Part shown: in pieces, positions 1 to 36,072 of the stretch
Numbering within the stretch: position 1 is the first letter of the stretch
Layout of the letters: the number at the start of each line of letters is the position of its first letter
Assembly: GCA_001874005.1 (NCBI GenBank)
Contig: MNYJ01000028.1
Location: forward strand, 4,185 to 40,256
Direction of reading: 5' to 3'
Length of the DNA stretch: 36,072 nucleotides
Origin: Desulfobacteraceae bacterium CG2_30_51_40
GTDB lineage: Bacteria > Desulfobacterota > DSM-4660 > Desulfatiglandales > Desulfatiglandaceae
Program-made: the position numbers and the translations under genes
Notes under the pieces: generated by a model
What the model was told of the DNA's origin: nothing
Seen by the model: only the letters and a program-made list of their open reading frames with translations
Database searches by the model: none

Positions 1-164
1 TCAAGGCCCTGAGACCGGGCCTCAAGGTCCTTTTCATGTCCGGTTACACTGCGGATGCGATAGCACTCCACGGGATCATTGAAGAGGGGGTGGAGTTTAT
101 TCAGAAGCCCCTAACAAGTGCTGAGCTGGGAAAAAAGATAAGGAAAATGATGACTGAGGTATGA
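1..164 (+). CDS. C-terminal end of a receiver-domain (response regulator or hybrid kinase) protein, truncated by window edge
   Basis: The frame that begins at base 3 stays open to TGA at 162-164 and encodes about 53 residues. It contains the end of a CheY-like receiver domain: strand 4 ending in FMSGYTADA, then EEGVEFIQKP, where the Lys-Pro is the conserved beta5 lysine and cis-proline. The tail closely resembles the C-terminus of the downstream hybrid kinase (VLFVSGYPADI...GVSFLSKPF), so the two genes are probably related hybrid kinases in tandem. The stop codon lies just before the kinase start at 168, suggesting co-transcription and perhaps translational coupling. The sensory part is outside the window, so it cannot be decided whether this is a free response regulator or a hybrid kinase. 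Confidence 0.8.
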   Translation, partial: KALRPGLKVLFMSGYTADAIALHGIIEEGVEFIQKPLTSAELGKKIRKMMTEV

Positions 165-167
165 TGA

Positions 168-2492
168 GTGATGACTGAAAGTTATATGTCCCGAATTTCC
201 GTTCTCATCGTGGAAGACTCTCCTTCCGACGCTGAACTGATGGTTCTCAAGCTTGCGGAGGAAGGCTACGAGGTTAAACATAGAATCGTTGAAAGGGAAG
301 GGGATTACCTTGAGGCCCTCAATGATGAACCAGACGTCATCCTTTCCGACTGGGCGCTCCCTGCCTTCAGCGGCCTTGGTGCACTGAAGCTTCTAAAGGA
401 ACGCGGCCTCGATATCCCGTTTATAGTGGTTACGGGAAGCATCGGAGAAGAGGCCGCCGTCGAGGCGATAAGGACTGGGGCCTATGATTTCGTGCTAAAG
501 GACAGGCTGGGCCGTCTCGGCCAGTCCGTAAGGCGCGCAATTGAAGAAAAAAGGATGCGCAAGGAAAAGAGATTGGCGGAGGAGGAGTTGAGGGATAGCC
601 GGCAGGAGATGGCCAATCTCATGGACAACATTCAGGGCATGGTCTATTCGTGTCTCAATGACAGGGACTGGACCATGACTTTTGTAAGCCAGGGCTGTCT
701 TGATCTCACTGGCTTTAGATCCTATGAACTATTGGACAATAGCGTGGTCTCATACAATGAGCTTATCCATCCTGATGACAGGCAATACGTGTGGGACGCT
801 GTTCAGGCAGCACTGGAAAAAGCAAGCCCCTACGTTCTTGAGTACAGGATCATTGCCAGGGACGGCACCATCAAGTGGGTCTGGGAAAAGGGCCGGGGCG
901 TTTTCAATAGCGACGGCAGCCTGATTTGTCTTGAAGGGCTGATAAACGACATCTCGGAAAGAAAGAGGATGGAGGCTGAAAGAGAGAGGCTCATAGCAGC
1001 GATAGAGCAAGCAGGGGAGGTGATCTTTCTCACAGACCGTGATGGCGAGATAATCTATGTTAATCCGGCCTTTGAGCCTGTGACCGGTTACACAAAGGAA
1101 GAGGCCATTGGCCGGAATCCAAGGATGCTCAAGAGCGGAAAGCAGGATCAGGCCTTCTACCAAAACCTCTGGGATACCATCAAAGCAGGAAAGACCTGGA
1201 AGGGACGCATGGTAAACAGGCGAAAGGACGGGAGCCTCTACACCGAGGAGACCACCATCTCGCCGGTGCTTGACGGCTCAGGAAGGTTACTGAACTACGT
1301 TGCCGTGAAGAAGGATATAACCGCTCAACTTGAAATGGAGGAGCAATTTCAGCAGGCCCAGAAGATGGAATCCATCGGAAGGCTTGCGGGCGGGGTCGCC
1401 CATGATTTTAACAACATGCTAGGAGTGATCATAGGGCAGGCAGAGCTTGCCCTGGATGAACCCGGGATTGACGAGAAGTTGAAAGCAGGCTTGAACGAAA
1501 TCAGGAAGGCGGCCGAACGCTCGGCAAATCTTACCAGACAGCTTCTGGCATTCGCCAGGAAACAGGCCATAGCCCCCAGGGTGATTGACTTAAACCAGGC
1601 CGTGGAGGGATTGCTCAAGATGATGAGAAGGCTCATAGGGGAAGACATAGCCCTGACATGGCTTCCAGCCTCGAATCTGTGGGCTGTAAAGATGGACCCC
1701 TCCCAGGTGGATCAGATACTGGCCAACCTCTGCGTAAACAGCAGGGACGCCATAGGAGGGGCCGGCAGTGTCACGGTGCAGACCGCCAATCATTCATTCG
1801 ACGAGACCTTCTGCAAGTCCCACAAGGGATTCAGCCAGGGCGAATACGTGTGCCTTGCCGTAAGCGACGACGGTTGCGGAATGGAGGAAAAGACAATCGA
1901 GCACCTCTTTGAGCCCTTTTTCACCACAAAGGAGGTGGGCCGGGGAACAGGCCTTGGGCTTGCGACAGTTTACGGCATCGTGAAACAGAACAGGGGATTT
2001 ATTATAGTTGACAGTTTTCCCGGAAAAGGAACTACCTTTGAGATATACATCCCAAGGCATGAGGAGCAATTGGCGGAGCAAAAGGCCGATAAGCCTGAAC
2101 CGTCAGAAAAGGGCAAAGGTGAAACCGTCATGGTCGTTGAAGATGATCCTTCCCTCCTGCTCCTGATCTCCAGGATATTGACAGGATTGGGATACCGGGT
2201 GCTGGCCGCCGCATCAGGAGAGCCTGCCCTGGCAATGGCAGAATCACATCAGGGGCCGATCCATCTCCTGATAAGCGATGTAATCATGCCCGGAATGGAC
2301 GGAAGGGCGCTTGCCCAAAGTCTCAGGGCAGAAAGACCCAAGATGAAGGTCCTTTTTGTATCCGGTTACCCGGCCGACATCCTTGCCCGAAAGGGCCTCG
2401 TGGAAGAAGGCGTTTCATTCCTTTCAAAACCCTTTTCCGCCCCCGGACTTGCCGGCAAGGTAAGGAAGGTGTTGGAGGGAAATGATGAATAA
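168..2492 (+). CDS. Hybrid sensor histidine kinase / response regulator (REC-PAS-PAS-HisKA-HATPase-REC)
   Basis: A soluble signalling kinase of about 774 residues with no membrane segment. Order: N-terminal receiver (SVLIVEDSPSD acidic pair; phospho-acceptor Asp near 61 in ILSDWALP; KD near 111), PAS1 about 145-265, PAS2 about 275-390, HisKA with the phospho-His near 412 (GGVAHDFNN), a HATPase domain with N-box LCVNSRDAI, G1 DDGCGM and G2 GRGTGLGLAT, then a C-terminal receiver with Asp near 704 (LISDVIMPGMDG). The two PAS domains probably sense a cytoplasmic cue; the N-terminal receiver would let another kinase control it. The GTG at 168 has GAGGT 7 nt upstream; ATG at 171 is an alternative. 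No dedicated output regulator gene follows, so phosphate may pass to the C-terminal receiver or to an unlinked partner. The ligand is unknown. Confidence 0.93.
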   Translation: MMTESYMSRISVLIVEDSPSDAELMVLKLAEEGYEVKHRIVEREGDYLEALNDEPDVILSDWALPAFSGLGALKLLKERGLDIPFIVVTGSIGEEAAVEAIRTGAYDFVLKDRLGRLGQSVRRAIEEKRMRKEKRLAEEELRDSRQEMANLMDNIQGMVYSCLNDRDWTMTFVSQGCLDLTGFRSYELLDNSVVSYNELIHPDDRQYVWDAVQAALEKASPYVLEYRIIARDGTIKWVWEKGRGVFNSDGSLICLEGLINDISERKRMEAERERLIAAIEQAGEVIFLTDRDGEIIYVNPAFEPVTGYTKEEAIGRNPRMLKSGKQDQAFYQNLWDTIKAGKTWKGRMVNRRKDGSLYTEETTISPVLDGSGRLLNYVAVKKDITAQLEMEEQFQQAQKMESIGRLAGGVAHDFNNMLGVIIGQAELALDEPGIDEKLKAGLNEIRKAAERSANLTRQLLAFARKQAIAPRVIDLNQAVEGLLKMMRRLIGEDIALTWLPASNLWAVKMDPSQVDQILANLCVNSRDAIGGAGSVTVQTANHSFDETFCKSHKGFSQGEYVCLAVSDDGCGMEEKTIEHLFEPFFTTKEVGRGTGLGLATVYGIVKQNRGFIIVDSFPGKGTTFEIYIPRHEEQLAEQKADKPEPSEKGKGETVMVVEDDPSLLLLISRILTGLGYRVLAAASGEPALAMAESHQGPIHLLISDVIMPGMDGRALAQSLRAERPKMKVLFVSGYPADILARKGLVEEGVSFLSKPFSAPGLAGKVRKVLEGNDE

Positions 2493-2624
2493 GGCGCGAT
2501 TCATTTTTGAAAAGTTGGAGATAGAGACGGGAAGGAAAGAAGTTGGGTTCAAATTTGACCGGCTTTAGCGGTCCATGACGAAGACGCCTGCACCCACGGA
2601 GAACGAATAAGCCCTTAAAACAAA

Positions 2625-2936
2625 TCATATCCCGTAGGCATCATCGTGCGGCCCCAGCAGGACGAACCTTATGGTTTGATCAGGTATTTTCAGACAGTCC
2701 GAGCAGGCTACGACTACATTATCGCCCTTCTTTCGGCAAACCTCGCAGTACAGGTAAATAATAATGAAATTGCGCTTCACGGGACATGAATAGAAACCCT
2801 GCCACTTGCCCCTTAGCGGTTCGCCAAATGCGACGGGATTCTCAATGATCATATCCACCTTTTTCTTGACCAGGCCCTTTATTGAAGAGTGTTTCTTCAG
2901 GGCCTTCAGGAAATCGGTTTCGAACTTCGCCTCCAT
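2625..2936 (-). CDS. RelE/YafQ-family mRNA interferase toxin with an inserted CxxC...CxxC
   Basis: A 103-residue protein with the RelE/ParE-superfamily layout: N-terminal helices rich in Lys (LKALKKHSSIKGL), PLRGKWQGFYS, a basic strand PVKRNFIIIYLY and a C-terminal GPHDDAY in which His97 is the usual catalytic or ribosome-contacting position in YafQ-like toxins. Such toxins cut mRNA in the ribosomal A site. Cys64, Cys67, Cys78 and Cys81 form CEVC...CSDC between the last strands, suggesting a bound zinc. The ATG at 2936 overlaps the antitoxin stop (TGATG), so the two genes are translationally coupled. A decayed copy of the same toxin's N-terminus lies at 4931-5005. An in-frame TTG at 2939 is possible but less likely. 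Confidence 0.85.
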   Translation of the reverse strand: MEAKFETDFLKALKKHSSIKGLVKKKVDMIIENPVAFGEPLRGKWQGFYSCPVKRNFIIIYLYCEVCRKKGDNVVVACSDCLKIPDQTIRFVLLGPHDDAYGI

Positions 2937-3193
2937 CAATCCCCAAAGACTTCGTTATAGGAATGCCACTCTGCGGTCCCGGCTTGCAACCTTGCCTGAA
3001 CATCTTCCATCGCCTGTTGAAACGCCGGATGGCTGAGAACCTTTTCCATGTGAGCGCCTTCTGCCCTCCGCTTCACCGCCAGCAAGTACTGGGTGAACAT
3101 TTCGGCCACGGATGTACGGTTCTCAGCAGCAAAGACCTTCGCGAAATCTGCCAGATCCCGATCCAGGCTTACATTTAGACGCGTCTTGGGCAT
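2936..3193 (-). CDS. Antitoxin with N-terminal ribbon-helix-helix-like domain
   Basis: An 85-residue protein beginning MPKTRLNVSLDRDLADFAK, a strand followed by a helix as in MetJ/Arc ribbon-helix-helix DNA-binding antitoxins, then a C-terminal helical region (HMEKVLSHPAFQQAMEDVQ) of the sort that wraps around a RelE toxin. The start at 3193 is chosen over upstream in-frame codons because a perfect AGGAGG lies just before it (about 3199-3204) and the RHH strand begins there. It is the first gene of the pair and overlaps the toxin by 1 base. A perfect inverted repeat over the upstream -10 region is the expected site for autorepression. The exact antitoxin family is not certain. Confidence 0.83.
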   Translation of the reverse strand: MPKTRLNVSLDRDLADFAKVFAAENRTSVAEMFTQYLLAVKRRAEGAHMEKVLSHPAFQQAMEDVQARLQAGTAEWHSYNEVFGD

Positions 3194-3212
3194 AAAAACC
3201 TCCTTAAGTATG

Positions 3213-3247
3213 GTTCCCATCATGCACATAATGGGAACAAGAGTCAA
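3213..3247 (-). promoter_or_regulatory. Promoter and palindromic operator of the toxin-antitoxin operon
   Basis: On the minus strand TTGACT (3247-3242), a 17-nt spacer and CATGAT (3224-3219) form a sigma70-type promoter. The perfect inverted repeat GTTCCCAT-N10-ATGGGAAC at 3213-3238 covers the -10 element and reaches into the spacer, about 20 bp upstream of the antitoxin start codon. This is the classic position for an operator bound by an RHH antitoxin or the toxin-antitoxin complex, so conditional autorepression is inferred. Confidence 0.7.
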
Positions 3248-3348
3248 GCACCTTTATCCCGGCTGAAACCGGCCTTTGCCCTTCTTTGAGGCTGCGGGCA
3301 GAACTTTCCTCGATTGGAGAGCGTAGGGGTTCTTCTCAGGGATACTAA

Positions 3349-3472
3349 TTACCCGGCCGACATCCTTGCCCGAAAGGGCCTCGTAGAAGAAGGCGTTTCA
3401 TTCCTTTCAAAACCTTTCTCCTCTGCCAGGCTTGCTTCCAAGGTAAGGAAGGTGTTGGATGGAAAACCATAG
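3349..3472 (+). pseudogene. Decayed tail of a third receiver-ended kinase gene
   Basis: Bases 3349-3465 match the 3' end of the hybrid kinase (2366-2482) nearly base for base at first and with clustered changes later. The frame from 3350 reads YPADILARKGLVEEGVSFL, continues SKPFSSARLASKVRKVLDGKP and stops at TAG 3470-3472; the kinase ends SKPFSAPGLAGKVRKVLEGNDE. There is no upstream receiver domain in frame. The differences are mostly conservative substitutions, which favours the remnant of a diverged paralogue over a very recent copy. It lies between the toxin-antitoxin operator and the ATPase promoter. Confidence 0.8.
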
Positions 3473-3478
3473 GCACCC

Positions 3479-3507
3479 TTGCAAACAAGTATAATTACGA
3501 TTATACT
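3479..3507 (+). promoter_or_regulatory. Promoter with overlapping perfect palindrome upstream of the ATPase gene
   Basis: TTGCAA (3479-3484), a 17-nt spacer and TATACT (3502-3507) give a good sigma70 match. The inverted repeat AGTATAAT-TACG-ATTATACT (3488-3507) overlaps the spacer and the -10 and has the look of an operator. It is AT-rich against GC-richer surroundings. No regulator gene is adjacent, so the binding protein is unknown; the ATPase itself (which carries a helix-turn-helix-like middle region) or an unlinked regulator is possible. Confidence 0.55.
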
Positions 3508-3532
3508 AATCATGATTTTACTTGGAGATGAG

Positions 3533-4927
3533 ATGGCAAGATTTGTAGATCGAAAGTCTGAATTAGCGGCTCTGGAAAGATCATATCACGCGCCTGGATT
3601 TCAATTCATCCCAGTCTATGGGCGAAGGCGGATTGGAAAAACCCGCCTCCTTCAAGAGTTCATAAAGGGGAAGGAAGCAATATATTTTCTGGCTGACAGC
3701 ATCGCAGAAAATGATCAGCTCAAGAGCCTGGGCCGCTTGATGGGCGAATACTTCAAGGACTCCATTCTCGAAGAAGCAGGCTTCAGTAGCTGGCAACAGC
3801 TTTTCCGCTATCTGAATGAAAAGGCAGCAGAAAGAATGGTTATCGTCATAGATGAGTTCCCTTATCTGGTCAACAGCAATAAGGCCACTTCCTCGATCTT
3901 TCAAAAGGGAATAGACGAACATTTAAAGGACGGTAATATTTTCCTGGTGCTGATGGGCTCCAGCATTGGCATGATGGAAAAGGAAGTTCTTTTTTACAAG
4001 GCCCCTCTTTACGGCAGACGAACTGGATCTCTTGAAGTGAAAGAAATGCCTTTCCAGAGCCTCTACGAGTTCTTCCCCGGAAAGAATTTTGATGACCTCA
4101 TGGCCGTCTATACAGTCTTCGGGATGATCCCGGCATATCTTGAAAAGGTCAATCCTGAGCTGGATATTATTGAAAACATACGACATCTCATTCTCGAAAA
4201 GGGAACATTTTTCTCAAACGAGGCGGAGTATATCCTAATGGAAGAACTCCGGGAACCACGGAATTACTTCGCCATCCTAAAGGCGGTTTCCCAGGGTAAG
4301 AGAAAGCCCTCGGAGGTCATAAATGAAACAGGATTAGAGAAGAGCCATGTGTCAAGGTATGCTGATATACTTAAGCAACTGGGGTTCCTGAAGAAGGAAG
4401 TGCCTGTTACAGAAAGAAACCCTGAAAAAAGCAAACACGGACTTTACGGAATACAGGATAGATTCTTAACCTTTTGGTTTAAGTACGTTTTTACCAACAG
4501 AAGCCGGCTTGAAATCGGCAAAAGCAACCATGTGGAAACGCTGATTAGGGATTGCCTTGAACAGGACATAGCCCATGCCTATGAGGATGTGTGCAGGGAA
4601 TTCTGCCTCAGCCTCATGGCCGAAGGGCAACTGTCTTTTACGAGCTTGGGCAGATGGTGGTCAAGAGCTGAGGAGATTGATTTGGTGGCCTTGGATGAGG
4701 ACAGCAAGACCGCCTTTTTCGGAGAGTGCAAGTGGTGCAACAAGCAGGTCGGGGTGAATGTTTATGAAGATCTTATAAGAAAATCCAATCAAGTTGAGTG
4801 GAAGCTGGATAGCCGGAAAAACCGATTCATACTATTCAGCAAAAGCGGCTTCACTGAAGCCATGTTTGATCGCGCGAATAGGGAAAACGTATTATTGGTG
4901 CATAAAGACAGGCTGTTGGGCGGATAA
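3533..4927 (+). CDS. ATPase_2 / DUF234-type STAND-like ATPase with PD-(D/E)xK-like C-terminus
   Basis: A 464-residue protein: FVDRKSELAALE start, Walker A GRRRIGKT (about 30-37), Walker B VIVIDEFP (about 103-110), a middle winged-helix-like segment (PSEVINETGLEKSHVSRYADILKQL) and a C-terminal region with ID near 383 and GECKW at about 397-401, resembling the D...ExK core of PD-(D/E)xK nuclease folds. This is the arrangement of archaeal-type ATPases (ATPase_2 plus DUF234), common on mobile or accessory DNA and of unknown cellular role. The ATG at 3533 is preferred over a start 54 bases upstream because GGAG precedes it and the family begins there. It has its own promoter and sits among degraded gene pieces; a toxin fragment abuts its stop codon. 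Confidence 0.82.
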   Translation: MARFVDRKSELAALERSYHAPGFQFIPVYGRRRIGKTRLLQEFIKGKEAIYFLADSIAENDQLKSLGRLMGEYFKDSILEEAGFSSWQQLFRYLNEKAAERMVIVIDEFPYLVNSNKATSSIFQKGIDEHLKDGNIFLVLMGSSIGMMEKEVLFYKAPLYGRRTGSLEVKEMPFQSLYEFFPGKNFDDLMAVYTVFGMIPAYLEKVNPELDIIENIRHLILEKGTFFSNEAEYILMEELREPRNYFAILKAVSQGKRKPSEVINETGLEKSHVSRYADILKQLGFLKKEVPVTERNPEKSKHGLYGIQDRFLTFWFKYVFTNRSRLEIGKSNHVETLIRDCLEQDIAHAYEDVCREFCLSLMAEGQLSFTSLGRWWSRAEEIDLVALDEDSKTAFFGECKWCNKQVGVNVYEDLIRKSNQVEWKLDSRKNRFILFSKSGFTEAMFDRANRENVLLVHKDRLLGG

Positions 4928-4930
4928 GCC

Positions 4931-5005
4931 CTTTTTCTTGAATAGATGCTTGATCGAAGAGTGCTTCTTGAGAGCGTTAAGGAAAGTGGTTTAGAATTTT
5001 TCTTC
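4931..5005 (-). pseudogene. Remnant of a RelE-type toxin N-terminus
   Basis: Read on the minus strand, this segment encodes EEKF-stop-TTFLNALKKHSSIKHLFKKK. The functional toxin at 2625-2936 begins MEAKFETDFLKALKKHSSIKGLVKKK. The start codon is replaced by TGG, an in-frame TAA falls at the sixth position, and homology ends 3 bases from the ATPase stop codon. It is therefore a broken second copy of the toxin gene, probably cut when the ATPase segment arrived. Confidence 0.8.
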
Positions 5006-5066
5006 CAGCGCTCGTTGCTATTGAAGCATCTGCTAAATGATAGCTGCACACCATCGCGCAGGATGA

Positions 5067-6575
5067 TCAGGGCCCCAGCGTCTCCTTCCAGCGGCTCATT
5101 ATAGAATCGTAAGAGACCGCTCCAAGGCCTTCTTCGGCCATGAAGGCGGAAAGATCCCTCTGGCTCCCGCCCATCCACCAGGAGCTAAGGAGCGTTCCGG
5201 CCTCCGGTGCCAAAGGCCATTCCGGTCCCAGTCGGCCGCAGAGATGATTCTGCATGGCCGCCTCCGCCATCCAGGCAAGGACATAGTCCAGGGAGTAGAA
5301 CTCCGGCACAAGATCGAAGAGATGGCTTTCGGGCTGGTAATAAAACCCTGTGTAGCGGGCCATGTTGCGGGCGTAGATGTCTCCGTTTTCGAGATCTCCC
5401 CCTGAAAACATCTCGTATTCGGAGATGAATTTGGCCGCGTAGCGCCTGAAGATGGACATATCCTTGAGGGTCTTGTAATAGCGTATGTTTTCGGCATCCT
5501 CTTCTTTCAGACCCAAGATTTTTGTCAGGAAGGGAAAGGACATGGCCGTATTCTGGACCAGAAAGGCAAAGGCCTCTGAAAGGCAAAAGGATGAACCGAG
5601 ATCCTTTTCGATCATACCGATCTCTGAGGATGTCAGGGCTGAGGCAATGCCGTGGCCAAGCTCATGCCAGAGGGCCTCCAGATCCACCCACCCGCCCTCG
5701 GGCTTTATGAGCACATATATCTCTCCCGGCACATCCAGGACAAAGCACATCGCCTGGCCGCTCTTTCCCTCCTCAGCTCCCAGCTCCAGAGTCAGACCCG
5801 GCAAGAGGGCCGGATCCATGCCCCAGAGGGAGAAAAAACCCGGAAGCTCCCTTAAGTCTCCAGGTGGAAAGAGGCGGTCAAACTCTCCGAGACCCAAAAG
5901 ATAGATGGAATCAAATCGGGTAAGATCGCCAAGGCATCTTCCCAGGGTCTTGCGGCACCACCGCTCCATGGCAGGAAAGTAAATGTCATCACTGCTCTTG
6001 AGCAGATCCTTGAGCAAAACGTAATAGTGACGGTAATTCAGGCCCTTCTTGGCACTGCAATACTCAAGGTAGCCCTCGAAGCCGAGTTCTTCTTTTAAGA
6101 TGGCGAGAAGGGTCTTCCAGGAATTGAGGGCAAAGGGCTTCAGGAACTTGCAAAGTGGACCTGTCTCCTTCTGCAGGGTCCTCCGGCCTTCAATGGTGCT
6201 CTGTTTCTGACACCAGGCTATGATGTCTCTGAAGTAGATCTTTTTCCCCTCCACATGGCCCGCGGCTCCCCTCATCCATGTTCTCATCTCTGTTTCGTGT
6301 GGAAGGATCGCCCTCTGGAGATAGTGGTCAATCACCCCGTGCCGCAGCCTCTGTCTATGCTGGGGGGAGGCCTTTTCGTCAATCTCATCGAGAACTGCGA
6401 TGCTAAGGAAGTCCTCAAAACCTTCATAAAGCTCGTATGCCTTGAAGGGAGGGGCATCTCCCCTCCAGAGACAGAGGGCCTGGAGTCCCAGGCGGTAATT
6501 GAGGTGAAATACGCAATTGGCTACTGAAAGATCATAGCCGCATCTTTCAAGATTGTTATCGCGGAAGGTAGGCAT
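5067..6575 (-). CDS. M3-like zinc metallopeptidase (oligoendopeptidase-type)
   Basis: A 502-residue cytoplasmic protein with no signal peptide. WHELGHGIA puts the zincin motif HELGH at about 304-308 and the third zinc ligand Glu at about 334 (LSEAFAF), the layout of M3 peptidases (thimet oligopeptidase / PepF relatives), which trim short peptides inside the cell. It is shorter than PepF (about 600 residues) and the N-terminal lobe is divergent, so the substrate is unknown. Other family-like features are the aromatic-rich YTGFYYQPES and the hydrophobic YVLAWMAEAAMQ helix near the C-terminus. It is transcribed on the minus strand downstream of, and separated by about 340 bp from, the transporter ATPase gene. 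Confidence 0.8.
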   Translation of the reverse strand: MPTFRDNNLERCGYDLSVANCVFHLNYRLGLQALCLWRGDAPPFKAYELYEGFEDFLSIAVLDEIDEKASPQHRQRLRHGVIDHYLQRAILPHETEMRTWMRGAAGHVEGKKIYFRDIIAWCQKQSTIEGRRTLQKETGPLCKFLKPFALNSWKTLLAILKEELGFEGYLEYCSAKKGLNYRHYYVLLKDLLKSSDDIYFPAMERWCRKTLGRCLGDLTRFDSIYLLGLGEFDRLFPPGDLRELPGFFSLWGMDPALLPGLTLELGAEEGKSGQAMCFVLDVPGEIYVLIKPEGGWVDLEALWHELGHGIASALTSSEIGMIEKDLGSSFCLSEAFAFLVQNTAMSFPFLTKILGLKEEDAENIRYYKTLKDMSIFRRYAAKFISEYEMFSGGDLENGDIYARNMARYTGFYYQPESHLFDLVPEFYSLDYVLAWMAEAAMQNHLCGRLGPEWPLAPEAGTLLSSWWMGGSQRDLSAFMAEEGLGAVSYDSIMSRWKETLGP

Positions 6576-6919
6576 AATCCTCTCTCTAATAGAAGCTCAT
6601 GACTAGGTTTTGCATCGCCCCGGAGGATAAAAATCCCCCTTTCGATCTCTTCTCTGTTCTCATCCTTTTTCGGGGTCGCTATCGGAATCGGTATCGAATT
6701 TTGACATTAGGCCTATTGAGCCCTTAGCGATTGCGATCCTCACCCCGACCAACCTCCGCGAGAGGAGAGCTGGAATTGGGCATCCGAGGGAGAAACGGGA
6801 ACCCGCTCATAAGCGTTTATACTATGATATCCCCCCGCTGTTCAGGCTGCAATCAGCCTCTTCCCCTGTTTGAAGCATTCGGCTGGGGTCTTTCGGGACA
6901 GGAAAGGCGGGACTGCCGC
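6576..6919. other. 344-bp intergenic stretch without a recognisable gene
   Basis: Lies between the start of the M3 peptidase gene and the stop of the transporter ATPase gene, both on the minus strand. It contains a low-complexity tract with alternating TATCGGAATCGG-like words (about 6675-6700). No coding region or clear terminator was found; a promoter for the peptidase gene is expected here but none is convincing by eye. Confidence 0.5.
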
Positions 6920-7573
6920 TCAGGGCTCCTTAAGGCCAATGGCTGGAAGATGGATAACTCGCCCGGGTGCCATGCTCCAGGAGGAGAGGTTATGGGTGCT
7001 CAGGATGACGGTCTTCCCCCGGTTCCTGTTCAGTTCCAGGACCACACCCTCCATGAGCTTGGCGCTTTCTTCATCCATATTGTTGGTGGGCTCATCCAGG
7101 AGGATGACCCGGGGATCAAGAGCCAGTGCCCGCGCCAGAGCTACCCGCTGAGATTCCCCTCCCGACAGTTTCCCCGCATGGCGTTTTTCGAAGCCTGAAA
7201 GACCCAGCCTTTCCAGTGCCTCCCGGGCCCTTGTTCTCGCTTCACGGCCCGGGATCCCACGCAACCGCAGACCCCACATGATATTTGCCTCAACTGTGGT
7301 ATTGAAGAGATAGGGGCTCTGAATCAGAAAGCCTACCCTCCGCCGCAGGGCTACCACGTTTTTCCGCGACACCGATTCCCCGAAAAAGCGGACTTTACCC
7401 GCGCGGGGGTTGGCGATGAAGGCCAGGAGGTTAAGCAGCGTCGTCTTACCGGCCCCGTTTGGACCCACAAGGGCGACGAATTCTCCCTCCTCGATCCGCA
7501 GATGATCAATGGAGATAACCGGCTCGACTCCGTAACCGAACATGACGTCTATGAGTTCGTAGGCGGCTCCCAT
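6920..7573 (-). CDS. tupC: ABC transporter ATPase, TupC-like (tungstate)
   Basis: A 217-residue ABC ATPase: Walker A GPNGAGKTT at 37-45, Q-loop LIQSPYLF near 84-91, signature LSGGE at 136-140, Walker B VILLDE at 156-161 and switch His194. It energises the permease encoded just upstream, whose stop codon overlaps this ATG (TGATG); GAGGAGG provides a strong ribosome-binding site. It lacks the extra C-terminal regulatory (TOBE/Mop) domain seen in ModC, in line with TupC-type tungstate importers. Substrate assignment rests mostly on the permease; molybdate or another oxyanion cannot be excluded. An in-frame GTG at 7576 is an alternative start. Confidence 0.82.
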   Translation of the reverse strand: MGAAYELIDVMFGYGVEPVISIDHLRIEEGEFVALVGPNGAGKTTLLNLLAFIANPRAGKVRFFGESVSRKNVVALRRRVGFLIQSPYLFNTTVEANIMWGLRLRGIPGREARTRAREALERLGLSGFEKRHAGKLSGGESQRVALARALALDPRVILLDEPTNNMDEESAKLMEGVVLELNRNRGKTVILSTHNLSSWSMAPGRVIHLPAIGLKEP

Positions 7574-8262
7574 CACCTCCTCCTCTGAAGCAGGAAGAGC
7601 AGGGCGTTTACTCCAAAGGCAACAGCCAGAAGAACAAACCCGAGGGCAAGTCCCAGGACGAACTCGCCCTTGCTCGTCTCCAGCGCTATGGCGGTCGTCA
7701 TGGTTCTAGTAAATCCTCGTATGTTGCCTCCCAGCATCATGGCAATGCCTACCTCTGAAATAACCCGCCCGAATGCAATAACCAGTGCCGATGTCACCGC
7801 AAAACGGGCCTCCTGCAAGACCTTCCAGGCCGTCTGCCTGGGTGTCGCCCCAAGCCCCTTGCAGGTGATTACTATTCTGGGGTCAAGGTCCTCTATGGCC
7901 GCGATTGTAAGGTGCAGCACCAAGGGAAGAGCCAGGGCGAAAAGACCCAGGCTCAATCCGTTTGGGGTAAACAGCAGTTCCAGAGTTCCCAGGGGGCCCC
8001 TGCGTCTCAGGAGGGCGTAAAAGAAAAGCCCCACAACCACCGTGGGCAGCGCCATCAGGGTATTTAAGACAAGCAGAACCGCCTGCTTCCCGGTAAATCG
8101 GTTCAGGGCAATTAAGAGCCCCATGGGAACTCCGGCCAGAGCTGCAAACAGCAGAGCAACAAGGGCCACCCTGAGAGATGTCCAGATGATGAAATAGACC
8201 TCGGGATCAAATGAGACGATCAGTTCAAAAGCGGAAAGGGCGGATTCGATAAAAAACTGCAA
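7573..8262 (-). CDS. tupB: ABC transporter permease, TupB-like (tungstate)
   Basis: A 229-residue inner-membrane protein with about five or six hydrophobic spans. The cytoplasmic coupling motif reads CKGLGATPRQTAWKVLQEA, an EAA-loop variant, followed by AFGRVISEVGIAMMLGGNI and ALETSKGEFVLGLALG, segments I associate with TupB-family permeases. It would form the channel of a tungstate (or related oxyanion) importer. The ATPase gene follows with a 1-base overlap. The usual periplasmic binding-protein gene tupA does not precede it; upstream is a 270-bp gap and then the divergent adenylate cyclase gene. Tungstate supply would suit W/Mo-pterin formate dehydrogenases in such anaerobes, but that is inference. 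Confidence 0.85.
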   Translation of the reverse strand: MQFFIESALSAFELIVSFDPEVYFIIWTSLRVALVALLFAALAGVPMGLLIALNRFTGKQAVLLVLNTLMALPTVVVGLFFYALLRRRGPLGTLELLFTPNGLSLGLFALALPLVLHLTIAAIEDLDPRIVITCKGLGATPRQTAWKVLQEARFAVTSALVIAFGRVISEVGIAMMLGGNIRGFTRTMTTAIALETSKGEFVLGLALGFVLLAVAFGVNALLFLLQRRR

Positions 8263-8385
8263 GCAAGCTCCCCGACTGAAAATACCAGTGCATTTACAAT
8301 ATCTGTATATTGAGATGTCAAAATTATTATGGACCTATACAGTTAGTTCACATATTGATTTTATTGGATTTGTGAAGGAAGATAC

Positions 8386-8511
8386 TTGAGTTTGATTAGG
8401 CTGTCAAGCCGAGACGTATCATTACCCCTTCTGGAAAAGCTTGTGAACTTTGCTTTTAAAAGGATGCCTGCTAAGATAGACCCAAATCTAATGGAGCAGA
8501 TGCGCACTTAA
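8386..8511 (+). CDS. Possible 41-residue small protein in the tupB / cyclase gap
   Basis: A TTG at 8386 preceded by GAAGGA (6-nt gap) opens a frame to TAA at 8509-8511. The product would be MSLIRLSSRDVSLPLLEKL followed by VNFAFKRMPAKIDPNLMEQMRT: basic, amphipathic, no membrane span. I do not recognise it. It ends 8 bases before the adenylate cyclase start, so it could be a leader peptide, a remnant of a larger gene or chance. Confidence 0.25.
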   Translation: MSLIRLSSRDVSLPLLEKLVNFAFKRMPAKIDPNLMEQMRT

Positions 8512-8519
8512 TGGGTTAA

Positions 8520-10073
8520 TTGAATGGATTCAGGATGGGTGAGCTTTATCTCAGAACTATCGGTGCTAATCTTGTAGGCCTTTTTGCCGTAATGGCCCTC
8601 AATTTCCTTACCCCTTCATACATACTGAGACTTCCAGATCCTGTGTTTTTCAACGATGAGGCAAGGGGTTTGCTTCTAGTCCTCTATTTACTGGTGATCG
8701 GATTCATAAGCTTGGTTCAACTTATTGTCCTCAGACCGATCAAAAAGGCTCTCAAAGGCGATCAAGAAATTTTCGATAAGATGCCTCCGGCAGATTCCCT
8801 CAAGGCAAGGGTGATAAACCTCCCATTTATCATAGGCGGTCTCAACCTGGCCCTGTGGCTGATTCTTTCATCCTTTACCATCGGCTACCTGCACCTGCAC
8901 CTGGAATTGGGAGCAAAGGCCTTTCTGTTTATACTCTTCAGGGCGTGGATGATCGGGCTGATAGCCGCGCACCTGTCTTTCTTTCTTGTCGAGGAGTATT
9001 CCAGAAAGAGGCTCGTCCCGGTTTTTTTTCCAAAGGGAGGACTCTACCACGTCGGGGGGACCCACAGAATATCAATAAAAAGAAGAATCCGTATTCTCTA
9101 TCTGGCAGGAACCATCATACCGATGTTCATACTTGTGGGGACACTGGCGTTTGCATTCTGGCAGACAAATGACCTCCAGGCCTATTCAGAGGCCGCGGCC
9201 CGGGGGGTTTTTGCTTTTACGGTCGGCCTTTGCGCGATATTCATCGTAATCGCCCTGAGACTCAACTTTCTGGTGGCAAAATCCATCTCCAGACCTGTTG
9301 AGGCCATGGTGCAGGTGGTGGAAAAGGTAAAGGCGGGGGATTTCACGCAAAGAATCTCGGTTGAATCAAACGATGAGATGGGGGTCCTCGGAGATGCGGG
9401 CAATGAAATGATAGAGGCCCTGGCCGACAGGGAACGTATCAGGGAGACCTTCGGAAAATATATAACCCCTGAGATCAGGGATCACATACTGTCAGGAAGC
9501 ATACCTTTGGACGGTGAAAGACGTGAAGCCACCCTGCTTTTCGCCGACTTGAGGGGCTTTACCAGGTTCGTTGAGGAAAACAGGCCTGAAGAAGTGGTAA
9601 GGAGCATGAGGGATTACTTTACTCTCATGGAAAACGCCGTTAGACTGAATCACGGGCTGGTGCTCCAATACGTGGGAGATGAGATAGAATCGGTTTTCGG
9701 AGTGCCTGTAGCCTTTGAGGATCATGCCATGAGGGCTGCGGCAGCTGCTGTTGACATGAGGACGGCCCTGGAAGATTGGAACAGGGAAAGATTGGCGCGG
9801 GGAGAGCCCACTTTCCAGCATGGTATAGGTATCCATACAGGCCTGGTGCTTGCCGGAAATACTGGCAGCAGGAACCATCCCTGTTACGGCCTTGTGGGTG
9901 ATCCTGTAAACGTCGCATCAAGGATACAGGAACTTACAAAAACCTTTAAATGCGACATCCTGATCTCCGAAGAAACACGACGTTATATAGGAGAGGCCTT
10001 TAAGATTGAGGAACTGCCTCCCCAGGTCATAAGGGGACATTCCGGAACTATTCGTCTTTACAGGGTGTTGTGA
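8520..10073 (+). CDS. Membrane-bound class III adenylate cyclase with HAMP domain
   Basis: A 517-residue protein that makes cAMP (guanylate activity cannot be excluded). It has about six N-terminal membrane segments within 1-250, a HAMP linker (SRPVEAMVQVVEKVKAGDF, to about 300) and a CYCc catalytic domain from about 310. Both metal-binding aspartates are present: FADLRGFT (Asp about 343) and VGDEIESVFG (Asp about 387). The transition-state Asn and Arg are in VNVASRIQ (about 464 and 468). The membrane part lacks a recognised extracellular sensor. TTG 8520 is the first start; ATG 8535 (sixth codon) is an alternative, and neither has a strong ribosome-binding site. A small Fe-S scaffold-like gene follows in the same direction. 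Confidence 0.88.
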   Translation: MNGFRMGELYLRTIGANLVGLFAVMALNFLTPSYILRLPDPVFFNDEARGLLLVLYLLVIGFISLVQLIVLRPIKKALKGDQEIFDKMPPADSLKARVINLPFIIGGLNLALWLILSSFTIGYLHLHLELGAKAFLFILFRAWMIGLIAAHLSFFLVEEYSRKRLVPVFFPKGGLYHVGGTHRISIKRRIRILYLAGTIIPMFILVGTLAFAFWQTNDLQAYSEAAARGVFAFTVGLCAIFIVIALRLNFLVAKSISRPVEAMVQVVEKVKAGDFTQRISVESNDEMGVLGDAGNEMIEALADRERIRETFGKYITPEIRDHILSGSIPLDGERREATLLFADLRGFTRFVEENRPEEVVRSMRDYFTLMENAVRLNHGLVLQYVGDEIESVFGVPVAFEDHAMRAAAAAVDMRTALEDWNRERLARGEPTFQHGIGIHTGLVLAGNTGSRNHPCYGLVGDPVNVASRIQELTKTFKCDILISEETRRYIGEAFKIEELPPQVIRGHSGTIRLYRVL

Positions 10074-10139
10074 TTAAGATATCTAAGACGGGATCGAGCG
10101 CTGGGCACGGCCCGGGATAAATTACGAAAGGCTCAAGGC

Positions 10140-10571
10140 TTGCAATACTTGAACGAATTTCTGACTATAATAATCGGCGCAGCAGTCCTTCTTGGGGTCG
10201 TAGCCGTCTGGCTCATCGCCCAACACTTTTTCATGCCCACTCTGGAGGCGGTTGAAAACCCGGACGTCACCGTAAGCCTTACAGGGTCCTGCGGAGAGAC
10301 CATGCGAATATCCCTTAAGGTGGAAGAAGGAGTAATTCGCTCAGCATCATATTTCACGGACGGATGCGGCCCCATAAGTGCATGCGGTGCAATGGCCACG
10401 AAACTGGCCATAAACAAAACACTGGATGAGGCAATGGAGACAATTGACCACGAAACCGTAGCGCAGGCAGTGGGAGGGCTTCCAGAGGACAAGATCCACT
10501 GCGCCAAACTGGCTTCTGAGACCTTACAGGAGGCCATACACCGATACATGCTGTCTAGACGGTGGACCTGA
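10140..10571 (+). CDS. Membrane-anchored IscU/NifU-N-like iron-sulfur scaffold protein
   Basis: A 143-residue protein with an N-terminal membrane span (about 9-30) followed by a NifU-N/IscU-like domain carrying the three cluster-binding cysteines: Cys51 (TGSCGETM), Cys76 (DGCGPISACG) and Cys121 (KIHCAKLA). In IscU the residue two after the first cysteine is an Asp; here it is Glu53. An additional cysteine is at 82. Scaffold proteins of this fold assemble [2Fe-2S] or [4Fe-4S] clusters; a membrane tether is not usual for them. TTG at 10140 is preceded by GAAAGG with an 8-nt gap. No iscS, iscA or regulator genes are adjacent, so it is not in an isc/suf operon. The function as a real assembly scaffold is inferred. 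Confidence 0.75.
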   Translation: MQYLNEFLTIIIGAAVLLGVVAVWLIAQHFFMPTLEAVENPDVTVSLTGSCGETMRISLKVEEGVIRSASYFTDGCGPISACGAMATKLAINKTLDEAMETIDHETVAQAVGGLPEDKIHCAKLASETLQEAIHRYMLSRRWT

Positions 10572-10580
10572 AAAACAACC

Positions 10581-10772
10581 TCAGTTAACTGAGCAGGGCA
10601 CCCCTCTATACTGGAACAATCCGCTCTTTCTCTCCTTTGTCACCTGAAGGGAGATAGTCCTAGCATTTCTGCTGATCCAGCGTTCGTAAGCCCTCAAAAG
10701 ACTGGGGTCCCTCATAACCCAATTTTCATTAAGATATTTTAGTTCTTCTATAATTCGCCAATAAAAATGCAT
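10581..10772 (-). CDS. Small hypothetical protein (63 residues)
   Basis: An ATG at 10772 preceded by AAAGGA opens a frame for a basic, Trp/Tyr-rich soluble protein (MHFYWRIIEELKYLNENW...ISRNARTISLQVTKERK). No family is recognised. It lies convergent with the scaffold gene, 9 bases from its stop. The codon use is unremarkable and the ribosome-binding site acceptable, but support is otherwise weak. Confidence 0.35.
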   Translation of the reverse strand: MHFYWRIIEELKYLNENWVMRDPSLLRAYERWISRNARTISLQVTKERKSGLFQYRGVPCSVN

Positions 10773-10798
10773 TATTTCACATCCTTTAAACTAACCCT

Positions 10799-10896
10799 CA
10801 TGCCCTTTTGGGGCACAACGAAAGATGAAAATCACCCCCACCTCTCCCTCCCCCGTTGAGAGGGAGGAGGAAAGGGAAGGGCTATTTTCATATAAA
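10799..10896 (+). repeat. Repeat family A, copy 1 (GC-rich palindromic element)
   Basis: Begins with a small hairpin (TGCCC-TTTT-GGGGCA), then CAACGAA, ATGAAAATCACCCCCACC, a central palindrome CCTCCCCCGTTGAGAGGGAGG and ends GGCTATTTTCATATAAA. The ATGAAAAT and ATTTTCAT ends are mutually inverted. It occupies the left half of a 315-bp gap; the right half (10897-11087) holds nothing recognisable except the ribosome-binding site GGAGAG of the next gene. Confidence 0.75.
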
Positions 10897-11087
10897 GATA
10901 ATTGTGAAGGTATCCTGGACCACCCAACGGGAAACCTTGTCATCTGCCACCATCTCCTTATCATCCTGTCCAGCGCGAGTCAAGCGCTTGAGCAGAATGC
11001 CTCACAACATTCAAATGCCGTAGGGTTTTTTTGAAAATACTTCATTTTTATACCGATCTTGATCTATGATATATCTGTGGAGAGCGT

Positions 11088-11867
11088 ATGTCTTTTTCAG
11101 CCAAACCAAGAATGATGAACTCGCAACTATCGGGAATTGTGCCTGTAATTCTTGCAGTTGCCTTTTTGGTCGCGATCTTGGTCTTTTCAGGACGGGCGCA
11201 GGGAGCCGAAATGATAATTAGGGGGCCTCAGGTATCAAAGGAATTTCTGCTTGGAAGATTCGATCCCTCAAGGCATCCTGATTTTGTTGAAGTTGCCTTA
11301 ACGCATGGAAACAAAAGAGGCATGTTCCTTCAAAGGGAGACGTACAAGGCATTCCTCAGCATGGCCGAAGAGGGCAAGAAGAATGGAGTTAAGCTTACCG
11401 TCATCTCTGCGACACGCACTTTCGGGCATCAGAAAGGGATATGGGAGGCGAAGTGGAAAAAGCAGCCTGCGAAGCTGAATGAAACGGATCGGGCCATAGG
11501 CGTCCTGCGCTTTACCTCCATGCCGGGCACATCAAGACACCACTGGGGGACAGACATTGACCTGAACAGCCTGGAAAACGATTACTTTCAAAAGGCAGAA
11601 GGCCAGAGATTATATGGTTGGCTTTCAGCCAGGGCAAAGGAGTTCGGCTTCTGTCAGCCCTATAATCCAAAGGGGCCTGAGCGCCCTTACGGGTACGAAG
11701 AGGAAAAATGGCACTGGTCATATCTTCCTCTAGCTAAATTATACCTCAGCCAATACGCGAAAAGGATCTCTCTGCAAGACCTTAAAGGGTTTGCGGGAAG
11801 CAATACGGCCGTATCCCTTGATCTGATAGAAAGATATGTCCTTGGTATCAATAATGATTGCAGATAA
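11088..11867 (+). CDS. VanY-like D-alanyl-D-alanine carboxypeptidase (M15B), exported or membrane-anchored
   Basis: A 259-residue protein with an N-terminal hydrophobic segment (about 16-36, signal anchor or signal peptide ending at GRAQGAE) and an M15-type zinc peptidase domain. The motif SRHHWGTDIDLN at about 149-160 corresponds to SxHxxGxAxD, giving zinc His and Asp ligands, and EEKWHWSY at about 205-212 supplies the catalytic Glu and third zinc ligand. Such enzymes trim the terminal D-Ala of peptidoglycan stem peptides in the periplasm. GGAGAG precedes the ATG. No van-type regulator, ligase or other resistance gene is nearby, so a cell-wall turnover role is more likely than glycopeptide resistance. 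Confidence 0.85.
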   Translation: MSFSAKPRMMNSQLSGIVPVILAVAFLVAILVFSGRAQGAEMIIRGPQVSKEFLLGRFDPSRHPDFVEVALTHGNKRGMFLQRETYKAFLSMAEEGKKNGVKLTVISATRTFGHQKGIWEAKWKKQPAKLNETDRAIGVLRFTSMPGTSRHHWGTDIDLNSLENDYFQKAEGQRLYGWLSARAKEFGFCQPYNPKGPERPYGYEEEKWHWSYLPLAKLYLSQYAKRISLQDLKGFAGSNTAVSLDLIERYVLGINNDCR

Positions 11868-11876
11868 GAACTAGCA

Positions 11877-12254
11877 TCAGCAACTGCAGCAATGATCGCC
11901 GCATTCGGCAATCTCCGCCATGGCCTTTATGATCTCCCTGGGGGAAGCATCTTCGTATCCTTGAAAAGTGATATGGATACGGACTTCATCCTCTCCTTCC
12001 GGCAGAGCAGTAAGAGCCAGATACAGATGCCCAAAAAACTCTTTCAGGGCATCCTTCTTGAGAGAGACTTTGAAGGTCTCCCCCTGCCTGCGCCGTGAGA
12101 GTTCATATTCGAAGGGCGTAAGGCCCTCCTGGCCTATGCCGAAGATAAAATCCATTTGTTCAGGCCCTATATTACAGTCGGAAAGATGTGATTCCGGGCT
12201 TATGAGAACCCTTATTTTCTTGAGGTTTAAAATAAGATCGCCTTGATCCCGCAT
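11877..12254 (-). CDS. Hypothetical protein with Cys-rich C-terminal tail, possibly FKBP-like
   Basis: A 125-residue soluble protein, start ATG 12254 with GGAGG 5 nt upstream. The stretch FIFGIGQEGLTPFEYELSRR followed by RQGETFKVSL resembles the G-x-LxxFExxLxGxxxGExxxV core of FKBP/SlyD-type prolyl isomerases, but I cannot confirm the fold. It ends AECGDHCCSC, with Cys118, His121, Cys122, Cys123 and Cys125, a likely metal-binding tail, again reminiscent of SlyD-type tails. It is convergent with the carboxypeptidase gene (9-bp gap). Function unknown. Confidence 0.6.
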   Translation of the reverse strand: MRDQGDLILNLKKIRVLISPESHLSDCNIGPEQMDFIFGIGQEGLTPFEYELSRRRQGETFKVSLKKDALKEFFGHLYLALTALPEGEDEVRIHITFQGYEDASPREIIKAMAEIAECGDHCCSC

Positions 12255-12487
12255 GTTATCCTCCAGGATATTTTCAAAGAAGATAAGTCCATTTGCAGGA
12301 AATGCACCGTTAGTGCCTTATCGGTCCAAAACCTGTCACAAAAAACGAGAAAATTATTTGACAAGGATGGAGAACGTCATACAACATGGTTCTTAGACGT
12401 TTTTGGTGCCGGTAGTTTTTCAGATTTTGGGTTGCGGGGGCGGCCCGCATTAGAATGGATTGAACCTTTGCAAGGCTTAAGTACCGA

Positions 12488-13603
12488 TTAAACTGACAGT
12501 GCCCTTTCAACCTCCTCCATAACGACTCCGGCCGAGGATGCACGGAAACCCTCAAGGGCCTTTCGGGCGGCCCGGCCCCCGATACGGCCGAGGGCCCATG
12601 CGATCATGCCCCTTACCCTCTCATCACCATCTTCGCCAAATGCCAATATGAGTTCAGGCACATAGCCTTCGTCCGTTGAGTTTCCCATGGCCCTTGCCAC
12701 ATTCATCTTCCATCTCCAGATATCCTCTGAAGACATGTAGAACATGTGGGGCCATATCCTCTCTTCAAAGTATTTCCTGTCCATGTGAAGAAGCTTTACC
12801 GGATCGAAATATGGGGCCTTTTCCGCGGCCTTTTCATTAGGCTCAAGGGCGGCTGACAGCCATGGGGCGTTTCTGGGGCAGACATTCTGGCACCTGTCGC
12901 AGCCGTAAATCCAAAGACCCATGGGCTCCCTTAGCTCCAAGGGGGTAAGGCCCCTTCCGAAATAGGTAAGAAAGGATATACAACGCCTGGGGTCTATCTT
13001 TCTCGGGCCCTGGAGGGCGCCTGTAGGGCATGCGGTCAGGCAGGCGTTCCTGCACCAGTCGGGGCAGCCGACCTCAAGCGTGGGGACGCCCGGTTCAAAC
13101 TCAGCGTCCACAACGAATGCCACGGGAAGCACCCAGGAGCTTTTCCGGGCGACCTTGTTGGAATAGAAGAGGCAGTTCTTCCCGAAGGTTCCCATGCCTG
13201 CGCGCCCCGCGGCAAGCCTGTGAGGAATATTGAAGGGAACCTTGGAGGCAATGCCGTTTTCCATTAGATAAGATCGAAAGGCCTTTATCCTGATGGCCAG
13301 GCCGTCCTTGGTCATCCTGTCGTCATCCAGATAGCACCTTCCGAAAAAGGGCTCCATCCGCCTGGGAAAGGCCTTTCTGAAATAGACCTCCATAAGCACT
13401 ATGATGCTCCTGGCCTCTGGGAGTATGTTTTTAGGGTCAGTCCCCGCATCAAGATCGAGCCCCCCAGCCTTTGTCCATGCGTATTCCCTGTGCCTCTCGG
13501 CAAGGATTTTCCTTTGGGAATCAAAGGGATCGGCACTGGTAAACCCCACGTCCTCGAATCCGAGATCATGGGCCTTTTGTATGATATCATCTTTGGTGAC
13601 CAT
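12488..13603 (-). CDS. QueG-family Fe-S oxidoreductase (COG1600-like) with HEAT-like tail
   Basis: A 371-residue soluble protein. The N-terminal part (GFTSADPF, RAGMGTFGKNCLF) follows epoxyqueuosine reductase QueG, which uses cobalamin and two [4Fe-4S] clusters to reduce epoxyqueuosine in tRNA. Cysteines 180, 184, 188 and 192 (…CRNACLTACPTGAL), Cys208 and YGCDRCQNVCPRN (235, 238, 242) supply the two clusters. The first motif is spaced CX3CX3CX3CP, not CX2CX2CX3CP as in typical QueG. The C-terminus (about 320-371: MIAWALGRIGGRAARKAL) is a HEAT-like repeat, also seen in QueG. GGGAGG precedes ATG 13603. Whether it is the queuosine enzyme or a related corrinoid/Fe-S reductase is undecided. Confidence 0.78.
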   Translation of the reverse strand: MVTKDDIIQKAHDLGFEDVGFTSADPFDSQRKILAERHREYAWTKAGGLDLDAGTDPKNILPEARSIIVLMEVYFRKAFPRRMEPFFGRCYLDDDRMTKDGLAIRIKAFRSYLMENGIASKVPFNIPHRLAAGRAGMGTFGKNCLFYSNKVARKSSWVLPVAFVVDAEFEPGVPTLEVGCPDWCRNACLTACPTGALQGPRKIDPRRCISFLTYFGRGLTPLELREPMGLWIYGCDRCQNVCPRNAPWLSAALEPNEKAAEKAPYFDPVKLLHMDRKYFEERIWPHMFYMSSEDIWRWKMNVARAMGNSTDEGYVPELILAFGEDGDERVRGMIAWALGRIGGRAARKALEGFRASSAGVVMEEVERALSV

Positions 13604-13639
13604 ATTGACCCTCCCTTTCCGTCATGTATTTAAAACCCT

Positions 13640-13764
13640 TTATATGAAAACACATCGTCATGCCGGCGTAGGCCGGTATCCAGTCTTTTACACCTGGATT
13701 CCGGATCAAGTCCGGAATGACAAGCGGCATTCTCATCCTTCGTTGTTTCCCAATGGGCCATGAC
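13640..13764 (-). repeat. Repeat family A, degenerate copy interrupted by another repeat
   Basis: Left end TTTATATGAAAACACAT and right end CATTCTCATCCTTCGTTGTT then CCCAATGGGCCATG match the two ends of the family A element in reverse orientation. The GC-rich centre has been replaced by the CGTCAT repeat at 13656-13722. An intact family A copy starts 4 bases further on. Confidence 0.6.
13656..13722. repeat. CGTCATnCCGG-type dispersed palindromic repeat
   Basis: CGTCATGCCGGCGTAGGCCGG at the left and GGATTCCGGATC...GTCCGGAATGACA at the right form two hairpins typical of a repeat found scattered in many proteobacterial genomes. Here it is nested inside a degenerate family A element. Confidence 0.65.
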
Positions 13765-13768
13765 CGTT

Positions 13769-13869
13769 TATATGAAAATGCCCCTTCACCTTTGTCCCTC
13801 CCCCTCAACGGGCTGGAGGGAAGGGTGGGGGTGATTTTCATCTTTCGTTGTGGCCCAGTGGGGCATGGC
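13769..13869 (-). repeat. Repeat family A, copy 2
   Basis: Reverse orientation: TTATATGAAAATGCCCC, centre CCTCCCCCTCAACGGGCTGGAGG, GTGGGGGTGATTTTCAT, CTTTCGTTG and the hairpin TGGCCCAGTGGGGCA. It ends just after the stop codon of gspK, so it could also act as the 3' hairpin of the gsp transcript. Confidence 0.75.
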
Positions 13870-13871
13870 GG

Positions 13872-14876
13872 CTAGTTCCTAAAGACCCCGTAAGCATCAA
13901 CCACCTTAAGGCTTATTATTACGGGGATATCCTTCCCGGTTCTCCTGACCGACGCGGTTATTGTCTTTCTGAACTTCTCCACAATCCCCGATGATGTCAC
14001 CTCGAATGAATCGCTGCCAAGCTTTATGAAGGAGGCATCAAGGGCGATATGGCTCATGCCTGAGACATTTTTATACCACGTTATCTCATCGAGGCCGTTA
14101 TCTTCCAGCGTCCTGTATTTTGCCATCCTCTCGGCCGCCTCATAGTCCATTTGATCCGACAGGGCATAGAGCACCTCCGGAGGAGCGGTGTTTATGTTGA
14201 TCCGGCCGTCCCCGTATATGGCAAGAAAACCGGCAATCCCGGGCTTTTCGTTTGTCCCGTAATAGAGTTCCTTTGTCATTCCCCTCACCAGGAGAAGCTC
14301 ATCAAGGGAATCCATGCGACCGTTTTTGCATTGATATGGTGCTGCAAGAGATAGATAATATGAATTTTCAGCACCGAATCCCGTTATCTGATCGTCCTCA
14401 TCCAGCCAGTCAATTAGCGCATCCAGTAGATCAGACACGCTCTGGTTATCCGTCCCGAATGCCTTATGGTTCATTAGTCTTTCAAGGACGGCCCGCTGCT
14501 TGGGGTCTGGCTTGCCAGTCGAATCAATGAGGCGGTTTATGTTAATCCGGCCGCAGAGATCTGTAATGACAAGATCGCAGCTTCCCTCTTCAAAAAGCGC
14601 CCCCGAATATAGTCTAAGCGCCTGGGCCCTCGCCCAGGGCTCTTTCAGCGTATCTATCTCGCCCTGTATTGCGTCCTCATAGAGGGCCGCCAGTGCTATA
14701 TGGACACCTGATCTTGCGATTGCGCCCGCTTTGACCCCCTTGCCCGTCCTTGATGAGGCAATAAGATCATCCCTCATTGAGATATTAAAGTGAAGTCCCA
14801 TCGCCACAATTATGCCGGTTATGACCACGGCGAGCAGGAGGGCCACTCCCTCGTTATTTCTCAGAGGATTTTGCAT
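13872..14876 (-). CDS. gspK: Type II secretion minor pseudopilin GspK
   Basis: A 334-residue protein. Prepilin-type start MQNPLRNNEG followed by hydrophobic VALLLAVVITGIIVAMGLHF; as is usual for GspK the mature chain lacks Glu5. The large globular part carries two GRININ motifs (CGRININRLID and DGRININTAPPEVLYAL), hallmarks of the SAM-like domains of GspK, which caps the pseudopilus tip with GspI and GspJ. ATG 14876 is chosen over one 72 bases upstream because the prepilin leader starts there; it overlaps gspJ by 23 bases. It is the last gene of the gsp block in this window. Confidence 0.9.
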   Translation of the reverse strand: MQNPLRNNEGVALLLAVVITGIIVAMGLHFNISMRDDLIASSRTGKGVKAGAIARSGVHIALAALYEDAIQGEIDTLKEPWARAQALRLYSGALFEEGSCDLVITDLCGRININRLIDSTGKPDPKQRAVLERLMNHKAFGTDNQSVSDLLDALIDWLDEDDQITGFGAENSYYLSLAAPYQCKNGRMDSLDELLLVRGMTKELYYGTNEKPGIAGFLAIYGDGRININTAPPEVLYALSDQMDYEAAERMAKYRTLEDNGLDEITWYKNVSGMSHIALDASFIKLGSDSFEVTSSGIVEKFRKTITASVRRTGKDIPVIISLKVVDAYGVFRN

Positions 14877-15546
14877 CTGGTTCGGCCCTTGAGGAAACGA
14901 CAGCGGACGAGGAAAAAATAATCGGGGTTTCAATATCACCTTCATCAATAAAGGATAGCGTTATTGATACCATCACGGGCAGGGATGCCTCGATGGAATC
15001 CCATCTGTCTGACTCCGTTCCTTTTTCGTCAATATATGAAAGCCGGAAAGAATCAAGGCCGGAGCAAAGCGGCAGGGCGCCATAGTAAGAGCCAGAACCC
15101 CTTGCCGGTATCGGGGATTCTTCCCTGTAAAGGGTAAATCCCTTTCCCTCCTCTTCCGATCTTACAAAATAGCTGATTCTTACAAGACCGAAAACAGGGT
15201 CATCCGGCCTTAGTCTTGCGTGGGAATGGGAAACCAGGGAAAGTCTGTCGGCCCTTCTTCCGTCATCGAGTCTGTCTTCTCCAAGAAAACTTCCATCATT
15301 ACTCTGAATCCCGGAGAGGGCCTTTTTCTCATCCACCGCAGCAGGAATGTAAGCACCCTCAAGGTCATCTCCTATCCTTTCAAGCGCCACCCTGGCGCTG
15401 TCATAAACGGCCGCGATCCTTTCCGAGCCCTCAATGGTCCTTAATGTTATGCTGTAGGAGGCAAACAGAGTGGTAAGCACTACTGCAAGGATGGCAAGGG
15501 CGATCATCATTTCAAGCAGGGTAAAACCCTTTTTCCCCAAGCCCAT
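14854..15546 (-). CDS. gspJ: Type II secretion minor pseudopilin GspJ
   Basis: A 230-residue prepilin: leader MGLGKKG, cleavage before FTLLEMMIALAILAVVLTTL with Glu5, then the beta-rich domain (VYDSARVALERIGDDLEGAY, RLSLVSHS, GLVRISYFV, SFRLSYID) typical of GspJ. It packs with GspI and GspK at the pseudopilus tip. ATG 15546 is the natural start (leader of 7 residues); longer in-frame extensions run into gspI. GAGGTGAGG lies upstream, and the gspI stop is 10 bases before the start. Its 3' end overlaps gspK. Confidence 0.9.
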   Translation of the reverse strand: MGLGKKGFTLLEMMIALAILAVVLTTLFASYSITLRTIEGSERIAAVYDSARVALERIGDDLEGAYIPAAVDEKKALSGIQSNDGSFLGEDRLDDGRRADRLSLVSHSHARLRPDDPVFGLVRISYFVRSEEEGKGFTLYREESPIPARGSGSYYGALPLCSGLDSFRLSYIDEKGTESDRWDSIEASLPVMVSITLSFIDEGDIETPIIFSSSAVVSSRAEPDAKSSEK

Positions 15547-15556
15547 CGTCTTTGCC

Positions 15557-15943
15557 TCACCTCTTCCCTGCGGAGAAAAGATAGGCCCTGAGATCATAGC
15601 CCATTGTGCCGTCCCCCCATGAAACATGAAGGTCAACCCTCTTGAGATGATAGGAGCCTTCAAAGGGGAGACCTGCGGCGGCATCTGCAACAGTGACGGT
15701 CCAGCGGTAGCCCGGAAAATCCTCTCCGAAATCACCGGAATCGGAATTGACCTGCCCCATGGCCTCCATTTCAGACATTTTTTTCTGGGCAAGGAGCGCC
15801 GCGGTGGTGGTAAAGCGAGCTTCGGAAGCTATACCTACCGCCTGGGATTGAAGCGAAAGCGCAGCGGCAAGGGCGGCAGCCATGACGGCCATTGCCGCCA
15901 TCACCTCCAGAAGCGTGAAGGCTGCCTTACTGCATGCGATCAA
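15557..15943 (-). CDS. gspI: Type II secretion minor pseudopilin GspI
   Basis: A 128-residue prepilin starting at TTG 15943, with GAGAGG 6 nt upstream; the leader is MIACSKA and the mature chain AFTLLEVMAAMAVM or FTLLEVM. The residue before the phenylalanine is Ala rather than the usual Gly, a substitution that prepilin peptidases can tolerate. The region after the helix (ASEARFTTTAALLAQKKMSEMEAMG and YRWTVTVADA) fits GspI. A longer frame from TTG 16027 would add 28 residues unlike a prepilin leader and has a poor ribosome-binding site. It lies between gspH and gspJ. Confidence 0.85.
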   Translation of the reverse strand: MIACSKAAFTLLEVMAAMAVMAAALAAALSLQSQAVGIASEARFTTTAALLAQKKMSEMEAMGQVNSDSGDFGEDFPGYRWTVTVADAAAGLPFEGSYHLKRVDLHVSWGDGTMGYDLRAYLFSAGKR

Positions 15944-16057
15944 AGGAGACCTCTCGAAATCTTTTCCGCTTCGGCAGCCCTCGGTGCCGAAGAATCCGGC
16001 TGCCTGGCATCCTGAAAAGGCCCGCAATGGCCCTGTTCCACATTGATACGATGCATC

Positions 16058-16573
16058 TTATCCATCCGTCTCAACATCCATGCGACCCTCGCGGATCTTG
16101 AGTCCCAGAAACGGGCTTATTTCCATTGTAAACTCAACGCCTTGCTCCCCTGAAAGGTGTATCAGGCACGGAAGGGTGTAGCCCTTGGGAGTAAAGGCTA
16201 CGGAGACCTCACCCTCCCATTTCTTTCCCTCTGATTTTATCCATATATCTTGTATCCTGACGGAGCCGGGGAGATGGAAAGCGTCGTTTTTTGCCATTGT
16301 AAGTTCATCAGGCGCCATGGAATCCATCGTGATCCAGCAGGTGTTTTTTTCGAGGTCAAGGTTCATGCGCGCTGTCTCCTGGGCCTCAAAGGCTTGATTT
16401 CTGGCCTCTTTCAGATAGTGATAAAGTCTTCTTACGGATGCCTTGAGTGGATCGGAAATGATGGAGTCCCTGAAGCGGGGAAAGGCCATGGAAAACATAA
16501 CCGCCGCTAGAACGAAAACCACCAGAAGCTCAAGCAGGGTAAAACCCCTGTGCCAGGTTCCCTCATCCTTCAA
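16058..16573 (-). CDS. gspH: Type II secretion minor pseudopilin GspH
   Basis: A 171-residue prepilin: leader MKDEGTWHRG, then FTLLELLVVFVLAAVMFSMAF with Glu5. The following RRLYHYLKEARNQAFEAQ helix and beta-rich part (NLDLEKNTCWITM, SVAFTPKGYTLPCLIHL) match GspH/FimT. The start is TTG at 16573, with GAGGTG at a good distance. It begins 10 bases downstream of the gspG stop codon. Confidence 0.88.
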   Translation of the reverse strand: MKDEGTWHRGFTLLELLVVFVLAAVMFSMAFPRFRDSIISDPLKASVRRLYHYLKEARNQAFEAQETARMNLDLEKNTCWITMDSMAPDELTMAKNDAFHLPGSVRIQDIWIKSEGKKWEGEVSVAFTPKGYTLPCLIHLSGEQGVEFTMEISPFLGLKIREGRMDVETDG

Positions 16574-16583
16574 TGCCGCACCT

Positions 16584-17033
16584 CTATTCTGTCTCCCAAC
16601 TGTTTATGTCCGCCCCGATCCCTTCTCCGCCGGGCTGTCCGTCTGCGCTGTAAGACATTATGTCGAATTCTCCGTGAAGGCCGGGAGAGAGATATATGTA
16701 TTCATTCCCCCAGGGGTCCTTGGGAATTTTTCCTTTCTCAAGATAGCCTCCCTCCCTCCATTTTTTGGGAAGCGACCCCACGGTAGGGGCCTCAACAAGG
16801 GCCTGCAGGCCCTGCTCGGTCGTGGGATAAAGGCCGTTATCAAGCTTGTATAGCTTCAGGGCCGTTTCGATGCTCTCCATCTGGACCCTTGCCTTCATTC
16901 GCCTTGCCTCTTCCGGTCTTCCCATTATCCGTGGAACGATAAGCCCTGCAAGGATCCCCAGGATCACTATGACAACCATCAGCTCAATTAGTGTAAACCC
17001 GTTATCTGTCTTTCTCATCCCTATCTGCATCAT
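16584..17033 (-). CDS. gspG: Type II secretion major pseudopilin GspG
   Basis: A 149-residue major pseudopilin. Leader [12 protein letters not shown], cleavage before [20 protein letters not shown] with Glu5, then the conserved [52 protein letters not shown] and C-terminal [12 protein letters not shown]. These are diagnostic of GspG, whose calcium-binding loop lies in the C-terminal region. It builds the body of the pseudopilus in the periplasm. GGGAG precedes tandem ATG codons (17033 and 17030). Confidence 0.95.
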
Positions 17034-17090
17034 TCATCTCCCGACACTCTCTCCCAAGACCCTGCAATACTGGTTTTATCTGATCCGGCC

Positions 17091-18317
17091 TCATCTGATC
17101 ATCCTGCTCATCTCAAAGATAGGAAGCAAAATGGAGATCACTATGAAACCCACAAGAAGTCCCATCATCAGGATCATTACCGGCTCAAGGAGAGACGTGA
17201 AGGCGATAGTCTGCGATTCCGCCTCTCTCTCATAGGTGAGCGCGATCCTGTCGAGCATCTTTTCCAGATCTCCGCTCTTTTCGCCTACCGCTATCATCTG
17301 CAGCACTATGGGAGGAAACCATTCATTTTGCGAAAGAGAACCTGAAAGGCTTCTTCCGGCCCTGATGTCCTCAGCCGCCTCATCAATTGAATGTTTGAAA
17401 ATTTCATTGTCGAGCACGCTTCTGACTATGCCGAGCGCGGGTATAAGCTGAACACCTCCCGCGAGCAATGTGGCAAGGGTCCTGCCAAATCTGGCAAGAA
17501 GTATCCTGTGATATACTCCTCCCACGACAGGCAATGAAAGCCTGATCCTGTCCCAGAGTCTTTTTCCCCTCGCAGTGTTCTTCAGGCGCCCGAACAGGGC
17601 AGCAGCTCCCGCCATACACAGCAAGACAATCCACCAGTAGGACTGGAGAAAAGAGCTTGCGGCAATAAGGGCGGTTGTCGTCGGTGGAAGAGCCCTTCGC
17701 ATCTCCGTAAAGATGGATGTAATATTTGGCACAATAAAGGCCAGAAGGAAGAATACCACGATCAGTCCTACAAAGGACATGAAAACGGGATAGGCAAGGA
17801 CGGCCCTCAATCTGTTTCTAAGGGTCTGCCTTTGTTCCATCAGATCGGAGAGGCGGTCCAGAACAAGATCAAGCGATCCTGAGGCTTCTCCGGCCTCCAC
17901 CATGCTCACGTACATGGGAGAAAAGAGTCTCGGGTGCCGTGCAAGCGCCGGCGCCAGTGCCGCTCCCTCGTTTATGGCATCCTTTACCTGTGCCATTACC
18001 CTCTTAAGGGAAGGGTTTCCGGTTTGACCGATGATAGCCTCCAGACAGCCTATAAGCGGAACGCCGGCGCCAAGCAGTATGGAGAGTTGCCTTGTTGCCA
18101 TTGCAAGCTCGGAGACCTTCACCCTCTGGAAGATTTTTGTAAAGGGAATCCTTCCAGAGAAATCTCCGCCCGCCCTGAGGAGGGCCTCCCCTACCTCAAC
18201 AGGGAAAATACCGGTATCTCTGAGCCGCTGTCTTGCGGCAAGAGGACTGTCGGCATCAATCAGGCCGGATGATTTCCTGCCCGATGCATCAAGCGCCGTA
18301 TATTCATAAACCGGCAT
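17091..18317 (-). CDS. gspF: Type II secretion inner-membrane platform protein GspF
   Basis: A 408-residue protein with two T2SSF (PilC-like) domains: N-terminal MPVYEYTALDASGRKSSG, cytoplasmic helical bundles containing LSILLGAGVPLIGCLEAI and TLLAGGVQLIPALGIV, and three membrane spans, including SFVGLIVVFFLLAFIVPNI and the C-terminal PVMILMMGLLVGFIVISILL. GspF couples the GspE ATPase to pseudopilus assembly. It overlaps the upstream HAD gene by 14 bases and is 57 bases before gspG. GspE and GspD are not in this window. Confidence 0.93.
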   Translation of the reverse strand: MPVYEYTALDASGRKSSGLIDADSPLAARQRLRDTGIFPVEVGEALLRAGGDFSGRIPFTKIFQRVKVSELAMATRQLSILLGAGVPLIGCLEAIIGQTGNPSLKRVMAQVKDAINEGAALAPALARHPRLFSPMYVSMVEAGEASGSLDLVLDRLSDLMEQRQTLRNRLRAVLAYPVFMSFVGLIVVFFLLAFIVPNITSIFTEMRRALPPTTTALIAASSFLQSYWWIVLLCMAGAAALFGRLKNTARGKRLWDRIRLSLPVVGGVYHRILLARFGRTLATLLAGGVQLIPALGIVRSVLDNEIFKHSIDEAAEDIRAGRSLSGSLSQNEWFPPIVLQMIAVGEKSGDLEKMLDRIALTYEREAESQTIAFTSLLEPVMILMMGLLVGFIVISILLPIFEMSRMIR

Positions 18318-18987
18318 TATCTCTCCCTTGTGAGATTATTCCGCAGCCGGGATTACCTGCAAGATTCCCTGTTATCTTCAATAGCTCAAGGAGGTTTTGG
18401 ACATGATAATCCGCATCAAGCGCACTATTTCTGAAAGACACAAAGGGAACCCCCGCAGCCCTTGAGCAGGCCTGATCAATTTCCGAATCACCCACATAGA
18501 TGGCCTTTTCAGGTGGGATGCGAAAAAGCCCTGTTATCTTTAAGAGACACTCGGGGTCCGGCTTGGGGCGGACAACATCGAGAGAAGACACAACTGCGTC
18601 GAAAAAACCGGTTAGGTTGTGGGTCTCAAGCACCTGGCCAATGGTATTGCTTCTATTGGTTGCAACAGCAAGTCTATAACAGGGTTTAAGCCGGGTCAAA
18701 AGCTCCCTCAGACCGGGCTCCGGGATCATGTCCCTTATAAAGGGAGTGTAGTCCACATCAAATCTGTAACGCAGCGCCTCCTCCATAAATGGGGTTCCCT
18801 TGAAGATGTGTCTGACGGAAGAATCCGCCGTCTGCATGTGGACATAGGCGATATCATCCTCGCACATGGGAGGGAGACCGAAATGATCGAGGAGGTGATT
18901 GTAAAAATTTATGTTTGCGCCTCTGGAGTCAAACATCACTCCGTCGCAGTCAAAGATTACCGCCGAGTTATGATTTTCCCTGGTCAT
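18304..18987 (-). CDS. HAD-family hydrolase (phosphoglycolate phosphatase-like)
   Basis: A 227-residue protein with all HAD motifs: motif I IFDCDGVMFDS (nucleophile Asp and acid Asp), motif II ATNRSN, motif III Lys in RPKPDPECL and motif IV YVGDSEID, with a helical cap between motifs I and II (Gph/PpaX type). Such enzymes hydrolyse small phosphate esters; the substrate is not predictable. The ATG at 18987 has AAGGA upstream. It overlaps gspF by 14 bases and so heads the pseudopilin transcript, but no functional link with secretion is known to me. Confidence 0.85.
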   Translation of the reverse strand: MTRENHNSAVIFDCDGVMFDSRGANINFYNHLLDHFGLPPMCEDDIAYVHMQTADSSVRHIFKGTPFMEEALRYRFDVDYTPFIRDMIPEPGLRELLTRLKPCYRLAVATNRSNTIGQVLETHNLTGFFDAVVSSLDVVRPKPDPECLLKITGLFRIPPEKAIYVGDSEIDQACSRAAGVPFVSFRNSALDADYHVQNLLELLKITGNLAGNPGCGIISQGRDNAGL

Positions 18988-19118
18988 TCTGAAGGTTCCT
19001 TATCCGTTATGATTTCCCACTCAGTTTATGAAAGGATGAGGAAAGAGTCAATCTCTCAAGCCCGCAAGATGCTGATTGGAGAGTTCATCACATTGAAGGG
19101 GGGGCGCAAAAAGCATTT

Positions 19119-19259
19119 CATATGAAAATGCCCCTTGCCTTTATCCCTCCCCCTTTACCGTCGAAACGTCGGGGTACGGCGGCATTATTCCCTCCCCCCT
19201 CGACGGGAGGGAGGGGTGGGGGTGATTTTCATGCTTCGTTGTGCCCTATTCGGGCATGG
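19119..19259 (-). repeat. Repeat family A, copy 3 (enlarged)
   Basis: Reverse orientation: CATATGAAAATGCCCC at the left, CGACGGGAGGGAGG in the centre, GTGGGGGTGATTTTCAT, GCTTCGTTG and the hairpin TGCCCTATTCGGGCA at the right. The centre carries an extra TTTACCGTCGAAACGTCGGG segment also present in the partial copy at 26447. It lies in a 434-bp gap (18988-19421) with no convincing gene. Confidence 0.75.
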
Positions 19260-19379
19260 GGGTTAGTAAGGAGACATTTTCATGGCGGGAGGCGACAGAG
19301 ACTTCCTGCCTTTGGCGTTTGGCCGGAAGTCTTGTCGTGGTTACAAGGAGATATCAACAAGGGGCAGGACGCTATCAGC

Positions 19380-19412
19380 CGGCCGGGAGCTGACTATTGA
19401 AGTACCCGGCCG
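19380..19412 (-). terminator. Hairpin after the qrc operon
   Basis: A perfect 8-bp stem, CGGCCGGG (19380-19387) with CCCGGCCG (19405-19412) and a 17-nt loop, starts 9 bases after the stop codon of the last gene of the qrc transcript. There is no U-tract, so it may protect the 3' end rather than terminate by itself. Confidence 0.4.
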
Positions 19413-19421
19413 CGCCCTCAG

Positions 19422-19586
19422 CTAGTGATCAAAATGCCTCTCTCTAAGGATACCTAATATCTGTAGAACCGTCTTTATGGCCACCACATGGACGCCCACC
19501 CCGATAATCAGGAGGGCCAGGTAAAGAAGCCCCAGGAAGATATAGTGATCCGCACTCCACTGCCATTCAAATACAAAGGGAAACAT
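19422..19586 (-). CDS. Small single-span membrane protein of the qrc operon (54 residues)
   Basis: ATG 19586 is preceded by GAGGAG (8-nt gap) and opens a frame to TAG 19422-19424. The product starts MFPFVFEWQWSADHYIF, continues with one membrane span (about 16-37: IFLGLLYLALLIIGVGVHVV) and ends in a short charged tail, LGILRERHFDH. It begins 32 bases after the qrcD stop on the same strand, with no promoter visible between. Small one-span subunits accompany other NrfD-type redox complexes (for example HmcD of the Hmc complex), so an accessory subunit of Qrc is a reasonable inference. It would be missed by gene callers with a 60-residue cut-off. Confidence 0.75.
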   Translation of the reverse strand: MFPFVFEWQWSADHYIFLGLLYLALLIIGVGVHVVAIKTVLQILGILRERHFDH

Positions 19587-19618
19587 AAAAGCACTCCTCT
19601 CAAAAGATGGCTGCCCGT

Positions 19619-20857
19619 TTACTTTGTCGCGGCATTAAGTTCCCTCTCCTTGGGGAAGATCGGCAGATACCTGTAGGACAGGGAAAAAAGAAGGAAACCA
19701 TATCCTATTACCGCAACCGAGACGCCCCACTCCTGCCATGTAGGAAGGTAACTCACGAACTTGTCGAACGGCATGACGGGGATAGCCAGGGAAACGATGG
19801 TAAAGGTGAATCTGTTGAGCACGATGCCGATGCAGTTCATGAGGCAGCCCGTGATAAGCCAGCCTTCACTCTTCCTGGCGCTAGGCGTAATCAGGATAAT
19901 TGCAGGCACCACACCGAACACGAGGATCTCCAAGACAAGGAGCCACACGCCGTAAGGGCCTTCTTTGAAGAAATCCATAAAGGATAGGCCGGCCCTCGGA
20001 ACATTACCAAATACCCACACAAGGGTGTCAATGATCTTGAGCACAACATAGAAGCACAAGAGAGAACCCGATATCTTCGCCAGGGTCTGAAAGGCCTTTT
20101 CAGGGACCAGGTGCTTTCTTGCTATCTTCTCTGTGAGCTTTGTGCAGAGGATGGTAAATGAGGGCCCCGCGGCCATAGCCGAAAGGATGAAGAGGAAGAA
20201 TGTCCAGGGCCAGACATAGAACCCCCCCCTTATATCAAAGGGCCTCGCATACATTACCCCGAAAAGCCCTCCGAGGGAGCCCTGGTGAAAAAAGGACAGA
20301 AAGGCTCCTGTCGCTGCAAAGACCGCCATTATTCCGTGCAGGTTTTCTCCGGCAAGTCTCAGGGTTCTTACCTTCTTGATCTCCCTGTTTTCAAGGATTA
20401 TCGGCAGATACTCGATGGCAAGGACTCCAAGGTAGCAGGTTATGCAGAAAGACACCTCCGCCAGCATCGAATGCACATTAACATGCCAGAAAATGAACCA
20501 TCCCCTTATCGGCTGACCTATGTCTATCCCAAGCATGGCGACCGCGCCTGAGTAGCAGATAAACCCTATGATGACGGCCGCGTTGATTATGTCCTTTAAT
20601 TCCTTCTTTCCTATAATGTAAGTCAGAAAGCCGGTGAAAAAGGCCCCAGCCCCAAGAGCGATGATGGCCAGGTCAACAACGATCCACACCGCGAAGGCAA
20701 AGTAATCGGACATGTTGGTCTGGTTGAGGCCCACCAAGAGACAGAGGGCGGCCGATACCGCGCCCCAGAGAAGAAGGGCTATCCACGGCAGTGTCCAAAA
20801 AAAGAAGACCTTCGGGGAGCACCTCTTTACGCCTTCTGGAATGAGTGCAGAGTCCAT
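19619..20857 (-). CDS. qrcD: Menaquinone reductase Qrc, integral membrane subunit QrcD (NrfD family)
   Basis: A 412-residue protein with about ten hydrophobic helices, of the NrfD/PsrC family, which binds the quinone and anchors the periplasmic subunits. Recognisable parts are HVNVHSMLAEVSFCITCYLGVLAIEY (acidic Glu in the quinone-site helix), NLHGIMAVFAATGAFLSFFHQGSLG and RGGFYVWPWTFFLFIL. ATG 20857 has GGAGGG 6 nt upstream; a TTG directly before it is less likely. It follows qrcC by 17 bases. In Qrc of Desulfovibrio this subunit takes part in charge separation when menaquinone is reduced; the function here is inferred from full operon synteny. Confidence 0.88.
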   Translation of the reverse strand: MDSALIPEGVKRCSPKVFFFWTLPWIALLLWGAVSAALCLLVGLNQTNMSDYFAFAVWIVVDLAIIALGAGAFFTGFLTYIIGKKELKDIINAAVIIGFICYSGAVAMLGIDIGQPIRGWFIFWHVNVHSMLAEVSFCITCYLGVLAIEYLPIILENREIKKVRTLRLAGENLHGIMAVFAATGAFLSFFHQGSLGGLFGVMYARPFDIRGGFYVWPWTFFLFILSAMAAGPSFTILCTKLTEKIARKHLVPEKAFQTLAKISGSLLCFYVVLKIIDTLVWVFGNVPRAGLSFMDFFKEGPYGVWLLVLEILVFGVVPAIILITPSARKSEGWLITGCLMNCIGIVLNRFTFTIVSLAIPVMPFDKFVSYLPTWQEWGVSVAVIGYGFLLFSLSYRYLPIFPKERELNAATK

Positions 20858-20874
20858 CAATATCCCTCCATTTC

Positions 20875-21669
20875 CTAGCCGGCTTTTACCGTTGATACAG
20901 GTTTGAATTCACCAGGCAGATAGTTGTCGCCGAGTTTCCTTACCCAGTCCTTTGTGGAGAGGTAGTAAACCTTAGGTTCCGTGCCCAGTCTCTCAAGCAG
21001 CCTGAACGCGTAAGGACTCTTCGCGAGTCTTGAGACTTTGTGCTCGGGATTTTTCAAATCACCGAATGTTATAGCCTGGGCAGGGCAGGCCTCGGTGCAG
21101 GCAGTGATATACTCGCCTTCCTCCAGCTCCCTTCTGTCCTCGGTGTATGCCTGGGTCTTCGCCCTCATGAGACGGTGATGACAAAAGGTGCATTTCTCAA
21201 CCACACCACGCATCCTTGGCGATACCTCCGGGGAGAGATAGCGCTCAATCCCTTTCCCTTTGGGAAAGTATCCGTCCCACCAGTTGAATGTCCTGGCGTG
21301 ATACGGGCAGGCCGCCATGCAGTATCTGCATCCGATGCACCTGGTGTAGATCTGGCTTACTATGCCCGTATGCGGATCTGTTTCAGTTGCGGTTGCAGGA
21401 CACACAGACACGCACGGCGTATGGTGATCGCAGTGCATACATGGCCTTGGGAAATAAGATACCTCCGTGTAGGGGAAATCCTTTCCGTTAGTGACCTTGT
21501 AAAGCCTCATCCACGTTATACTCCGCTGCTTGTCCGACTCATCCGGCCTGACAGCCAGGTTGTTTTCTGCGGCACAGGCAACCATACAGGTCCCACAGCC
21601 TGTGCATTTGTCCAGATCAATCACCATCCCATAGCTGTTGCCTTTTGCCGGACCATGCTTCTTTTCCAT
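20875..21669 (-). CDS. qrcC: Menaquinone reductase Qrc, iron-sulfur subunit QrcC
   Basis: A 264-residue ferredoxin-like subunit with four cysteine clusters: Cys22/25/28/32 (CTGCGTCMVAC), Cys77/80/86/90, Cys111/114/117/121 (CIGCRYCMAACP) and Cys160/163/191/195. They form the electron wire between the heme/pterin-type subunits and the membrane quinone site. No Tat signal is seen; such subunits are usually exported with the Tat-bearing partner. ATG 21669 follows GAGGT and lies 14 bases after qrcB. The order A-B-C-D is that known for qrc. Confidence 0.9.
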   Translation of the reverse strand: MEKKHGPAKGNSYGMVIDLDKCTGCGTCMVACAAENNLAVRPDESDKQRSITWMRLYKVTNGKDFPYTEVSYFPRPCMHCDHHTPCVSVCPATATETDPHTGIVSQIYTRCIGCRYCMAACPYHARTFNWWDGYFPKGKGIERYLSPEVSPRMRGVVEKCTFCHHRLMRAKTQAYTEDRRELEEGEYITACTEACPAQAITFGDLKNPEHKVSRLAKSPYAFRLLERLGTEPKVYYLSTKDWVRKLGDNYLPGEFKPVSTVKAG

Positions 21670-21683
21670 GATCTACCTCGTAA

Positions 21684-24119
21684 TTACGCCTTCGTTATCT
21701 TGACAGGGGTCTTCCACCACACCGGTTGCCCGCTGACCGGGTCCATCCGGGGCAGGATGATGTCGTTGGGATTGGCACCCTTTCCTCTGGTGAACTCATC
21801 CCAGCCTATGCGACCGAATCCTAACGGCACAAAAACGCATCCGGGCATGGCGCCTTCAAATATGCTTACACGAACCCGTATCCTTCCAGCGGCAGATTCT
21901 ATGAAGACCGGGTCCCCCTCCTTAATCCCCAACTGAGAAGCCGTTTTCGGGTTTATTTCCGCAAAGGAATCCTCTTTTAGGAGCTGATTGTCGAAAATAG
22001 TCTTGTTGAGGTGGGGGGGGCTTGCAACAGAGCCGCTCGCGAGATTTATCATCTCATAAGGGACAAGAGTAATGGGATAGACCTTTGTATCAACCTGAGC
22101 GTTTGTCTCCTCATAATGGGGATAAGCTGCCACCTGAGCCCCTGCCCCAATGCCCAATCCTGAAAGTGCCGAATCCGCCTGGTTCTGCCTCAGATAACCC
22201 TGGATTGCAAGCTGCAGGCGCGTGCTCACGAACTCAAATTTACCGGTAGCAGTCTTGAATATCGAATCCCAACGACCATAATTATGAACAGGCCTGTACC
22301 AGAACCCTCCCTTTGAGAGCTTGTTCCACAGATCATCGAAGCTCTTGTAATCGGGCGTTATTTCCTCTGCCTTCTGCATCATCTTCCATACAGGGGAGTC
22401 GGCTTTATATCCGGTAAGGCCTTTGGCCGAGTCAAAAAGACCCTTAGCCCTGTGTTTTACTACATCCTCAAATCCCTTCCATGGAAATGACGCCGCAACC
22501 GAGCCGCCTATGGCCCTGGCAAGCTCTATTATCGTATCTCCGCAGTTTTTAGTTTCGTAAAGCGGCTTAACCACCGGCCTTGTAAGAGAGTAAAGAGGGT
22601 ACTGCAGCCCAGCAGGCCAGACCACTTCATCCATCTTCTCCAGATAGGTATGGTCCGGAAGCACCAGGTCAGCATACATGGAGGTATCGTCTCTGAAGGA
22701 CGAAAAACTCACAATGAAAGGTATTTTGCTCAAGGCCTTCCTGAACAGGCCGCCGTCAGGCAGGGTCTGAACCGGATTTGAGCCGAAAACCAAGAGGGTA
22801 TCTATCCTGGAGTCGGCCGCCTCCCTGACCTCTTTTGCGAATAGCGACGCAACGCTTTGCGCATAGGGAAACTTCGGGGTGCCCGCATGATCAAGCCTTG
22901 CCTTTTGCACCCCCTGGCGGCTTACCTCATCGTAGGTGATATCGGGAAGGGAGGCCAGAGGCAGATGGTCTTGAACCAGTACCCCTCCAATCCTGTTAAT
23001 CCCTCCTGTAAGAGCGTTAAGGCTCTGAATACACATTGATTCATAAAGGCTTCCATTGAGAGTCCCCTTGCCTCGTCCGCAAAGGGCAACAGGGGCCTTG
23101 GACTTTGCAAAGGCCCTTGCAAGCGAGCGAATCTCCTCAGCCGGGCATGATGTAACTGCGGCGGCCTGTTCCGGACTGTATTGCCTTATCACGAAAGATG
23201 ACCACTCATTGAACCCGGAGGTGTATCCTCCCACAAACTCCTTGTTGTAGAGCCCTTCTTTTATGATCACATGGGCCATTGCCAGCGCCAGCGCACCCTC
23301 CGTTCCCGGCATGACCGCAACCCACTGGTCCGCCTTGGAGGCGGTATTGGATGCCCTGGCCTCCACCTGAACGACCTTTACCTTTCCCCTTGTCTCTTGA
23401 TCCCTCCAGATGCTCCAGGCGTTTATCATACGCCCGGGCGCTCCCCAACCCTCAATGAGTCCGGCTCCGAAGCTCAGGATAAAATCCGAATTCTCAAGAT
23501 CATAGGCCATGGGGCCGTCGGTACCAAGCATCATAAGGTTCGCCAGTGAGTAAGTGTCATCAAGCGAGGGTGCACGAAGATAGTTGGGGCTTCCGACCGC
23601 CTTGAGCAATCTTTCGACCAACAGCGCAGTTGCCGACCTGGCGGAATTTCCGTCTATGGCGGCTATGGCCTCGCCGGCACCTTTCTTTCTAAGGCCGCCA
23701 ATCCTTTCGGAAAGGATGCCCACAGCCTCTTTCCAAGATATATCGGCAAACTGCCCTGCGCCTCTAGGCCCTACCCTTTTCATGGGCCTTGTAAAGCGAA
23801 TATCTTCGTTATAGAGGAGCTGCAATCCTCCCATACCAACAGGGCATATTCCGCCCGGATTTACAGGAAAATCCGTCCTGCCTTCTATCTTTACCGCCCT
23901 TCCATCAACCTTTCTGACCTCTATCCCGCAGCCTCCCGGGCAAAGGGTGCAGACGGACTTGGCGGAATTAAACGCCCCTGCAGGCGGAACAGGAACCCAG
24001 GGCCAGTTTTGAGTCCATATGGCGATATCATCCGTGAGCTTCCAGGGAAGAGGTGTTATATGCATCCCTGCCACGCCCCCCACCATTAACGAGATGAAAT
24101 TCCTTCTATTCAATTCCAT
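21684..24119 (-). CDS. qrcB: Menaquinone reductase Qrc, molybdopterin-oxidoreductase-like subunit QrcB
   Basis: An 811-residue member of the DMSO-reductase superfamily. A Tat-type signal (NRRNFISLMVGGVAG) is followed by the Qrc-like LTDDIAIWTQNWPWVPVP and an N-terminal [4Fe-4S] motif, Cys57/60/64/92. The domains for a bis-pterin cofactor follow, with the C-terminal LGIKEGDPVFIESAAGRIRV barrel. In Desulfovibrio vulgaris QrcB is reported to carry no molybdenum, so this family member may be a structural electron-transfer subunit rather than an enzyme; I could not identify a clear metal-ligating Cys or Ser. It lies 66 bases after qrcA. GGGGGA precedes the ATG. Confidence 0.9.
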   Translation of the reverse strand: MELNRRNFISLMVGGVAGMHITPLPWKLTDDIAIWTQNWPWVPVPPAGAFNSAKSVCTLCPGGCGIEVRKVDGRAVKIEGRTDFPVNPGGICPVGMGGLQLLYNEDIRFTRPMKRVGPRGAGQFADISWKEAVGILSERIGGLRKKGAGEAIAAIDGNSARSATALLVERLLKAVGSPNYLRAPSLDDTYSLANLMMLGTDGPMAYDLENSDFILSFGAGLIEGWGAPGRMINAWSIWRDQETRGKVKVVQVEARASNTASKADQWVAVMPGTEGALALAMAHVIIKEGLYNKEFVGGYTSGFNEWSSFVIRQYSPEQAAAVTSCPAEEIRSLARAFAKSKAPVALCGRGKGTLNGSLYESMCIQSLNALTGGINRIGGVLVQDHLPLASLPDITYDEVSRQGVQKARLDHAGTPKFPYAQSVASLFAKEVREAADSRIDTLLVFGSNPVQTLPDGGLFRKALSKIPFIVSFSSFRDDTSMYADLVLPDHTYLEKMDEVVWPAGLQYPLYSLTRPVVKPLYETKNCGDTIIELARAIGGSVAASFPWKGFEDVVKHRAKGLFDSAKGLTGYKADSPVWKMMQKAEEITPDYKSFDDLWNKLSKGGFWYRPVHNYGRWDSIFKTATGKFEFVSTRLQLAIQGYLRQNQADSALSGLGIGAGAQVAAYPHYEETNAQVDTKVYPITLVPYEMINLASGSVASPPHLNKTIFDNQLLKEDSFAEINPKTASQLGIKEGDPVFIESAAGRIRVRVSIFEGAMPGCVFVPLGFGRIGWDEFTRGKGANPNDIILPRMDPVSGQPVWWKTPVKITKA

Positions 24120-24185
24120 AGCGATGTTCCCCCAGGTTGCTTCGCTAAACGGTAATGCCTGTCATGACCCCTCATAGCTTCAGCT

Positions 24186-24845
24186 CTATTTGTGGCACAC
24201 AAAGCATGCGTTATTTTCTTCATGCCCCATCTTGCTGTGGCATTCCGCGCAATCATCCATCTTCATCCGGTCCCATGTGTTCGTCTTCAAGCCGGATATC
24301 CTTTTGCCCCAGATGTTTTTTGAATACCCTGTAAGGCGATTGGCCTCATAATCGAGCAGTACTGCGGTCTTGCCGTGTTCTCCGTGGCAGACCATGCAGT
24401 CAAGCTTGCCGTTTTTGACATGGGCTATATGCGAAAAATAGACGCAGTCCGGTTGCTTGTAATAGGCAAGCCAGGGAATCTCCTGATCCTTCGCTACATA
24501 TCCATCCATAAAGGCCTTCTCTTCAGGGGTGTTTCCCAGAGGTGATTCAGGGTTATCATGGCACTCCGTGCACGTGGAGAGTTTGGGGATTCCCTTGAAT
24601 GTGCCGTCATCATAAAATCCGTGACAGTGAAGACAACGCTCCGCCTCCGTTTCCCCTTCTATGCCGTCAACCTTCTCAGGATTCAGATGTAAGGCGTGGT
24701 TGAAGTTCATGGGCTGAGGCTGCTTGGAATAAAGGACCATGGGGAAGATCACCCAGCCGATAACAAGCGACCCGATGAAGCCGGCGATAAAAAATCCCCC
24801 GCCTTCAAGCCAGGCTCGCAAAGAAGGTCTTTTTGTTTTCTCCAT
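24186..24845 (-). CDS. qrcA: Menaquinone reductase Qrc, membrane-anchored multiheme cytochrome c QrcA
   Basis: A 219-residue protein with one N-terminal membrane anchor (FFIAGFIGSLVIGWVIFPMVL, about 17-37) and a periplasmic domain with five CXXCH heme sites: CLHCH, CTECH, CMVCH, CAECH and CFVCH, the last at the very C-terminus. Distal His ligands are plausible in FNHALH and FSHIAH. QrcA takes electrons from type I cytochrome c3 and hands them to QrcB/QrcC. The Desulfovibrio protein is described as hexaheme; only five standard motifs are visible here. It is the first gene of the operon, and the ribosome-binding site GAGAGG lies upstream of ATG 24845. The 260-bp upstream region shows no other feature I can identify. 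Confidence 0.87.
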   Translation of the reverse strand: MEKTKRPSLRAWLEGGGFFIAGFIGSLVIGWVIFPMVLYSKQPQPMNFNHALHLNPEKVDGIEGETEAERCLHCHGFYDDGTFKGIPKLSTCTECHDNPESPLGNTPEEKAFMDGYVAKDQEIPWLAYYKQPDCVYFSHIAHVKNGKLDCMVCHGEHGKTAVLLDYEANRLTGYSKNIWGKRISGLKTNTWDRMKMDDCAECHSKMGHEENNACFVCHK

Positions 24846-25107
24846 TTGGACAAGCCTCTCAGATTTTAAGTTAATGTTTCTTGCGCCAAATCCCTGCGCC
24901 GTCTTTTTCAGGCGTATTTATCTGAAGCCGACAGTGTTGCGTATTTATCCAACTAAGCCCGTTTTTGTCAAGTAGAAAAACAGGTTGAAATCGGAAGTTC
25001 AAAGCCTCTCCCCCTACTGACCAAAGGCAGTCTGCGCCTTTGTGCGACCCCCAAAAGGCCGACGGAGGTCATGGGAGGAGGTCCGGGTTACACGCAACTC
25101 AATCAGT

Positions 25108-26028
25108 TCAGTAACGAAAAGAAAAGGACACCCCTATATCTCCGCCACCGGAGAGCAGCGGCATAATCCTCAGCCTGTCCGTGAAGCTGCCTCGAAACTC
25201 CTCCTGAAGCCTGCGGTTATGCTTTTGGGCTGAGTTCACGGCGCTGTATATATTGCCCGCATACCAGCCTGCTTCAAGAAACCCCAACATGCCGGCCAGA
25301 ACGTAATTTTCATTGTAAAAGGCTTCAAGTGCGGCCCAAATAAAAAGGGCGTTTACCGTGAAGGCAGCGGCAGCGTCCCTGTATCTTCCCACATAGGCAT
25401 GACCAAGACCGGGGATCACCCCGGCGAGCAATCCCGCCGTGGAGGGGTCCTTAAGGGAAAGTTCATTCCCCTTTATGACAAGCAGGGATATTTCTCCGGC
25501 GCTCTGCGCCAACTCACCCTCCCCCTCGACCGAAAGCAGGAGACGGGAGGCCTCCTTCCAGTCATTTGCCTTCATCCTTGTCCATCCCAGCCGGTAGAGG
25601 GCAGCCTGCCTCAGCGCCGGTTCGGAACGTCCTTCGGCAACGATATTAAAATAGTACTCCGAATCTTTAATTCTTCCCTGACGAAAAAAGGATTCAGCCA
25701 TAAACAGCATGGCACGGTTAGCAATGCCCGAATCTTTCGACTTTGCGATGACCTCGTCAAATTGCTCTCGGGCCTTTTCGTAGCGACCGGCCTCAAGGTG
25801 ACAAGCGCCCTTGATGAGGTTCACCCTGTCAAGACTGCCTGATTGAGGAAAAAGAAAGGCGAAGCGTTCAAGCTCAAGCAGTGCCAGATCATATTCCCCC
25901 TGGTTCATAAGGTGCAGGACAAAGCTCAGTTGACCGTTTCCATCCTTGGCGATCTGAGAGTAGGCAGGGGAGTACAAGAATATCAATAAGGCGCAAACAA
26001 CCCCTTTTATCAGGCCGTTAGCGGCCAT
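25108..26028 (-). CDS. Exported TPR protein with C-terminal hydrophobic (DUF5683/TM2-like) region
   Basis: A 306-residue protein starting MAANGLIKGVVCALLIFLYSPAYSQ, a signal peptide, followed by tetratricopeptide-like helices (about 35-190: YDLALLELERFAFLFPQSG, RYEKAREQFDEVIA, RQAALYRLGWTRMKANDWKEA). The C-terminal third has LAGVIPGLGHAYVGRYRDAA and two or three hydrophobic helices, like TM2/DUF5683 membrane domains, and the chain ends in a phenylalanine-bearing GVSFSFRY, suggestive of a beta-barrel or surface-exposed end. ATG 26028 overlaps the upstream YidD-like gene by 11 bases, so the two are coupled. The function is unknown; a role in envelope assembly is inferred from the pair. Confidence 0.7.
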   Translation of the reverse strand: MAANGLIKGVVCALLIFLYSPAYSQIAKDGNGQLSFVLHLMNQGEYDLALLELERFAFLFPQSGSLDRVNLIKGACHLEAGRYEKAREQFDEVIAKSKDSGIANRAMLFMAESFFRQGRIKDSEYYFNIVAEGRSEPALRQAALYRLGWTRMKANDWKEASRLLLSVEGEGELAQSAGEISLLVIKGNELSLKDPSTAGLLAGVIPGLGHAYVGRYRDAAAAFTVNALFIWAALEAFYNENYVLAGMLGFLEAGWYAGNIYSAVNSAQKHNRRLQEEFRGSFTDRLRIMPLLSGGGDIGVSFSFRY

Positions 26029-26425
26029 AGGATTTGACCCGGGAAGGCTCGTACCACCAGAAATCATTGTTTTCGACCGGATCAAAGATGCGGGGTCTGT
26101 CAGGGTATTTTACAATGGGTGAGACCTTAAACTCTTCTTCTCCCTCATGAATGAGGCGATCCACCGTCATTATCCATCCGACGAAAAAGCCGTGCTTTTT
26201 GAACGCCGCTATACTGTAAGCGGAACATGTCGGAGCACTCGGGCAACGGTCACCGTCAACCGGGGATATGAACTCTTTGAAAAAAGAAACAAAAAGGCTT
26301 CCAGGATCATAAAATCGCTCGGGTTCCTGGGCGAAGGAAACACCGGCCTCCGCCCGGAGAAAAAGCAAAAAGAGGCCTGCTGTTATGGTTATACAGGGAT
26401 GGATACGACCTTCAAAAATACCCAC
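26018..26425 (-). CDS. yidD: YidD-like (PF01809-type) protein with N-terminal signal segment
   Basis: A 135-residue protein: hydrophobic N-terminus (ITITAGLFLLFL...) then the YidD core FFKEFISPVDGDRCPSAPTC, SAYSIAAFKKHGFFVGWIMT and DRLIHEGEEE. The CxxxPTCSxYxxxAxxxHG pattern is diagnostic. YidD normally is a 70-100-residue amphipathic cytoplasmic-face protein helping YidC and sits in the rpmH-rnpA-yidD-yidC cluster; this one is elsewhere, larger and carries a signal-like segment. GTG 26425 is chosen because AGGAGA lies just upstream and further in-frame sequence derives from the family A repeat. It overlaps the TPR gene. Confidence 0.75.
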   Translation of the reverse strand: MGIFEGRIHPCITITAGLFLLFLRAEAGVSFAQEPERFYDPGSLFVSFFKEFISPVDGDRCPSAPTCSAYSIAAFKKHGFFVGWIMTVDRLIHEGEEEFKVSPIVKYPDRPRIFDPVENNDFWWYEPSRVKSYGR

Positions 26426-26446
26426 TCTCCTGTTACCTCCTGGTTT

Positions 26447-26545
26447 ACATGAAAATGCCCCTTCACCTTTACCGTCGAGACGTCGCGGGATGCAGAGGCA
26501 TTGCAAAATTTAGAGTTTCGTCATTCCCCGACCTGCTCGGGGAAT
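26447..26545 (-). repeat. Partial repeat family A copy joined to a short palindrome
   Basis: ACATGAAAATGCCCCTTCAC followed by TTTACCGTCGAGACGTCGCG (26447-26487) matches the left part of family A copy 3. The other end is missing. It is followed by the perfect inverted repeat ATTCCCCGA-N5-TCGGGGAAT at 26523-26545, which lies 3' of rpsU and could serve as its 3' hairpin although no U-tract follows. Confidence 0.55.
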
Positions 26546-26574
26546 TCAGTCTATACTTGAATCAGTGCGTAACA

Positions 26575-26760
26575 CTAGAATTTTCTCATCCTTTTACGCC
26601 TTCGTTTTGCGGCCTTTGCCTGTTTCTTCTTCTTCTGAACGCTCGGTTTGTCGTAGAAGCGCCTCTCTTTGATCTCAGAGAAGAAGCCCTCCTTGGTCAG
26701 TTTTCTCTTTAAATCCTTTATGGCCTTTTCAATCTGGTTATCATGAACAATGACCTTCAT
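26575..26760 (-). CDS. rpsU: 30S ribosomal protein S21
   Basis: A 61-residue basic protein beginning MKVIVHDNQIEKAIKDLKRK, containing KEGFFSEIKERRFYDKPSV, then a Lys/Arg-rich tail ending KRRRKRMRKF. This is the full length and pattern of bS21, which binds 16S rRNA near the anti-Shine-Dalgarno region and supports initiation. The start has a perfect AGGAGG. A MITE-like element begins 15 bases upstream of the start codon, so its normal promoter region is displaced; an intrinsic terminator lies beyond the element. Confidence 0.95.
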   Translation of the reverse strand: MKVIVHDNQIEKAIKDLKRKLTKEGFFSEIKERRFYDKPSVQKKKKQAKAAKRRRKRMRKF

Positions 26761-26774
26761 CGGTCCTCCTGGTT

Positions 26775-26913
26775 TGTGTCCATCCGGAAATGGCTATTTT
26801 CATCGTCGTTGGGCTCAAATTTTAATCCTCGGAATACCTCTAATGTATTACTGCGGTTAAAATTATGGCCTGCCTTGAACTCGACGAAACTATCTCGTTT
26901 CCGGATGGGCACT
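26775..26913. mobile_element. MITE-like palindromic element, copy 1 (next to rpsU)
   Basis: 139 bp: left end TGTGTCCATCCGGAAATGG and right end TTTCCGGATGGGCACT are inverted repeats; inner TTGGGCTCAAATTTTAATCC pairs with GGTTAAAATTATGGCCTGCC. It has no coding capacity. It is the most diverged of three copies (lacks about 5 bp near the left end) and lies directly upstream of the rpsU ribosome-binding site. Confidence 0.8.
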
Positions 26914-26924
26914 AGTTAATTCGT

Positions 26925-26963
26925 TAAAAATAAAAAAGCATCTCCGATCAGAAATCGAGATGC
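26925..26963 (-). terminator. Intrinsic terminator on the minus strand
   Basis: On the minus strand GCATCTC and GAGATGC (26963-26957 and 26944-26938), extended by three inner pairs around one bulged base, form a 10-bp stem followed by TTTTTTATTTTTA. It cannot serve rpsU, whose gene lies further downstream, so it ends a transcript that starts between here and cutA. Confidence 0.8.
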
Positions 26964-27229
26964 CTTCCTTGCGCGCACAAACAGGTTTGACCCTCCCTGC
27001 CTCTAGCAGGGAAAAAACATAGTCTCTACCTCCCTGATTAAAGCTTTGGCGCGAAAGCACTCGTAAAGATACAAGGGGTGATATATATTTTCCCTAACGC
27101 AGAGTCCCGGCCCTGGAATACAGCATGACAACATATTCTGAATCACCCCCTTTTCTTTTTTAAGTATGATAAGGCCCGGGACCTCAAAAATGCGGCAAAT
27201 ATTTCAACTATTATGTCCATATTCTGCCT
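26925..27229 (-). ncRNA. Candidate small RNA or regulated leader upstream of rpsU
   Basis: A stretch of about 300 nt runs on the minus strand from a strong promoter (27264-27235) to an intrinsic terminator (26963-26925) with no gene-sized frame. Visible pairings: GAGGTCCCGGGCC (27185-27173) with GGGCCGGGACTC (27113-27102); GGGGGTGAT (27150-27142) with the ATCACCCC ending at 27075, which crosses the first pairing and so makes a pseudoknot or a switch; and a hairpin CCCTGC-TAGAG-GCAGGG just inside 27013-26994. AGGGAGG followed by an ATG gives a five-codon peptide MFFPC. There are several GGA words. It does not match 6S, tmRNA, SRP or RNase P RNA by eye. Confidence 0.5.
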
Positions 27230-27234
27230 CAACA

Positions 27235-27264
27235 ATTCTATAATCGCCTGATAAGGGTTGTCAA
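27235..27264 (-). promoter_or_regulatory. Strong sigma70-type promoter for the candidate RNA
   Basis: Minus strand TTGACA (27264-27259), 18-nt spacer, TAGAAT (27240-27235); an overlapping TATAGA gives a 16-nt spacer. The -35 is a perfect consensus. Transcription would start near 27228 and point toward rpsU, away from cutA. Confidence 0.65.
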
Positions 27265-27360
27265 CAGCAATTTTCAGTGAAAATCAATAGGGGATATTTT
27301 TACCGCAAAAAGCTATAGTCTTTTCATTTACTCATTGAAACCCCGAGGCGAGAGGCTTGT

Positions 27361-27690
27361 ATGGAAGTTTTAATGGTCTATATAACGGCGTCCGATCTCT
27401 CTGAAGCAAGAAAGATAGGCGAAGCCGTCGTAGAGGAAAGACTTGCCGCATGTGTCAACATCGTTGATGGTGCGCAGTCAATATACCGGTGGCATGGAAA
27501 GATTCAGCATGAAAAAGAAGCGATCATCATTGCCAAGACCAGAAAAGAGCTTCTCTCCATGCTCATAGACAGGGTGCGCTCCCTGCATAGTTACGAATGC
27601 CCCTGCGTGGTCGCACTTCCTATTGAGGCGGGTTACGAGCCCTTTCTTGAATGGGTCGGAAGCGAAACAGGAGCATCCGGGTGTGACTGA
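27361..27690 (+). CDS. cutA: CutA divalent-cation tolerance family protein
   Basis: A 109-residue protein: MVYITASDLSEARKIGEAVV, RLAACVNIVDGAQSIYRWHG, KEAIIIAKTRKELLSMLIDRV and SYECPCVVALPIEAGYEPFLEW. These are the conserved blocks of CutA1, a ferredoxin-like trimer named for copper tolerance in E. coli, but of uncertain biochemical role. The ATG has GAGAGG 5 nt upstream. It is monocistronic as far as can be seen; the following 206 bases to the DedA gene hold nothing recognisable. Confidence 0.92.
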   Translation: MEVLMVYITASDLSEARKIGEAVVEERLAACVNIVDGAQSIYRWHGKIQHEKEAIIIAKTRKELLSMLIDRVRSLHSYECPCVVALPIEAGYEPFLEWVGSETGASGCD

Positions 27691-27896
27691 GACTAAAAGC
27701 GAGTTGAAAGGCCGCTGTTGTAAGGCTGGGGAAAAATACCAAGTGCAATACCTGAGATATCCCGAGGAACAAGGAGTACTTAGAAGTATTCCGCACAGAG
27801 TGTGCTAGGACTGAAATTTTCCTCCGGACAAATAACGCAGGCCCGGCCCATGAATGTTTGAATGGGAGTTATTCTTTGCCATCCGGGTTTTCTCAA

Positions 27897-28526
27897 TCAC
27901 CTCTTGCGTTTATTTCTTTTCAGGCGCCACCTGACCACCAGCACCAGTGCCAGCGCGATTCCTACACCTGCCAAGGCCGTATTATAATGCATCATTATGG
28001 AGGAAAGCCTCGTCCTCATAATATCCCAGTTTGTACCCAGGAAGTATCCGCCTGATATCCACAGAACGTTCCAGACAAGGCAGCTCAAGAGAGCGAAGGC
28101 ACCGACAATTATAGCCCTGAGCCCTGATATCCCGGCCACCACCGCTATTACGGACCTTATCCCGGGAAGAAATCTGTTAAGGATTACTAGATAATAGCCG
28201 TATTTTGCAAACCATTGCTCAGCCTTACGGATATCTCCCGCGCTGAAGAATCTATAATCTTTCCTTAGGAAAAACCCTCTTCCCATAATTGTTCCGAGGT
28301 AAAAGAGAAAGAGGAATCCGGAAAGGCTCCCCACGGTGGTGGCGGCATATACTCCCCAAAAATTAAGCCTCTTGATACCCACCAGGAAGGCCCCAAAGGC
28401 AGTAATTGTATCTCCGGGTATCGGAGGGAATACATTCTCTATAAAGGCACTGATTCCAAGCAGTAAATAAATTATTGAATTAGGCAAGGATTGAAGATAT
28501 TCCAGTATCGCATCCAGTCCCCACAC
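27897..28526 (-). CDS. DedA / VTT-domain membrane protein
   Basis: A 209-residue inner-membrane protein with about five hydrophobic segments. Conserved DedA features are the re-entrant FIENVFPPIPGDTITAFGAFL with acidic Glu and Asp, GRGFFLRKDYRFF, and LNRFLPGIRSVIAVVAGISG with the FxPGxR motif. DedA proteins are lipid scramblases or transporters needed for envelope integrity, for example undecaprenyl-phosphate recycling. GTG 28526 is chosen, with AGAGG 8 nt upstream. The C-terminus is basic (RWRLKRNKRKR). It is transcribed toward cutA (convergent), and a MITE-like element lies 35 bases upstream of the start. Confidence 0.9.
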   Translation of the reverse strand: MWGLDAILEYLQSLPNSIIYLLLGISAFIENVFPPIPGDTITAFGAFLVGIKRLNFWGVYAATTVGSLSGFLFLFYLGTIMGRGFFLRKDYRFFSAGDIRKAEQWFAKYGYYLVILNRFLPGIRSVIAVVAGISGLRAIIVGAFALLSCLVWNVLWISGGYFLGTNWDIMRTRLSSIMMHYNTALAGVGIALALVLVVRWRLKRNKRKR

Positions 28527-28561
28527 CTTAAGGCCTCTTTTCTCCCCTGCATGAATTACCT

Positions 28562-28705
28562 AGTGTCCATCCGGAAATGGCTATTTTTACTGATTTCGGC
28601 GTTGGGCTCAAATTTTAATCCTCGAAATACCTCAATGTATGCCTGTGGTTAAAATTATCGCCCGCCTTGAACTCGACGGAACTATCTCATTTCCGGATGG
28701 ACACT
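28562..28705. mobile_element. MITE-like palindromic element, copy 2 (best ends)
   Basis: 144 bp with perfect 18-bp terminal inverted repeats: AGTGTCCATCCGGAAATG at the left and its reverse complement at the right. Inner halves also pair (GGCGTTGGGCTCAAATTTTA against TAAAATTATCGCCCGCC), so the whole element can form one long imperfect hairpin. It lies in the divergent DedA / YfgM-like gap (28527-28893) and is followed by repeat family A copy 5. Confidence 0.85.
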
Positions 28706-28728
28706 CATGGTGTCCATCTTTAAAAGTG

Positions 28729-28800
28729 ATGAAAATCACCCCCATCCCTCCCTCCCCCGTCGAGGGGGAGGAGTAAAGATGAGGGGCATTTTCATATAAA
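28729..28800 (+). repeat. Repeat family A, copy 5
   Basis: ATGAAAATCACCCCCATCCC, centre CTCCCCCGTCGAGGGGGAGG, end GAGGGGCATTTTCATATAAA. The left hairpin of the full-length element is missing. The next promoter's -35 starts 19 bases beyond its end. Confidence 0.75.
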
Positions 28801-28818
28801 GCGAAAGGCCCTTTTCAC

Positions 28819-28847
28819 TTGACTCAAACGCTCAATTCTGCTAATAG
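28819..28847 (+). promoter_or_regulatory. Promoter of the YfgM-like TPR gene
   Basis: TTGACT (28819-28824), a 17-nt spacer and TAATAG (28842-28847), about 46 bases before the ATG at 28894. Good sigma70 resemblance; seen by eye only. Confidence 0.55.
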
Positions 28848-28893
28848 GTTTCTAGTCGTAACAAATTTTAATAGCAAGGAAAAGAGCTAATCC

Positions 28894-29568
28894 ATGGCCG
28901 GATCTAAAGATACCAGAGACATTCTAAAGAGACCTGATGAATTTATTACAATTTCCGGAAAGGTACTACAGTGGGCAAGGGAGCACGGCAGGCCCCTTAG
29001 GTATGCCGGCATTGCCGTAGCAGTTGCGGCAGTCGTGTTTATTGCGGCCCACACCTATCTGAATTATGCTGACCGAAAAGGCCAGGATTCCTACAATAAG
29101 GCCTATAATGCGATAGCCGAGACAAATCCTTCTGAAAAGGCGAAGGAAAGCGCTCCGGAGGCAGTCACTTTATTTGAGGAAGTTATAAAGGATCACTCCC
29201 TTTCCAAGGCCTCAGCGCTTGCCCTTGCCCAACTGGCAAACCTGAAATACAGAGAGAAAAACTACGATGAAGCCATAGCCCTTTACCGTAAGTTCCTCGT
29301 AGAGATGGCGGGCAAGACCAGATATGAGAATCTGACCAAGCTTGCACTTTCCGCGTGTTATGAGGCGAAGGCGGATCTGAAAAACGCTATAGAACTGCTC
29401 AATTCCGTGCGTGACTACCCTTTGCTTAAAGAAACAGCCCTCTGGAACCTCGCCCGCCTTTACCGCCTATCCAACGAGACAGAGAAGGAAAAGGAGGCCC
29501 TGAAACAGTTTGCTGAAGAGTTTACAGACTCACCTTTCCTGCCTCTTGCGAAGGCTCGCATGCTCTAA
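28894..29568 (+). CDS. Membrane-anchored TPR protein, YfgM / TPR_21-like
   Basis: A 224-residue protein with a short cytoplasmic N-terminus, one membrane span (about 36-53: LRYAGIAVAVAAVVFIAAHTYL) and a periplasmic helical domain with TPR-like repeats (SKASALALAQLANLKYREKN, YDEAIALYRKFLVEMAGKT, NLTKLALSACYEAKADLKNA). Such proteins (YfgM of E. coli, TPR_21 family) associate with the Sec translocon and periplasmic chaperones. AAGGA lies upstream of the ATG. It stands between repeat copies 5 and 6 and is probably transcribed alone. Confidence 0.78.
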   Translation: MAGSKDTRDILKRPDEFITISGKVLQWAREHGRPLRYAGIAVAVAAVVFIAAHTYLNYADRKGQDSYNKAYNAIAETNPSEKAKESAPEAVTLFEEVIKDHSLSKASALALAQLANLKYREKNYDEAIALYRKFLVEMAGKTRYENLTKLALSACYEAKADLKNAIELLNSVRDYPLLKETALWNLARLYRLSNETEKEKEALKQFAEEFTDSPFLPLAKARML

Positions 29569-29585
29569 CAGGCTTGGCCTGTTTG

Positions 29586-29675
29586 TTCACAACGAAGGAT
29601 GAAAATCACCCCCACCCCTGCCTCCCCCGCCGAGGGGAAGGGGTAGAGGGATGAGCCGCAGAAAATTTTCCCGGA
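29586..29675 (+). repeat. Repeat family A, copy 6 (degenerate right end)
   Basis: TTCACAACGAAGGATGAAAATC followed by ACCCCCACCC and CTCCCCCGCCGAGGGG match the family A consensus. The right end has decayed to AGAAAATTTT, so its inverted repeat is poor. It ends before the ribosome-binding site GGAGAGGAG of the CoA ligase gene. Confidence 0.65.
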
Positions 29676-29687
29676 GAGGAGTATGCC

Positions 29688-31259
29688 ATGATCATTGGAG
29701 AGATTTTGGCCAGAAATGCCAGGATGTACGGTGAGGAGACCGCCTTAATTGAGCGAGATCCGGCTAAATCTAAGAGAGTGGCGATTACCTGGAAGCAATT
29801 TGATGAGACTGCAAACAGGATTGCCAACGCCCTTCTGAAGAGGGGAATCCGCAAGGGTGACAAGGTGATCCATCTCATGATGAACTGCCTTGAATGGCTC
29901 CCCGTGTACTTCGGGATTCTCAGGACCGGTGCCTGGGCTGTTCCTCTCAACTTCCGCTTCTCCGGAGACGACATACTCCTGTGCGCCGGAATCGCGGAGG
30001 CAAAAGCGATGTTTTTCGGCGAGGAGTTCATTGAAAGAATAGATGCCATAAGAGATGATTTATCCACAATAAGGCATTTCATCTTTATAGGCCCTGAGAA
30101 CTCAAGGCCTCCTTACGCGGAATCGCTTGAGAACTTCACCGGCTCCATGTCGGATGTGAACCCTGATGTGCCGATAAGCGTACTGGATGAAGCAGCCCTT
30201 TATTTTACCTCCGGTACGACAGGGACTCCCAAGCCGATCCTGATTACCCACAGAAATCTGGAATTTGCCTGCATAATAGAAAACCGACACCACAATCAGA
30301 CCCATGAAGATAATTTTCTATGCATCCCCCCCTTGTATCACACGGGAGCAAAGATGCACTGGTTCGGTAACTTCATAGTGGGCGCAAAAGCGGTTATCCT
30401 AAAAGGCGTCAAGCCCCAGTGGATACTTGAAGCCGTAAGTGAAGAGGCCGTAACCATCGTGTGGCTACTCGTGCCCTGGGCCCAGGACATACTTGTTGCA
30501 CTGGAGACAGGCGAGCTTGACCTGCCCAAGTACAAGATTGATCAATGGCGCTTGATGCACATAGGGGCCCAGCCTGTGCCTCCGAGCCTCATCAAGAACT
30601 GGAAAAAGGTCTTTCCTGGGCATGACTACGATACCAACTACGGACTCAGTGAAAGCACCGGTCCGGGCTGCGTTCATCTGGGCATTGAAAACATCCACAA
30701 GGTCGGGGCGATAGGAGTCCCGGGATTCGACTGGGAATGCAGGATAGTTGACAGGAGTCTCAAGAACGTTCCAAGAGGCGAGCCCGGGGAACTAATGGTC
30801 AAGGGCCCCTGCGTTATGAAGGAGTATTACAAAAATCCCAAGGCAACTTCCGAGACCCTCTTTGACGGCTGGCTCCTCACCGGAGATATGGCCAGGGTGG
30901 ATGAAGACGGGTTCATCTGGCTTGTTGACAGGAAAAAAGATGTGATCATCACCGGCGGGGAAAATATCTTCCCTGTGGAGATAGAAGACTTCCTCATGGA
31001 CAATCCCAAGCTCCAGGATGCCGCCGTGATAGGGCTTCCGGATGAGAGGCTGGGGGAGATAGTGGCCGCGATAATCAAGGTGAAACCCGGGCAGACCATG
31101 GATGAAAAGGAATTGCTGGCATTCTGTGACAAGCTCCCAAGATACAAAAGGCCACGCAAGGTATTTTTTGACGACGTACCCAGAAACCCGACGGGCAAGA
31201 TAGAAAAACCTAAGCTCAGAAAAAAATACTCCGGCATGGAGGAGAGCTTCAAGATTTGA
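29688..31259 (+). CDS. AMP-forming acyl/aryl-CoA ligase (ANL superfamily)
   Basis: A 523-residue adenylate-forming enzyme that activates a carboxylic acid with ATP and joins it to CoA. Visible ANL motifs: phosphate loop YFTSGTTGTPKP (about 172-183), YGLSESTGPG (A5), GWLLTGDMARVDEDGFIWLVDR (A7/A8 hinge), KKDVIITGGENIFPVEIE, and the C-terminal catalytic lysine in NPTGKIEKPKLR. It resembles medium-chain or aryl-acid ligases; the substrate is not predictable from motifs. It precedes iorA by 176 bp on the same strand, so arylacetates produced from aromatic amino acids are plausible substrates (inference). GGAGAGGAG precedes the ATG. Confidence 0.85.
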   Translation: MIIGEILARNARMYGEETALIERDPAKSKRVAITWKQFDETANRIANALLKRGIRKGDKVIHLMMNCLEWLPVYFGILRTGAWAVPLNFRFSGDDILLCAGIAEAKAMFFGEEFIERIDAIRDDLSTIRHFIFIGPENSRPPYAESLENFTGSMSDVNPDVPISVLDEAALYFTSGTTGTPKPILITHRNLEFACIIENRHHNQTHEDNFLCIPPLYHTGAKMHWFGNFIVGAKAVILKGVKPQWILEAVSEEAVTIVWLLVPWAQDILVALETGELDLPKYKIDQWRLMHIGAQPVPPSLIKNWKKVFPGHDYDTNYGLSESTGPGCVHLGIENIHKVGAIGVPGFDWECRIVDRSLKNVPRGEPGELMVKGPCVMKEYYKNPKATSETLFDGWLLTGDMARVDEDGFIWLVDRKKDVIITGGENIFPVEIEDFLMDNPKLQDAAVIGLPDERLGEIVAAIIKVKPGQTMDEKELLAFCDKLPRYKRPRKVFFDDVPRNPTGKIEKPKLRKKYSGMEESFKI

Positions 31260-31435
31260 GGGCAAGATTTCCCTTGACAGACAAGAAGCACTTGGATAGT
31301 TCTATTGTGTAGCTAAGATATAGCTGTTTTGTGACTCATGGCGGGGTTTGGCCTCGCGCTTCCTTTATCGGATAACCTCACAGCGCAAAGGCCTTTTTTG
31401 TAAACATCAAAAAACAATACAGGATCGAGGGAAAA

Positions 31436-33286
31436 ATGCACAAGCTATTAAAAGATGCACCCGGAAGTCATTTTCTTCTCCTCGGCAATGAGGCCATTGC
31501 CAGAGGGGCCTTAGAGGCCGGTCTGGCCTTTGCCACCTGCTACCCTGGCACTCCATCTTCCGAGATACCGGAGCAGTTCCAGAATATCAGCCGGGAGACA
31601 GACCTTTACTTTGAGTATTCCGTAAATGAAAAGGTCGCGATGGAAGTAGCGGCCGGAGCTGCAACGGCAGGGCTGAGGACTATGGTAACCATGAAACATG
31701 TTGGGCTAAACGTTGCAGCAGATCCTCTCATGACCCTTTCGTATGTGGGGGTAAAGGGAGGGATGGTTATTGTGAACGCAGATGATCCTTCTCTCTTTTC
31801 AAGCCAGAATGAACAGGATAACCGTTATTACGCCAGGCTCTCAGGCCTTCCAATGCTGGAGCCAAGCAACACGCAGGAGATGAAAGACTTCACCGTTGCG
31901 GCATTTGATCTTTCCGAAAAGCTTGAAATACCCGTGATCATCAGAACCACCACACGTATAAACCACATAAGGGGTGATGTGGCCTTCGGCGCGCTCAGGC
32001 CAAGAAAGACCAAGGATGTCTTCAAGAAGAACCCCTTCAGGTATGTGACGGTTCCTGCGGTCTCTCGAAACCTCCACAAGATTCTCCTTGAGAAATTCGA
32101 TAAGGCGCTTGCGCTTTCAAATGAAAGCCCTTTCAATTCGATAACCGGCAGCGGCAAATTCGGCATTGTCACAAACGGTGTGAGTTACAACTATGTGCTG
32201 GACGCGGTAAAGGACCTGCACATAGAAGATAAGGTAAGCATACTTAGACTGGGATTTTCATGGCCTATGCCGAGGGAACTCTGCAAGACCTTTATGAAAA
32301 AGGTGGAAAAGGTGCTGGTCGTCGAAGAGCTTGAGCCAATAGTGGAAAACGACCTGAAGGCCATAGCGCAAGAGGTCGGGCTTTCCCTGAAAATCCAGGG
32401 TAAAGGCGTAGCCGGACTCTCCCGCCTCTTTGAATACGATCCAGGGATGGTACGCCAGGCAGTAGCGGCCTATTTAGGAATAGATTACAAGGCTCCTGTG
32501 CCGGTTGACCTGAGCGCTGCACCGCAGCTTCCGGGAAGACCGCCGAATCTCTGTGCAGGATGCCCTCATAGGGCCACATATTATTCGGTTAAGCAGGCGT
32601 TCGGAAAAGATGCGATACATCCCACGGACATAGGCTGTTACACACTGGGGCTTCTTCCACCTATATCCATGGCGGATTTCCTTATCTGCATGGGTTCATC
32701 GGTCAGCTCGGCCTGCGGCTTCTCCAGGGCCACCGATCAGAAGGTTGCCGCGTTCATAGGGGATTCCACCTTCTTCCATTCGGGAATAACCGGCCTCATA
32801 AACGCCGTACACAATAATCACAAGTTCACCCTAGTGATTCTGGACAACGGCACCACCGCCATGACGGGCCACCAGCCCCATCCCGGAGTTGACGCAAAGG
32901 CGATGGGCCTTGACGGAACAAGGGTTTCCATAGAGGAGATAGTACGGGCCTGCGGAGTAAAAGACATACACCTTGTGAAACCCTTCAAGGTCGCCAAGAC
33001 CATAGAGGCGGCCAAGGCCGCAAGGGATTATGACGGTCTTTCGGTAATAATATCTCAGGAATACTGTCCTCTGTTTGCCAAGGCCATTGGCGAGCGCAAG
33101 AAATCAAGGCCGTTCCAGGTAAACCACAGCAAATGCAAAAACCACCGTGATTGCATCAATCTTATAGCGTGTCCTGCCATGTATCTGGATGGAGAGCAGG
33201 TGGAAATAAACAAAGACCTGTGCATCGGGTGCAGTGTCTGCGCCCAGATATGTCCTGAAAACGCTATTCTGCCGCTTAAGGAGTGA
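31436..33286 (+). CDS. iorA: Indolepyruvate:ferredoxin oxidoreductase, alpha subunit
   Basis: A 616-residue protein. The N-terminal pyrimidine domain has GNEAIARGALEAGLAFATCY then PGTPSSEIPE and YSVNEKVAMEVAAGAATAG; the thiamine diphosphate domain has CAGCPHRATYYS, GDSTFFHSGITGLINAVHNN and LDNGTTAMTGHQPHPG. The C-terminus is a ferredoxin-like domain: CIGCSVCAQICP is standard, while the other cluster motif (CKNHRDCINLIACP) has unusual spacing. With IorB it oxidises aromatic 2-oxo acids (indolepyruvate, phenylpyruvate, hydroxyphenylpyruvate) to arylacetyl-CoA, reducing ferredoxin. GAGGG precedes the ATG, and iorB follows after 12 bases. Confidence 0.93.
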   Translation: MHKLLKDAPGSHFLLLGNEAIARGALEAGLAFATCYPGTPSSEIPEQFQNISRETDLYFEYSVNEKVAMEVAAGAATAGLRTMVTMKHVGLNVAADPLMTLSYVGVKGGMVIVNADDPSLFSSQNEQDNRYYARLSGLPMLEPSNTQEMKDFTVAAFDLSEKLEIPVIIRTTTRINHIRGDVAFGALRPRKTKDVFKKNPFRYVTVPAVSRNLHKILLEKFDKALALSNESPFNSITGSGKFGIVTNGVSYNYVLDAVKDLHIEDKVSILRLGFSWPMPRELCKTFMKKVEKVLVVEELEPIVENDLKAIAQEVGLSLKIQGKGVAGLSRLFEYDPGMVRQAVAAYLGIDYKAPVPVDLSAAPQLPGRPPNLCAGCPHRATYYSVKQAFGKDAIHPTDIGCYTLGLLPPISMADFLICMGSSVSSACGFSRATDQKVAAFIGDSTFFHSGITGLINAVHNNHKFTLVILDNGTTAMTGHQPHPGVDAKAMGLDGTRVSIEEIVRACGVKDIHLVKPFKVAKTIEAAKAARDYDGLSVIISQEYCPLFAKAIGERKKSRPFQVNHSKCKNHRDCINLIACPAMYLDGEQVEINKDLCIGCSVCAQICPENAILPLKE

Positions 33287-33298
33287 GAGGGGACCAAT

Positions 33299-33886
33299 AT
33301 GGAGACAAAGAGAATCGTATTCGTTGGAGTAGGTGGTCAGGGAAACCTTCTCACGTCAAGGCTTCTTGGAGAAGCTTTACTTTCAGCAGGAGTTCCCGCC
33401 GTGGTAAGCGAGATACACGGTATGGCCCAGAGGGGCGGGATAGTAGAGTCCGCTGTGCTTTTAGGGGATGTGTCCAGTCCGATTGTGTCAAACGGAGAGG
33501 CCGATGTGCTGGTAGGCTTTGAGCCGGCAGAGACTCTTCGCACCCTTGCCAGGTGCAACGAGGGCTCCGTAGTCATCGCCAATACAAGGCCTCTTCCTCC
33601 CTTTACGGTTTCCATCGGCCAGGGAAAATACCCGCCGGTTGATGAGATACTTGATCTGATAAGGAAAAGGGTTAAAAAACTGATTTCCTTTGACGGAAAC
33701 GCCCTGGCTGAGGAGGTCGGAAATCCCCTTTCACTTAATATGGTCATGCTTGGGGCCTTGATAGGGAGTGCGACCATCCCGGTCTCTGCCGAACAGATGA
33801 AGGCAGTCATCTCCTCATCCACAAAAAAGGCCTTTCTTGATTCAAACATAAAGGCCTTTGATCTTGGGATGAAAAAGGCCCTCTAG
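33299..33886 (+). CDS. iorB: Indolepyruvate:ferredoxin oxidoreductase, beta subunit
   Basis: A 195-residue gamma-domain-type subunit: RIVFVGVGGQGNLLTSRLLG (CoA/nucleotide-like GxGGQG loop), SEIHGMAQRGGIVESAVLLG, DVLVGFEPAETLRTL and NPLSLNMVMLGALIGS. These are the signatures of IorB and of the gamma domain of 2-oxoacid:ferredoxin oxidoreductases. Length and pairing with iorA are normal. A ribosome-binding site AGAGGGGAC lies in the 12-bp gap. A radical SAM gene follows 44 bases downstream on the same strand and may share the transcript. Confidence 0.93.
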   Translation: METKRIVFVGVGGQGNLLTSRLLGEALLSAGVPAVVSEIHGMAQRGGIVESAVLLGDVSSPIVSNGEADVLVGFEPAETLRTLARCNEGSVVIANTRPLPPFTVSIGQGKYPPVDEILDLIRKRVKKLISFDGNALAEEVGNPLSLNMVMLGALIGSATIPVSAEQMKAVISSSTKKAFLDSNIKAFDLGMKKAL

Positions 33887-33930
33887 AAAACGAACCTTTT
33901 CCGCAGAGGCCGAGGGTCTCCGATATAGTA

Positions 33931-35790
33931 ATGAAAAGTATTTCGCTCGTATCGGCCCCCTGGCCTCTCTACAACAGACCTTCCATACAGCTGGGCGCTC
34001 TCAAGGCCTATCTTGACAAGAACCTTCCTGAAATAAAGACGCATGCCCATTATCTTTATCTCACCTTTGCCGCAAGGCTCGGATACGCTCTTTATGAAAC
34101 CATTTCTACCGGCATGTGGAGGGCCGAGGTGCCTTTCGCAGCCCTTCTTTTCCCTGAAAAGAAAGATGAGGCTGCAAGGTTTTTAGCAACCAGGCTCAAG
34201 GGGACACCTTTTTATCGTAGCCTTGATCCGGCTTCTTTATCAGGAAGACTGACTGAGATATCCCGCTGCCTTCTTGATGAAATCAAATGGGACGATTACT
34301 TGATGGTGGGCATCTCAGCCTGCCTCGGCCAGCTTACAAGCTCCATCTATTTTGCATACGAAATAAGAAAGAGGGCCCCGGATTCCATCATAGTCCTTGG
34401 AGGCTCTGCATGTGCCGGCAAGATGGGATTGAGCATTGTAAAGACCTTCCCTGTTATTGACTGTGTCGTTAACGGAGAGGGGGAAAGACCACTCCTGGCA
34501 CTGATCCAGCAAGCTACGGAAGGCAGAAAACCAGCATCCACGCCCCTTAAAGGGGTCGTCACCAGGCAGACGAAACCCGAAGAAATAGACGCTGCGCAGA
34601 TATCCGATCTGGACACCCTTCCTTTGCCTGATTTCTCCGAATATTTCAGAGATCTTGCATCTCTTGAGGCGAAAAAGCATTTCATACCAAGACTTCCCAT
34701 CGAGGCATCCAGGGGCTGTTGGTGGAAAGGAGCCTCACGGTCATCACTACCTGCAAAGACGCAGCGCGGATGTGCCTTTTGCAATCTCAATCTCCAGTGG
34801 TCAGGATACAGGGCAAAATCCACTGGGAAGATCAGACAAGAGATATATGCCCTGGCTCTAAGACACAGGACGCTTTCCATGTCATTTATGGATAACTCCA
34901 TCCCCTATACGAAGGATGTTCGGTTATTTGAGGAAATATCTTCCATCGGAGTGGATTTGAGGCTTTTCTGTGAAATTAGGGCAGGCGTCTCTTTGGGTGT
35001 TCTTAAATCCATGGCCCGCGCGGGAGTGCATGAGGTCCAGGCGGGGATAGAGGCGCTTAGCACATCTTTACTCAAGAAATTAAACAAGGGAACTACAGCC
35101 CTGGACAATATTGAACTTATGCGTAACTGCGAATCCCTTGAGACTATGTCCCTTAACGGCAATCTCATCATGGAATTTCCTTTGAGCGATCAGAAGGATG
35201 TTGACGAAACCTTAAGGACCATGGATTTTTCCTTTCCATTTCTACCACCCAAGGGTATCTCCTTCTGGCTGGGCTTCGGAAGCCCCGCCTGGAGCAACCC
35301 GATGGCCTTCAATATCACCAGGACAGGTAATCATCCATTTTACAGACACCTCTTCCCAAAAAAGGTACTCGCCGGCCTGGTCTTAATGATTCAAGGTTAC
35401 AGGGCTGATAAATCCCTTCAAAAGAAGCTGTGGGCTCCGGTAAGAAAAAAGCTTGCCCAATGGGCCGAGTCTTACGACTCCCTTCACACGGGAAGACTCC
35501 ATGAGCCCATACTTAGCCATCAGGACGGAGGCGGGTTTTTGATCATACGCCAGCGCAGACCCGGAAACGCCCACATGATCCATAGGCTTGAGGGCGCATC
35601 GCGCCGCATTTATCTGTTCTGTGAAAGTCAGCGTAGCCTTTCGGAAATACTGGGCTTTTCTGATGGAATAGCTCATGACAAGGTGCTTGCCTTCTTAAGG
35701 ATGATGGAGGACAAGCGCCTCATGTTTTCCGAAGGAGACAGGTATTTGGCTCTTTCCCTCAAGGCTGGCGGATGTCGGGGCCTTAAATGA
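33931..35790 (+). CDS. B12-binding-domain radical SAM protein, RiPP-maturation type
   Basis: A 619-residue protein. The N-terminal VSAPWPLYNRPSIQLGALKA and the B12-binding-like segment DYLMVGISACLGQLTSS, IVLGGSACAGKMGLSIVKTF and VVNGEGERP (about 121-190) are followed by a radical SAM core starting IEASRGCWWKG. The three cluster cysteines are Cys263, Cys281 and Cys284 (CX17CX2C); the family I associate with this RGCWW start, RiPP maturation radical SAM protein 1, normally has CX7CX2C. A late segment (about 460-619) is family-specific. It would generate a 5'-deoxyadenosyl radical to modify a peptide; no precursor peptide gene is visible in the window. The ribosome-binding site is weak, but the fold begins at this ATG. 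Confidence 0.75.
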   Translation: MKSISLVSAPWPLYNRPSIQLGALKAYLDKNLPEIKTHAHYLYLTFAARLGYALYETISTGMWRAEVPFAALLFPEKKDEAARFLATRLKGTPFYRSLDPASLSGRLTEISRCLLDEIKWDDYLMVGISACLGQLTSSIYFAYEIRKRAPDSIIVLGGSACAGKMGLSIVKTFPVIDCVVNGEGERPLLALIQQATEGRKPASTPLKGVVTRQTKPEEIDAAQISDLDTLPLPDFSEYFRDLASLEAKKHFIPRLPIEASRGCWWKGASRSSLPAKTQRGCAFCNLNLQWSGYRAKSTGKIRQEIYALALRHRTLSMSFMDNSIPYTKDVRLFEEISSIGVDLRLFCEIRAGVSLGVLKSMARAGVHEVQAGIEALSTSLLKKLNKGTTALDNIELMRNCESLETMSLNGNLIMEFPLSDQKDVDETLRTMDFSFPFLPPKGISFWLGFGSPAWSNPMAFNITRTGNHPFYRHLFPKKVLAGLVLMIQGYRADKSLQKKLWAPVRKKLAQWAESYDSLHTGRLHEPILSHQDGGGFLIIRQRRPGNAHMIHRLEGASRRIYLFCESQRSLSEILGFSDGIAHDKVLAFLRMMEDKRLMFSEGDRYLALSLKAGGCRGLK

Positions 35791-35792
35791 AA

Positions 35793-35820
35793 AAGGCATG
35801 CCCCTTTCGGGGCACGCCTT
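35793..35820. terminator. Bidirectional-type terminator hairpin after the radical SAM gene
   Basis: AAGGCATGCCCC-TTTC-GGGGCACGCCTT forms an 11-bp stem with one mismatch, starting 3 bases after the stop codon. Toward the minus strand it is followed by TTTCATTT; toward the plus strand the U-tract is poor. It may serve both converging transcripts. Confidence 0.6.
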
Positions 35821-35840
35821 CGAATCGAGAAAGATTAGTT

Positions 35841-35984
35841 AGTGTCCATCCTGAAATGGCTATTTTCACCGATTTCGGCGTTGGGCTCAAATTTTAATCC
35901 TCGAAATACGTCTATGTATTCCTGTGGTTAAAATTATCGCCCGCCTTGAACTCGACGAAACTATCTCATTTCCGGAGGGACAGT
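35841..35984. mobile_element. MITE-like palindromic element, copy 3
   Basis: 144 bp: left end AGTGTCCATCCTGAAATGGC, right end TCATTTCCGGAGGGACAGT, with the same palindromic interior as copies 1 and 2. TA dinucleotides flank GTGTCC and GGACAG on both sides (…TTA-GTGTCC and GGACAG-TAG…), which would suit a TA target duplication, but copies 1 and 2 do not confirm it clearly. Confidence 0.8.
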
Positions 35985-35997
35985 AGTTAACGCCGTG

Positions 35998-36072
35998 CTA
36001 TCTCACGGATCTATCTATCACGTAATGATAAATGTAAGCTCCGTTACCCTCGCACTTGGCAAGCCTCATAAC
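35998..36072 (-). CDS. Possible C-terminal end of a minus-strand gene, cut by the window edge
   Basis: On the minus strand a frame from the window edge reads VMRLAKCEGNGAYIYHYVID then RSVR and stops at TAG 36000-35998. Only 24 codons are visible and no family is recognised; an internal ATG could also make it a short separate peptide. The terminator hairpin at 35793-35820 has its U-rich side facing this direction. Confidence 0.25.
   Translation of the reverse strand, partial: VMRLAKCEGNGAYIYHYVIDRSVR

Follow-up and report, generated by a model that had tools for sequence, protein, structure and literature searches.

The three hairpin-forming repeats in the window, a 36,072-nucleotide stretch of contig MNYJ01000028.1 from Desulfobacteraceae bacterium CG2_30_51_40, are almost certainly non-autonomous MITEs, and they belong to a group of elements in which the part conserved across the phylum is the interior instead of the ends, inverting the usual MITE pattern. 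This interior, an imperfect hairpin core of about 95 bp, is bounded by the ends of at least three insertion sequence (IS) families, ISNCY, IS5, and IS1182, and also by ends for which no partner IS was found.

An earlier note on this DNA had described three intergenic copies, at 26775-26913, 28562-28705, and 35841-35984. All three copies and their intergenic placement were confirmed, and their limits were refined so that the copies run from GTGTCC to GGACAC (Table 1). The description of each copy as a fully palindromic hairpin holds for the folding, each copy folding stably as DNA (z = -6.6, -6.6, and -4.8 for copies 1, 2, and 3, with 0 of 200 shuffles equally stable), but the symmetry was overstated, since the palindromes are imperfect: the outer 17 to 18 bp pair near-perfectly, while the interior is about 69 to 70% self-complementary in reverse-strand self-hits. 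Copies 1 and 2 have either lost an exact target duplication or never had one, and for this reason they look older. Copy 1 starts 15 bp upstream of the start codon of rpsU, which lies on the minus strand from 26760 and was identified by its ribosomal protein family (Pfam ID PF01165); no consensus sigma-70 promoter was detected at copy 1 upstream of this gene.

Table 1. Positions of the three element copies and their parts, counted from the first nucleotide of the window.
Feature	Position	Strand	Remark
Copy 1	26776..26913	+	138 bp, 6-bp deletion inside, without exact target duplication
Hairpin tip of copy 1	26824..26858	+	model match 26783-26903, 98 bits
Copy 2 (element under study)	28563..28704	+	142 bp, without target duplication
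Left terminal repeat of copy 2, GTGTCCATCCGGAAATG	28563..28579	+	class A, ISNCY-type end; similar end on the L353 IS
Imperfect-hairpin core of copy 2	28587..28680	+	conserved; common to elements with other end classes
Hairpin tip of copy 2, AATCCTCGAAATAC..GTATGCCTGTGGTT	28617..28650	+	conserved mismatches; from alignment
Right terminal repeat of copy 2, reverse complement of GTGTCCATCCGGAAATG	28688..28704	-	
Target duplication TAGTTA, left flank of copy 3	35836..35841		
Copy 3	35842..35983	+	142 bp, final base altered
Hairpin tip of copy 3	35896..35929	+	model match 35849-35974, 136 bits
Target duplication TAGTTA, right flank of copy 3	35984..35989		

A second interspersed repeat of the window, with the core GATGAAAATCACCCCCACC..CTCCCTCCCCCG, occurs at 10791-10882, 28695-28786, and 29565-29656, and also at 13710-13876 and 19206-19267; it partly adjoins copy 2. 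Two 117-bp direct repeats (2366-2482 and 3349-3465) with 90% identity lie 983 bp apart.

The search of the host genome assembly (3.44 Mb in 229 contigs) with the end GTGTCCATCCGGAAATG, allowing at most one mismatch, gave 191 forward and 191 reverse matches, and the reversed control pattern gave none; the genome carries about 190 copies of the element. Numerous copies are situated at contig ends, as would be expected if such a repeat breaks the assembly, and the element accounts for a large repeat family situated at contig breaks in these assemblies. The 341-kb host sample, which was chosen partly for contigs with matches and is not to be extrapolated genome-wide, contains 42 core copies, none of them inside open reading frames of at least 100 amino acids, which cover 85% of its DNA. 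All 42 copies of this sample are intergenic, as are 82 of 83 in a wider set. Fewer copies lie between co-directional genes in the host sample, a depletion that is absent in the wider set.

The elements are short and non-coding and have terminal inverted repeats, target duplications, and many dispersed copies, as is expected of MITEs, and their mobility is well supported by the sequence comparisons. A genome of the same genus (G001) is syntenic with the host across the window and lacks copy 1; a short A+T-rich segment there separates the rpsU-upstream and the downstream sequence that both genomes share. This site is diverged and A+T-rich, and hence it does not give the base-exact pre-insertion sequence. 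Segmental duplication, which the earlier note had expected to reveal itself by copies aligning past the inverted repeats, was rejected, since the alignment of the copies stops at the element ends. The number of copies genome-wide, the 6-bp duplication TANNTA of intact copies, the diverged but syntenic site without copy 1, and the ISs with the same ends in relatives (L353 and L361), all of them comparisons that the note had proposed, bear out its reading of the repeats as MITEs.

Relatives carry the same interior of about 95 bp between other ends, and about 195 core copies were classified by their ends into five classes. Class A ends (GTGYCCATCCRKAAATG) are accompanied by the 6-bp duplication TANNTA, which is exact in 40 of 83 elements, and class E ends (GTGYCYGAACGAAAACT) by a duplication of the same form, present in 11 of 21. 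For class B (GAGACCTTTGMAAAAY), a 5-bp duplication was found in 26 of 45 elements and for class C (GAGSCARTTTCAAAAY) a 4-bp duplication in 10 of 14, while class D elements (GGAGGCTGTCCGAGAATG) are inserted in CTAG. More distant members have additional ends, for example GGCTACCTCTAAAAATTG, AGATTGCTGACAAACT, and AGTTTCCATCCATAAATG. The ends are unrelated between classes, whereas cores from different classes and genomes share an identity of about 86%, and nearly all intact elements have a length of 140 to 145 bp, near 142 bp whatever the end class. Hairpins with the same tip motif, whose stems and ends are otherwise quite unlike (e.g., ATAACTTCC..GGAAGTTAT), were seen at L282 2395-2580, L144 226-350, and L176 3624-3749, and are possibly further end classes.

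Both class A partner ISs encode transposases of the ISNCY type (NF033593, cutoff 325 bits): L353 is 1664 bp long with the target duplication TAATTA and scores 425 bits, and L361 is 1693 bp long with the ends GTTTCCATCCGGAAA and the target duplication TAAATA and scores 439 bits. In genome G050, a miniature element with matching GTTTCC ends adjoins the class A-type IS. The class E partner L348 matches the same family with 508 bits, its class E ends lying about 1.93 kb apart without an exact duplication. The class B partner L265 belongs to the IS5 family (224 bits, cutoff 140) and has the target duplication GGCCT, and an IS5 with class B-like ends is found inside the phylum as well (L371). The class D partner L360 is a member of the IS1182 family (398 bits, cutoff 270) with the ends GGAGGCTGTCCGAGAATA/GGAGCTTGTCCGACAATG and CTA/TAG flanks. 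End and IS searches gave no IS partner for the class C ends.

The interior does not appear to be derived from a parent IS, the core showing no similarity to the tested partner ISs except for a 16-bp chance match; such a derivation is not strictly defining and is missing in many known MITEs too. The earlier note had reported no transposase with matching ends in the window, and profile searches with PF01609, NF033593, and NF033581 found none in the host genome either. For this reason, we infer mobilization in trans from the relatives. End-pattern searches of the host genome likewise found no IS with class A ends. In genome G061, the contigs C126, C171, C224, C234, C247, and C368 (L213, L215-L217, L219, and L220) end a few bases from GTGCCCATCCAGAAATGC, which suggests an unassembled class A insertion sequence there. 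Contigs of a viral collection carry a 142-bp class B miniature (L264 5405-5546) and a full IS5 (L265 12569-13790) with the same GAGACCTTTGCAAAAC ends.

Searching with a covariance model, we found the core in 56 of the 247 sampled genomes of the phylum and in 47 of 170 genera, with 106 copies in G252, a genome of one contig, and 148 copies in genome G154. The public matches are MAGs labelled Deltaproteobacteria, Desulfobacterales, Desulfobacteraceae, Syntrophaceae, or Syntrophobacterales, and a few are labelled Proteobacteria/Pseudomonadota only. Carriage by phages or plasmids was rejected, as neither the window element nor its variants matched the phage and plasmid collections and the core was not found in the viral contigs searched. 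A weak but significant relative of the core, with class B ends (L264; 32 bits, E 4e-5), lies on a contig of the viral collection.

The distribution of cores over the classes bears on how the ends are exchanged. In 56 of 67 cases, the core most similar to a given core shares its end class, and cores of different classes are not more alike within a genome; wholesale swapping of ends within a genome is therefore not supported. The direct signs of exchange are a derived, truncated core variant common to class D and class E elements on the L094 contig, and one derived insert that is found again in elements of classes B, D, and E (L086, L137, and L117), where the same segment may instead have been inserted independently. 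As the cores are partly structured by class and such direct signs are few, the sequences make it likely that exchange of ends is occasional and not constant.

The core set was partly gathered by the core pattern and its alignments are model-fitted, which favors conserved, paired cores. Among 33 diverse cores, 11 of the 21 predicted pairs are changed on both sides with pairing kept, and the covariation is 0.253, compared with 0.101 after shuffling, with 0 of 500 shuffles as high. The signal collapses once the partners are slid. A more diverse core set, in an alignment that was fitted to the model and contains a few reverse-strand rows, gives 0.644 versus 0.194. Asymmetric motifs are kept in the left arm (AATCTCTGCGT) and the right arm (CCTTGANCTTGA), as is the mismatched tip AATCCTCGAAATAC/GTATTCCTGYGGTT, with other families having the GC-rich tip variants TTGTGCGGCGTAC/GTACGCCTCCGC, and the same mismatches and unpaired tip and mid-stem motifs recur across end classes and families. 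Small GC-rich palindromes, e.g., TCCCGCTAAAGCGGGA, were noticed at recurring places within the stems of certain elements (L228 1501-1700, L087 1994-2130, L145 6033-6174, and L164 2648-2782), and some insert-carrying elements retain intact target duplications.

None of the properties expected of a structured RNA, namely, tolerance of G-U over A-C, a fixed orientation relative to genes, and an Rfam family, was found. The paired cells of 69 non-redundant copies comprise 1278 Watson-Crick, 22 G-U, and 22 A-C pairs, a count that leaves out one conserved wobble. The copies show no orientation preference relative to genes (26 versus 23 in the wider set and 4 versus 3 in the host sample), and the Rfam search of the element and core gave no match above threshold. 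Because G-U and A-C pairs are equally rare, no orientation bias is seen, and Rfam has no match, the results suggest that the hairpin acts as DNA rather than RNA. A functional RNA, either a small RNA or an mRNA element, that was spread by transposition would agree with the strong covariation and the conserved loops, and copy 1, so close upstream of rpsU, may be transcribed, but G-U pairs on the transcribed strand are tolerated in helices of RNA, and together with the missing orientation bias and Rfam match, this makes an RNA core rather improbable.

Pairing of the arms could also be maintained by hairpin-templated repair or by template switching during replication, with no functional selection involved. 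The large excess of paired over one-sided changes and the absent strand preference would be explained in this way, but correction should yield a perfect palindrome, yet the same mismatches persist across classes and families, and we consider this origin of the pairing unlikely. The 96 to 97% identity of many host copies to the query copy is what a recent burst would leave, and an ordinary MITE with a neutral filler interior, its core seeming conserved only through recent spread from one ancestor, would agree with this. Such an element is, however, hard to bring together with a core that spans 47 genera, keeps an identity of about 86% between classes and genomes while its flanking ends are unrelated, and retains its tip motifs while its stem changes are compensatory, so that we give this explanation little credence. 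REP and attC sites are likewise imperfect DNA hairpins with conserved mismatches, but it is very unlikely that the core is a site for an HUH/REP-type nuclease or an integron-type recombinase providing a second mobility route, since the duplications follow the end class and not the core, and no insertions of the core alone with a junction of their own were noticed.

The probable explanation for the window elements is mobilization in trans by an ISNCY-type transposase, with the core most likely aiding in cis as DNA. An ISNCY-type DDE transposase (NCBIfam NF033593), supplied in trans, would recognize the GTGTCCATCC ends and move the element, and the insertion would duplicate a 6-bp TANNTA target. 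The core, which does not seem to be IS-derived, would act in cis at the DNA level, for example by bending or by hairpin extrusion, bringing both ends of the 142-bp element together, a length close to the stiffness length of DNA. Such help in cis would lead to the use of the core with several DDE transposases and to the constant element length. The relatives make it highly probable that an ISNCY-type transposase is the mover in this host lineage, while a cis-acting DNA role of the core is a possibility to which we give slightly less than an even chance. More tentatively, the elements could be phylum-wide satellite transposons whose heritable identity is the conserved imperfect DNA hairpin, a cis-acting transposition module that has taken up ends from at least three IS families (ISNCY, IS5, and IS1182) and can be moved by each of these. 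The conservation of the interior for longer than the ends points to a function of the MITE middle and to an exchange of ends between IS families, opening the question of whether a DNA hairpin helps a 142-bp element to join its ends for several different transposases.

MITEs are defined by their ends, and their interiors are regarded as leftovers. REPs, which depend on RAYT, are not known to have the terminal repeats of DDE ISs or to make a target duplication, TIMEs have constant ends and variable contents, and the Correia elements have, to our knowledge, one type of end. The element sequences were not found in the main texts of the papers searched, and we found no description of a single interior joined to ends from several IS families. 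In the genome paper of Geobacter metallireducens, 24 "predicted short RNA elements" with a central GRCGTAGCGCTGCTACGCC are listed and described as present in Desulfotalea too (PMC2700814). In L319 and L327, the GC-rich tips closely resemble the palindrome GRCGTAGCGCTGCTACGCC of these intergenic repeats. The Geobacter repeats (PMC2700814, Additional file 4) were interpreted as RNAs, and neither ends nor target duplications nor transposases were assigned to them; possibly one branch of the present elements had been seen there before and taken for RNA, which we regard as a lead only.

The Correia elements of Neisseria are palindromic MITEs of about 150 bp with many copies, at times acting as promoters (PMC4853749), and resemble the present elements in size, palindromy, and copy number, whereas the ends differ. 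The REPIN/REP-RAYT systems (PMC3116915, PMC2817692) are similar in being imperfect DNA hairpins with many intergenic copies, but the present elements have both terminal inverted repeats and target duplications. The TIMEs, which are Tn3-derived miniatures (PMC4133298), are modular and non-autonomous like the present elements, with the constant and variable parts in the reverse arrangement. Bacterial MITEs that are moved in trans by ISs include Chunjie from Geobacter uraniireducens, MITEAba12, and QMITE2, which are likewise short, non-coding, and intergenic, with terminal inverted repeats, class-specific duplications, and high copy numbers (PMC10969869). A family of these MITEs is defined by its ends, with an interior that is variable or decaying, whereas the elements described here are held together as a family by their interior, and their ends come from at least three IS families.
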